Positions 1-45,833 of a DNA stretch of 45,833 bases are shown piece after piece (the first letter of the stretch is position 1; each line of letters starts with the position of its first letter). The notes under the pieces are model-generated. The model was given only the letters and a program-made list of their open reading frames with translations. It did no database searches and was not told the origin of the DNA. The stretch is from Candidatus Mediterraneibacter pullicola (GTDB lineage: Bacteria > Bacillota > Clostridia > Lachnospirales > Lachnospiraceae), in contig DXAK01000002.1 of NCBI GenBank assembly GCA_019117065.1, positions 1 to 45,833 of the forward strand, read 5' to 3'. The position numbers and the translations under genes were made by a program.

Positions 1-139
1 AATAGCTATAAATAGGTTGAACTGAACAGCCTATTTTATCAGCAATATTTTTTACCATAACCTGTTCCATACCACTATTTCTTGCAATTTCAAAAGCAGC
101 TTTGACAACCATCTCTTTTGTAATTCTTTGCTTTGGCAT
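1..139 (-). CDS. TetR-family regulator, N-terminal part (runs off the window)
   Basis: The first 46 codons read leftward from an ATG at 139-137 and are cut by the window edge. The protein begins MPKQRITKEMVVKAAFEIAR and continues with a predicted helix-turn-helix ending near IADKIGCSVQPIYSY, the usual recognition helix of TetR repressors (LYYHF/IYSYF type). A GGGGGGAG ribosome site lies 6 bases upstream of the ATG. The ligand-binding domain is outside the window, so the inducer cannot be guessed. It is transcribed divergently from the DUF4405/DUF454 operon, and an AT-rich inverted repeat lies just upstream of its start. Family call is firm; function unknown. Confidence 0.85.
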   Translation of the reverse strand, partial: MPKQRITKEMVVKAAFEIARNSGMEQVMVKNIADKIGCSVQPIYSY

Positions 140-166
140 TTATTTCTCCCCCCTCGCATAATCCAT

Positions 167-187
167 TTATATAATATAATTATATAA
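167..187. promoter_or_regulatory. AT-rich perfect inverted repeat, possible TetR operator
   Basis: TTATATAAT-ATA-ATTATATAA is a perfect 9-bp dyad with a 3-base centre, about 28 bases upstream of the TetR start codon. A related copy without full symmetry follows at about 190-210. Position fits autoregulation by the TetR protein, but AT-rich dyads also arise by chance, so this is inference. Confidence 0.35.
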
Positions 188-292
188 TCTATTTATATAA
201 TTACATTATGCATGATATCCTATAACCTGTCAATCTCTATAACTTAAACGGCAGAGTATAACAAGCTTTTTCATACAAATATCACTAAGTAA

Positions 293-321
293 TTGACTCG
301 GAACTGGTTTTAGTGTATACT
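293..321 (+). promoter_or_regulatory. Sigma-A type promoter of the DUF4405-DUF454 operon
   Basis: TTGACT (293-298), a 17-base spacer and TATACT (316-321) give a near-consensus vegetative promoter. Transcription would start near 328, leaving a leader of about 160 bases before the first gene at 487. The leader holds two dyads of the shared 16-bp type and a third stem-loop (402-408 pairing with 418-424). Confidence 0.7.
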
Positions 322-331
322 TTGTTATTGA

Positions 332-347
332 GTTAGCGGTGGCTAAT
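332..347 (+). promoter_or_regulatory. Candidate operator 1 of the shared dyad family
   Basis: GTTAGCGGTGGCTAAT is a 16-bp dyad (GTTAGC/GCTAAT) placed a few bases after the predicted transcription start of the DUF4405 operon, where a bound repressor would block initiation. It matches the GTTAG-N6-CTARY pattern found at four other sites in the first 9.5 kb. It can also fold with neighbouring bases into a GC-rich RNA hairpin (AGCGGTGGC with GCCGCCGCT, 335-360), so an RNA role is possible. Confidence 0.5.
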
Positions 348-375
348 CCATGCCGCCGCTATATTAAAGTCCATT

Positions 376-393
376 AGTTAGTATATACTAACT
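376..393. promoter_or_regulatory. Candidate operator 2, perfect 18-bp palindrome
   Basis: AGTTAGTATATACTAACT is a perfect palindrome, with its core GTTAGTATATACTAAC at 377-392. Its centre is 45 bp from the first dyad at 332-347. The same arms, GTTAGT and ACTAAC separated by 4 bases, recur in front of the GNAT gene at 9411-9426, and close variants are found at 5951 and 8724. Confidence 0.6.
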
Positions 394-486
394 CTCGTAT
401 CTCGCCATGAATCCACAATGGCGATCGCGGACCACATTTACAGAGTTAAAGGCGGCAGAATGTTTGAATGTTAATGGAGAAAACAA

Positions 487-855
487 ATGAAACGGTTCAA
501 AACAACACTTAATTTTTTGCTTTTAATTTCCTTTATTGTAACTATTTTCGCCCCGCTGACAGGGATACATATCCACAAAATGGCTTCAACGCTGTTTTTG
601 CTTCTGACACTCGTTCATACCATTGTATACCGCAAAACACTGGGGGCAAAAAAATATCTTCTGCTTTGTATTGTTGTCATTGCTTTTGCAAGCGGTTTGT
701 TTGGAATGATTTTTGATCAGATCACAGGCATTTTAGTGCTGCACAAAGTGATTTCTGTTGTATCGGTATTTTTCCTTGCCATACATATCTTTGTAAATCA
801 CAGGTGTTTGATTAAAAAGAACGTCAGGAATGAAATGATCGGAGGACAAAAATGA
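487..855 (+). CDS. DUF4405-type membrane protein, predicted bis-haem four-helix cytochrome
   Basis: A 122-residue protein with four predicted membrane helices (about 8-24, 32-48, 57-77 and 82-104). Histidines sit at 30 and 44 around helix 2 and at 86 and 100 in helix 4. The H-x13-H spacing on two helices is the arrangement that holds two b-type haems in membrane cytochromes. The overall pattern fits DUF4405, which I recall as a flavinylation-associated cytochrome family. It probably moves electrons in the membrane, or binds haem. It is the first gene of a two-gene operon; its stop overlaps the next start by 4 bases. A GGAG site precedes the ATG. Haem binding is inferred from spacing only. A second, decayed DUF4405 gene lies at 10369-10904. 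Confidence 0.75.
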   Translation: MKRFKTTLNFLLLISFIVTIFAPLTGIHIHKMASTLFLLLTLVHTIVYRKTLGAKKYLLLCIVVIAFASGLFGMIFDQITGILVLHKVISVVSVFFLAIHIFVNHRCLIKKNVRNEMIGGQK

Positions 856-1247
856 AGATTAAAAAGATGCTTTGGATCACACTTGGATTTATAGGGTTAG
901 GAATCGGAGCCATCGGAGCTGTTCTGCCGATGCTTCCGTCCTTTCCTTTTCTGCTTCTTGCAGCTTCCTGCTTCGGTAAAAGTTCGGAAAAACTAAACGT
1001 TTGGTTTATAAACACCAAACTATATAAGAATAATCTTGAATCCTATGTTCAAGGCCGTGGGATGGCTCTCCATACTAAAATCAAGGTGATGGTCACGGTT
1101 ACGCTTTTGATGGCATTTAGTTTTTTTATGATGATACAAAAGAACTTGTATATTCCTTGTGCCATCCTCGGGGTAGTGTGGGCGTTCCATATTATATATT
1201 TCATTTGGATTGTTAAAACATATACCCCTGAGCTAAAAGAATCATAA
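852..1247 (+). CDS. DUF454 (YbaN-type) inner-membrane protein
   Basis: A 131-residue protein. The N-terminal part has the DUF454 signature: glycine-rich first helix, then VLPMLPSFPFLLLAASCFGK and a Ser-Ser pair. Two more membrane helices near 77-95 and 100-122 follow, with a charged tail. YbaN-type proteins are small conserved membrane proteins of unknown function, found in some bacteria near haem or redox genes. The ATG overlaps the upstream TGA (ATGA), and a GGAGG site lies within the end of the DUF4405 gene, so the two are translationally coupled. The C-terminus (VVWAFHIIYFIWIVKT) is strikingly like a short remnant at 5251-5345 in the Fur-like operon, which suggests that operon once carried its own DUF454 gene. 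Confidence 0.85.
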   Translation: MKIKKMLWITLGFIGLGIGAIGAVLPMLPSFPFLLLAASCFGKSSEKLNVWFINTKLYKNNLESYVQGRGMALHTKIKVMVTVTLLMAFSFFMMIQKNLYIPCAILGVVWAFHIIYFIWIVKTYTPELKES

Positions 1248-1282
1248 TATCATGTCCTGCTTTGTTCATCCCCTAGTTTTAC

Positions 1283-1319
1283 AGAGCTCCGAGGAACGTA
1301 CCACTGCCCCCGGAGCTCT
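1283..1319 (+). terminator. Terminator after the DUF4405-DUF454 operon
   Basis: AGAGCTCCG (1283-1291) pairs perfectly with CGGAGCTCT (1311-1319), followed by TTGCTT and a pyrimidine-rich stretch. The stem is strong but the T tract is poor. It lies between two convergent operons, so it may serve both strands. Confidence 0.6.
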
Positions 1320-1377
1320 TTGCTTCCTCTATTTTTCATCCTCCTTATCTTTATCGTTCTAATTTTCTGGTTATGAT

Positions 1378-3144
1378 TTATGACAGTCTCCCATTATCCA
1401 TCTCATACACAATATCAGCCAGATTCATTGTTGATTTTCTGTGTGATACAAGCAGTACGGTCTTATCTTTCTTTCCTTCTTTCAGTGACTTTAGGATGAT
1501 CCCTTCATTCAGGGAATCCAGATTGCTGGTTGGCTCGTCGAGCAGAAAGAAAGGCGCATCATGCAGGAACGCCCTGGCGATCCCGATCCTCTGCTTCTCC
1601 CCGCCGGACAATGTATCTCCCAGTTCTCCGACTTCTGTGTCATATCCCTGTGGCAGGGTCATAATGAAATCGTGAATAGATGCTTTCTTAGCAGCCTCCA
1701 TGATCTCCTCCCGTGACGCGCCGGCTTTCCCTATGGCGATATTGTTGGCGATGGAGTCGTGGAACAAGACAGTCTCCTGAGTCACATAGGCCTCCATCTT
1801 CCGTAGATCCAAGGTATTGATGCCGCGCACATCCCGTCCGGATATTTTAACCTGTCCGCCCTGCACATCCCAGAACCGCATCAGAAGTTTCAGCAGGGTG
1901 GACTTCCCGGAGCCGCTGGCTCCGTGGATACCGACGACTTTTCCTTTCGGGATCTTGATAGAGTAGCCCTTCAAAATCTGTTCCTCTTCATATGCAAAGT
2001 CCACATTATCTGCCTCTGCATCCGTAAAGAACACGCCCTCCGCGCCCGACACTTCTTCCACTTCCGGCTCTTCCTCAAGGATGGACAGCACGCGCTCACC
2101 GCTTGCAAGCGTCTGGTTCAGGTTATTGGACAGGCTGGCAAGAGCGGTCACCGGGCCAAAAGACCCCATCATGGCAATCGTGCCAACCAGCATTCCGGTA
2201 AGATCCACGCTCCCTGCCTGTCTCAGGGCGATCATCAGGAACAACATGGCAAAGGAAAACAGAAGGATCACAAGGTTCGTTACCGATCTCTGGGATGCTT
2301 CCAGCCGGTTCAGCCCTTTCTGTACCCCGCCGAGCCGGTTTGAGCGCTCTGCCATCTCTTCCCTTCTCTTCTCTCCCTGACAGTACTGGATCGTCTCATC
2401 CAGTCCCCTCAGAGAGTCCAGGATGAAGCTGTTCAGATCCCCGAACCCGTTCCGGAACTCCATTCCCGTGTCCGCTCCCCTTTTTCCAAAGAACAGCGGG
2501 ATCACTGCGCCGACCACCAGATATCCCGCCAGTGCAAGGATTGCAGCCACAGGCGAGATCCGTCCGAGAAATAAGATCATCACAAGAGAGGTCAGCACCG
2601 CGATCGCAATGGGGGACACCGTATGGGCATAAAAGACTTCGAGGAGCTCGATGTCTGAGGTGATAACAGAGATCAGGTTCCCCTTATCCCGCCCCTCCAG
2701 TTTCGCCGGGCAGAGCTTCCGCAACGCAGCGAACACCTTATGCCGGATGATCGCTAACAACTTAAATGCAATGAAATGATTACAGTATTGTTCTCCGTAA
2801 TGGAGGATTCCCCGCATCACAGCTATCACGATCAGAGCGATGAACAGCGTCCGCGGTTCCATCCGCAGGAACACCCCGGCTCCTGAAGAAGCAAGGCTTA
2901 ATCCCAGCGCCTCCATGACTGGCTCCAGCAGAATGTGCATCAGCCCGTATCCTGCCATGATCGTAAGGAAGATGGCGCACAGGTATCCAGCAGTTCCGAG
3001 CACTATGGCAAGGAGCATCACCGGAAGGAGAGGCTTTACCAGACCGATCAGCTGACCCATGATGCGGATACCGCTGCGTCTCCCAGTTACTGGTGCCTCC
3101 GTCGTCTCCATACCTACAGCTTCATGATTCATTTCTCCGTTCAT
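1378..3144 (-). CDS. ABC exporter, fused permease/ATPase half-transporter (CydC-like)
   Basis: A 588-residue half-transporter: six predicted membrane helices in about residues 25-330, then a nucleotide-binding domain with Walker A GASGSGKST, signature LSGGEKQR and Walker B FFLLDEPTS followed by a conserved His (SHRKS). In pattern it resembles the CydC subunit of CydDC cysteine/glutathione exporters, but lipid or drug exporters have the same layout, so the substrate is unproven. Its ATG overlaps the TGA of the upstream half-transporter by 4 bases and is preceded by AAGGAGG. The two products should form a heterodimer in the membrane. It is the last gene of the Fur-like operon. Confidence 0.85.
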   Translation of the reverse strand: MNGEMNHEAVGMETTEAPVTGRRSGIRIMGQLIGLVKPLLPVMLLAIVLGTAGYLCAIFLTIMAGYGLMHILLEPVMEALGLSLASSGAGVFLRMEPRTLFIALIVIAVMRGILHYGEQYCNHFIAFKLLAIIRHKVFAALRKLCPAKLEGRDKGNLISVITSDIELLEVFYAHTVSPIAIAVLTSLVMILFLGRISPVAAILALAGYLVVGAVIPLFFGKRGADTGMEFRNGFGDLNSFILDSLRGLDETIQYCQGEKRREEMAERSNRLGGVQKGLNRLEASQRSVTNLVILLFSFAMLFLMIALRQAGSVDLTGMLVGTIAMMGSFGPVTALASLSNNLNQTLASGERVLSILEEEPEVEEVSGAEGVFFTDAEADNVDFAYEEEQILKGYSIKIPKGKVVGIHGASGSGKSTLLKLLMRFWDVQGGQVKISGRDVRGINTLDLRKMEAYVTQETVLFHDSIANNIAIGKAGASREEIMEAAKKASIHDFIMTLPQGYDTEVGELGDTLSGGEKQRIGIARAFLHDAPFFLLDEPTSNLDSLNEGIILKSLKEGKKDKTVLLVSHRKSTMNLADIVYEMDNGRLS

Positions 3145-4877
3145 ACTGCCGCCTCCTTTCCGTACTGCTCCAGCTCCATCTGTGACCGGTACAGGTCCGC
3201 ATAGATGCCGTCTGCCTCCATCAGTTTTTCATGAATTCCCGTTTCCACGATACAGCCTTCCTTCATCATATAGATCTGGTCAGACTTCACTACATTAGCA
3301 AGCCGGTGGGAGATCAGGATAATGGTCTTTGTCTCTGCCAGCTTATGGATCACATCCATGATCATCTCTTCGCTTTCCGCGTCAATATTTGAAGTTGCCT
3401 CGTCAAAGATATAGACCGGCGTGTCGTGGAGGAGCGCCCGGGCAATGGCAAGTCTCTGGCACTGTCCGCCGGAGAAGTTGCTTCCTTTTTCCATGACTTT
3501 CGTGGAAAGCCCCTGCTGTGCCTGCAGGAATCCCCACAGGTTCACCTTCTCGAGGGCGTCCTTCATCTCATCTTCCGTCGCGTCCGGTTTTCCCATCCTC
3601 AGGTTGTCCTCCACAGTCCCCTTAAAGAGATAGCTGTTATGGCTGACAAGGGTGATCTGATCCATCAGGCTGCTTTCCTGTATGCCGGATAGTTCTTTGC
3701 CCCCGACGGTCACACTTCCCTGATACCCATGGTTTCTTCCCATAAGGATCGCCGCTGCCGTACTCTTGCCGCAGCCGGACGTTCCCACAAGGGAAGTAAA
3801 ACTTCCCGCTGGGGATTCCATGTCGATCCCTTTCAGGATCTCCCGCTCTTTTTCATAGGAAAAATGCACTCCTGAAAACTTAATATCCATTGCCATGCCG
3901 TCAAGCCGCTCTAATTTTTCTTCCGGCTCCGGAAGGTCAAGCAGCGCGAAGATCTTATCGCTCGCCGCCATCCCGTTCATGGCAATGTGAAAGAACGATC
4001 CCAGAAGCCGCAGCGGAATAAAGAATTCCGATGCCAGCAGAATCAGCATCAGCGCCCCGTGAACGCTTAAATATCCTTTCATGAATTGTGTGAGCGTCAC
4101 GATCATGCCCACCGCTGCGCCGCCGTAAGCGATGATATCCATGACGCTAGTGGAGTTGAGCTGCATGGTCAGCACCTTCATGGTGATCTGACGGAACCGC
4201 TGGGATTCCTCGTCCATCTCTTCCGCTTTCTTCTCGTCCGATCGGTAGATCTTCAATGTCGTCAGCCCCTGCAGGTTCTCAAGGAAGCTGTCGCCCAATT
4301 CCGTGTAAATGCCCCAGTATTTATTCAGAAGTTTCTTTGCGATCTTCTGGACCGCGACAATGGAAATGGGGATCAGAGGGACACAGATGAGCAGAACAAG
4401 GCTTGCCTGCCAGTTTACAAAGGACAGGATGGCAAACAGTGTCACCGGCGCCAGCAGGCTGTAGAAAAGCTGGGAGAGATATTTCCCGAAATAGGTCTCT
4501 AACTGCTCCACTCCTTCCGCCGCCATCTGGACTACTTCAGACGTAGTCACTTTTTCCCTGTATGATGCTCCCAGACGGAGCAGCTTGCTGTAGATCTTGT
4601 CCCTTAAGATTCTCTTTACATCCACGCTGGCTCGGTAAGATGCACGGGACGCCTGCCTGTCACAGACAAACCGCAGAATCAGCGCCACAATTACCAACGC
4701 CCCGTAGTAAGCTGCGTCCTGAGACGTCACCTCCCAGAACAGCGCAGTCTCCAGAAGCATGGATGCGCTGTAGATCATAATGATCTGACAGAGCAAGGCG
4801 AGCCACTGCCAGATCACCTGGTAAATAATATATTTCTTTGCATGGGATAACAGTCCCACGAGTCTTTTCTTGATCAT
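3141..4877 (-). CDS. ABC exporter, fused permease/ATPase half-transporter (CydD-like)
   Basis: A 578-residue half-transporter starting [16 protein letters not shown] chose the ATG at 4877 because an AGAGGAAA site sits just before it and the ATG overlaps the TGA of the YgbA-type gene. Membrane helices fill about residues 15-315, with CydD-like stretches LETYFGKYLSQLFYS and EFFIPLRLLGSFFHIAMNG. The ATPase domain has Walker A GTSGCGKST, signature FSGGQCQR and Walker B VYIFDEATS. In E. coli, CydDC exports cysteine and glutathione and supports cytochrome bd assembly and nitric oxide tolerance. No cydAB genes are in the window, so the link to thiols here is by resemblance and by the adjacent YgbA-type gene only. 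Confidence 0.85.
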   Translation of the reverse strand: MIKKRLVGLLSHAKKYIIYQVIWQWLALLCQIIMIYSASMLLETALFWEVTSQDAAYYGALVIVALILRFVCDRQASRASYRASVDVKRILRDKIYSKLLRLGASYREKVTTSEVVQMAAEGVEQLETYFGKYLSQLFYSLLAPVTLFAILSFVNWQASLVLLICVPLIPISIVAVQKIAKKLLNKYWGIYTELGDSFLENLQGLTTLKIYRSDEKKAEEMDEESQRFRQITMKVLTMQLNSTSVMDIIAYGGAAVGMIVTLTQFMKGYLSVHGALMLILLASEFFIPLRLLGSFFHIAMNGMAASDKIFALLDLPEPEEKLERLDGMAMDIKFSGVHFSYEKEREILKGIDMESPAGSFTSLVGTSGCGKSTAAAILMGRNHGYQGSVTVGGKELSGIQESSLMDQITLVSHNSYLFKGTVEDNLRMGKPDATEDEMKDALEKVNLWGFLQAQQGLSTKVMEKGSNFSGGQCQRLAIARALLHDTPVYIFDEATSNIDAESEEMIMDVIHKLAETKTIILISHRLANVVKSDQIYMMKEGCIVETGIHEKLMEADGIYADLYRSQMELEQYGKEAAV

Positions 4878-5254
4878 AGTTTCCTCTCTTCCTTCTGCTT
4901 TTTCTTTTCTTTGATACTGCATGCCACATGCCAGATGGCAAGTACCGGATGATACAGGAGCATCCGCGGCCCGGAAAACCGCATCACCTGCCGGATCTTT
5001 TCCCTCATTTCCGGTTTATAACAGTGGACGCGGCAGTTGCTGCAGAAGGTCTTATCCTCCATAAAAGGACATTTCTCACTGCGAAGTCTCGCATATTCGG
5101 TGAGTTCCCAGCAGGCCGGGCACATCTTGCCCGCCTTCCGGTCATATCCTTTATGGTTCTTCCTGCAGTACAGGCGGATCATTTCTTCCACCACGTACTG
5201 TTCTTTCCTTCTCTTTTCTTCAATAACTTCCAGCTGTCTTTCCTCCGGCCTCAT
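4874..5254 (-). CDS. YgbA-type (nitrous oxide-stimulated promoter family) Cys-rich protein
   Basis: A 126-residue soluble protein with seven cysteines in a YgbA_NO-like layout: C30, C45-x2-C48, C62, C71-x2-C74 and C78, plus H34. The spacing suggests a bound metal or Fe-S centre. E. coli ygbA belongs to the NsrR nitric-oxide regulon; the biochemical role is not settled as far as I know. The C-terminus is basic and lysine-rich. The start overlaps the stop of a DUF454 remnant upstream and its stop overlaps the CydD-like start, so all genes here are tightly coupled. The family call comes from the cysteine pattern and context. Confidence 0.75.
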
Positions 5255-5345
5255 GATTCCGCCACCTCTTCTAACTTAATGGTCTTCACCCGCAGGAAAA
5301 AGTACAGCAGGTGGCATACCCACACAACAGCAAGACAGATCGGGC
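5251..5345 (-). pseudogene. Remnant of a DUF454 gene (C-terminal end only)
   Basis: Between the Fur-like gene and the YgbA-type gene an open stretch without a start reads [20 protein letters not shown] and then [12 protein letters not shown] before a TGA that overlaps the next ATG. It aligns with the C-terminus of the intact DUF454 protein at 852-1247 (VVWAFHIIYFIWIVKT, then ELKES). An in-frame stop lies just before the first K, and the upstream two thirds of the family are absent. The ATGA overlap with the next gene is retained, as expected when an operon gene has been deleted internally. Confidence 0.7.
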
Positions 5346-5412
5346 GTTTTCACTCAATGTCTCCTGGCTGTCATGCAAACTTTTAGTTATAGTGGTGATT
5401 CGTTTGCTATGT

Positions 5413-5817
5413 CTACCCGCTATAATAAATAATCTTCGATATTTTCTTCCCGGAGCTCAGATAACCGCATTGTCTGGCGCCTTCCAGAACAATCTGATCC
5501 AGCTTTTCTTTTGACATCCGGAAGACCGTATCATCCTCCAAGACAATCTCGCACCAGCCCTCTTTATTACGGTCTTCCCTGCACTTAACCCTGTACATAT
5601 TCTTCCTGCTGATCGCACCGATCCCTTCTAGTGCATTGATCATCCGGTAGACAGTCGCTACGCCGATCCTTTTGTCTTTCTGTGACGCCTTATAGTAAAT
5701 CTCTTTACAGCTTGTGCAGTCATTTTCTAAAATAATGTCGATTAGGATCCTCCTCTGCCTTGTGACCCGGCACCCGTTTTCTTTCAGTCTTTTAATGATC
5801 TCATCTTTTCCGTTCAC
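5413..5817 (-). CDS. Fur-family regulator lacking the usual metal ligands
   Basis: About 134 residues, taken from a GTG at 5817 with a GGGGG ribosome site 6 bases upstream; a TTG at 5859 would add 14 residues but has no such site. The N-terminal winged helix is typical (GCRVTRQRRILIDIILEND, then GVATVYRMINALEGIGAISR). The C-terminal half is short and odd: the HHxHxxC-type metal-binding motif of Fur/PerR/Zur is missing, with only scattered Cys (two in CREDRNKEGWC and one in QCGYLSSGK). It may sense something other than a free metal, or be a degenerate dimer partner. It heads the operon with the YgbA-type and ABC exporter genes, and its promoter carries the shared 16-bp dyad. Confidence 0.8.
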   Translation of the reverse strand: MNGKDEIIKRLKENGCRVTRQRRILIDIILENDCTSCKEIYYKASQKDKRIGVATVYRMINALEGIGAISRKNMYRVKCREDRNKEGWCEIVLEDDTVFRMSKEKLDQIVLEGARQCGYLSSGKKISKIIYYSG

Positions 5818-5950
5818 ACTATCCCCCGCCTTATGCCTGTGAGATACTAACAACTTCAAAACCTGTCTTTTCTGCTGCCTGCTTCAGGTCAATTTCATCC
5901 CCGCACGGTCATAAGAAAATTGATAATAAATTTCATTTACTCTTCTACTA

Positions 5951-5991
5951 ATTAGTATATGCTAACCAAAATTAGTTTTCAATAACTAATT
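5951..5991 (-). promoter_or_regulatory. Promoter of the Fur-like operon with two overlapping dyads
   Basis: Read leftward: -35 TTGAAA (5982-5977), 17-base spacer, -10 TATACT (5959-5954). The -10 lies inside the dyad GTTAGCATATACTAAT (5966-5951), one of five related sites in the island. The -35 lies inside a second perfect repeat, AATTAGTT-N6-AACTAATT (5970-5991). A palindrome TACTAATTAGTA (5947-5958) overlaps as well. The geometry is that of repression. The leader to the GTG start is about 130 bases and I see no gene in it. Confidence 0.65.
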
Positions 5992-6040
5992 TGTATATTT
6001 TTAAGAATCTTTCGCCGCATAAAATCCCATATACAAGAAT

Positions 6041-6072
6041 GAGGGAGACAACACAACCCGTGCATCTCCCTC
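6041..6072 (-). terminator. Hairpin after the P-type ATPase gene
   Basis: GAGGGAGA (6041-6048) pairs with TCTCCCTC (6065-6072) around a 16-base loop, about 55 bases past the ATPase stop. The run of T on the minus strand is weak, so this is a probable but not strong terminator. Confidence 0.4.
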
Positions 6073-6126
6073 TAACTATATCCGTTGTTTTTTTACCTTA
6101 ACACCTGAAAATTGTTTGCGATCCCG

Positions 6127-8214
6127 CTATTTTTTCCCATCTGGCAGAAGATTTTTCATGCTCCTTAAACTGATCAGCAATGTTGATGTATTATGGAGCA
6201 GCGCCGAAGCTGTAGGCTGAAGCATGCCGGCAACCCCCAGCAGGATCAGCCCTGCATTGATCCCGACAATCTCACGGTAATTTCCTCTGATTCGTTTCGT
6301 CATCCTGTTTGCGAGACGTTTCAGTGTAACAAGTTCTCTTAGGTCTTCTGCCGCAATAGTAATATCGGCAATTTCCCTTGCAATCTCTGCACCGTCACTG
6401 ATCGCTATGCCGGCGTCAGCGGCGGACAAAGCCGGAGAATCATTAATACCGTCTCCAATCATGATTACCTTATGTCCGCAAGCTTTTTCCATTTCCACAA
6501 ATCGTGCTTTTTCTTCCGGAAGTACTTCTGCATAGTATTCATCCACCCCTACACAGAGGGCAACAGCAGCAGCGGTTTTCTCGCTGTCTCCGGTCATCAT
6601 GACCGCTTTGCGTATTCCTTCCTCTTTCAGCGTTTTTATCATATCTGCCGCTTCTTCTCTTAACGGATCTTCAATGCAGATCACTGCCGCCAGTTCATGT
6701 TCGATTGCAAGATACAGGTGAGAATATTCTTTCGGCAGCGCCTCAAATCTTTCCTGATATTCCGGGCGCACCGTGCAGCCTTCATCTTCAAAAACAAAAT
6801 GGCTGCTTCCGATCACAACTTTTTTCTCATCAATGTAAGACGAGATCCCGTGCGCCACAATATACTCAACCTTGGAATGCATTTCCTCGTGGGCAAGCTT
6901 TCGTTTCTTAGCCGCATCTACCACAGCCTTTGCCATGGAGTGTGGAAAATGTTCTTCCAAGCACGCTGCGATCCGCAGGGATTCCTCCTCCGGATAATCC
7001 CCAAATGGGATCACTTCCTTCACTGTCGGTCTCGCCTTTGTAAGAGTCCCGGTTTTATCAAAAACCACTGTGTTCGCTTCGGCAACCGCTTCCAAAAACT
7101 TTCCGCCCTTGACGGTGATCCCATGGGCATCTGCTTCACGGATTACCGACAGCACCGTCAGGGGCATAGCAAGTTTCAACGCACAGGAAAAATCCACCAT
7201 AAGTACAGATAATGCTTTTGTCACATTCCTGGTCAAAAGCCATACGGCAACAGTGCCGAACAGCGTATAAGGCACAAGCCTGTCGGCAAGATGTTCCGCC
7301 CTGCTTTCCATAGAAGACTTTAGTTTCTCTGAATCTTCAATCATCGCAACAATCTTTTCAAATCTGGTGGAGCCCGATACCGCTTTTACCATGACGTCCA
7401 GCTCGCCTTCCTCCACTACGGTTCCAGCATAGACGGACTGTCCCCGCACTCTGCGCACAGGCATGGCCTCCCCAGTTAGAGAAACCTGATTCACCATGCC
7501 TTCCCCGCTTAATACCTCTCCGTCAAAGGGGATCACATTCCCCATATGTACGGTCACAACATCTCCCTTTTGTATCTGATCCGCCCGTATGAGTATCTCC
7601 TGCCCGTCTCTTTTCATCCATACTTTTTTTATGTTTAGAGACATGCTCCGCGCCAGATCTCCTACAGATTTTTTGTGAGTCCATTCTTCAAGGAGTTCTC
7701 CGATTTCAAGCAAAAACATAACCGAGCCAGCGGTATTAAAATCTCCGCGTATGACAGAGACTCCGATAGCCGCCGCATCTAGGAGAGGAACCTCAATTTT
7801 CCCTTTTCGGATGCAGTTCAGCCCGGCTGAAATATATTTTAAAGACCGGAAAGCTGCAAGTGCTGCCCGCAGCGGATAAGGCATTAGAAGCTTGCCCCCG
7901 TAATGCAGCAATGCCTTTGTAATCAGTTTTTCCTTATATGCCGAGTTCAGCGCCCTTCCGGAGTTTCTGAGAACATTTTCCGGCACATTCACATCTTCAT
8001 ACTGGAATCTTTTCAACATACGGAGCAGAGCGCTGCGCTCTCCTGTATAACAGATGACAACGTCTGAGGTGCGTTCATATACTTTAACATCTGTTACATT
8101 TTTTTGCCTGCCCATGTACCAGAAAAGAATATCCGCCTCCGCATATGTCATTTTCTTCTGGATGACATGGATACGGAGGCGGCCTTTTATCTCATGCTTT
8201 ATGATATATTTCAT
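6127..8214 (-). CDS. P1B-like heavy-metal P-type ATPase with atypical membrane motif
   Basis: A 695-residue pump. An N-terminal HMA-like fold (about 1-75) lacks the metal-binding CxxC. The actuator TGEA is at 247-250, the phosphorylated Asp in DKTGT at 386-390, TGD at 541-543 and GDGIND at 587-592. The intramembrane motif, normally CPC, reads DFSCAL (Ser343-Cys-Ala), and the usual His-Pro of the nucleotide domain reads PHSMA. The last helix carries HNTSTLLISLRSMKNL. These features point to a divergent metal exporter subgroup; iron, manganese or zinc are all possible and the substrate is not readable from sequence. It is the last gene of a leftward operon after two small membrane-associated proteins. 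Confidence 0.85.
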   Translation of the reverse strand: MKYIIKHEIKGRLRIHVIQKKMTYAEADILFWYMGRQKNVTDVKVYERTSDVVICYTGERSALLRMLKRFQYEDVNVPENVLRNSGRALNSAYKEKLITKALLHYGGKLLMPYPLRAALAAFRSLKYISAGLNCIRKGKIEVPLLDAAAIGVSVIRGDFNTAGSVMFLLEIGELLEEWTHKKSVGDLARSMSLNIKKVWMKRDGQEILIRADQIQKGDVVTVHMGNVIPFDGEVLSGEGMVNQVSLTGEAMPVRRVRGQSVYAGTVVEEGELDVMVKAVSGSTRFEKIVAMIEDSEKLKSSMESRAEHLADRLVPYTLFGTVAVWLLTRNVTKALSVLMVDFSCALKLAMPLTVLSVIREADAHGITVKGGKFLEAVAEANTVVFDKTGTLTKARPTVKEVIPFGDYPEEESLRIAACLEEHFPHSMAKAVVDAAKKRKLAHEEMHSKVEYIVAHGISSYIDEKKVVIGSSHFVFEDEGCTVRPEYQERFEALPKEYSHLYLAIEHELAAVICIEDPLREEAADMIKTLKEEGIRKAVMMTGDSEKTAAAVALCVGVDEYYAEVLPEEKARFVEMEKACGHKVIMIGDGINDSPALSAADAGIAISDGAEIAREIADITIAAEDLRELVTLKRLANRMTKRIRGNYREIVGINAGLILLGVAGMLQPTASALLHNTSTLLISLRSMKNLLPDGKK

Positions 8215-8220
8215 AGACGG

Positions 8221-8520
8221 CTACATCTTTCCTTCCGCTGAATGATCCGCACCATCTTCCTCTGTTTCCTGAACTGCCGCTGCTTCCTGCGCTGCCCTTT
8301 CCTCATTGATCTGCTGTGCCTCTGCCAAAATGTCCTCCGCATTTTCCTGCATTGTCGTGGCAGTTTTCATCACACAGTCCTTTGCACGCAGCACAGCAGC
8401 CGTACATCCTGTATATACTTTTTTAGCGTCTTTACTGGATAAAATCTTTACCCCGGCCGTGCCAAACAGGACGCCTCCTGCAAACAATCCGATTTTTTTC
8501 ATAACCGAAGCACTAAACAT
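8221..8520 (-). CDS. Small ATPase-linked protein (DUF6110-like)
   Basis: 99 residues with one N-terminal hydrophobic helix (KKIGLFAGGVLFGTAGVKIL), then SSKDAKKVYTGCTAAVLRAK and a long acidic, helical, possibly coiled-coil C-terminal half rich in Glu, Ala and Gln. I recall this pattern as the DUF6110 family of gut Clostridia, often next to heavy-metal ATPases, but cannot check it. It ends 6 bases before the ATPase start, so the two are co-transcribed; a membrane-tethered accessory or chaperone is a reasonable guess. The start has AGGAGG 10 bases upstream; a second Met at residue 7 is possible. Confidence 0.75.
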   Translation of the reverse strand: MFSASVMKKIGLFAGGVLFGTAGVKILSSKDAKKVYTGCTAAVLRAKDCVMKTATTMQENAEDILAEAQQINEERAAQEAAAVQETEEDGADHSAEGKM

Positions 8521-8563
8521 GATATTTTTACCTCCTGTTGAAATATTTTTTATTGCTAACCAA

Positions 8564-8644
8564 TTACTTATGTCTGTATCCGGTATAGAATACCATTATG
8601 AAACAGAACACTGTAGCCCATGCCCAAAATCTGTGCTGCTTCAC
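8564..8644 (-). CDS. 26-residue single-helix membrane protein
   Basis: Reads (V)KQHRFWAWATVFCFIMVFYT and then GYRHK from a GTG with AAGGAAG about 10 bases upstream. A short basic, aromatic start, one hydrophobic helix and a basic tail are typical of regulatory or accessory microproteins. An in-frame ATG at 8701 would give 45 residues (MKYPYYNLQSV...) but overlaps the predicted -10 of the operon promoter, so the shorter form is preferred. It lies 44 bases before the DUF6110-like gene. I recall similar short proteins (perhaps DUF6219) in gut Clostridia, with low certainty. Confidence 0.5.
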   Translation of the reverse strand: MKQHRFWAWATVFCFIMVFYTGYRHK

Positions 8645-8702
8645 CTTGTCATCACTTCCTTCATTTTTTACTGATTGTAAATTGTAATAAGGATACTTCA
8701 TC

Positions 8703-8739
8703 AGCATAGCAACATCATTTTGAGCTAGTCAAGCCTAAC
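8703..8739 (-). promoter_or_regulatory. Promoter of the P-type ATPase operon with candidate operator
   Basis: Read leftward: -35 TTGACT (8732-8727), 18-base spacer, -10 TATGCT (8708-8703). The -35 lies within GTTAGGCTTGACTAGC (8739-8724), which matches the shared GTTAG-N6-CTARY dyad with one change in each arm compared with the perfect copy at 377-392. Confidence 0.5.
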
Positions 8740-8744
8740 CCACC

Positions 8745-9383
8745 TTATTGATAAATCTTCTCGCTTTTCAGTTCATTACCGCCTTTGGCTCTCTGACACA
8801 GAAAGCAGAGAATGTCTTCCGCAACCTTTATAAACCCACGTTTTTCATAAAACTCCCACGATGCAAGAGTGTTTGTAAAAAGCCGAACACAATCAGCCCC
8901 ATCAGCCTTTGCCCGATTCAAAAACTGTGTGAGCAATACGATTCCCAGCCCTTTTCTGTAATTCCTTTTGGATGAAAGGGCAACGAGTTCCAGATCGCAT
9001 TTGCCAAAAGTCCCCTTATCCCTTTCCTGTAGTTTACGGAAAAAGGCACCAAACTGTTTCTGGAATGCTGTTGACATTTTATATCGTTTCAGGTAAAACT
9101 TGAGGAACATCTTACACCATTGGCCATAGTGCTTTTTTGTTTCATACTGATCTGCCAGAGCCTTGCTGAAACTCTTATCATATTTTCCGCAGATAAATCC
9201 TATGACCTGATGATCCTCCGTTTCCGCAACATAGGTGAAACTGCATTTTTCGATCAGAATCTATGCGTAATCACGCAATAACATCTTGTCGTTCTGATTC
9301 ACAGAACATGTAAAAAATCCCTCGTAGAAACAGTCCCCGCAAGCTGCGGCGTCTTCTTCCTTATATGGACGGACAGTAAACAT
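8745..9383 (-). pseudogene. GNAT N-acetyltransferase interrupted by one amber codon
   Basis: A single frame from an ATG at 9383 (AGGAGG 9 bases upstream) encodes about 211 residues, starting MFTVRPYKEEDAAACGDCFY, but codon 41 is TAG (9263-9261). The reading frame resumes without a shift (ILIEKCSFTYVAETEDHQVI...). The C-terminal half holds the acetyl-CoA loop region (SSKRNYRKGLGIVLLTQFL) and the LFTNTLASWEFYEKRGF stretch of GNAT enzymes. Apart from this one codon the frame looks intact, so inactivation is recent, or the base is an error or is suppressed. Reinitiation at the Met at 9110 would miss the N-terminal strands. Substrate unknown. Confidence 0.75.
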
Positions 9384-9410
9384 GTGCGGCTTCCTCCTAT
9401 ACACAAACAT

Positions 9411-9459
9411 GTTAGTATCAACTAACTATTATTATATCAAGCGGCACACAGGATTGCAA
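9411..9459 (-). promoter_or_regulatory. Promoter of the GNAT gene with operator at the start site
   Basis: Read leftward: TTGCAA (9459-9454), 17-base spacer, TATAAT (9436-9431), then the dyad GTTAGTTGATACTAAC (9426-9411) covering the predicted transcription start. The dyad has the same six-base arms as the perfect palindrome at 377-392. A half-matching copy (revcomp TTTAGTATATACGTTA, about 9488-9503) lies upstream of the -35. Confidence 0.65.
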
Positions 9460-9510
9460 TTCGTTTTTCATCTGTTATGTTATTCGCTAACGTATATACT
9501 AAATAATTAA

Positions 9511-9541
9511 AAAGACATGATTCTTTGTTGAACCATGTCTC
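9511..9541 (-). terminator. Terminator after the flavodoxin lipoprotein gene
   Basis: On the minus strand AGACATGGTTC pairs, with wobbles, with GAATCATGTCT (9540-9513), followed by TTTTTAATT. A good intrinsic terminator shape, 20 bases after the flavodoxin stop. Confidence 0.7.
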
Positions 9542-9558
9542 CTTTATAGTTTGCTTTT

Positions 9559-10233
9559 TTAATTCTGCTCCAGACTCTCCACCCAAGCTACCACATCTTC
9601 ATCAGAAACACTAGACCGGAATCTCTCGCCTTCGTACCAATCGCCGGTTCCAGCCAGCTCCGCCAGCAGATCACTGCTGTCTCCCATACCGGAAGAAGCA
9701 GAAGTTGCAAATGTGATCACTGTCTTCCCTGTGAAATCATTTGCCTCTACAAAGCTGTCCATCGGCCATGCGGCGATGCCCCACCAGATCGGATACCCGA
9801 TAAAGACTGTATCATAGGAATCCCAATTCTCGACCTCCGTTGAAACAAGTTCCACATCTCTTAAGCTTTCGTCTTCATGCTCTCTCGACACTCTGCTGTC
9901 ATCGTCCGTCCAGTCCAGATCTCCGTCCGTATACGGTTCTGCCGGCTCTACTTCAAAGAGGTCGCCGCCTGTGGCGTCTGCAATAGAATTCGCTACTTTC
10001 TCGGTGTTTCCTGTTGCGGAATAGTAAACAACCAGTACATTGCCCGAACCCGAAGCAGAATCCGCGGTATCTCCCGCGCCGCTCTGATCATCCGCACTGC
10101 TGCCCTGATCTTCTGTTTGTGCACGGTCCAACGCGCCCTCATCCTGTGTGTCCACATTAGCGCCGCATCCTGCTAGAAGACCAACCGCTGTTATACCGGC
10201 AAGTATCATAGAAAATAATTTCTTTGCTTTCAT
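9559..10233 (-). CDS. Flavodoxin-domain lipoprotein
   Basis: About 224 residues from the ATG at 10233. The first 23 residues are a lipoprotein signal (lysines, a hydrophobic stretch and the lipobox LLAGC), followed by an acidic Ser/Gly/Asp linker. A flavodoxin fold begins near residue 67 (VLVVYYSATGNTEKVANSIA, the FMN phosphate loop) and continues with the FIGYPIWWGIAAWPMDSF segment typical of flavodoxin_4 proteins. It should sit on the outer face of the membrane and carry electrons or reduce quinones extracellularly. The decayed DUF4405 cytochrome gene lies just upstream, the kind of partner expected for a surface flavoprotein, which makes loss of that gene notable. Confidence 0.85.
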   Translation of the reverse strand: MKAKKLFSMILAGITAVGLLAGCGANVDTQDEGALDRAQTEDQGSSADDQSGAGDTADSASGSGNVLVVYYSATGNTEKVANSIADATGGDLFEVEPAEPYTDGDLDWTDDDSRVSREHEDESLRDVELVSTEVENWDSYDTVFIGYPIWWGIAAWPMDSFVEANDFTGKTVITFATSASSGMGDSSDLLAELAGTGDWYEGERFRSSVSDEDVVAWVESLEQN

Positions 10234-10278
10234 TATAATCACATTTCCTTTCGATTTTTTACTGTTATCTGTTACAAA

Positions 10279-10308
10279 CTCAGTATATCTAAAAATCTGT
10301 CTACTGAG
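10279..10308. promoter_or_regulatory. Inverted repeat in the flavodoxin promoter region
   Basis: CTCAGTA-N16-TACTGAG is a perfect 7-bp repeat 46-75 bases upstream of the flavodoxin start. A TATACT box on the minus strand lies within it. It may be an operator; no match to a known regulator is evident. Confidence 0.35.
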
Positions 10309-10368
10309 AATTTTCCATTTGTTATGCAGTATTAACCTTTCAGTAAATGCCTTGCGCGCATTACTGTA

Positions 10369-10904
10369 TCAGTGTTCTCTGCGTCTTCGTTTCCCGATTC
10401 TTTGCAGCCCTCTGCCAAGATAATGTCCAAGAAATACAACCATTCCCATAACCGCTGCACAGTCGAAGATATAGGAGAGCGCCGGTTCTGAATAATCAAA
10501 AAACACAAAATGTACACGCAGCAGCATATAGCTTAGCAGATCTCTTCTGACAAATGCACCCAATCCGTATGCCGCTATTGCTGCTCCGAGAAGCCTCGTA
10601 ATCCATGTCTTTGCTTTCCAATATTTCTCTGCCTCCGGCTTTGCAAACAGTTTCCTCACTGCTCCCAGCATCATCCCCCAATGAAGTCCCAGATGCAAGG
10701 ACATCAAAGCAAATCCCCAATAAGCGCAGACCATATGGACAGTTCCCGCCGCCACACTGACACCCCGGATATGGATAAAGGCAAATACATGCCGGCGCCG
10801 ATCCACTCGTACGCCGCCTCTCCCACAAGCCCATAGGGCATGAGAAGCAAAAGGAATACCGTAAGTAATGCGTCGATAATAATTTTAAATTTTTGCATAG
10901 TCAT
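10369..10904 (-). pseudogene. Decayed DUF4405 cytochrome gene (internal deletion plus frameshift)
   Basis: The 5' part (from an ATG at 10904 with AAAGGAAA upstream) reads MTMQKFKIIIDALLTVFLLL and LMPYGLVGEAAYEWIGAGM in one frame. The family's later part (RRHVFAFIHIRG, CAYWGFALMSLHLGLHWGMM and two further helices) is in another frame from about 10800. Roughly 35-40 residues normally found between GAGM and the SRHVF segment (the second helix and its His pair) are missing. The join falls in the bases CGGCATGT, which can encode both the Gly-Met and the Arg-His-Val side, pointing to a deletion between short direct repeats. The remaining histidines are in the LHLGLHW segment. Confidence 0.75.
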
Positions 10905-10934
10905 AGCTGCCCATTTCCTTTGTTTTCATAGTCG

Positions 10935-12014
10935 TCAATAATTCATATTCCTCTCCCAGAAACTGACCGCACGATCGATCCACCCCTCTGCCACTGTTCC
11001 CTCTCCCAGACCGAATCCGTGACGCAGCCCGTCAAATACCTCGATCTGCGCGTCAGTTCCGTTTTCCCGTATCCGGCTGATATAGCTTTCCATAGAACGG
11101 TAGGAAGCGATCCCATCGCTGGTTCCCACACAGGCGTAGGTGGGCGGTTCATTTCCTGTCACGTCGGACAGTCCGGTATACTGCATAATTACAGCCGCTG
11201 GTTCAGAGTAATCCCGCTCCCCGAATGCCGCCGTGCCATAGGAGCCCAGCCACGCAGCCATACGGGCGCCTGCGGAGCCTCCCCACAGTGAATAATGCGA
11301 CATATCGATCTGCAGTTCTTCCGCATTTTCATGGAGAAAGGCAATCGCTCTCGCCAGATCCTCACAGGCGGTATCCGCTCCGGGACGATAAATCAGTGCA
11401 AAAGCATTATACCCTTTCTCTGACAGCTCCATCGCATGGGGAAAACTATCGTGCATCGCCGCCACATAGACGAAACCGCCTCCGGCATTGACAATGGCTG
11501 TCTTCTCTCCTTGATCTCCCCGGAAGAAAAAGAGCCCCGTATCTTCTTTATCAGGATCTTCCGCCTTCTCTTCTTCCGTATAAATATCATAGAAAACCCG
11601 CTGTCCCGACAACACTTGATCTTTCAGATAGTTTGCAGTCTCCACCGTGCGCTCCGGGTTCACATTGTTATACCATGTCAGGATTTCTCCCACGTCCTTA
11701 AGCTCCAAATTCTCATCGACAGCCCGGTCCGCTGGAAAGATCAGCCTGCCGTAATCTCCGAACGCTGGATCGCCGATTACATCTACCACTTTTGTTTCTA
11801 GAGTATAATACTCTCCATCCTTCACCGCCGTATCTCCCTCTATGCCTTCTACCGTATCCTCCGCGGCATCCTTCCTGATTTCTGACCCCTCCCCGGAGTT
11901 TTCCTCTGTCCGCCCGCATCCTGACAGCGCCAGCGCCAGAAGTATTACCGCAATAAAAACAATGTACATATTCCCCTCTTTGTGGGGACTTCCGTTAATC
12001 AATAATGCTTTCAT
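10935..12014 (-). CDS. Alpha/beta hydrolase lipoprotein with a grafted flavoprotein N-terminus
   Basis: A 359-residue frame. Residues 17-33 form a lipoprotein signal ending in the lipobox ALSGC (C33), then an acidic linker and an alpha/beta hydrolase domain from about residue 70, with nucleophile elbow GGSAG (Ser247), a probable Asp300 and His332 (RHGFG): a secreted, membrane-anchored esterase or acylaminoacyl-type hydrolase. Oddly the first 15 residues, MKALLINGSPHKEGN, are the start of a NADPH-dependent FMN reductase. They are in frame with the lipoprotein signal, which otherwise lacks its usual basic residues. A GAGGGG site also precedes the Met at residue 16 (11969), so translation may start at either. 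Likely a deletion fusion. Confidence 0.8.
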   Translation of the reverse strand: MKALLINGSPHKEGNMYIVFIAVILLALALSGCGRTEENSGEGSEIRKDAAEDTVEGIEGDTAVKDGEYYTLETKVVDVIGDPAFGDYGRLIFPADRAVDENLELKDVGEILTWYNNVNPERTVETANYLKDQVLSGQRVFYDIYTEEEKAEDPDKEDTGLFFFRGDQGEKTAIVNAGGGFVYVAAMHDSFPHAMELSEKGYNAFALIYRPGADTACEDLARAIAFLHENAEELQIDMSHYSLWGGSAGARMAAWLGSYGTAAFGERDYSEPAAVIMQYTGLSDVTGNEPPTYACVGTSDGIASYRSMESYISRIRENGTDAQIEVFDGLRHGFGLGEGTVAEGWIDRAVSFWERNMNY

Positions 12015-12038
12015 GTGAAACCTCTTGAATTCTCATTT

Positions 12039-13112
12039 TTACATCTGCCAGATCCAGCACAGCCCGTTATAAAAATATTCCATCGCATACTCTCCGCTGT
12101 GCGTGCCGCCCTCCTGCTCCAAAAAGTACAGGTTCCCTTCCCGCTCATTATTGGCATATCGGAAGGTCCCGCCTCCTGAATCCGACATCGCCTCTATCTG
12201 GTTTTTAAACGAAGAATAAGCAAAATCCTCTGTCCCCGACGCCGCAAAGATGAAAAAGTCATTCCACGCATGGCCGGAATCATTTACAAGAGACGCCATA
12301 TATTCCCCGTCCGACGTCAGGCTTCCGCTGGATGGCATAAAATAGCGGAAATAATCCAGACAATGCTGAAATGTCCTCCACGTTGCCACTGACCCCATGG
12401 AAAATCCACAGAACGCGCGGTGATCTCGCGATGCCGCAATCCCCTCCAAATCCGTCCTCTCTGCATAAGTGCTGTAAGTCCCCTCCACTGCAGGAATCAA
12501 GTCATTCACCAATTCATTATGGTAATTCTCTGTCAGGCGTAGCGCCAAACTGTAATCCCCGCTGTCCTCAGAACTCGTGTTGTTGTAGGTAGGGCAGACC
12601 ACAATCATGGGCAGTATCCTTCCGTCCGCAATCCCGTTGTCCAGAACATTTTTAAACATATTCGGGCTGTCCGGTGTTCCCAGATAAGTCGTCTCATCGC
12701 TCCATCCCCCGTGCATCAGGTAAAACACGTTATACGGTTCATCCTCGGAATACCCGTAGGGCAGATACACAATCGCCCGCTTATGGAGTATCTGATCCTG
12801 TTCCTCGTAGTTCATAGACTCATAAGTATCATATTTCAACTCCACCAGAGTCCCCGGATATTCGGATTCTTCATAATACCCCCGGGGAATCTCTGCCAAT
12901 TCACTGGGAAGCGATGCCCCTGTCACTGTCTCGTCTGTCATGTCTGTCTCGTCCTTCCTATCTGCTGCTCCACCACCGCTGTCGTCTGTCTCCGCCGCGG
13001 CTGCCGCCGTGTTCTCTGCTCCCGTTTCGTTATCTACCATCTCGCTCCGGCTGCAGCCTGAGACAGCGATAATCATCGCCATGAGCAGAATCGGCACTCT
13101 GTATTTTTTCAC
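12039..13112 (-). CDS. Esterase-family lipoprotein (feruloyl/esterase D type)
   Basis: About 357 residues from a GTG at 13112, 10 bases after GGGAGG (a GTG at 13121 is too close to that site). The lipoprotein signal ends in VSGC near residue 20, followed by an Ala/Asp/Glu-rich linker to about residue 65. The rest matches the putative esterase family (PF00756): YLPYGYSEDEPYNVFYLMHG with the oxyanion-hole region, nucleophile elbow GFSMGS (Ser near 238) and a late GGTHSG with the probable catalytic His near 338. Such enzymes release ester-linked acids from plant polymers or act on small esters. It lies 24 bases upstream of the next lipoprotein hydrolase, and the two are probably co-transcribed. 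Confidence 0.85.
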   Translation of the reverse strand: MKKYRVPILLMAMIIAVSGCSRSEMVDNETGAENTAAAAAETDDSGGGAADRKDETDMTDETVTGASLPSELAEIPRGYYEESEYPGTLVELKYDTYESMNYEEQDQILHKRAIVYLPYGYSEDEPYNVFYLMHGGWSDETTYLGTPDSPNMFKNVLDNGIADGRILPMIVVCPTYNNTSSEDSGDYSLALRLTENYHNELVNDLIPAVEGTYSTYAERTDLEGIAASRDHRAFCGFSMGSVATWRTFQHCLDYFRYFMPSSGSLTSDGEYMASLVNDSGHAWNDFFIFAASGTEDFAYSSFKNQIEAMSDSGGGTFRYANNEREGNLYFLEQEGGTHSGEYAMEYFYNGLCWIWQM

Positions 13113-13293
13113 AGTATTCACGCCTCCCGTTTATCTGAAATTTTAATCCGCTCTCCTGCAAAGACACATGGTTTGGAGCGTGTTGCTTTTTTACACTAAC
13201 GCCACCTTCGGATCATAACTGTATTATAAAGGAAGCCACCGGCAGACAGAATTCCCGATTAGTTTCCTTGTATAAACCAAAAGGTTTTAAGCA

Positions 13294-13338
13294 AACGAAA
13301 GGGTCAATGCAGGAATCCCCCTCATCGACCCTCTCGTT
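13294..13338 (-). terminator. Probable terminator after the flavin reductase gene
   Basis: AACGAAAGGGTC (13294-13305) and GACCCTCTCGTT (13327-13338) pair with a small central mismatch. It separates the aldo/keto reductase operon from the esterase operon. The T tract on the minus strand is weak (TGCTTAAAA). Confidence 0.45.
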
Positions 13339-13363
13339 TTCAAATTTATTTCTTATTCTGCCG

Positions 13364-13918
13364 TCATTTCAATACATTTCCGTCTTTGAACGCATTTCCG
13401 ACCTTCGCCCCCAGCCTATAATACCCGTAATGCACGGTATCATAAGTAATGGGATTGAATTTCTCGAGGCTTAATTCTCCATCGTCGCCAAGCACGCTCT
13501 TATCGATGCTCACATTTACAATACGCCCGAGGAATTTGGAACCCCCAATCACATCGATCAGCTCACATTCCAGAGTGAGGGGCAGCTCATTGATAATAGG
13601 CGCATTGACAAAACTGCTCCTTACCGTCGTAAAGCCTGCCTTTTCCATCTTATTTTCTTCCTTGTTAGCTGACACGATCCCCACATAATCACAGGCGGTC
13701 ATATGCTCCACGTCACCTGCGCTGACCGTGAACGCCTTGTTCAGCAGGATATTGTCCGTCGTCTTGTGGCTAGACAGATCGATCATGATCTCATCCGCCC
13801 CGACGATTCCTCCCCATGCCGCATTCATGGCGTTTGCTTTTCCGTTCTCATCATAGGTGCCGATAATCATAACCGGCTGAGGAAATAAAAATGGTTTTGC
13901 TCCGAAATTTTTTCTCAT
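13364..13918 (-). CDS. Flavin reductase family protein
   Basis: About 184 residues from the second of two adjacent ATGs (13918), 7 bases after AGGAGG. The sequence MRKNFGAKPFLFPQPVMIIG begins a flavin reductase-like split-barrel fold that binds FMN; AMNAAWGGIVGADEIMIDLS and HKTTDNILLNKAFTVS are the typical FMN-contact stretches, and FLGRIVNVSID closes the barrel. Clostridial members are usually annotated as FMN-binding reductases that supply reduced flavin or reduce small electrophiles. It is the third gene of the operon aldo/keto reductase, EFR1 ferredoxin, flavin reductase (12-base gap), so it may receive electrons from the EFR1 protein. Confidence 0.9.
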   Translation of the reverse strand: MRKNFGAKPFLFPQPVMIIGTYDENGKANAMNAAWGGIVGADEIMIDLSSHKTTDNILLNKAFTVSAGDVEHMTACDYVGIVSANKEENKMEKAGFTTVRSSFVNAPIINELPLTLECELIDVIGGSKFLGRIVNVSIDKSVLGDDGELSLEKFNPITYDTVHYGYYRLGAKVGNAFKDGNVLK

Positions 13919-13929
13919 CATAATACCTC

Positions 13930-14703
13930 CTAAACGTATTGGTCGTTTGCCTTTACGATCTCTGTCAAACGGATATGCCTGTTGTGATAGCGAGCCGCCG
14001 GATTCTTCTCCGGAATTGTCAGACGGATCGCATTCTGCGGGCAGTGGTGAATGCATGCCATGCACATCTGACAGTTATCCATCGTATGAACTGCCCGCTG
14101 TCCCTCAAGGCGGATACAGCCCGAGGGACAGACGCGGGTACAGATCCCACAACTGATACAATCGTCTGTCACATCATAGATATGGCTCCACTGATCCGCA
14201 GGAACGGACGCCTGATGCTCCAAATATTTCTGATGCCACGCCCGGTCTTCTTCTGTGACCGGCTGTATCCATTTCTTCCGTACCATGATATCCTGCCGGA
14301 TGGCGCAAAGATGTTCTTCCACCTTCTTCTCCGGCTCTGACTCGATCTGTTCCTCCATATCAAATGCGGGCAGGAAATTATCCACCATTTTGAGTGTGTT
14401 GATATAATCCACTCTCTTCCCGCAGGATTCCAGCTCCTGATACGCCAACTCCGCCGCGCCGCCGTGGATATTTCCGTAAGTCAGGATGAGATAGAAATAA
14501 TCTGTCTGAAACTCTGCTCTTTTCAGGAATTCCTTCACCATAGCAGGCATCTCATGACCGTACACCGGGCAGACAATCCCAATTGTGTCCGCCCGATAGA
14601 CCTGATCTTCCCTGTGAACTGCCTGTGGGATACTGATCGGTTCCTCCCCGAACTGTTTTGCCACATAAAGGCTGTTTCCGGTTCCGGTAAAATAAAAGAT
14701 CAT
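13930..14703 (-). CDS. EFR1-type flavodoxin-ferredoxin fusion protein
   Basis: 257 residues. The N-terminus MIFYFTGTGNSLYVAK is a flavodoxin FMN loop, and the CPVYGHEMPAMVKEFL segment follows. The C-terminal part has two ferredoxin motifs, C182-x2-C185-x2-C188-x3-C192-P and C211-x2-C214-x2-C217-x3-C221-P, for two [4Fe-4S] clusters. EFR1 proteins are clostridial electron carriers of unknown partner. An AAGGAGG site precedes the ATG. It lies between an aldo/keto reductase and a flavin reductase in one operon, suggesting a role in passing low-potential electrons to the reductase. Confidence 0.9.
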   Translation of the reverse strand: MIFYFTGTGNSLYVAKQFGEEPISIPQAVHREDQVYRADTIGIVCPVYGHEMPAMVKEFLKRAEFQTDYFYLILTYGNIHGGAAELAYQELESCGKRVDYINTLKMVDNFLPAFDMEEQIESEPEKKVEEHLCAIRQDIMVRKKWIQPVTEEDRAWHQKYLEHQASVPADQWSHIYDVTDDCISCGICTRVCPSGCIRLEGQRAVHTMDNCQMCMACIHHCPQNAIRLTIPEKNPAARYHNRHIRLTEIVKANDQYV

Positions 14704-14727
14704 CTCTGGGGAACCTCCTTTTGGGCC

Positions 14728-15612
<885 letters not shown>

Positions 15613-15623
15613 TTACAAGAAAG

Positions 15624-15653
15624 ATTATAAAAAAAATACGAAGAAAAGTACAA
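15624..15653 (-). promoter_or_regulatory. Promoter of the aldo/keto reductase operon
   Basis: Read leftward: TTGTAC (15653-15648), 18-base spacer, TATAAT (15629-15624). The weak -35 with a good -10 fits an activator-dependent promoter. Confidence 0.5.
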
Positions 15654-15666
15654 TATCAATCCTGCA

Positions 15667-15704
15667 TTGTGCTATACTGTATGTGAATACTGAAAATAGT
15701 GCAA
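15667..15704. promoter_or_regulatory. LysR-type dyad between divergent genes
   Basis: TTGTGCTAT (15667-15675) and ATAGTGCAA (15696-15704) form a 7-of-9 inverted repeat just upstream of the -35 of the aldo/keto reductase operon, on the side towards the LysR gene. It also contains internal ATAC/GTAT repeats. This is the expected place for the LysR protein to bind both promoters. Confidence 0.5.
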
Positions 15705-15750
15705 TCCCGATAAATACTTCCTATATTTTAAAATGAGAGGTGAACCAGAC

Positions 15751-16584
15751 ATGATTGAACTTGAACAGCTCAAACAACTCGAGGCTTTCTCCCAGTACGG
15801 CACTCTGTCAAAAGCCGCTGAAAATCTTCATATATCCCAGCCCACACTGACCCGCTCCATGCAGAAACTAGAAGACGAGTTTGGTGTCCCCCTGTTCCGC
15901 CGTACAAAGAACCGGTTAGAGTTCAATGAGAACGGGGAACTGGCTGCAGATTACGCAAAACGGATACTGGAACAGTCCGATATCATGCTCGAAAGAGTCC
16001 GTGCCTTAGACCGAGCCGGACGCACCATCTCTATCGGTTCCTGTGCGCCCATGCCCATGCTCGCCGCGGTCCAAAACGCGGCGCGCCAGTACCCGAATAT
16101 GACCATCTCCTCAGAGTGTAAAGACTGCACCCCTCTGGTTGAAGGACTGCGCTCCGGCCTCTATCAGATCATCATCTTGACTTACCACCCCAAGGAAAAA
16201 GATCTGCACGTCCGCGAATCAGGAAGCGAGTCTCTGTTCTTTGCCTTTCCCCACGGGCACCGCTTCGCGGACAGGAGCGGCATCTATATGAAAGAAATTG
16301 ATGGGGAAAACATGCTTTTGTATTCGGACATTGGTTTCTGGCACCGCCTGCCTCGAGAGAAAATGCCTCACTCACGCTTTCTTGTGCAGACGGATCGCTT
16401 CGCCTTTGAAGAGCTTGTAGCTTCCTCCATCCTCCCGTGCTTCGTGTCCGACGCAGCCCTCGCCGGAGACTGGGAGACGGCAGACAGGGTACTCGTCCCG
16501 ATCCTCGATCCGGAAGCCAGCGTCACATATTACATGGTGTGCCTAAAAAGTATGCTGCCAAAGGTGAAGAAGCTGTTTTCATAG
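15751..16584 (+). CDS. LysR-family regulator, divergent from the aldo/keto reductase
   Basis: About 277 residues from the ATG at 15751, which has AGAGGTGA 7 bases upstream. The winged helix is MIELEQLKQLEAFSQYG, then TLSKAAENLHISQPTLTRSM and FGVPLFRR; a substrate-binding domain follows from about residue 85. It is divergent from the aldo/keto reductase operon and shares the intergenic dyad, so it is probably that operon's activator. The inducer is not known. Confidence 0.92.
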   Translation: MIELEQLKQLEAFSQYGTLSKAAENLHISQPTLTRSMQKLEDEFGVPLFRRTKNRLEFNENGELAADYAKRILEQSDIMLERVRALDRAGRTISIGSCAPMPMLAAVQNAARQYPNMTISSECKDCTPLVEGLRSGLYQIIILTYHPKEKDLHVRESGSESLFFAFPHGHRFADRSGIYMKEIDGENMLLYSDIGFWHRLPREKMPHSRFLVQTDRFAFEELVASSILPCFVSDAALAGDWETADRVLVPILDPEASVTYYMVCLKSMLPKVKKLFS

Positions 16585-16637
16585 GAAGACAGAATTTCAA
16601 CCATTTCTTCCTGTATCTGCCCCAGATAATGAAGGGA

Positions 16638-17438
16638 TTATTCAAAAATTTTTTCCAACGTGATAAGCACTCCGTCTTCCTCATTAGAAGGACAGACAAA
16701 TTTCGCGGCATTCTTTACATTTTCAGGGGCATTTGCCATCGCATAACTTTGTCCGCAGTATTTCAGCATTTCTATATCATTTCCCCCATCTCCAAAAGCA
16801 GTACACTGTTCCGGTGTGATGCCCCAGCGCTTCACAAGCCTTTTTAACCCGGAGGCTTTGTGACAACCCGGTACAATTAAATCGATAGAACCATGCCCGC
16901 TTGTAACAGGCTCAATAAGTCCCCCAAGCCTTTCACGAAACATATCATAATATTCAAATGTTTTTTCCTCTGGAACCGTAGGCGCGAATTTTAAGATCCG
17001 ATCCTTCACCTGCTTAAAATCATCCACCCATTTTAAGCGATGATAATAAATACCAGTAAGCTCAAAAAATTCTTGACTGACCGTTCCTCTTTGACAGTAT
17101 GCACTTTCTACTCCGCATAAAACATTCAATATTTCAGGATATTCTCTGCATACATCAATAACGGCATTTACTGTCTCTTTTGGCATATCAGCAGTAAAAA
17201 CCAACTCTGTATGGTCTTTTACGAAAGCTCCGTTTTCTGCTACAAATGATAATTCATCATAATACTCCGGAAACAGATCTCTTAACTGATAGTATTGATT
17301 TCCGCTTGCAACAACAAACTGACATCCGGCACGGCTCATACGGGATAAAATACGTTTGAACCGTGGGATGTCATATGTATAATCTAAGCGCACAAATGTA
17401 CCGTCTACATCAACAGCAACCATTTTAATATCTTTCAT
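16638..17438 (-). CDS. HAD-superfamily phosphatase, Cof type
   Basis: 266 residues. Motif I is VDVDGT (Asp10, Asp12), motif II is VASGN, motif III Lys lies in CHKASGLKRL and motif IV is FGDGGNDIEML. A large C2 cap lies between motifs II and III, as in Cof/YbiV sugar-phosphate or flavin-phosphate phosphatases. The tail VCPSNEEDGVLITLEKIF is the standard family end. Starts 11 bases after the Nudix stop, so the two form an operon. Substrate unknown. Confidence 0.9.
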   Translation of the reverse strand: MKDIKMVAVDVDGTFVRLDYTYDIPRFKRILSRMSRAGCQFVVASGNQYYQLRDLFPEYYDELSFVAENGAFVKDHTELVFTADMPKETVNAVIDVCREYPEILNVLCGVESAYCQRGTVSQEFFELTGIYYHRLKWVDDFKQVKDRILKFAPTVPEEKTFEYYDMFRERLGGLIEPVTSGHGSIDLIVPGCHKASGLKRLVKRWGITPEQCTAFGDGGNDIEMLKYCGQSYAMANAPENVKNAAKFVCPSNEEDGVLITLEKIFE

Positions 17439-17449
17439 AGCATTATCTC

Positions 17450-18064
17450 CTAATCAAACCAAGTCTGCCAATTCTTATCAAAAAATGCCTGAAAACACAT
17501 TTCAATCTGTTCTCTGCTCGTTTTTTCCTCCGCCAGATTGTGCGGTAAATCTTCTAAGGAAAAGTACTGTGTTTCTATTGTTTCTATATTTTCAACAAAC
17601 TCACCGCTTACAGCTTCACATAAAACGAAAATTTTGCAGACCCCATAAGCATAAACAGGTTTATTGTGCTTATTTCTGTCTTGCACGGAAATAATTTTTA
17701 CCGCTTTTACAGTAAGCCCTGTTTCCTCGCGGACTTCTTTTTCTGTATTTGATTTTACCGACTCCAAAACATCGCACCAGCCGCCCGGCAAAGACCACGT
17801 TCCGTTGTTTTCATGAACCAGAAGAATTTTATTATCTTCAAATATCGCTGCTCTTGTATCCAGCTTTGGCGTCTGATAGCCGGTTTCATTACAAAATAAA
17901 TCTTGTACTTTTTCTGTGCTGACTCCTGTTTTTTCCGCAAGCATTTCCGCTGATATTTCCCTTAGCCTTTCGTATCGCTCTTTATCAAAAATATCTTTTG
18001 TATAAGCCAGACCTGTTTGAGCTAAGCTTTGTATTTCGATTGCCCATTTTAACCAGTTTTCCAT
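17450..18064 (-). CDS. Nudix hydrolase with N-terminal NDP-binding domain
   Basis: 204 residues. The N-terminal 60 residues (MENWLKWAIEIQSLAQTGLA, then YTKDIFDKERYERLREI) match the N-terminal domain found in hydrolases of nucleoside diphosphate-linked compounds. The Nudix box runs from Gly95 to Leu117: GGWCDVLES, then KEVREETGL. The Arg of the REU triad is Lys109, while the Glu cluster that binds metal is intact. Likely hydrolyses an NDP-sugar or similar. Co-transcribed with the HAD phosphatase, a pairing suited to two-step removal of an activated sugar phosphate (inference). Confidence 0.88.
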   Translation of the reverse strand: MENWLKWAIEIQSLAQTGLAYTKDIFDKERYERLREISAEMLAEKTGVSTEKVQDLFCNETGYQTPKLDTRAAIFEDNKILLVHENNGTWSLPGGWCDVLESVKSNTEKEVREETGLTVKAVKIISVQDRNKHNKPVYAYGVCKIFVLCEAVSGEFVENIETIETQYFSLEDLPHNLAEEKTSREQIEMCFQAFFDKNWQTWFD

Positions 18065-18114
18065 GGTTGTATCTTCTCCCTTTTTGAGCGCCTCTTCCTT
18101 CTTTTTATATTCTG

Positions 18115-18143
18115 ATTATAGCTATTTCCCACAGCATATTCAA
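18115..18143 (-). promoter_or_regulatory. Promoter of the Nudix-HAD operon
   Basis: Read leftward: TTGAAT (18143-18138), 17-base spacer, TATAAT (18120-18115). About 50 bases upstream of the Nudix ATG. Confidence 0.7.
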
Positions 18144-18157
18144 TAGCTTTCTGCCGG

Positions 18158-19156
18158 TTATTCCTCCACCTTAGACCCGCCGAACACCCCTGACATGGGC
18201 ACAATGTCCAGCATACGATCCATCTCTTTTACTTCCTCATCAGTCAGCTCTATGTCCGCCGCCTCTCCGTTCTCAATCAGCCGACCATACTTCCTCGTGC
18301 CCGGGATCGGCACGATCCACGGCTTCTTTGCCAGCATCCACGCAAGAGAGATCTGCGCCGGGGCGGCGTTCTTCCGATCTGCCATCTCTTTCAGATAACG
18401 GATCAGTTCCTCATTTTTTTCAAATGCCTTCTCCGTAAACTGGGGCATAGCGCTGCGGTAGTCTGTCTCCGCGTCAAACTTGGAATCCTTATTATATTTT
18501 GCCGTCAGAAGCCCATTTGCCAGCGGGGAAAATGCGACGAAGCCTATGTTTAATTCTTCCAGCACCGGGAATAACGCCTCATAGTCTCTGTACATCATGG
18601 AGTAACGATTCTGCACTGCCGTCACCGGGCAGACCGCGTGCGCTCTCCTAAGTGTGTTCTCGTCCGCCTCAGAGATTCCCCAGTGGGTGACCTTTCCCGC
18701 CTTAATCAATTCTTTCATGACTCCTGCCGTCTCTTCAATGGGAATTTTCCGGTCGATGCGGTGGATGTAATACAGATCCAGATGGTCGGTCTGAAGCCGT
18801 TTCAGAGAGCCGTCAATGGAGGCTTTGATTGTCTCGGGCCTACTATCCGTAATCAGGGGCTTATTCACTTCTTCTGATGTCTCGTCGAAGCGGATGCCGC
18901 ACTTGGAAGCGAGAACAATTTTATCCCGGTACGGTTTTAGCGCCTTGCCTAATAGTTCTTCATTGTCGTGCGGATTTTCGGATGTGCCGTAGCTCTCCGC
19001 TGTGTCGAAAAAAGTATATCCTCTGTCTACCGCCTCTAAGAGCAGTTCCGTCATTTCCTTTTTATCTGCCGCCGGTCCGTAGGCGTGGCTCATTCCCATA
19101 CAGCCCAGCCCGATAGCTGATACTTCCAAATCTTTTCCTAAAATACGTGTTTTCAT
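18158..19156 (-). CDS. Aldo/keto reductase (AKR13-like)
   Basis: 332 residues with catalytic Asp51, Tyr56, Lys85 and His132. GLGCMGMSHAYGP at 17-29 and the C-terminal VPIPGTRK NADPH contact are typical of the YajO/AKR13 group. Third gene of a probable leftward operon after an iron alcohol dehydrogenase and an FMN reductase, 50 bases after the latter. Likely a cytoplasmic NADPH-dependent carbonyl reductase, partly redundant with the enzyme at 14728-15579. Confidence 0.9.
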   Translation of the reverse strand: MKTRILGKDLEVSAIGLGCMGMSHAYGPAADKKEMTELLLEAVDRGYTFFDTAESYGTSENPHDNEELLGKALKPYRDKIVLASKCGIRFDETSEEVNKPLITDSRPETIKASIDGSLKRLQTDHLDLYYIHRIDRKIPIEETAGVMKELIKAGKVTHWGISEADENTLRRAHAVCPVTAVQNRYSMMYRDYEALFPVLEELNIGFVAFSPLANGLLTAKYNKDSKFDAETDYRSAMPQFTEKAFEKNEELIRYLKEMADRKNAAPAQISLAWMLAKKPWIVPIPGTRKYGRLIENGEAADIELTDEEVKEMDRMLDIVPMSGVFGGSKVEE

Positions 19157-19206
19157 TTTCCATTCCCCTTTCTTATATCATCCGATCCAAGTGTATCCCT
19201 CATATG

Positions 19207-19740
19207 TCAAACCATTTTCCCCGCCATGTACGCTCTCTGATACACCGGAGTGTCCTTCACTTCGCCTTTCTGATATACCCCCGCGCCATAGATTTTCTGC
19301 CACACTATCGCGCCGGGCAGGCAGTCCGTGAAGCCCTCCATAGCATCCATCGTCCTTCGCATGGCGCTCTCCCCATCTGCCGCAGTCGCGATCAGGTACA
19401 CGTCCTTATCCCGTATCTCCGTATAGCGTGGTAAGGTACGGTCGATCATCGTCTTTAGCATACCGTCCATGGAATAGAAATAAACAGGAGTTGCCAGAAC
19501 AAGAACATCCGCCTCCGTCATTTTCTCGAGAAGGACTTCCATATCGTCCTTCTTCACACATTTCTTTGTCTCACGACATCCATAGCACGCTACGCAATGT
19601 CCGATTTTTAAATCATGAAGAAACACCTTTTCCACCTCATTGCCAAATTCCTTTGCACCCTGCATGAACCTGTCGCATAAAATGTCCGAATTGCCGCCTT
19701 TTCTGGGGCTTCCTGATATAATCAATACTTTTTTGCTCAT
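19207..19740 (-). CDS. NADPH-dependent FMN reductase with a compact Cys motif (Isf-like)
   Basis: About 177 residues from the ATG at 19740. The start MSKKVLIISGSPRKGGNSDI is the FMN phosphate loop; TPVYFYSMDGMLKTMIDRTL is the second flavin contact. Between them C49-x2-C52-x2-C55-x5-C61 matches the compact motif of iron-sulfur flavoproteins, so a [4Fe-4S] cluster is plausible. It lies between an iron alcohol dehydrogenase and an aldo/keto reductase, fitting a redox stress operon. An upstream in-frame ATG at 19785 would add 15 basic residues. Confidence 0.85.
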   Translation of the reverse strand: MSKKVLIISGSPRKGGNSDILCDRFMQGAKEFGNEVEKVFLHDLKIGHCVACYGCRETKKCVKKDDMEVLLEKMTEADVLVLATPVYFYSMDGMLKTMIDRTLPRYTEIRDKDVYLIATAADGESAMRRTMDAMEGFTDCLPGAIVWQKIYGAGVYQKGEVKDTPVYQRAYMAGKMV

Positions 19741-19823
19741 CTCTTTACCATCCTTTTTTGTTCTTCTTTGTTTTTTGATTCCCATGTTTATACCGCAGTC
19801 GTGGATTCATTAACATCCCATAT

Positions 19824-20990
19824 TCAGTAACATTCCCGGAATATTTCCAGTATCTCCGGCGGGAGGGTCCTTCGGTAGCTCCCGGGAGAATAATGGCAGG
19901 AATCCGCGATCTTCTTCAATTCTTTTTCTTCTTCCATGCCAAGCTCCCTTAAAGTCTTAGGAAGACCGATCTCCCCGATAAATGCTGATAGCGCCCCGAT
20001 TCCCGCCTTTGCCAGCTCCGCGTCTGTCTTGTCTTCCTGTCGTATCCCCCATACCTTCCGGGCAAATCTTGCGAACTTCTTCAAACCACTCCCATAGATA
20101 TGGCGATAATACGCCGGGTGCAGCACTGCCATTGCCTCCCCGTGATTACAGTCTGTATAAGCGCCAAGTTGGTGAGCCATCAGATGGCAGGCAAAATCAC
20201 ATCTCTTTCCCATTTTTATCAGCCGGTTTTCCGACAAAGCAGAATCCCAGAACAGATTACTCCTTGCTGTGTAGTCCATTGGATTCTCAAACGCAATCCT
20301 AATATTGCGGATCAGGCTGCGCATAAGGGCTTCTGAAATCTCATCGGACACATTCTGCTCGTCCGGCTCGCTGAAATAGATTTCCATGATATGGGAAAAA
20401 CTGTCAAAAGCCCCTGCTGCCATCTGCCTTTTGGGCACGCTGAATGTATAAGAAGGATCCATCAGCGCAAACCGGGGATTGCATACAGGATAATCGTACC
20501 CTGTCTTTATTTTTTTCTCTTCGTTGGTTATGACTGCTGCGCCGTTACATTCACTTCCTGTCCCTGCCAGTGTGGCGATCACCCCCACGGGAATGAGAGT
20601 AAAATCAATGATCCCCTTCTTCTCCCAATAATTCATCCACGGGTCTTCTCCGCAGCACGCCGCAAGAGAAACCGCTTTGCAGCAGTCCATGACCGAGCCG
20701 CCGCCCATTCCGAGAATGAGCTGTACACCGCTGCTCCTTGCCAGCCAGGCTCCTTCCAGCACTTTCCCATAGGTGGGATTGGGCATGATTCCGGGAAATT
20801 CCACCACAGTTTTTCCGGCTTTCATCAAAAGTCCCGTCACTTCGTCATAGATTCCATTTCTCTTGACTGAACCCTGCCCGTAGGCCAGCATAACTATATC
20901 AAACTCTTTTACCAGACTGGTCAGAAACTCTTTGACGCATCCCGCTCCGAAATACACCTTGGTGCTGTTTTCATAGATAAAGTTATTCAT
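19824..20990 (-). CDS. Iron-containing alcohol dehydrogenase, YqhD/BDH type
   Basis: 388 residues, normal for the family. The NADP-binding GGGS is at 96-99. Metal ligands by alignment with YqhD are Asp196, His200, His269 and His283, all present. It should reduce aldehydes such as butanal, glyoxal or other short-chain aldehydes with NADPH. First gene of a leftward group with an FMN reductase and an aldo/keto reductase. A TATAAT box (21032-21027) follows immediately after the terminator of the LysR gene upstream, so the operon may have its own promoter. Confidence 0.92.
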   Translation of the reverse strand: MNNFIYENSTKVYFGAGCVKEFLTSLVKEFDIVMLAYGQGSVKRNGIYDEVTGLLMKAGKTVVEFPGIMPNPTYGKVLEGAWLARSSGVQLILGMGGGSVMDCCKAVSLAACCGEDPWMNYWEKKGIIDFTLIPVGVIATLAGTGSECNGAAVITNEEKKIKTGYDYPVCNPRFALMDPSYTFSVPKRQMAAGAFDSFSHIMEIYFSEPDEQNVSDEISEALMRSLIRNIRIAFENPMDYTARSNLFWDSALSENRLIKMGKRCDFACHLMAHQLGAYTDCNHGEAMAVLHPAYYRHIYGSGLKKFARFARKVWGIRQEDKTDAELAKAGIGALSAFIGEIGLPKTLRELGMEEEKELKKIADSCHYSPGSYRRTLPPEILEIFRECY

Positions 20991-21031
20991 GGTCTTAAAA
21001 AGCCTCCTCTGATACCCTCCGCCTTTATTAT

Positions 21032-21060
21032 AAAAAAAAGAGACCTCTTACAGAAGTCTC
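21032..21060 (-). terminator. Terminator after the second LysR gene
   Basis: On the minus strand GAGACTTCT-GTA-AGAGGTCTC (one wobble) is followed by a run of eight T. Strong intrinsic terminator, 47 bases past the LysR stop. Confidence 0.85.
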
Positions 21061-21106
21061 CATTGGTTTTACAGTTATTACCTTACGCTTTATACTGATT
21101 TCCCTT

Positions 21107-22009
21107 TTATACCGCTTTTGTCTTATACTGCTTTTTTATTGCTTTCAGAAAACGCTTTACCAGTTCTGACGGTTCTGTAGAGTACAAGATTCCGTACGGA
21201 ATCGTATACTTCCATTCCACCGGGATGATTTTAAGCAGCGGATGCGCCTCCTTCCAGTTCTCTACAGCCATCAGGATTCCATTGCTGTTTTCGCACTGGT
21301 TGAAAATTTCCATACTGTAAAGGTCAAAGTCCACCACTTGAATCTGAGGGTGATTCTTCCAGATATCCTCCCGCAACTCATCCACATATCTGCTCCATCC
21401 TCTGTGCATCATGAGGAAACGCTCTCCATACAGATCCTGAACAGTCAGAATTTCTTTTTCCGCAAGGCGGTGATTAACGGACACAGCGCAGCAGATTCTC
21501 TGCCGGGAAAGCTCCATCCCCTGACACTGACGCAGCTCTAACATAGTTTCGTCAAAGATTCCCCCGACAATATCGATATTTGTTCCGAGGTTTTTGAGAA
21601 TCTCCCTTGCATTTTCCTGACTGTTCATAAAAGGGATCATCTGAAGGCGGATATCCGGATAATTTCCCCGGACCTTTGACCATGCTTCAACCACAGGCGC
21701 CGCCGGAGTCATGGGGGAGGTTCCGACCCGGATGACATTGTCCTTCTCTTCCATTGCTTTTTTCGCCCGTTCCACGGAATCCTTACAGTATTGAATGATA
21801 TATTTCGCATCCTTATACAGAGACTTTCCGGCTTCCGTCAGGGTAAGCCCTCTGTGCGTACGGATAAAAAGCTGAAGTCCAAGATCGTTCTCAAGGAGGT
21901 TGATCTGCTTTGTGACAGCGGGCGGCGTGATATAAAGCGCTTCCGCCGCTTTATTAAAACTGCCCAGATCTGCCACAACGATAAAAGTCTCAAGCTGCAA
22001 ATTATACAT
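21107..22009 (-). CDS. LysR-family regulator
   Basis: 300 residues. The helix-turn-helix is MYNLQLETFIVVADLGSFNK, then AAEALYITPPAVTKQINLLE and LGLQLFIRTHRGL; the ligand-binding domain follows from about residue 90. GGAGGG lies 6 bases before the ATG. It sits between two groups of carbonyl-reduction genes in the same direction and ends at a strong terminator. It may regulate either of the iron alcohol dehydrogenase genes. Distinct in sequence from the LysR at 15751. Confidence 0.92.
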   Translation of the reverse strand: MYNLQLETFIVVADLGSFNKAAEALYITPPAVTKQINLLENDLGLQLFIRTHRGLTLTEAGKSLYKDAKYIIQYCKDSVERAKKAMEEKDNVIRVGTSPMTPAAPVVEAWSKVRGNYPDIRLQMIPFMNSQENAREILKNLGTNIDIVGGIFDETMLELRQCQGMELSRQRICCAVSVNHRLAEKEILTVQDLYGERFLMMHRGWSRYVDELREDIWKNHPQIQVVDFDLYSMEIFNQCENSNGILMAVENWKEAHPLLKIIPVEWKYTIPYGILYSTEPSELVKRFLKAIKKQYKTKAV

Positions 22010-22093
22010 AGTGCTCCCTCCTTATTCCGGTTTACACTATGAAAAATACGGCATTTTCAGCAGCTTGTCAAGTTTTTCATCGGTCAGGAGGTT

Positions 22094-23016
22094 TCATCGG
22101 TCAAACAGCCAGCCCATGATCTTATTATCCCTGGCAAACAGATTTCCTCCGCCATGCTGGTATGAAACTCCCTGACTCGAAAAATAATCTGCATCCTTGA
22201 TATCCAGCACGAGAAGTCTGCCAATCTCCTCATCGGAAAGCCCTTCTTCGCGGTACAGGTTATGCAAAGTCTCATATGCCTCCCGGGACGGTTCTGAACC
22301 ATAGTACTCATCCTCTTCCCCAACGACAAAATATACCGGCGTCCGGCTTTTTACAACTGTCTCATAGTCTCCATCCCACTGGGAACTGCACTGGAGATAT
22401 GCCGTAAAAAGTTCCGGACGTTTTCCCATTACCTGAGACATCGTTTCCCCTCCGCCGGAATATCCCTCCGCAAACACTCTCGACTCATCAACATTATAGT
22501 GCGCTAGAAAATATTCCACAAGAGCAATGGTCTGATCCGCCGACGTCTCTCCCCAGTCAGAGAGCTGCGGTGCCACAATAATCATATCTTTCACATAATT
22601 CTGTGCTTCAAATTCGAAGTTTTCACTGTAAAGGTTTTCACCCACGCCCTGAAAATACAGCCCTTCATAACCGGGAAGCGTAAAGAACAGTGCATAAGGC
22701 GTACTCCCGTCATAGCTATCCGGCACATATAGGTTGTAATGAATATCTCCGTCATTCTCCGAGTGCAGGATATTGTCAAGGAGGAAACCCCTGTACTCTT
22801 CCGTCCCCTCTGTCACGGTATCGCCATTTTGGGGCACAGATTTTCCCGTCGCATTTTGTCCTTTTTGCCTGAATCCATATCCTGTTGCTCCGCCGCCAGA
22901 TTTTCTCCTCCGCTTGCGGAATTGATTACTTCCCCATCGTCCGCCTCTCTCCCGCACCCGCCAACAGCAAGGAAAAGCACTGTCAGCAGAAGAATACCCG
23001 TCAGTCTTTTCTTCAT
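22094..23016 (-). pseudogene. Alpha/beta hydrolase lipoprotein with a frameshift at an A run
   Basis: An ATG at 23016 (GAGGTG upstream) starts a clear lipoprotein signal, MKKRLTGILLLTVLFLAVGG-C, then an acidic linker ending DMDSGKK. This frame stops 22 codons later. The hydrolase domain continues in the next frame from GQNATGKSVPQNGDTV, with YALFFTLPGYEGLYFQG and the nucleophile elbow GYSGGG. Adding one A to the run of five A at 22862-22866 (GGCAAAAAGG on the minus strand) joins the two into about 307 residues. Either a recent mutation, slippage-based phase variation or an error. Third member of the secreted-esterase set in this region. Confidence 0.8.
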
Positions 23017-23052
23017 AAATATACACCTCAGTATCAATGCTCTTCAAAATTT

Positions 23053-23081
23053 AAGAGCAGACTGTCAACCAGCCTGCTCTT
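23053..23081 (-). terminator. Hairpin after the iron alcohol dehydrogenase gene
   Basis: A 12-bp stem with one wobble (AAGAGCAGGCTG with CAGTCTGCTCTT on the minus strand) and a GTTGA loop, followed by AAATTTT. Strong stem, moderate T tract. It separates the dehydrogenase from the frameshifted hydrolase. Confidence 0.7.
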
Positions 23082-23097
23082 GAAAGCTTGCCTGTTC

Positions 23098-24243
23098 TTA
23101 CATACATTCCATCAGGATATCATAGATCTCATCGCGGCTTAATTCCCGAGGGCCGCATTTGATCACGTTGCATGTATTCGCCACCTTCCTTAAGACCTCC
23201 GGCGTGATCTCCACTTTTGACTTCAGTTCTCCCATTTTTGTCGGAAGCCCACATGCTTTGATGAAATCCGCCAGCGCCTCAACACCTGCTTTAGCCGTCT
23301 CCGCTCCAAACACTTCCTTCGCCAGTCTAGTGAATTTTTCTTCCGCGTCTTTCACGATATGGCGGTAATAAGCGGGATGGAGGACGGCAAGTCCCTGCCC
23401 ATGGTTGCAGTCTGTGTATGCACCGAGCTGATGCTCCAGCTGGTGCGCCTGAAAATCCGTCACCCTTCCGACCTTCAGAATGCCGTTCTCTGCCATGGCA
23501 GAATCCCACATAAGATTTCCTCTTGCCTGCATATCGTCTACATTTCCCATCAACCGTTTCATATTTACGACCGTATTTTTCATGATCGCAAGAGCCACTT
23601 CATCGGATACATTGTCCTGATCCGAATTGCCAAAGTATGTCTCCATCGCATGACTCAGCGTGTCAAATGCCCCTGAAATAACCTGCATCTTCGGGACGGA
23701 CGCTGTATATGCTGGATCAAGGATGGCGAATCTCGGCGCTGCCGCCGCCATACCTGCCTTGATCACCTTCTCTTCATTAGTGATAACTGCTCCGCCATTC
23801 ATCTCAGCTCCTGTTCCGAAAGCCGTGACGATCGCCCCCATCGGAAGCGCGTCAGACGGGAACTGATGGTCTGTCATCTCCATCTCCCATAAGTCCTTAT
23901 CCGTCTTTGCCTGTGCCGCCACGATCTTACAGCAGTCGATCACAGAACCGCCGCCCACCGCAAGGATAAAGTCGATGTTCTCTTTCTTCGCAAGGTTTGC
24001 GCCCTCCTGTACCTTTGCATAGGTAGGGTTGGACATGATTTCGTTAAAATCTGTCACCTTTTTCCCGGCAGCCTCGAGAATCTGCTTCACCTCATCGTAG
24101 ATTCCATTCTTCTTCACTGATCCCCCGCCATAGGCGAGCATCACACGCTCCCCGTAACCTGAGACAGCCGCTGCAAGGTGCTCCTTTGCCGCTCCCTCTC
24201 CGAAATAAACTTTTGTAGCATACTCATAAACAAACTTCTGCAT
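23098..24243 (-). CDS. Iron-containing alcohol dehydrogenase, YqhD/BDH type
   Basis: 381 residues. Metal ligands fall at Asp194, His198, His267 and His281, the same numbers as in E. coli YqhD. GGGS at 97-100 binds NADP. Sequence is related to the dehydrogenase at 19824-20990 but clearly diverged (different linker and C-terminus), so this is an older paralogue or separate acquisition rather than a recent copy. GGGAGG precedes the ATG. Likely NADPH-dependent reduction of aldehydes or butanol formation. The upstream 305-base gap holds the terminator of tsf and AT-rich promoter-like DNA but no gene. Confidence 0.93.
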   Translation of the reverse strand: MQKFVYEYATKVYFGEGAAKEHLAAAVSGYGERVMLAYGGGSVKKNGIYDEVKQILEAAGKKVTDFNEIMSNPTYAKVQEGANLAKKENIDFILAVGGGSVIDCCKIVAAQAKTDKDLWEMEMTDHQFPSDALPMGAIVTAFGTGAEMNGGAVITNEEKVIKAGMAAAAPRFAILDPAYTASVPKMQVISGAFDTLSHAMETYFGNSDQDNVSDEVALAIMKNTVVNMKRLMGNVDDMQARGNLMWDSAMAENGILKVGRVTDFQAHQLEHQLGAYTDCNHGQGLAVLHPAYYRHIVKDAEEKFTRLAKEVFGAETAKAGVEALADFIKACGLPTKMGELKSKVEITPEVLRKVANTCNVIKCGPRELSRDEIYDILMECM

Positions 24244-24468
24244 GACTGATCCTCCCTTTCATTGCCTTTACCACACTTCATATGTCATAACACTGTACTT
24301 TTATAATATTTCTCTTGATGTAAAAATTATAGAACCGTCTTCAGATTTATTGAAGAAACAATAAGTTCCGCCGTTTATACCTTAAGGTTTTGTCTGTCTG
24401 CATAGCGCCTCTATCCACACAGGCGCTTAGCGCGATTCCGCTCTGCTACATCTCGCCGGTCCACGATA

Positions 24469-24527
24469 GATATATAAAAAGAGTCACAATCACGAGTAAA
24501 CTCGCATTGTGACTCTTTTTATATATC
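24469..24527 (-). terminator. Long perfect-stem terminator of the rpsB-tsf operon
   Basis: Two perfectly complementary 22-base arms (24469-24490 and 24506-24527) enclose a loop that itself folds as CGAG-TAAA-CTCG. The arms contain an A run on one side and a T run on the other, so it works in both directions. It lies 21 bases after tsf and also faces the dehydrogenase promoter. Confidence 0.9.
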
Positions 24528-24548
24528 TGCCGCGCTTGTGCTAAACGC

Positions 24549-25475
24549 TTAGTTTCCAGCCATCTGAGCAGCAACTTCTTCTGCAAAGTTCTCCTGCTTC
24601 TTCTCGATACCTTCGCCTGTCTCAAAACGGATAAATTTCTTAACTGTCATGTTAGCGCCGTTCTCTTTCGCTACTTTGTCAACATATTTGCCGACTGTAA
24701 GGTCGCTGTCCTGAACGTAAACTTGATCAAGCAGACAGATCTCTTTCATCTCTTTGTTGAGACGTCCGATGATCATCTTCTCAATGATGTTCTCCGGTTT
24801 TTCCGGATTCTCTTTCTTAGCCTGAGCAAGAAGGATCTCTTTCTCGTGATCCATGTATTCCTGAGATACCTCGTCGCGGGATACATATTTCGGAGACATA
24901 GCCGCAACCTGCATAGCTACGTTCTTAAGAGCTGCTTTGATGTTATCGTTTACAACATCTGTATCAGCCACTACGAGAACGCCGATGCGTCCGCCGCCAT
25001 GGATGTAAGATACAACACATCCGTTCTCAGCACTTACCTTCTCAAATCTTCTGATATTCAGGTTCTCACCAATAACAGCGATCTTCTCAATAAGAGCGTC
25101 CTTTACTGTCTTAGATGTATCTGCTGTCCAAGCCTCTGCCATGAACGCATCCAAGTCTGTAGCGTCGGACTCAACAACCTGATTTACAACATTCTCTACA
25201 AATCCCTGGAACTCCTCGTTCTTTGCAACAAAGTCTGTTTCAGAGTTCACCTCAACGATCGCTGCCACTTTGTCATCTTTGACAACTGTCTTGACGATAC
25301 CCTCTGCCGCAATTCTTCCAGCTTTCTTCTCAGCCTTTGCCTGTCCGTTCTTTCTCAAGAATTCAACAGCAGCGTCCATATCGCCGTTTGTCTCTGTAAG
25401 CGCTTTCTTGCAGTCCATCATGCCAGCGCCTGTCATTTCTCTTAATTCTTTTACCATTCCTGCTGTGATTGCCAT
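24549..25475 (-). CDS. tsf: Elongation factor Ts
   Basis: 308 residues from the ATG at 25475, which has GGAGG 8 bases upstream; an upstream in-frame Met lacks a site. It starts MAITAGMVKELREMTGAGMM with the TGAGMMDCKKAL motif, the UBA-like domain that contacts EF-Tu, followed by the two core subdomains (VNSETDFVAKNEEF). EF-Ts recycles GDP from EF-Tu during translation. Second gene after rpsB, separated by a hairpin. Confidence 0.98.
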   Translation of the reverse strand: MAITAGMVKELREMTGAGMMDCKKALTETNGDMDAAVEFLRKNGQAKAEKKAGRIAAEGIVKTVVKDDKVAAIVEVNSETDFVAKNEEFQGFVENVVNQVVESDATDLDAFMAEAWTADTSKTVKDALIEKIAVIGENLNIRRFEKVSAENGCVVSYIHGGGRIGVLVVADTDVVNDNIKAALKNVAMQVAAMSPKYVSRDEVSQEYMDHEKEILLAQAKKENPEKPENIIEKMIIGRLNKEMKEICLLDQVYVQDSDLTVGKYVDKVAKENGANMTVKKFIRFETGEGIEKKQENFAEEVAAQMAGN

Positions 25476-25524
25476 GATAAATTCCTCCATTAAAATAAAT
25501 ATTGATAGTTTCTTATAATGAAGC

Positions 25525-25559
25525 AAAAGCCCCAGCCTGACAGTCAGGCTGAAGCTTTT
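25525..25559 (-). terminator. Hairpin between rpsB and tsf
   Basis: AAAAGC (25525-25530) and GCTTTT (25554-25559) plus AGCCTGA/TCAGGCT (25534-25550) form an interrupted stem ending in TTTTGC on the minus strand. Probably an attenuator or processing site that lowers tsf relative to rpsB. Confidence 0.55.
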
Positions 25560-25566
25560 CTATTCC

Positions 25567-26331
25567 TTACTCCTCAACAGCCTCTTCAACTTCTGCTGCC
25601 TCTGCCTCGTCAGCAGCATCCTCGTAATAATACTCTTCCTCAACTGTTGCGCCCTGATTTGCCTCGATCACAGCGTCTGCCATCTTAGAAACGATCAGTT
25701 TTACCGCACGGATCGCGTCGTCATTACCCGGGATCACGTAATCAAGCTCTTCCGGATCGCAGTTTGTATCACAGATACCGATCAGCGGGATTCCAAGTGT
25801 GTGAGCTTCCTGAACGCAGATTCTTTCTTTCTTCGGGTCAACAATGAAAATCGCATCCGGCAGCCTCTTCATGTCTTTGATTCCGCCGAGGTTCTTCTCA
25901 AGCTTTGCCCACTCTTTCTTAAGGGCGATAACTTCCTTCTTCGGAAGCACATCGAATGTCCCGTCCTCTGACATTGCCTCAATCTCTTTGAGACGTTTCA
26001 CACGACCCTGAATGGTCTTGAAATTTGTGAGCATACCACCTAACCATCTCTCGTTTACATAAAACATACCGCAGCGCTCTGCCTCTGTTCTGATTGCATC
26101 CTGAGCCTGCTTCTTTGTTCCTACGAAAAGGATCGTACCGCCATCAGCAGCGATGTCAGAAACGGCGTTGTATGCGTCATCCACCATTCCTACAGACTTC
26201 TGCAGGTCAATGATGTAGATACCGTTTCTCTCTGTGTAGATGTATGGAGCCATCTTCGGGTTCCATCTTCTTGTCTGGTGTCCAAAATGAACACCTGCTT
26301 CTAAAAGCTGTTTCATTGAAATAACACTCAT
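25567..26331 (-). CDS. rpsB: 30S ribosomal protein S2
   Basis: 254 residues from the ATG at 26331, preceded by GAGGAAAG. It starts [20 protein letters not shown], the usual S2 N-terminus, and has [12 protein letters not shown] and [12 protein letters not shown]. The acidic Glu/Ala-rich tail is common in clostridial S2. S2 joins the small subunit late and its mRNA leader is often autoregulated; here the leader is about 115 bases. Confidence 0.98.
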
Positions 26332-26451
26332 GTTTCTTTCCTCCATGGTTTTGTACTTCCGCATGCTTTATTCCCCTCTGAGACCGTCCGGAATATCCGT
26401 CTTAGGCACCGTCAGAATGATCCACATGCGTGATTTTTTTGCAACGTTTGT

Positions 26452-26480
26452 AGTATAGCACAGAAAATGCTAGTTTGCAA
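26452..26480 (-). promoter_or_regulatory. rpsB: Promoter of rpsB-tsf
   Basis: Read leftward: TTGCAA (26480-26475), 17-base spacer, TATACT (26457-26452) with an upstream TGC making an extended -10. The transcript would begin near 26445, leaving about 115 bases of leader before rpsB, a possible S2 feedback site. Confidence 0.75.
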
Positions 26481-26504
26481 GGAATTTCTATGAATGCTCG
26501 CTCG

Positions 26505-26533
26505 TATAAAAAGAAGACGCGCCTGCGTCTTCT
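26505..26533 (-). terminator. Terminator of the sialic-acid operon
   Basis: On the minus strand AGAAGACGC-AGGC-GCGTCTTCT is followed by TTTTTATA. A perfect 9-bp stem just past the RpiR stop; it separates the sialic-acid operon from rpsB. Confidence 0.9.
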
Positions 26534-26552
26534 CCATTGTGATATGTCATCT

Positions 26553-27407
26553 CTAATACAGTTTTTCAACTACTGCTTTTGATGTTTTCTTTAAATTCTC
26601 TTCCGACTCATCGTGGTATTTGTGGAAATACTCTTGAAACAGAAGGTCTACCACATAGAGCTGGCTCATCTTCACCCCCAGTGACCCGCCGTCCAAGGGC
26701 GCCTCATCCGCTCCACATAGAAGAATCTCATCAGCATATACTGCCAGCGGCGATTTTCGAAAACGGGTAATCGCCACAATCCCAGCACCCGCCTCTTTTG
26801 CGATCTCTGCCACATAAACGGTATCTTTCGTTGCCCCTGAATATGAAAGGATAATCATCACATCCTTTTCCGTCATCATCGCGGCTGACATAGCCTGCAT
26901 ATGAGAATCTTCAATACACGAGGTCTTACCTGTAATCCTCAAGAATTTATTGTTCGCCTCCCTTGCCGTGAGAAGACTGTGCCCAATTCCAAAGAAAGAA
27001 ACCATTTCCGCATCATGTATCATCTCTACAACTTTCTCAATCTGGCTTGGAACAACAAGCTGTCTCGTAGCATTCAACGCATTGATATGATTGGCGAGCA
27101 CCTTGTCCGCCAAGAGGGAAGAACCATTCACCGCTCCCACATTCTGATCAGGAGCACTCTGAGCCCCTCTCTTCGACAAGCAGAAGGAAAGATTCATCTT
27201 AAATTCCTGATATCCTTTCGCCTTCATGGTCCGGCAAAATCGGTATACGCTTGCCTCTGCAACTCCACATTCGTCTGCTACGTCCGTAATGGACATAAAA
27301 AGCACCTTCTCCGGAGAAGATATAACAAAATCTGCAACTTTCTTCTCCGCCTTTGTAAACTGGCTGTATGAAGTCTTAATATTGAACAGAATATTATTCT
27401 CCCTCAT
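26553..27407 (-). CDS. MurR/RpiR-family regulator of the sialic-acid operon
   Basis: 284 residues. The N-terminal RpiR helix-turn-helix (about 15-75) includes MSITDVADECGVAEASVYRF. A SIS sugar-phosphate domain spans about 120-250 (FFGIGHSLLTA, then LSYSGATKDTVYVAE). Regulators of this type repress sialic-acid genes and respond to N-acetylmannosamine-6-phosphate or glucosamine-6-phosphate in related bacteria. It is the last gene of the nan operon, 38 bases after nanK, so it is likely autoregulated. The symbol nanR would fit but the ligand is not proven. Confidence 0.9.
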   Translation of the reverse strand: MRENNILFNIKTSYSQFTKAEKKVADFVISSPEKVLFMSITDVADECGVAEASVYRFCRTMKAKGYQEFKMNLSFCLSKRGAQSAPDQNVGAVNGSSLLADKVLANHINALNATRQLVVPSQIEKVVEMIHDAEMVSFFGIGHSLLTAREANNKFLRITGKTSCIEDSHMQAMSAAMMTEKDVMIILSYSGATKDTVYVAEIAKEAGAGIVAITRFRKSPLAVYADEILLCGADEAPLDGGSLGVKMSQLYVVDLLFQEYFHKYHDESEENLKKTSKAVVEKLY

Positions 27408-27445
27408 AGTATCCCCCTGTGTTTTTCACTTCTATACGGACCACA

Positions 27446-28339
27446 TCAAAAGGATCCGTTCTCAATCAGATGGGCCGCGGCGCCATACATTCCGGCACAG
27501 TTGCCGAGCAGAGCTCTTTTGACAGTCGTTTTACGGTAACTCTCCATTAGGTGTATGTCCAGCAGATCCCGGATCTTTTTAAGGACATACTCCTGTTCCA
27601 TAACTCCTCCGCCAAGAATAATGCAGGAAGGGTTCATCACATGAATAAGTGATGTCAGGCCATAGACAATCTCTCTGATCCACTCCTCTACTATCTGTCT
27701 GACATGGCTGCGTTCCAGTTCTCTAAAAATAACTCTTCCATTCGTCAGTCTGCTGTCATATTCCTGCGCTCTTTTTACAAGCGCCGTGACTGAGGCATAC
27801 CGTTCATAACATCCGCTAAAAATATCGCTTTGAGGATCCCTATCTTCTGGATGCACCACAACTGCTCCTGCCTCTCCGGCAGAAAAACTGCTGCCTTCAT
27901 AAAGCTTTCCGTTTATAAACACTGCTCCTCCAACTCCAGTCCCATATGTCAGGCAGATAAAGTCTTTCTCACCCCGTCCCGCTCCATAGCGCGCCTCTCC
28001 TAACGCCGCTGCATTCACGTCGTTGATTACGGCCGCCAGCTTACCAAATCTGTCTTCTATTATACTCTTAATTTCCATGCCTGTATACCCCGGAATATTG
28101 TCATTTGCATAGATAATCCGCCCTTTAACAGAATCCACCTGCCCTGCTGTGCTGATCCCTATTCCGGTAAACTCATGCTTCTTTTCATATTCTTTTATAA
28201 TCGTTTTAACCATGGAGACTACATGGGGGCCTCCTTTTTGCGCCTCCGTGGGATATTCCCTAACATCCTCCAGTGTCCCGTCACAATAGACTCCTGATTT
28301 AACTGCTGTTCCGCCAACGTCCAGCGACATTATCCTCAT
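27446..28339 (-). CDS. nanK: ROK-family N-acetylmannosamine kinase
   Basis: 297 residues from the ATG at 28339 with AAGGAGGG upstream; the longer open frame overlaps nanE in another frame and is not real. The ATP site is DVGGT (7-11), the catalytic Asp is D107 in NDVNAAALGEA, and GTGVGGA is at 133-139. The zinc motif of classical ROK kinases (CxCGxxGCxE) is absent and reads FSGCYERYAS instead, as in some Firmicute NanK enzymes. It makes N-acetylmannosamine-6-phosphate. Assigned from family plus its place right after nanE. Confidence 0.9.
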   Translation of the reverse strand: MRIMSLDVGGTAVKSGVYCDGTLEDVREYPTEAQKGGPHVVSMVKTIIKEYEKKHEFTGIGISTAGQVDSVKGRIIYANDNIPGYTGMEIKSIIEDRFGKLAAVINDVNAAALGEARYGAGRGEKDFICLTYGTGVGGAVFINGKLYEGSSFSAGEAGAVVVHPEDRDPQSDIFSGCYERYASVTALVKRAQEYDSRLTNGRVIFRELERSHVRQIVEEWIREIVYGLTSLIHVMNPSCIILGGGVMEQEYVLKKIRDLLDIHLMESYRKTTVKRALLGNCAGMYGAAAHLIENGSF

Positions 28340-28359
28340 GTGGTGTCCCTCCTTCTTGC

Positions 28360-29073
28360 TCAGGACTGTTCCCTGCTTTCCACAGCCGCCATAAATCTCT
28401 GCGCGATTTCCAACGGTCTTGTGATCGCGCCGCCAACGACGACCGCATATGCTCCGGCATCCAGCATTTCTACAGCCTGTCCCGGATAATGCACTTTTCC
28501 CTCTCCGATCACGGGAATGTCCACAGTCTGTGACAGCGTTCTGACCAGTTCCAAATCCGGCCCATCCTGCTGTCTGGAATATGATGTGTACCCACTTAGC
28601 GTTGTACCCACAAAGTCCACGCCCGCCTTCCAAGCATTCACTCCTTCTTCATAAGTAGAAATATCTGCCATAAGCAGGATGTCTCCATAGCTGCGCCGGA
28701 TCTCTGTGATCCATTCTCCCGCCGTCAGACCGTCTCCTCTTTTTCTGAGCGTACAGTCCGTGGCAATAATATCCGCCTCCGCCTCCACAAGTTCATCCAC
28801 TTCTTTCATAGTGGGAGTTATATAAGGCTCATATCCTTCATATACCTGCTTGATCAGCCCGATCACCGGAAGCCCGGTCTCTGCTTTAATCTCCCTGACA
28901 TCCCTCACACTGTTCGTTCGTATGCATTTTGCTCCGGCGCGTTTGGCCGCTCTTGCCATCAGATACATGATAGATTTTTCTTCTACGTACAGCGGCTCTC
29001 CCGGAAGCGCCTGGCAGGAGATGATCAGCCCTCCCTTGATCGAGTCCAGTATTTCTTTTTTTGTGTATTTCAT
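28360..29073 (-). CDS. nanE: N-acetylmannosamine-6-phosphate 2-epimerase
   Basis: 237 residues from the ATG at 29073 after GGCGGG. A TIM-barrel: GGLIISCQALPGEPLY near the start, GLIKQVYEGY, DCTLRKR, SGYTSYS and VIGEGKVHYPGQA, all standard for NanE. It converts N-acetylmannosamine-6-phosphate to N-acetylglucosamine-6-phosphate, which then enters amino-sugar catabolism; nagA and nagB are not in the window. It starts 1 base after the nanA stop and is followed by nanK 20 bases on. Confidence 0.95.
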   Translation of the reverse strand: MKYTKKEILDSIKGGLIISCQALPGEPLYVEEKSIMYLMARAAKRAGAKCIRTNSVRDVREIKAETGLPVIGLIKQVYEGYEPYITPTMKEVDELVEAEADIIATDCTLRKRGDGLTAGEWITEIRRSYGDILLMADISTYEEGVNAWKAGVDFVGTTLSGYTSYSRQQDGPDLELVRTLSQTVDIPVIGEGKVHYPGQAVEMLDAGAYAVVVGGAITRPLEIAQRFMAAVESREQS

Positions 29074-29074
29074 C

Positions 29075-30001
29075 TTATCCCGCCTTTTCGCAATATTTTT
29101 TAACCGCAGCGCTGATCTCTTCGGCACATGCCGCCGCAATCTTATAATCTTCTGCCTCCAGTCCCGGCAGGGGGCTTCGGACTGTGCCGATGTCAATTCC
29201 GCGTCCTTTAAGTATCTCTTTTAAGACCGCGTAAAGATTTGCCTTTGCAGAACACATATGATAAATAATGCGGCAACAGTCATTCTGGATAACTCTTGCC
29301 TTTTCTATCTCTCCCTTTCCGAACAGTTCATAAATCCTCATATACAACTCCGGCATAACAGCATATGTGCCGCCAATACCACCTGACGCCCCTGCGGCCA
29401 GTCCTGAGAGAAGCTGTTCATCCGGTCCGTTGAACACAATCATATTCTCCCCGCCCTCATCAAGAAACATCTGTATATCCTGAACTGGCATAGAAGAATT
29501 CTTTACGCCAATCACTCTTGGATTCTTCCTCATCTCCTTAAGCAGCGCTGTATCCAGCGCCACGCCTGCAAGCTGAGGTATATTATAGATAATGAAATCT
29601 GTATCCGGCGCCGCTGAAGAGATATCATTCCAATACTTCGCGATAGCGAAAGGCGGAAGATGGAAATAGATCGGCGGTATAGCTGCGATGGCATCCACCC
29701 CCTGTTCTTGCGCATGGCGCGCCAGTTCCATACTGTCCTGCGTATTGTTGCATGCTACATGGGCAATGATCGTAAGCCTGCCTCTGACAGCCTCCATCAC
29801 GCACTCAAGCACCATCTTGCGCTCATCCACGCTCTGATAGATACATTCTCCCGAAGAGCCGCCGACATAAAGACCTTTTACCCCTTTACCAGCCAGATGG
29901 GAAGCCAAAGCCTTTACCCTGTCCGGGCTTATCCGTCCATTGTCGTCATAACACGCGTAAAACGCAGGGATGATTCCTCTGTATTTGTCAAGCCTATTCA
30001 T
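29075..30001 (-). CDS. nanA: N-acetylneuraminate lyase
   Basis: 308 residues from the ATG at 30001 (a TTG two codons upstream is possible). DapA/NanA TIM-barrel with GGSSGE (47-52), Tyr139 in YNIP and the Schiff-base Lys167 in VIGVKNSS. Cleaves sialic acid to pyruvate and N-acetylmannosamine. Context in an operon with nanE, nanK and an ABC importer makes the lyase call firm, as opposed to dihydrodipicolinate synthase. Confidence 0.95.
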   Translation of the reverse strand: MNRLDKYRGIIPAFYACYDDNGRISPDRVKALASHLAGKGVKGLYVGGSSGECIYQSVDERKMVLECVMEAVRGRLTIIAHVACNNTQDSMELARHAQEQGVDAIAAIPPIYFHLPPFAIAKYWNDISSAAPDTDFIIYNIPQLAGVALDTALLKEMRKNPRVIGVKNSSMPVQDIQMFLDEGGENMIVFNGPDEQLLSGLAAGASGGIGGTYAVMPELYMRIYELFGKGEIEKARVIQNDCCRIIYHMCSAKANLYAVLKEILKGRGIDIGTVRSPLPGLEAEDYKIAAACAEEISAAVKKYCEKAG

Positions 30002-30026
30002 ATACAATCACATCCTTCCCAAATAA

Positions 30027-30854
30027 TCAGCCTTTTACCGCGCCCATTGTAATGCCCTTTGTAAAATATTTCTGGAACATAAGGAAGATCGTAATGATCG
30101 GCACAGCAGCAAGCGCAGCTCCTGCCATGATCAGTCCGAAATCCGTTGACATTTCTGCCTGAAGTTTTGCGATACCAAGCGAGATTGTCAATTTTGTACG
30201 GGAATTAAGCATGATCAGCTGCAGAAAATAATCATTCCAGCAGTTGATGAATGTAAAAATGGCGAGAGCTCCAATGCCCGGTTTTATAATGGGCAGAACG
30301 ATCTCTGTGAACATCCTTACCTCACCCGCTCCGTCAATCCTTGCAGCCTCAAGAAGTTCTCCCGGTATATTTTCCGAAAACTGCTTCATAAGAAATACAC
30401 CAAATGGCCATCCTACAGTCGGCAAAATCACTGCCCACATGCTGTCGTGAAGATTTAGGAAGGACATCTCACGAAGCAAGGGGATGAGGATAACTTGTTT
30501 TGGCAGCGCCATGGCACAGATAAAGATACTAAAAAGCAGCGCCCTTCCGGCAAACCGTTTCTTTGCAAGAGCATATCCCGCCATAGAAGCTGTAACACAT
30601 GTCAAAGCCATGGCCAGAACAGCCATCGCGACACTATTAAACAGCCACAAAAGAGCAGGGTTATCAAACAGCCTCTGGTAATTATCTAGTGTGGGCGACA
30701 AAGGAAACCACTGCGGTACCGCGTCATTGATGACTGCCGCCGTCTTCACGGAGCCCGTTAATATCCAATATAGTGGAAATATAAAGAAGAAAGCAAGGGC
30801 GGCGAGCACAATAGCCGCTATGACTTTATATGGTGTAGCTTTTATCCTTTTCAT
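30027..30854 (-). CDS. Sugar ABC importer permease (MalG/CUT1 type)
   Basis: 275 residues with six predicted membrane helices and the EAA loop EAARIDGAGEVRMFTEIVLP, which contacts the ATPase. GGGGGATAGGA precedes the ATG. It pairs with the permease at 30867-31757 and the binding protein at 31883-33223. Probable substrate is sialic acid, from operon context. No ATPase gene is in the operon, so a shared MsmK-type ATPase is expected. Confidence 0.9.
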   Translation of the reverse strand: MKRIKATPYKVIAAIVLAALAFFFIFPLYWILTGSVKTAAVINDAVPQWFPLSPTLDNYQRLFDNPALLWLFNSVAMAVLAMALTCVTASMAGYALAKKRFAGRALLFSIFICAMALPKQVILIPLLREMSFLNLHDSMWAVILPTVGWPFGVFLMKQFSENIPGELLEAARIDGAGEVRMFTEIVLPIIKPGIGALAIFTFINCWNDYFLQLIMLNSRTKLTISLGIAKLQAEMSTDFGLIMAGAALAAVPIITIFLMFQKYFTKGITMGAVKG

Positions 30855-30866
30855 TCCTATCCCCCC

Positions 30867-31757
30867 CTAATCATTCTTTTTTCCGGCTACCTTAAACTGC
30901 AGAGCCGAGAATACAGCAATGATGATCGCAAGGATAACTCCCATTGCATTTCCATATCCATATCTATATAGCTTGAACGCCTGATAATAGATATAATACA
31001 TAATCGTCTCCGTAGAGTGATTCGGCCCTCCCGATGTCAGCAGCTGGATCAGCGCGTAACACTGGAAGCTGTTGATTGTCGTAATGACAAGAATATACAA
31101 TGTAGTGGGCATGATCTGAGGCCATTTGATCTTCCAGAACACTTGTCTTGAGGTAGCGCCGTCTACTTGCGCCGCCTCGATCAGAGAATCATCTACATTT
31201 CCAAGGGCTGACACATACAACACAATAGGCTGTCCTACAGATGTGGTGAACAAGATCAGTATAATACACCAAATCGCTGTTCTAGAATCTCCCAGCCAGC
31301 TTATATCTGAATCCAGCACATAGTTAAAAAGTCCTGTGTATTTATTGAACATCCATTTCCAGACAACCGTTACGGCAACGGTTCCTGTTACAACCGGAAG
31401 ATAAAAAATGCAGCGGAAAAAGGAGCACAATGCCCCGTTCATCTTATAGATCACTGAACTTACCCACAAAGAAAAAGCAGTGACTGTCGGCACTGCCACG
31501 ACCACGATCAGGACAGTGTTGGCAAGCGCCTTAATAAATATGTCGTCTTGAAACATTTCTTTGTAATTGTCAAAGCCGACAAATGCGAACTCTGTCATGG
31601 AATAGTCAAAAAAGCTCGTAACCAGACACATAACCATCGGTACGATAACAAATCCCACAAAAAACACCAGCGCCGGGGCCAGAAACAGATATGCTGAGAT
31701 CGTTTCCCTCCTGATTAGGGTTTTCTGCATAGCGGACGGATTTATTCGCTTATTCAC
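30867..31757 (-). CDS. Sugar ABC importer permease (UgpA/MalF type)
   Basis: 296 residues from a GTG at 31757 with GGGAGGG upstream. Six predicted helices; EAA loop EAAQVDGATSRQVFWKIKWP. The first periplasmic-side segment DYSMTEFAFVGFDNYKEMF is typical of CUT1 permeases. Located after a terminator-like hairpin that follows the binding-protein gene. Confidence 0.9.
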   Translation of the reverse strand: MNKRINPSAMQKTLIRRETISAYLFLAPALVFFVGFVIVPMVMCLVTSFFDYSMTEFAFVGFDNYKEMFQDDIFIKALANTVLIVVVAVPTVTAFSLWVSSVIYKMNGALCSFFRCIFYLPVVTGTVAVTVVWKWMFNKYTGLFNYVLDSDISWLGDSRTAIWCIILILFTTSVGQPIVLYVSALGNVDDSLIEAAQVDGATSRQVFWKIKWPQIMPTTLYILVITTINSFQCYALIQLLTSGGPNHSTETIMYYIYYQAFKLYRYGYGNAMGVILAIIIAVFSALQFKVAGKKND

Positions 31758-31795
31758 TTAAACGTCCCTCCCATTTATCCAATTTAATTGTTTGT

Positions 31796-31839
31796 AAAAA
31801 ACGGAAGCACACCTTCTTTTATATGACGGTGTGCTTCCG
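31796..31839 (-). terminator. Attenuator between binding-protein and permease genes
   Basis: On the minus strand CGGAAGCACACC (31839-31828) pairs perfectly with GGTGTGCTTCCG (31813-31802), followed by TTTTTT (31801-31796). It lies between the binding-protein stop and the permease start, so most transcripts probably end here and binding protein is made in excess. Confidence 0.85.
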
Positions 31840-31882
31840 CCTGTAATTCAGCCTGCAATAAACAGGTTTTACTCAAATCTTC

Positions 31883-33223
31883 CTATTCGCCCATAGCAGC
31901 CTGAGTCGCTGCGTTGGCTGTCTCAATATATGTATTCACAGATTCTTCAAGATCGTTTCCATTGAAGATGTTCTGCAGCATATTCCACCACGCGGTGCGC
32001 TGCTCAGCCCATCCCGGAGTTACGTTATAGTAATCGCCAAGGTACGGCATCATTGAATTGAATACTGTCATACGCTCTTCCTGATCACTTCCCTCATATA
32101 CGTTGCCAAATGAGGAGCGTACCGGGAAAAATCCTGATGCAACAACGCTCTCCGGCCCCTGTGTCTCATCATCGCATACAAACTCGATGAATGTCTTGGC
32201 AGCCTCGATCTTAGCCTCATCGCCATTGTCAAAAATACCGAATCCGTAGATTCCGCCGTCAAGCTCTGGAACTCCGTCGTCAGACGGGAATGTCATCGCA
32301 TAAGCCGTGAAATCAACCTGCTCTGCATAGTTGCTCTCATTGGAAGCATTCCAGCAGAAGGACATCGCGATCGTTCCGTTCGCAAATAACTGAAGCTCAT
32401 CTGCCGCCTGCGCCCCGGAATCATAGCTGAGAAGACCTGCGTCCACCCAGTCAGCGAGCTGCTGTAATCCTTTGATACCTGCTTCGCTGTTCATCGCCCA
32501 CTCTGTATGATCTTCATTGGTAAAGTCCGCGCTGTAAAGATTTCTTGCAAGGGCACGAGTTCCCTGATCTCCGCCCTGACCGCCGCAGTATACGACGCCT
32601 GTTGTCTCAACCCCTGAATCCACCAACGCCTGAAGAGCTTTCCCAAAATCCTCTGTCGTCCATGTACGTGTTTCCTCATCAATGTACTGGAGCGCTCCGG
32701 CTTCCTCAAACACTTCATAATTGATAGCCATGCAGTGTGCGTTCATACACAAGGGATACTCATAATACACGCCATCGGAAGACTTACACGCATTCACCAC
32801 GGCCTCACTCACCGCAGAAATATCTGCAAGCGCCTCATCATCCCACAGATCGCTTAAATCCACCATTTTTCCTGCAGCCCCCCATGTCGTCACAAGACGC
32901 TCAGGTCCCTCCATAATGAGATCCGGAGCCGTTCCAGCCTCGATTGCCGCTGTCACTTGGTCGTCACCGGATGTATAATCCAGATATTCGACAGACACTT
33001 GGATATCCGGGTGCTGTTCATTGAATGCCGCTATAATAGAATCCACTGTTGCCGCATCTCCCCAAGAACCAATCGGATATGTCCACAGTGTGATCGCCGT
33101 TGCGTCGCCTGACGCATCTGACCCGCCCTCTCCGGCGGCGCCGCTGCTGTTGCCGCATGCGGCAAGCCCTGTCGCCATGCCTGCGCATAAGAGCATAGAC
33201 AGCCATTTTTTCCAGTTTTTCAT
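31883..33223 (-). CDS. Extracellular sugar-binding lipoprotein (probable sialic acid)
   Basis: 446 residues. Signal MKNWKKWLSMLLCAGMATGL with lipobox LAAC (Cys23), then the family-1 solute-binding fold (AITLWTYPIGSWGDAATVDS). A Trp- and Asp-rich middle part is typical of CUT1 proteins that stack sugars. First gene of the nan operon, driven by the promoter at 33260-33288. Sialic acid is inferred from the lyase, epimerase and kinase downstream; 2,7-anhydro-sialic acid uptake, as in some gut Clostridia, would usually need an oxidoreductase gene that is not here. Confidence 0.88.
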   Translation of the reverse strand: MKNWKKWLSMLLCAGMATGLAACGNSSGAAGEGGSDASGDATAITLWTYPIGSWGDAATVDSIIAAFNEQHPDIQVSVEYLDYTSGDDQVTAAIEAGTAPDLIMEGPERLVTTWGAAGKMVDLSDLWDDEALADISAVSEAVVNACKSSDGVYYEYPLCMNAHCMAINYEVFEEAGALQYIDEETRTWTTEDFGKALQALVDSGVETTGVVYCGGQGGDQGTRALARNLYSADFTNEDHTEWAMNSEAGIKGLQQLADWVDAGLLSYDSGAQAADELQLFANGTIAMSFCWNASNESNYAEQVDFTAYAMTFPSDDGVPELDGGIYGFGIFDNGDEAKIEAAKTFIEFVCDDETQGPESVVASGFFPVRSSFGNVYEGSDQEERMTVFNSMMPYLGDYYNVTPGWAEQRTAWWNMLQNIFNGNDLEESVNTYIETANAATQAAMGE

Positions 33224-33259
33224 AATCTACCTCCTTTTTATACGTTTGCTTTTGAAAAT

Positions 33260-33288
33260 AATATACATTAAATAAAAATTTTTTTCAA
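33260..33288 (-). promoter_or_regulatory. Promoter of the sialic-acid operon
   Basis: Read leftward: TTGAAA (33288-33283), 17-base spacer, TATATT (33265-33260). The spacer contains AAATTTTT runs and the whole region 33240-33350 is extremely AT-rich, a likely place for RpiR binding, though no clean operator is seen. Confidence 0.65.
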
Positions 33289-33378
33289 TAATTTATTTTA
33301 ACAAAAACTTTTTTATTTTTTGTATAATTTTAATAATGTCACTCAAAAATAAGCTGATAATTGAATCTTAATATACAA

Positions 33379-33409
33379 AATCCACCAGTATTATTTGAAC
33401 TGGTGGATT
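33379..33409 (-). terminator. Terminator of guaB
   Basis: AATCCACCAGT and ACTGGTGGATT form a perfect 11-bp stem with a 9-base loop. On the minus strand it is followed by TTGTATATT. Lies 67 bases past guaB. Confidence 0.7.
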
Positions 33410-33475
33410 ATATATTTTAGGATATTCTTATGTTTTCAAGTAACAGACATTCCCTTACGGGACGCCTGACACACT

Positions 33476-34966
<1,491 letters not shown>

Positions 34967-34981
34967 TCAATGTTATCTGAT

Positions 34982-35031
34982 ATACTACAAAAATTCACAT
35001 CGTATGTCAACCATTTTCCCGACGTATGTCA
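34982..35031 (-). promoter_or_regulatory. guaB: Promoter of guaB with paired direct repeats
   Basis: Read leftward: TTGACA (35010-35005), 17-base spacer, TAGTAT (34987-34982). The 9-base word TGACATACG occurs at 35031-35023 and again at 35009-35001, overlapping the -35, exactly 22 bases apart (two helical turns). Confidence 0.7.
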
Positions 35032-35120
35032 CATTTTCAAGTTGATTTATTTTAAGTCCTATTTATAAGTCTCCCTTATGGATGCCGTCTGCTTTATCAT
35101 TGTAAAAACCGGAATCTAAC

Positions 35121-35174
35121 AAAAAAGCCTTACAGCAGGAGCATCCGCATAACACGGACGATCCCGCTGTAAGG
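35121..35174 (-). terminator. Terminator of groES-groEL
   Basis: CCTTACAGC (35128-35136) and GCTGTAAGG (35166-35174) with further inner pairing (GGGA/TCCT, ATCCG/CGGAT), followed by TTTTTT on the minus strand. Strong. Confidence 0.9.
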
Positions 35175-35225
35175 TCCAATATTAAATCAAATTTCTTTAT
35201 TATTTTACTTATATTCCCGATGGAA

Positions 35226-36884
<1,659 letters not shown>

Positions 36885-36892
36885 CTAGTGTT

Positions 36893-37180
36893 CTATGCCT
36901 CAACGATTGCAAGGATATCATTCTGTTTTACAATAATGTATTCCTCTCCATCCAGCTCCACATCTGTTCCCGCATATTTAGAATAGATTACCTTATCGCC
37001 GGCCTTCACCTGCATCACAACTTCTTTTCCGTCTATATTTCCGCCCGGTCCGACAGCGATAACTTCTGCCTCCTGCGGTTTTTCTTTTGCCTGCCCTGGC
37101 AGCACGATGCCAGATTTTGTCGTCTCTTCTGCTTCTAACTGTTTTAAAACAATCTTGTCACCCAACGGTACTAACTTCAT
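36893..37180 (-). CDS. groES: Co-chaperonin GroES
   Basis: 95 residues, MKLVPLGDKIVLKQLEAEET at the start, with the mobile loop TTKSGIVLPGQAKEKPQ that caps GroEL and GDKVIYSKYAGTDVELDGEE. AAGGAGG precedes the ATG. First gene of the groESL operon. Confidence 0.99.
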   Translation of the reverse strand: MKLVPLGDKIVLKQLEAEETTKSGIVLPGQAKEKPQEAEVIAVGPGGNIDGKEVVMQVKAGDKVIYSKYAGTDVELDGEEYIIVKQNDILAIVEA

Positions 37181-37207
37181 TGTGATTCCTCCTTAAATTT
37201 AGTTTTG

Positions 37208-37234
37208 TTAGCACTCATTTCTTACGAGTGCTAA
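37208..37234 (-). promoter_or_regulatory. CIRCE element (HrcA operator)
   Basis: TTAGCACTC-N9-GAGTGCTAA is a perfect match to the consensus HrcA-binding repeat. It lies between the groES promoter and start codon, so the operon is repressed by HrcA at normal temperature. Confidence 0.97.
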
Positions 37235-37247
37235 GCTCCATGAATAT

Positions 37248-37276
37248 AAAATAGCACTCTGATTTAAATTTGTCAA
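37248..37276 (-). promoter_or_regulatory. Promoter of groES-groEL
   Basis: Read leftward: TTGACA (37276-37271), 17-base spacer, TATTTT (37253-37248) with an upstream TGC. CIRCE begins 14 bases downstream of the -10. Confidence 0.8.
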
Positions 37277-37318
37277 TAAAGTTTATAAGGTTTTTATAAA
37301 ACATTCCAAACACAAAGA

Positions 37319-37346
37319 AAAGCACGCCTTACATCAAGCGCGCTTT
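37319..37346 (-). terminator. Probable terminator of the comM-codY operon
   Basis: On the minus strand AAAGCGCG (37346-37339) pairs with CGTGCTTT (37326-37319) with one wobble, followed by TCTTTGTG. It overlaps the last codons of the unknown gene at 37334-37660. Confidence 0.5.
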
Positions 37347-37660
37347 GTCATCTTTCTTCCTTCGTATACATTGTAAAATCCGTTCTCAATACGGAACTTT
37401 ATAATCTTGCGGTCTTCTTTACAATATCTGTCTTTTACTACCCCAGTACAATAAAGAAGCTCCGTTTTGGTAGATATGTAGCAGCGGTATTTTGCGTCAA
37501 GTGATATCACTGTGAGGTCATCCTCTCTTAGTTCAAGATAAATATGATCCTCATCCGGATCATATTTACATACCCTGCACTGTCTGGTCGCCTCGTCAAA
37601 GATGCCGTCCGCGGATATCACCTTCTCCATCCGCAGATCTACAGGATTGCCTTCATACAT
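37334..37660 (-). CDS. Unknown conserved protein downstream of codY
   Basis: 108 residues from the ATG at 37660, 9 bases after GGAGG. Mostly beta-strand by composition (LELREDDLTVISLDAKYRCY, then IIKFRIENGFYNVYE), with Cys pairs near the N-terminal (QCRVC) part. The strand pattern is reminiscent of PilZ or YcgR N-domain proteins but no RxxxR motif is present, so I do not assign it. It follows codY by 18 bases and is probably the last gene of the comM-dprA-topA-codY operon. No signal or membrane segment. Confidence 0.8.
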   Translation of the reverse strand: MYEGNPVDLRMEKVISADGIFDEATRQCRVCKYDPDEDHIYLELREDDLTVISLDAKYRCYISTKTELLYCTGVVKDRYCKEDRKIIKFRIENGFYNVYEGRKMTKRA

Positions 37661-37678
37661 CGTCGTCACCCTCCCGAA

Positions 37679-38458
37679 CTACATACGCTCTTTCCGAATT
37701 TTTTCCAATTCCGTGAACACATAATCATTCAACACTTTAATATAGGTTCCCTTCATCCCTGAAGAGCGGGATTCGATCACACCTGCACTCTCAAACTTGC
37801 GCAGCGCATTGACGATTACAGAGCGGGTAATACCTACGCGGTCCGCTACTTTGCTTGCCACCAAGATCCCTTCTGTTCCGCCCAGCTCATCAAAAATATG
37901 TATGATCGCTTCAAGCTCAGAAAAAGACAAGGTACTGATTGCCGACTGCACAATATGTTCTTTTCTTGTCTCCTCCGCACTCTCCTCATTCACAGAGCGG
38001 AGCATTTCCAGTCCAACTACCGCTGTACCGTATTCACTTAAAATGATATCATCAATGGAATATGCCGTGCCTCTTTTATAGATAAATAAGGTTCCAAGGC
38101 GCTCGCCCGCGATATCAATCGGCGTGATAATCGCCTGACATCCCTGCACTGCCTCGGGAGAAAATCCCAGGGTTTCCAGATTCACGTTCTCTTTGGTAGA
38201 AAGAATACTTAAAAGCCTTTCATTGAGCATAGCGTCAATATGCGATCCCACTGTTTCCGTGATCAGCTCCGATATCTGTTCTACATTTACACATTTACTT
38301 ACGCCGAGCACTTTTCCTTTCCGGCTGACTACCAGCACATTAGAGTCAAGAATCTGTGTAAGAACAGCACATATATCATTAAATACGACTTTACTTGAAT
38401 TATTATTGTGCAGCAGTTTATTGATCTTTCTTGTTTTGTCTAACAGTTGTACACTCAT
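37679..38458 (-). CDS. codY: Global nutritional repressor CodY
   Basis: 259 residues. The N-terminal GAF domain (about 1-155) binds branched-chain amino acids; MSVQLLDKTRKINKLLHNNN is a typical start. The winged helix near the end contains ASKVADRVGITRSVIVNALR and KFESAGVIESRSSGMKGTYI. With GTP it represses amino-acid and transport genes in rich medium. GGAGG lies 5 bases before the ATG. It follows topA by 110 bases, and a CodY-box-like site sits in that gap. Confidence 0.98.
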   Translation of the reverse strand: MSVQLLDKTRKINKLLHNNNSSKVVFNDICAVLTQILDSNVLVVSRKGKVLGVSKCVNVEQISELITETVGSHIDAMLNERLLSILSTKENVNLETLGFSPEAVQGCQAIITPIDIAGERLGTLFIYKRGTAYSIDDIILSEYGTAVVGLEMLRSVNEESAEETRKEHIVQSAISTLSFSELEAIIHIFDELGGTEGILVASKVADRVGITRSVIVNALRKFESAGVIESRSSGMKGTYIKVLNDYVFTELEKIRKERM

Positions 38459-38541
38459 TACTTCCTCCGATTTTCCTCTGTATATCCCTTAATTGTATAT
38501 ACAAACACTGATAATTACTCGATAAATCTATCGTATCACGC

Positions 38542-38556
38542 AATTTTCAGAATAGC
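38542..38556. promoter_or_regulatory. Candidate CodY box upstream of codY
   Basis: AATTTTCAGAATAGC matches 12 of 15 positions of the CodY box AATTTTCWGAAAATT. It lies 84-98 bases upstream of codY, and a palindrome TTGTATATACAA (38493-38504) lies between. Suggests CodY autorepression. Confidence 0.5.
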
Positions 38557-38568
38557 AATACAATTTTT

Positions 38569-40665
38569 CTAATAGCGCGCCTGAACTGATGAACTTTTTT
38601 TGTCAAGGTTTGTCACATATCCACATTTTTCATTGGCGCATGCAAGCTTCGTCCCCTTTTCCACCATATAGCTTCCACACTCCGGACATTTTTCCTTTGA
38701 CGGCTTCTGCCAAGACATAAATTCACACTCCGGATTTGCCTCACAGCCATAGTATCTTCTTCCTTTTTTTGTCTTTCGGATTACAATATCCTTTCCGCAG
38801 ACAGGGCACGGTACACCGATCTTCTCAAGGTAAGGTTTAGTGTTCCGGCACTCTGGGAATCCCGGGCATGCGAGAAATTTCCCATGGGGCCCGTACTTAA
38901 TAACCATGTTGCGGCCGCACTCTTCACAGACTACATCTGTTACCTCGTCCTCGATCTTTACGGTCTCCAGCTCTTTTTCCGCCTTTTTCACCGCCTCGTC
39001 TAGATCCGGATAAAAATTGCGGATAATCTCTTTCCACTGCACTTTGCCTTCCTCGACCATATCGAGCAGCCCTTCCATATTGGCTGTAAAATGCACATCC
39101 ACAATGCTTGGGAAGGACTGTTTCATCATATTATTGACTACCTCTCCAATCTCAGTGATATAAAGATTCTTCGCCTCTTTTGTCACATACCGTCGCCCTA
39201 AGATGATGGATATCGTCGGGGCATACGTACTGGGCCGTCCAATTCCCAGCTCCTCCAAAGCTTTGACAAGGCTCGCCTCTGTATAATGCGCAGGCGGCTG
39301 AGTGAAGTGCTGCTTGGGGTCAAGCCCCTCTTTTGTCAGGACAGAATCCATGCTAAGACCGCCGACAAGCACATTGCTCTCCTCTTTTTCTTCATCTGCC
39401 TCTGTGTATACAGAGCGGAAACCTTCAAACACTAGCTTGGATGCCGACACAGTAAAACAGTATTCTCCTGCGCCAATCTTCACCGAAGTCGCCTCATATT
39501 TTGCCGGTGTCATACGGCTTGCGGCAAACCGTTTCCATATAAGCTGGTACAGACGGAATTGATCTCTTGTAAGAGAATCCTTCAACAATGCCGGCGTCAT
39601 GCTGATATCCGTAGGGCGAATCGCTTCGTGGGCATCCTGAATTTTCTTCCCGTCATTTTTCCTTCCCTGTCCTTTTGCTGCAAACTCTTTGCCATAGACA
39701 GAGGAAATATATTCTCTTGCGGCAGCGTCCGCCTCGTCCGCGATTCTTGTGGAATCCGTACGGAGGTAGGTGATGACTCCGACCGTCCCGTTTCCTTTTA
39801 TATCGATGCCCTCATAGAGCTGCTGTGCGATACGCATTGTCTTCTGCGTACCGAAGTTCAGCGCCTTCGCCGCCTCCTGCTGAAGTGTGCTGGTAGTAAA
39901 CGGAAGTGGGGCTTTGCGGATCCTCTCGCTCGTTTTGATATCCGTGATCTTAAACTCGGCATTCTCGACCGTTTTCAGGATTTCTTTTAATTCCTTCTCT
40001 GATCCGATGGTCATTTTTTTCTTGTCCGTGCCGTAGAATCTGGCTGTAAGGGGACGCTTTTCTCCTTTGATCTTTAAGACCGCGTCCAAGGTCCAGTATT
40101 CCTCCGGGATAAACGCGTTGATCTCATCCTCACGGTCTGCCACGAGCCGCAGTGCCACAGACTGCACACGTCCGGCGCTCAAACCTCTTTTTACCTTCGC
40201 CCAGAGAACCGGGCTTAAGCGATATCCCACCATACGGTCGAGGACACGTCTTGCCTGCTGTGCATCCACCAGATTCATGTCGATGTCCCTTGCTTCCTTA
40301 AGCGAAGCCTTCACCGCGTTTTTGGTGATCTCATTAAAAGTGATGCGACGCATTTTCTTCGAATCCAGTTTCAGAGCCGCGGCAAGATGCCACGAGATTG
40401 CCTCTCCCTCTCGGTCGGGGTCGGTCGCAAGGTAGACCTTATCCGATTTTTTCGCTTCTTTTCTCAAAGATGCGAGGATGTCGCCTTTTCCGCGTATCGT
40501 GATGTATTTTGGTTCATAATCATGTTCTATATCGATTCCAAGAGAACTTTTTGGCAGATCACGCACATGTCCCTGCGAAGCCGCTACTGTATAACTGCTT
40601 CCAAGAAACTTTTTGATGGTTTTCACTTTCGCAGGTGACTCCACGATGACAAGATAATGCGCCAT
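38569..40665 (-). CDS. topA: DNA topoisomerase I
   Basis: 698 residues. TOPRIM domain at the start (MAHYLVIVESPAKVKTIKKF, TDPDREGEA at 81-89), catalytic Tyr300 in GVITYLRTDS, and three C-terminal four-cysteine zinc motifs (CEECGRNM, CPVCGKDI and CPECGSYM). Relaxes negative supercoils. Lies 22 bases after dprA in the same direction. Confidence 0.98.
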   Translation of the reverse strand: MAHYLVIVESPAKVKTIKKFLGSSYTVAASQGHVRDLPKSSLGIDIEHDYEPKYITIRGKGDILASLRKEAKKSDKVYLATDPDREGEAISWHLAAALKLDSKKMRRITFNEITKNAVKASLKEARDIDMNLVDAQQARRVLDRMVGYRLSPVLWAKVKRGLSAGRVQSVALRLVADREDEINAFIPEEYWTLDAVLKIKGEKRPLTARFYGTDKKKMTIGSEKELKEILKTVENAEFKITDIKTSERIRKAPLPFTTSTLQQEAAKALNFGTQKTMRIAQQLYEGIDIKGNGTVGVITYLRTDSTRIADEADAAAREYISSVYGKEFAAKGQGRKNDGKKIQDAHEAIRPTDISMTPALLKDSLTRDQFRLYQLIWKRFAASRMTPAKYEATSVKIGAGEYCFTVSASKLVFEGFRSVYTEADEEKEESNVLVGGLSMDSVLTKEGLDPKQHFTQPPAHYTEASLVKALEELGIGRPSTYAPTISIILGRRYVTKEAKNLYITEIGEVVNNMMKQSFPSIVDVHFTANMEGLLDMVEEGKVQWKEIIRNFYPDLDEAVKKAEKELETVKIEDEVTDVVCEECGRNMVIKYGPHGKFLACPGFPECRNTKPYLEKIGVPCPVCGKDIVIRKTKKGRRYYGCEANPECEFMSWQKPSKEKCPECGSYMVEKGTKLACANEKCGYVTNLDKKSSSVQARY

Positions 40666-40687
40666 AAATCTTATTCCTCCACTAGCA

Positions 40688-41776
40688 CTAAGCTATAATA
40701 TACCGATTCTTTGATACTTCTCTTATGTATCCCCCCAGTTCCAGTGAAACGAGCAGTTCCATCGCAGACTTAATATCAATCTTTGCTTCCTCTGCTACCT
40801 GATCCACACTTTTGGGATACAGACCGAGACAACTATACACCAATTTTTCTGGACTTTCAAGCATTTTTTCATTTTTGTCTGCCTTTTTACACTCATTGGT
40901 TTCTCCTGTCTGGGACAGTTCCCACTCCTCCAGCAGCATCCCCGGAGAAATCAGTATACCCGCGCCCTGACGTATGAGACGGTTACACCCATCGCTTAAA
41001 TAACTGTTCACCGGGCCGGGAAGAGCGTATACATCCCGCCCCTGTTCCAGAGCCATATCCACAGTGATAAGAGAACCGCTCCTGCGCCCCGCCTCCATCA
41101 CCAGCACCACGTCGGAAAACCCGCTGATGATCCGGTTTCGCGCTGGAAAATGCTGTGGCAAGGGCGGCGTACCCGGCGGATACTCCGAAATAATCCCTCC
41201 GCCCTGCTCTAAAATGTCTACGTAAAGCCCGATATGTTCTTTGGGATAGCATATATCCACCCCACAGCCCAAGACCGCGTATGTCCTTCCACCGCCCATG
41301 AGCGCTCCCCGGTGTGCCATCCCGTCGATTCCCCGCGCCATCCCGCTGATAATCTCCGCCCCGCAGCCGGCCAGTGCCCGGGAAAAATCCACGGCATATT
41401 TCTCCCCATATGGAGTACATTTTCTTGCCCCCACCATTGCCACTTTTTTTCGTTCTTCGCTCGGAAGACTTCCCTTTACATAAACCGCATATGGAAAATC
41501 TGATATTTCTTTTAAATGCTTTGGATATTCCGATGAACACCACGGCACAAAACGTATTCCTTTTTCAACCATCCTCCTGTATTCTTCTCCCGGTACAACC
41601 TGTTTTTTGGCACTCATAAGCACACTATGCTCTTTTTCACTCAAAAATCCAAGCTGTTTCAAATGTGTTTCTTCTATATAATAGACAGCCTCTGCTGATT
41701 TCATGTATTCTCTTAGCAGACATTTTTTTCGCGCAGAAATCCCCCGGATTTTAGAAAGCCAGTATTCGTATTCCAT
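40688..41776 (-). CDS. dprA: DNA-processing protein DprA (Smf)
   Basis: 362 residues. Rossmann-like core with SGMARGIDGMAHRGAL, the GCGVDICYPKEH segment and FPARNRIISGFSD, and a C-terminal winged-helix domain. Loads RecA on incoming single-stranded DNA during transformation. It follows comM by 16 bases. The pair suggests latent competence but is common in non-competent Firmicutes. Confidence 0.97.
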   Translation of the reverse strand: MEYEYWLSKIRGISARKKCLLREYMKSAEAVYYIEETHLKQLGFLSEKEHSVLMSAKKQVVPGEEYRRMVEKGIRFVPWCSSEYPKHLKEISDFPYAVYVKGSLPSEERKKVAMVGARKCTPYGEKYAVDFSRALAGCGAEIISGMARGIDGMAHRGALMGGGRTYAVLGCGVDICYPKEHIGLYVDILEQGGGIISEYPPGTPPLPQHFPARNRIISGFSDVVLVMEAGRRSGSLITVDMALEQGRDVYALPGPVNSYLSDGCNRLIRQGAGILISPGMLLEEWELSQTGETNECKKADKNEKMLESPEKLVYSCLGLYPKSVDQVAEEAKIDIKSAMELLVSLELGGYIREVSKNRYIIA

Positions 41777-41792
41777 CTTGCACTCCTTTCTC

Positions 41793-43319
41793 CTATCTCG
41801 CCCAATATTTCTTATCTACCATACGATAACCAAGAGCTTCCTTTAGATGATTCTCCCTAATCTGCTCCTCCCCCTCCAGATCAGCGATTGTGCGCGCTGT
41901 CTTCAATATCCTGTGGTACCCGCGTGCAGTCAGCTCCATAACCGAAAAAGCCTGCTCCATCAGCCTTTTCTCCTCCGCTCCCAGAGCGCAGTAGCGCTTA
42001 AGCCCTTTTTCATCCAGCATCCCGTTGACGGTGATCTCCATTCCCCTGTATCGCTCCTTTTGCGTCTCGCGCACCCGGCAGACTCTCTTTCTTATCTGCG
42101 CGGAACTCTCCGCCCTTCTCTCGGAAGTCAGATCCTCGTAGCTTACCGCCTCCGCTTCCACGCACAGATCAATTCGATCTAAAAAAGGGCGGCTGATTTT
42201 ATTTAAGTACATTTGAATCTGCGCAGGTGAACAAGTACATTTCTGCATATCAGGATAACATCCGCAGGGACATGGGTTCATCGCCGCCACTAAGATCACG
42301 TCCGCTGGAAACCGATAAGTCCCGTATGTTCTTGTGATTTGTATTTCTTTCTCTTCCAAAGGTTGGCGAAGCACTTCCAGCACACTTTTTTTAAACTCTG
42401 GCAGCTCGTCTAAAAACAGCACGCCTCCATGCGCCAGACTGATTTCGCCCGGATGCGGAAACATCCCTCCCCCGATCAGAGCCGCCCGGGTAGCTGTGTG
42501 ATGTACTTCACGGAACGGCCTTTTCCGTATAAGCGGGGACTTTTCATTCAGCATCCCAAGCACACTATATATCTTCGTAATCTCCAGACTTTCTTTCATA
42601 TCCGGAGGAGGAAGGATACCGGCAATACATTTCGCCGTCATGGATTTCCCGCTTCCGGGTGGACCGATCATGAGAAGATTATGCCCACCTGCCACGGCAA
42701 TCTCTGCCGCTCTTTTGACATTATCCTGCCCCCGTATGTCTGCAAAGTCCGGAAACATCTCCGGCTCTTCCTCCTCTCTCCCTTGGAACTGTTTTTCTGG
42801 CATTGGTTTCCCCTGAAACACCGATACCGTTTCATTAAGACTCTCAACCCCGATCACTTCCATACCGCTCACAAGGGATCCTTCCGCCATATTTTCTGCG
42901 GGTACGATACAACGGGACACTCCTGCTGCCTTCGCTTTCATTACGATAGGCAGGATACCCGGCACTTTCCTCACTCTCCCATCAAGACTTAGCTCCCCGA
43001 TAACGAGGCTTTTCTTCTGTTTCTCTGCTGGTATTTGTCCCAGAGACATAAGGCTTGCCATGGCAATGGGCAGATCAAAAGACGCTCCTCTTTTTCTCAG
43101 CGTGGCGGGCGATAGGTTGATAACCGTACGCTTGGGAGGATATTCAAACCCCGAATTGCGTATTGCAGTCCTCACCCGCTCTCCTGCCTCTTTTACCTCT
43201 GACGACAGATAGCCTACCATATGAAACATCGGAAGTCCGTTAGATACGTCCGCCTCCACACGGACAAGCTCCACCCCTAACCCGTCAACAGCTGCGGATG
43301 TAATTGTACTGAAACTCAT
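41793..43319 (-). CDS. comM: ComM-type Mg-chelatase-like AAA+ protein (YifB)
   Basis: 508 residues from the ATG at 43319 (AAAGGAG upstream). N-terminal Lon-protease-like domain (GLPMFHMVGYLSSEVKEAGE), Walker A GPPGSGKS, Walker B GGVLFLDELPEF, and a Cys-rich insert (NPCPCGCYPDMQKCTCSP). ComM helicases widen branch migration during transformation. First gene of the operon leading to dprA, topA and codY. Confidence 0.96.
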   Translation of the reverse strand: MSFSTITSAAVDGLGVELVRVEADVSNGLPMFHMVGYLSSEVKEAGERVRTAIRNSGFEYPPKRTVINLSPATLRKRGASFDLPIAMASLMSLGQIPAEKQKKSLVIGELSLDGRVRKVPGILPIVMKAKAAGVSRCIVPAENMAEGSLVSGMEVIGVESLNETVSVFQGKPMPEKQFQGREEEEPEMFPDFADIRGQDNVKRAAEIAVAGGHNLLMIGPPGSGKSMTAKCIAGILPPPDMKESLEITKIYSVLGMLNEKSPLIRKRPFREVHHTATRAALIGGGMFPHPGEISLAHGGVLFLDELPEFKKSVLEVLRQPLEEKEIQITRTYGTYRFPADVILVAAMNPCPCGCYPDMQKCTCSPAQIQMYLNKISRPFLDRIDLCVEAEAVSYEDLTSERRAESSAQIRKRVCRVRETQKERYRGMEITVNGMLDEKGLKRYCALGAEEKRLMEQAFSVMELTARGYHRILKTARTIADLEGEEQIRENHLKEALGYRMVDKKYWAR

Positions 43320-43352
43320 TCGTACTCCTTTCCCATGAGTTCCCCGTCCATA

Positions 43353-43380
43353 AACATATAGAGCAAACACCACTTGTCAA
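43353..43380 (-). promoter_or_regulatory. Promoter of the comM operon
   Basis: Read leftward: TTGACA (43380-43375), 16-base spacer, TATGTT (43358-43353). The transcript would start about 27 bases before comM. The rest of the 43380-43576 gap shows a GCCCTT/AAGGGC palindrome (43414-43427) but no convincing gene. Confidence 0.5.
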
Positions 43381-43576
43381 ATAAAACTGAATTTCCAGCC
43401 GAACTGGCCAGATGCCCTTGTAAGGGCGAGATTACTGGGAACAGAATTTCCCATGAATGTAAGTCCATCATACTCCCACACATGGACAGTGTCAAGATCA
43501 TCTTACTGCCATTTCTCCTGAAACCTTCCCCACTGTCCTTCTTTTGCTTGGAAAAGCACGAACCACACATTTTTTT

Positions 43577-43584
43577 CATACACT
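43577..43584 (+). promoter_or_regulatory. Sigma-E type -10 box of sigK
   Basis: CATACACT matches the sigma-E -10 consensus CATACAnT. The transcript would start near 43591, just ahead of the AGAGGTG ribosome site. No clear sigma-E -35 is seen. In Bacillus sigK is transcribed by sigma-E in the mother cell. Confidence 0.45.
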
Positions 43585-43611
43585 ATATCAAATGTGCTAA
43601 GAGGTGCCGCC

Positions 43612-44004
43612 TTGAAATCATTTCCCAATCCCCTCACCCCCTCGGAAGAAAAGTATTACATCCAGAAGTACACAGAGGGAGACCTGGAGGCAAAGCACAT
43701 CCTTATTGAACGCAATCTGCGGCTCGTGGCCCACGTTATTAAAAAATATCAGAATCTGGAAGAAGATCCCGAAGATCTGATCTCCATCGGAACCATCGGG
43801 CTTATTAAAGCAGTTGTCACCTTTAACCCCGACAAAGGCAACCGCCTTGCCGCCTACGCTTCCCGGTGTGTGGAAAAAGCGACCCCCTCGGTTTGGCTCC
43901 ATTTTGCAATAAAGCCGGGAATCAGAATCCTTTTTCTGATTCATGGAAAATATGGAAGTCTTTTCAAAACCTGCATATCCTGTACCATTCTCACAATCAC
44001 ATAA
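43612..44004 (+). CDS. sigK: Sigma-K, N-terminal part, interrupted after codon 88
   Basis: From a TTG at 43612, 6 bases after AGAGGTG, the frame reads (M)KSFPNPLTPSEEKYYIQKY and then NLRLVAHVIKKYQNLEEDPE, DLISIGTIGLIKAV and NRLAAYASRCVE: region 2 of sporulation sigma-K. The conserved part ends at Glu88 (43873-43875). The family continues Asn-Glu-Ile-Leu-Met, but here it is Lys-Ala-Thr-Pro and unrelated residues to a stop at 44004. The -10-binding and DNA-melting parts of region 2 are present, and regions 3 and 4 are missing. The break lies within the GAAAATGA codons where the skin element of Bacillus subtilis is recalled to interrupt the same gene. The 3' half is not in the window. Confidence 0.85.
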   Translation: MKSFPNPLTPSEEKYYIQKYTEGDLEAKHILIERNLRLVAHVIKKYQNLEEDPEDLISIGTIGLIKAVVTFNPDKGNRLAAYASRCVEKATPSVWLHFAIKPGIRILFLIHGKYGSLFKTCISCTILTIT

Positions 44005-44081
44005 ATACATATGCCGTCATCTATATCCATTCTGCATTATTCCGTCTGCCCTCCCGATGCACAATAGCAGAACGTCATAAC

Positions 44082-44495
44082 CTGCTCTACACATCCCCAA
44101 ATCAGTTACATACAGTACCGGAAAAGATACGCTATTATCGTCATAAACATCTGTTGCATCAACGGGATGTTGCAAATGCCCTGAATATAGACCGGACAGT
44201 ATATCAAGCCTGTGAATACGATACCCATGACTACTATCCTGTCGAATTACTGGAAAAACTGGCTGTTTTCTATCATATCTCCGCTGAAAATCTGATGGAT
44301 GAATATCATCTCTTCCTATACCATGATCCCGGTACACAAATAAAGCAATTCCGCAAACAACATGGTTATACACAGGAACAACTGGCAGATAAACTCGGCG
44401 TATGGAAACAATCCGTCCGTGCATGGGAAAAGGGATACAAGAAAATATCAAAAGAACACTACAACAGATTCATGGAACTGAAGAAAAATGCATAG
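44082..44495 (+). CDS. Double helix-turn-helix XRE regulator without a clear start
   Basis: The frame is open from the sigK junction but has no ATG or GTG in the likely coding part; the annotated start is the CTG of LLYTSPNQLHTVPEKI. It holds two XRE-type helix-turn-helices: KIRYYRHKHLLHQRDVANAL followed by NIDRTVYQACEY, and QIKQFRKQHGYTQEQLADKL followed by GVWKQSVRAWEKGY. Probably a repressor of the element. Either it uses a rare start, or it is 5'-truncated, or its true start is supplied when the element circularises. Start confidence is low; the two domains are clear. Confidence 0.6.
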   Translation: MLYTSPNQLHTVPEKIRYYRHKHLLHQRDVANALNIDRTVYQACEYDTHDYYPVELLEKLAVFYHISAENLMDEYHLFLYHDPGTQIKQFRKQHGYTQEQLADKLGVWKQSVRAWEKGYKKISKEHYNRFMELKKNA

Positions 44496-44540
44496 TTTCT
44501 TCTATTATATAAAGACTTCGATTTTGTCTTTATTTCGTTT

Positions 44541-44615
44541 GTGAACGTTTAAGCAAAGCCGTGCCCGCTAAACGTGTCAGAACGTCTCAGAAAAGCGTTC
44601 AGCGTTCCACAGCGG
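44541..44615. repeat. Cluster of GAACG/CGTTC repeats with an ACGTTTA inverted repeat
   Basis: ACGTTTA (44545-44551) and TAAACGT (44569-44575) are inverted; GTCAGAACGTCTCAGA and AGCGTTCAGCGTTC follow. Such clusters occur at replication or transfer origins and integrase arm sites. It lies between the two operon ends of the element. Confidence 0.4.
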
Positions 44616-44632
44616 TATCAGACAAGCAATAA

Positions 44633-44657
44633 GGGCAGCCACCAGAAATGACTGCCC
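44633..44657 (-). terminator. Hairpin after the small-gene operon of the element
   Basis: On the minus strand GGGCAG (44657-44652) pairs with CTGCCC (44638-44633), followed by TTATTGCTT. Lies 10 bases after the 55-residue gene. Confidence 0.5.
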
Positions 44658-44666
44658 CATTCTCAT

Positions 44667-44834
44667 TTATTTCAACGCTTCTCGAATACCTTGTATTATG
44701 TTTATCTTTTCTTCAACCGGAATGTCCAGCTTACTCAGGTAGGAATATATGTATTCCCCATGCAGAACAGCAACCTGTTCTTTCAGGTTTTCGACAGCGT
44801 GCTCATCTTTTGGATAATGCACGACTACATTCAT
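44667..44834 (-). CDS. 55-residue element protein
   Basis: Reads MNVVVHYPKDEHAVENLKEQ and then VAVLHGEYIYSYLSKLDIPV, EEKINIIQGIREALK, from an ATG at 44834 with AGGCAGGT just upstream. Two amphipathic helices by composition; soluble and acidic. Follows the 64-residue gene by 34 bases in the same direction. I do not recognise it; small helical proteins of this sort are common next to Rep genes. Confidence 0.65.
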   Translation of the reverse strand: MNVVVHYPKDEHAVENLKEQVAVLHGEYIYSYLSKLDIPVEEKINIIQGIREALK

Positions 44835-44868
44835 ATATACCTGCCTCTCTTTTTCTTACATATATGAC

Positions 44869-45063
44869 CTACTGCTTGTCTGATATGACAGACCCCCATA
44901 TACGTTCTAACTCCTGACGCACAGCACTTAAAAGATTCCATCCGTTCTGAGTTAATACCCCGGAGTTTTTCAAGTCTATCTGCAACTGATTCAACACTGC
45001 TATTGCACTATCGAGTTCCATCACAAGTTCTTCTCTGCTCAACGGCTGTAACTGTATCTTCAT
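44869..45063 (-). CDS. 64-residue element protein
   Basis: Reads MKIQLQPLSREELVMELDSA and then IAVLNQLQIDLKNSGVLTQN, GWNLLSAVRQELERIWGSVI, SDKQ. Taken from the ATG at 45063 (AGGTGA 6 bases upstream); another ATG lies 2 codons before. All-helical, with possible coiled-coil in the first half. Lies 66 bases after the Rep gene. Family not recognised. Confidence 0.65.
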   Translation of the reverse strand: MKIQLQPLSREELVMELDSAIAVLNQLQIDLKNSGVLTQNGWNLLSAVRQELERIWGSVISDKQ

Positions 45064-45129
45064 AATCATTCACCTGCTTTCAAATTACATTTCAAAAATA
45101 TAAGAATGATATATGAAGAACAGCAACAT

Positions 45130-45833
45130 TCATTTTCCATTTCTTCTGTCATTGTACTGCATAATATAGATCCTGTTGACCTCAATATTCTCGTTTTCTA
45201 ATAATACTGAATAACCCTTTTCATACACTTTATTATGTCCTGAGACCAATTTTTCTACCTCATCGTAGGTCATATGATAGAGAGGCGGTATAAGAATACC
45301 CCGTGATTTCGTATAGAGTTTTTTATGTTTCTGATAGTATTGTATACGAGACGCTTTCCTGCCCTTACCATTTCCTAACAGTACGGTAAAATAGGCGCCG
45401 ATATTATCATTTCCTGTAGTACGCCTCACTTTCGTAAATCCATGAGACCATATATCCTGTACCGACCGATTATCTATAAACAATGCATCAGTGTTTTTGT
45501 TTTTCACCAATACATGAATATGCCATCTGCCCTTACAGTCAGGCTCATACATAACAATATATTCCATAGAGCCATAATGATATTTTATCCGCTTCCAGAA
45601 GTTTTTAAAATCATTCGAGACAATACCACGGTCAGTCATATGGAGATTACTGCCATAAGTAAGTATGATATGGAGTTCATTACTGCTCCCCGTGAAATTG
45701 TAATTGATAATACGTCTGAGACGCTCAAACGCCCTGTTCCAGTTGTATCTGCCTGAGCTGCTAATACCACCCCTGCCTGTTTTTGATTGAAAGCGAATAA
45801 TTTCTCCCGTTTCAGCATCTAAATACCTTGTCT
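45130..45833 (-). CDS. HUH-type rolling-circle replication protein (5' end outside window)
   Basis: At least 233 residues. The frame is open through the window edge, continuing before the internal Met as LDAETGEIIRFQSKTGRGGI and ending LHIILTYGSNLHMTDRG. Motif 1 is IILTYG, the HUH motif is WHIHVLV, and a candidate catalytic Tyr lies in NIGAYFTVLLG, with the typical RIQYYQKHKKLYTKSRGI segment after it. This matches REP_ORF2/G2P-type replication initiators of phage and rolling-circle elements, which nick one strand at an origin. Its presence implies that the sigK element replicates, or nicks itself for transfer, as a circle. Read from the strand towards sigK. Confidence 0.8.
   Translation of the reverse strand, partial: TRYLDAETGEIIRFQSKTGRGGISSSGRYNWNRAFERLRRIINYNFTGSSNELHIILTYGSNLHMTDRGIVSNDFKNFWKRIKYHYGSMEYIVMYEPDCKGRWHIHVLVKNKNTDALFIDNRSVQDIWSHGFTKVRRTTGNDNIGAYFTVLLGNGKGRKASRIQYYQKHKKLYTKSRGILIPPLYHMTYDEVEKLVSGHNKVYEKGYSVLLENENIEVNRIYIMQYNDRRNGK

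What the first reader, a model, noticed from the sequence alone, without database searches (positions are those of the whole stretch)
43612..45833. sigK is interrupted at the skin position by a mobile element with a rolling-circle Rep
The sigma-K frame matches the family up to the Cys-Val-Glu triplet and then departs within the GAAAA bases of the GAAAATGA codons. As I recall, the B. subtilis skin element recombines within an AATGA at this same place, and C. difficile also has a skin element in sigK. Here the DNA that follows encodes an XRE regulator and a HUH replication initiator. If the element excises precisely in the mother cell it would be a developmentally controlled, replicating element not of the skin phage type.
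Basis: partly seen in the sequence, partly recalled or inferred. Interest (0 to 1): 0.8.

Follow-up and report, generated by a model that had tools for sequence, protein, structure and literature searches.

The report
Plasmid-like element splits sporulation gene sigK
A small plasmid-like DNA element sits inside the gene for a late sporulation switch at the same spot as the known "skin" elements, and its own recombinase gene appears to be cut in two when it integrates, so that the circular and integrated forms should make different recombinases.

Summary
Confirmed, and richer than reported. The window is one whole contig that stops inside an element in sigK. The sigK 3' half starts contig C39, directly after a large serine recombinase. 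Genome G040 holds a close copy whole: 7.0 kb, with recombinase, HUH Rep, two XRE genes, small ORFs and cargo; no phage structural or relaxase gene was found. The Rep resembles those of 1.5-1.8 kb plasmids. G005's 16-kb element, same site, carries RepA_N, actin-like and MobA/MobL genes. sigK is split in 11 of 58 genus genomes. Unexpected: across the predicted circle junction (attP) the recombinase frame runs into the XRE segment in 14 of 14 elements with both ends in hand; one keeps this by two compensating indels, 9 kb apart when integrated. Integration thus splits one predicted recombinase-HTH gene. Against this, 17 of 34 loci have a possible separate XRE start near the junction. Mother-cell excision and replication are inferred; no circle was seen.

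The parts
43594..43877 (+). sigK 5' half (first 94 codons plus attL core); would continue as C39:1236 onward after excision
   Evidence: TIGR02846/PRK05803; joined protein over the SigK cut-off; joint computed
43876..43877 (+). attL central dinucleotide AA (predicted crossover point); element begins at 43878
   Evidence: left and right ends compared in 13 elements; L122, whose joined host reads GATAACGAA, narrows the overlap to AA; attP dyad centred on AA
43878..43897 (+). right arm of attP (AGCGACCCCCTCGGTTTGGC); its partner arm lies at the C39 end
   Evidence: 12 of 20 positions pair across the core; 12 of 5000 shuffles reach this
43875..44495 (+). orphan XRE segment: about 21-residue linker, three-strand sheet and two HTH domains; in the circle it would be the C-terminal part of the recombinase ORF; a possible separate start is TTG 43893
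   Evidence: Pfam HTH_3; purifying selection from codon 7; AF2 model; in-frame junction; starts
44667..44834 (-). orf55, 55-aa conserved protein; candidate directionality factor (inference)
   Evidence: 100% identical in G040 and G035, 34-51% in six other sigK elements of the genus; 26-100% in 18 of 40 XRE loci; no curated family over its cut-off
44869..45069 (-). orf66, small conserved protein of unknown function
   Evidence: 97% and 65% identical in G040 and G035; no Pfam family
45130..45831 (-). HUH rolling-circle Rep (REP_ORF2-G2P), 5' end cut by the contig end
   Evidence: PF23343; LTY, WHIH and Tyr motifs aligned with three plasmids; tblastn to plasmids

Best explanation
An integrated plasmid-like element occupies sigK at the skin site. 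A large serine recombinase inserted its circle at the AA of GAAAATGAA in sigK (inferred from the anatomy of both ends). In the circle, the recombinase and the two-HTH XRE part form one open reading frame through attP; integration cuts it. The recombinase then ends at a stop read from sigK, and the HTH part is left behind the sigK 5' half (shown for the reading frames; expression is inferred). In the mother cell the short recombinase, with a directionality factor (candidate orf55), excises the element, restores sigK, and recreates the long recombinase-HTH gene in the circle (inferred). The Rep can then copy the circle by the rolling-circle route (inferred from its plasmid relatives). The spore chromosome would keep the integrated copy.
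For: Both sigK halves with recombinase and XRE at the ends. Whole 7.0 kb copy in G040 and 6.9 kb relative in M. massiliensis. Sigma frame open through the joint in 13 of 13. attP dyad when the ends are joined. Fusion in frame in 14 of 14 elements of five XRE clusters, one of them in a CspBA-like gene. Compensating +1/-1 indels in L125. Recombinase frame open to the junction at 15 of 16 right ends, 13 of them closed at once by the host TGA. XRE frame -1 to sigK in 32 of 34 left ends and +1 in 2, one of them L125, whose recombinase is also +1. Rep motifs and plasmid relatives. CD1231 in C. difficile skin also lies immediately upstream of the sigK 3' half (PMC5025042, passages).
Against: No circle or attP seen: 0 of 58 genus genomes for two exact patterns, 0 in viral contigs. 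No expression data. The recombinase N-terminus and the element middle are missing from this assembly. 17 of 34 left ends have ATG/GTG/TTG within the first 10 codons of the XRE frame, as does the window (TTG), so XRE might be made alone (my count; window). Codons 0-7 of the frame show no synonymous change and pN 0.09 in the small elements, and codons 7-36 are only weakly constrained in pairs of the larger kind with G011 (pS 0.35-0.37, pN 0.15-0.18). L112 and L122 have a stop formed with a host base at the left junction. SigE-like boxes are only suggestive. Six of the 14 both-end pairs join two contigs by inference, and for G011 I chose the 3' half that has a recombinase (C195) over another (C206). 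On recount of the start codons I lowered this confidence from 0.75 to 0.7.
Confidence: 0.7

Rival explanations
1. A mobile sigK element with Rep and recombinase, but the XRE part is an ordinary separate regulator with its own start near the junction (TTG/ATG/GTG within 10 codons, or a start in sigK); the in-frame junction is a by-product of compact att arms.
For: Such starts in 17 of 34 left ends (count); constraint begins about codon 7 in the small elements.
Against: Compensating indels in L125. No ATG/GTG/TTG before codon index 36-49, beyond the first sheet strand, and none upstream in the open frame, in L113, L120, L132 and L135. A stop codon directly before the junction in 16 of 34 hosts (count). 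14 of 14 in frame.
Confidence: 0.3
2. A dead or stuck insertion: the host no longer sporulates and the element is decaying.
For: Genome of 2.25 Mb in 49 contigs; its other sporulation genes were not inventoried beyond sigma factors; no circle seen.
Against: Sigma frame open through the joint in 13 of 13, purifying selection in XRE and recombinase, full-length recombinase with three Pfam domains in G040.
Confidence: 0.15
3. Assembly chimera at 43878.
For: The contig ends inside the element.
Against: Nearly the same junction in other genomes with different sigK sequences and a matching right end.
Confidence: 0.01
4. The HTH part is a directionality factor fused to the recombinase, so the long form is locked towards excision and keeps sigK repaired in the mother cell; integration uses another product.
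For: Engineered integrase-RDF fusions exist (PMC5737554, title and abstract start; that they promote attL x attR recombination is recalled).
Against: A newly arrived circle codes for the long form yet must integrate; orf55 is a better RDF candidate by size (inference).
Confidence: 0.2

Closest known systems
skin element of Clostridioides difficile (CD1231 recombinase, CD1234 RDF)
   Same: Inserted in sigK; serine recombinase immediately upstream of the sigK 3' half (PMC5025042, passages); constitutive sigma-A promoter there, and a sigma-A-like sequence before the G040 recombinase read by eye
   Different: Prophage-like, 19 genes; the passages seen mention no plasmid Rep and no recombinase-XRE frame across attP. 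That frame was not tested in C. difficile here.
skin element of Bacillus subtilis (SpoIVCA)
   Same: sigK split at the same small AATGA neighbourhood (recalled)
   Different: Prophage-like (PMC5025042 abstract start); gene layout differs (recalled, not tested)
gin element in gerE of Bacillus cereus
   Same: Non-prophage element splitting a sporulation gene, serine recombinase plus a second factor GirX (PMC5595907, passages)
   Different: 28.6 kb, three recombinases, different target; the word replication does not occur in its main text
Cryptic rolling-circle plasmids such as pEXIG02, pBAW301 and pYA01-2
   Same: Related HUH Rep with the same motifs
   Different: Free plasmids of 1.5-1.8 kb with no recombinase annotated
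Integration-dependent immunity of mycobacteriophage BPs
   Same: Integration changes the protein encoded at attP (PMC4557955, title and abstract start; attP inside the repressor gene is recalled)
   Different: There the gene is the repressor and the enzyme is recalled to be a tyrosine integrase; here the recombinase itself is split

Membership tests
sigK-intervening (skin) elements | Insertion inside sigK with both halves flanking | tested here: met
   (the halves lie on two contigs in the window's genome, on one contig in G040)
sigK-intervening (skin) elements | Own large serine recombinase beside the junction | tested here: met
   (N-terminus missing in the window's genome)
sigK-intervening (skin) elements | Prophage-like gene content | tested here: not met
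   No structural phage genes among eight ORFs of the G040 copy; the window's own middle is missing
sigK-intervening (skin) elements | Precise excision in the sporulating mother cell | not testable with these tools
   Only the empty-site joint was computed
Rolling-circle (REP_ORF2-G2P) plasmids | HUH Rep with conserved motifs | tested here: met
Rolling-circle (REP_ORF2-G2P) plasmids | Autonomous circular replication from an origin | not testable with these tools
   No circle found; origin not searched
Integrative mobilizable elements | Relaxase gene | tested here: not met
   None among the ORFs of the 7.0 kb G040 copy; present in the 16.3 kb G005 element
Integration-dependent gene switching (attP within a gene) | attP inside one open frame, cut by integration | tested here: met
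   14 of 14 elements by computation; compensating indels; no circle observed
Integration-dependent gene switching (attP within a gene) | The two protein forms differ in activity | not testable with these tools
   Needs a bench assay

The most novel reading that the evidence does not exclude
A family of integrating plasmids uses its own recombinase gene as a position sensor. attP sits between the catalytic part and a C-terminal two-HTH part, so the free circle makes a long recombinase, while the integrated copy makes a short one that is usually ended by the host sigK AATGA. The same module has entered sigK, ytvI and a cspBA-like gene, and ties both recombination direction and rolling-circle or RepA_N replication to the sporulation programme.
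Probability: 0.5. Interest if true: 0.9.

Novelty: new variant of a known kind. Interest (0 to 1): 0.78.

Why it matters
Skin elements have been treated mainly as defective prophages. Here plasmid-like elements of two replication types share one integration module that targets sporulation genes in gut Clostridia, so plasmid upkeep and spore development may be coupled. The split recombinase gives a simple, testable answer to how a serine recombinase could know whether it is integrated, and a possible natural counterpart to engineered integrase fusions.

Tried and rejected
Intact sigK on C13 as refutation: rejected, the contig duplicates a conserved gene block, 86% identical over the sigK stretch. 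Inovirus or phage reading: the Rep has distant relatives in 3 phage records and in two PHROGs, but no morphogenesis gene was found in the whole G040 element. Recombinase relatives on plasmids: 8 records; in the two that I opened (C. difficile, R. albus) the recombinase is annotated as a gene of its own with no XRE fusion. Weaker Rep matches elsewhere in the genus (6 matches in 5 genomes, E from 2e-23 to 4e-9): in the three that I checked no sigK half was found nearby (L086-L088). Free circles: none. SigE-type promoter scan: four -10-pattern sites in the G040 copy against about one expected (my arithmetic), so only suggestive. RNA families: none. orf55 against phages: none. Fold search of the XRE model: HTH repressors such as SinR and DdrO rank highest, none at E <= 0.001. 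A frame error in my first selection test was corrected for the small elements (one search replaced; the larger elements stand as). One search printed a wrong empty-site ORF for G181; one search gives the right one.

Full report
What is there. The window is the whole contig C37 of a 49-contig, 2.25 Mb genome. Several genomes of the same genus are titled Mediterraneibacter, so the host is inferred to be that genus. At 43594-43877 lies the 5' half of sigK, and from 43878 onward foreign DNA with an XRE segment, two small reverse ORFs and a reverse HUH Rep cut by the contig end. The sigK 3' half is at C39:1237-1584, directly after a serine recombinase whose frame reads ..GCK and then TGA, the TGA belonging to sigK. 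Joined, the protein passes the SigK equivalog cut-off.

Not an artefact. Three other genomes have nearly the same element end against differently spelled sigK 5' halves. G040 holds a whole element between both halves, 7002 bases; its recombinase and Rep are 95% identical to the window genome's over the parts held. The uninterrupted sigK on C13 comes with second copies of genes named by eye codY, topA, dprA and comM in the same order, which I read as contamination from a relative.

How common. In 58 genus genomes, 47 have a full-length sigK match (three of these with one TGA in the matched stretch) and 11 have only halves (my count from the rows). Two of the 47, G053 and G052, hold an extra 3' half. 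Rep matches at 1e-5 occur in 10 of the 58; the five strong ones (E below 1e-60) are all at sigK, the five weaker genomes hold distant relatives, of which three sites were checked and showed no sigK half. Among 397 family genomes, 4 have a Rep match at 1e-10, the window genome included.

Two kinds of cargo, one module. The small kind (G000, G040, G023, G035, G019, and the more distant L113, L120, L122, L125) carries the G2P Rep. The larger kind, annotated in G005 (16.3 kb), carries RepA_N, an actin-like protein, an IstB/DnaC-like ATPase, a MobA/MobL relaxase and a sugar PTS cargo, and no G2P Rep was detected in it; close relatives of its RepA_N and MobA/MobL are in L134 and L139. Both kinds share recombinase, XRE and orf55. 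A scan of genome contigs with the XRE alignment gave 40 loci: 34 abut a sigK-like 5' half, one (L117) a sigK 3' half in reverse, one ytvI, two other genes, and two start at a contig edge.

Replication. The Rep matches 32 plasmid records, 11 of them over at least 80% of its length; the five listed first are 1.5-2.5 kb. The LTY, WHIH and downstream Tyr motifs align with pEXIG02, pYA01-2 and pBAW301, pEXIG02 reading WHHH at the HUH motif and pBAW301 WHMH. Rolling-circle replication of the excised element is inferred from this.

The att sites. The overlap between left end and right end narrows to AA, most clearly in L122, where the joined host reads GATAACGAA. When the two element ends are joined, a dyad centred on AA appears: 10 to 17 of 20 positions pair in 13 elements, with 0 to 113 of 5000 shuffles reaching the observed value. 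attB in the three cases tested pairs at 4 to 9 of 14.

The split gene. At the right end the recombinase frame is open to the junction in 15 of 16 cases; the 16th, G032, has too short a contig. In 13 it stops at once on the host TGA, in L122 after 15 codons and in L125 after 3. At the left end the XRE frame is -1 relative to sigK in 32 of 34 loci and +1 in 2; in L112 and L122 a host base makes a stop at the junction codon. In the circle the two are one ORF in 13 of 13 elements (8 of them from single contigs, 5 pairing two contigs) and also in G181 (two contigs), whose element sits in a CspBA-like germination protease gene. For G011, which has two 3' halves, I used the one with a recombinase. 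The 14 fall into five clusters at 50% XRE identity. Frames are inherited, so 14 is not 14 independent events. L125 is the strongest single case: a one-base insertion in the recombinase tail and a one-base deletion in the XRE N-terminus shift and restore the frame on the two sides of attP, with no stop between. When integrated these indels are about 9 kb apart in separate frames, so their pairing is best explained if the joined ORF is read.

The XRE part. Codons 7-36, 36-93 and 93-204 show pN/pS of about 0.14, 0.08 and 0.22 among the four small elements (from the pooled values); codons 0-7 show no synonymous change and pN 0.09. In the larger kind codons 7-36 are less constrained than the rest in the pairs with G011. 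The AF2 model (29 sequences, mean pLDDT 84.8) has a low-confidence stretch 1-21, a three-strand sheet at 25-50 and helices of two HTH domains. In L113, L120, L132 and L135 no ATG/GTG/TTG occurs before codon index 36, nor upstream of the junction in the open frame, so a complete sheet there would need read-through from the recombinase. Against this, 17 of 34 loci have such a codon within the first 10 codons, so separate expression is not excluded.

Likely control. In G040 the recombinase is preceded by TTGCAA-17-TATAGT (read by eye), like the sigma-A promoter of CD1231; in C. difficile the RDF CD1234, not the recombinase, is the mother-cell-specific part (PMC5025042, passages). orf55 is my RDF candidate by conservation; no test of that function was made. 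SigE-like boxes exist before the Rep operon but are not significant.

Other targets. L111 has the XRE end inside a ytvI-like gene (TIGR02872, 102 bits over a partial gene, cut-off 198), and G181 sits inside a cspBA-like gene (258.6 bits for the 3' part, cut-off 1250 for the whole protein). L133 and L142 sit in genes that I could not identify with certainty.

Known or new. Nine paper searches (the listings of 68, 96 and 97 were cut short) gave prophage-like sigK elements and the non-prophage gin in gerE. In the titles and abstract starts listed, and in the passages read of PMC5025042 and PMC5595907, I saw no plasmid-type sigK element and no recombinase frame across attP. The library lacks most subscription papers, so this is weak evidence of absence.

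Noticed in passing
G000:C13 (L003) 1-7443: A 7.4 kb contig repeats the codY-topA-dprA-comM-sigK block (genes named by eye; sigK stretch 86% identical): probable contamination in this genome bin.
   Followed up: partly
L130, L136, L144 (Faecalibacterium MAGs): XRE segment against a sigK-like 5' half in a genus not usually regarded as spore-forming (recalled); in L136 an SMC-like 1118-aa gene that looks like Wadjet (recalled) lies close by. Sigma identity not verified.
   Followed up: no
L117 about 9605-9971: XRE end attached to a sigK 3' half in reverse orientation, unlike the 34 loci that abut the 5' half; possible inversion or another core.
   Followed up: no
L111 about 10001; L104/L155 (G181): The same module splits a ytvI-like and a cspBA-like gene, both spore genes.
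   Followed up: partly
L072 (G011:C206), L077 (G052:C15), L076 (G053:C84): Extra sigK 3' halves beside or apart from the main copy; G011:C206 follows a terminator-like stretch instead of a recombinase.
   Followed up: no
L060:2395-4636: Cargo: a 149-aa protein without a Pfam match, also found in distant elements, and a 592-aa protein with a C-terminal YARHG domain; function unknown.
   Followed up: partly
L061:2875-3445 and L096: A Phd/ParE-type toxin-antitoxin pair sits beside the recombinase in M. massiliensis and, 90-92% identical, beside a related recombinase in G048.
   Followed up: no
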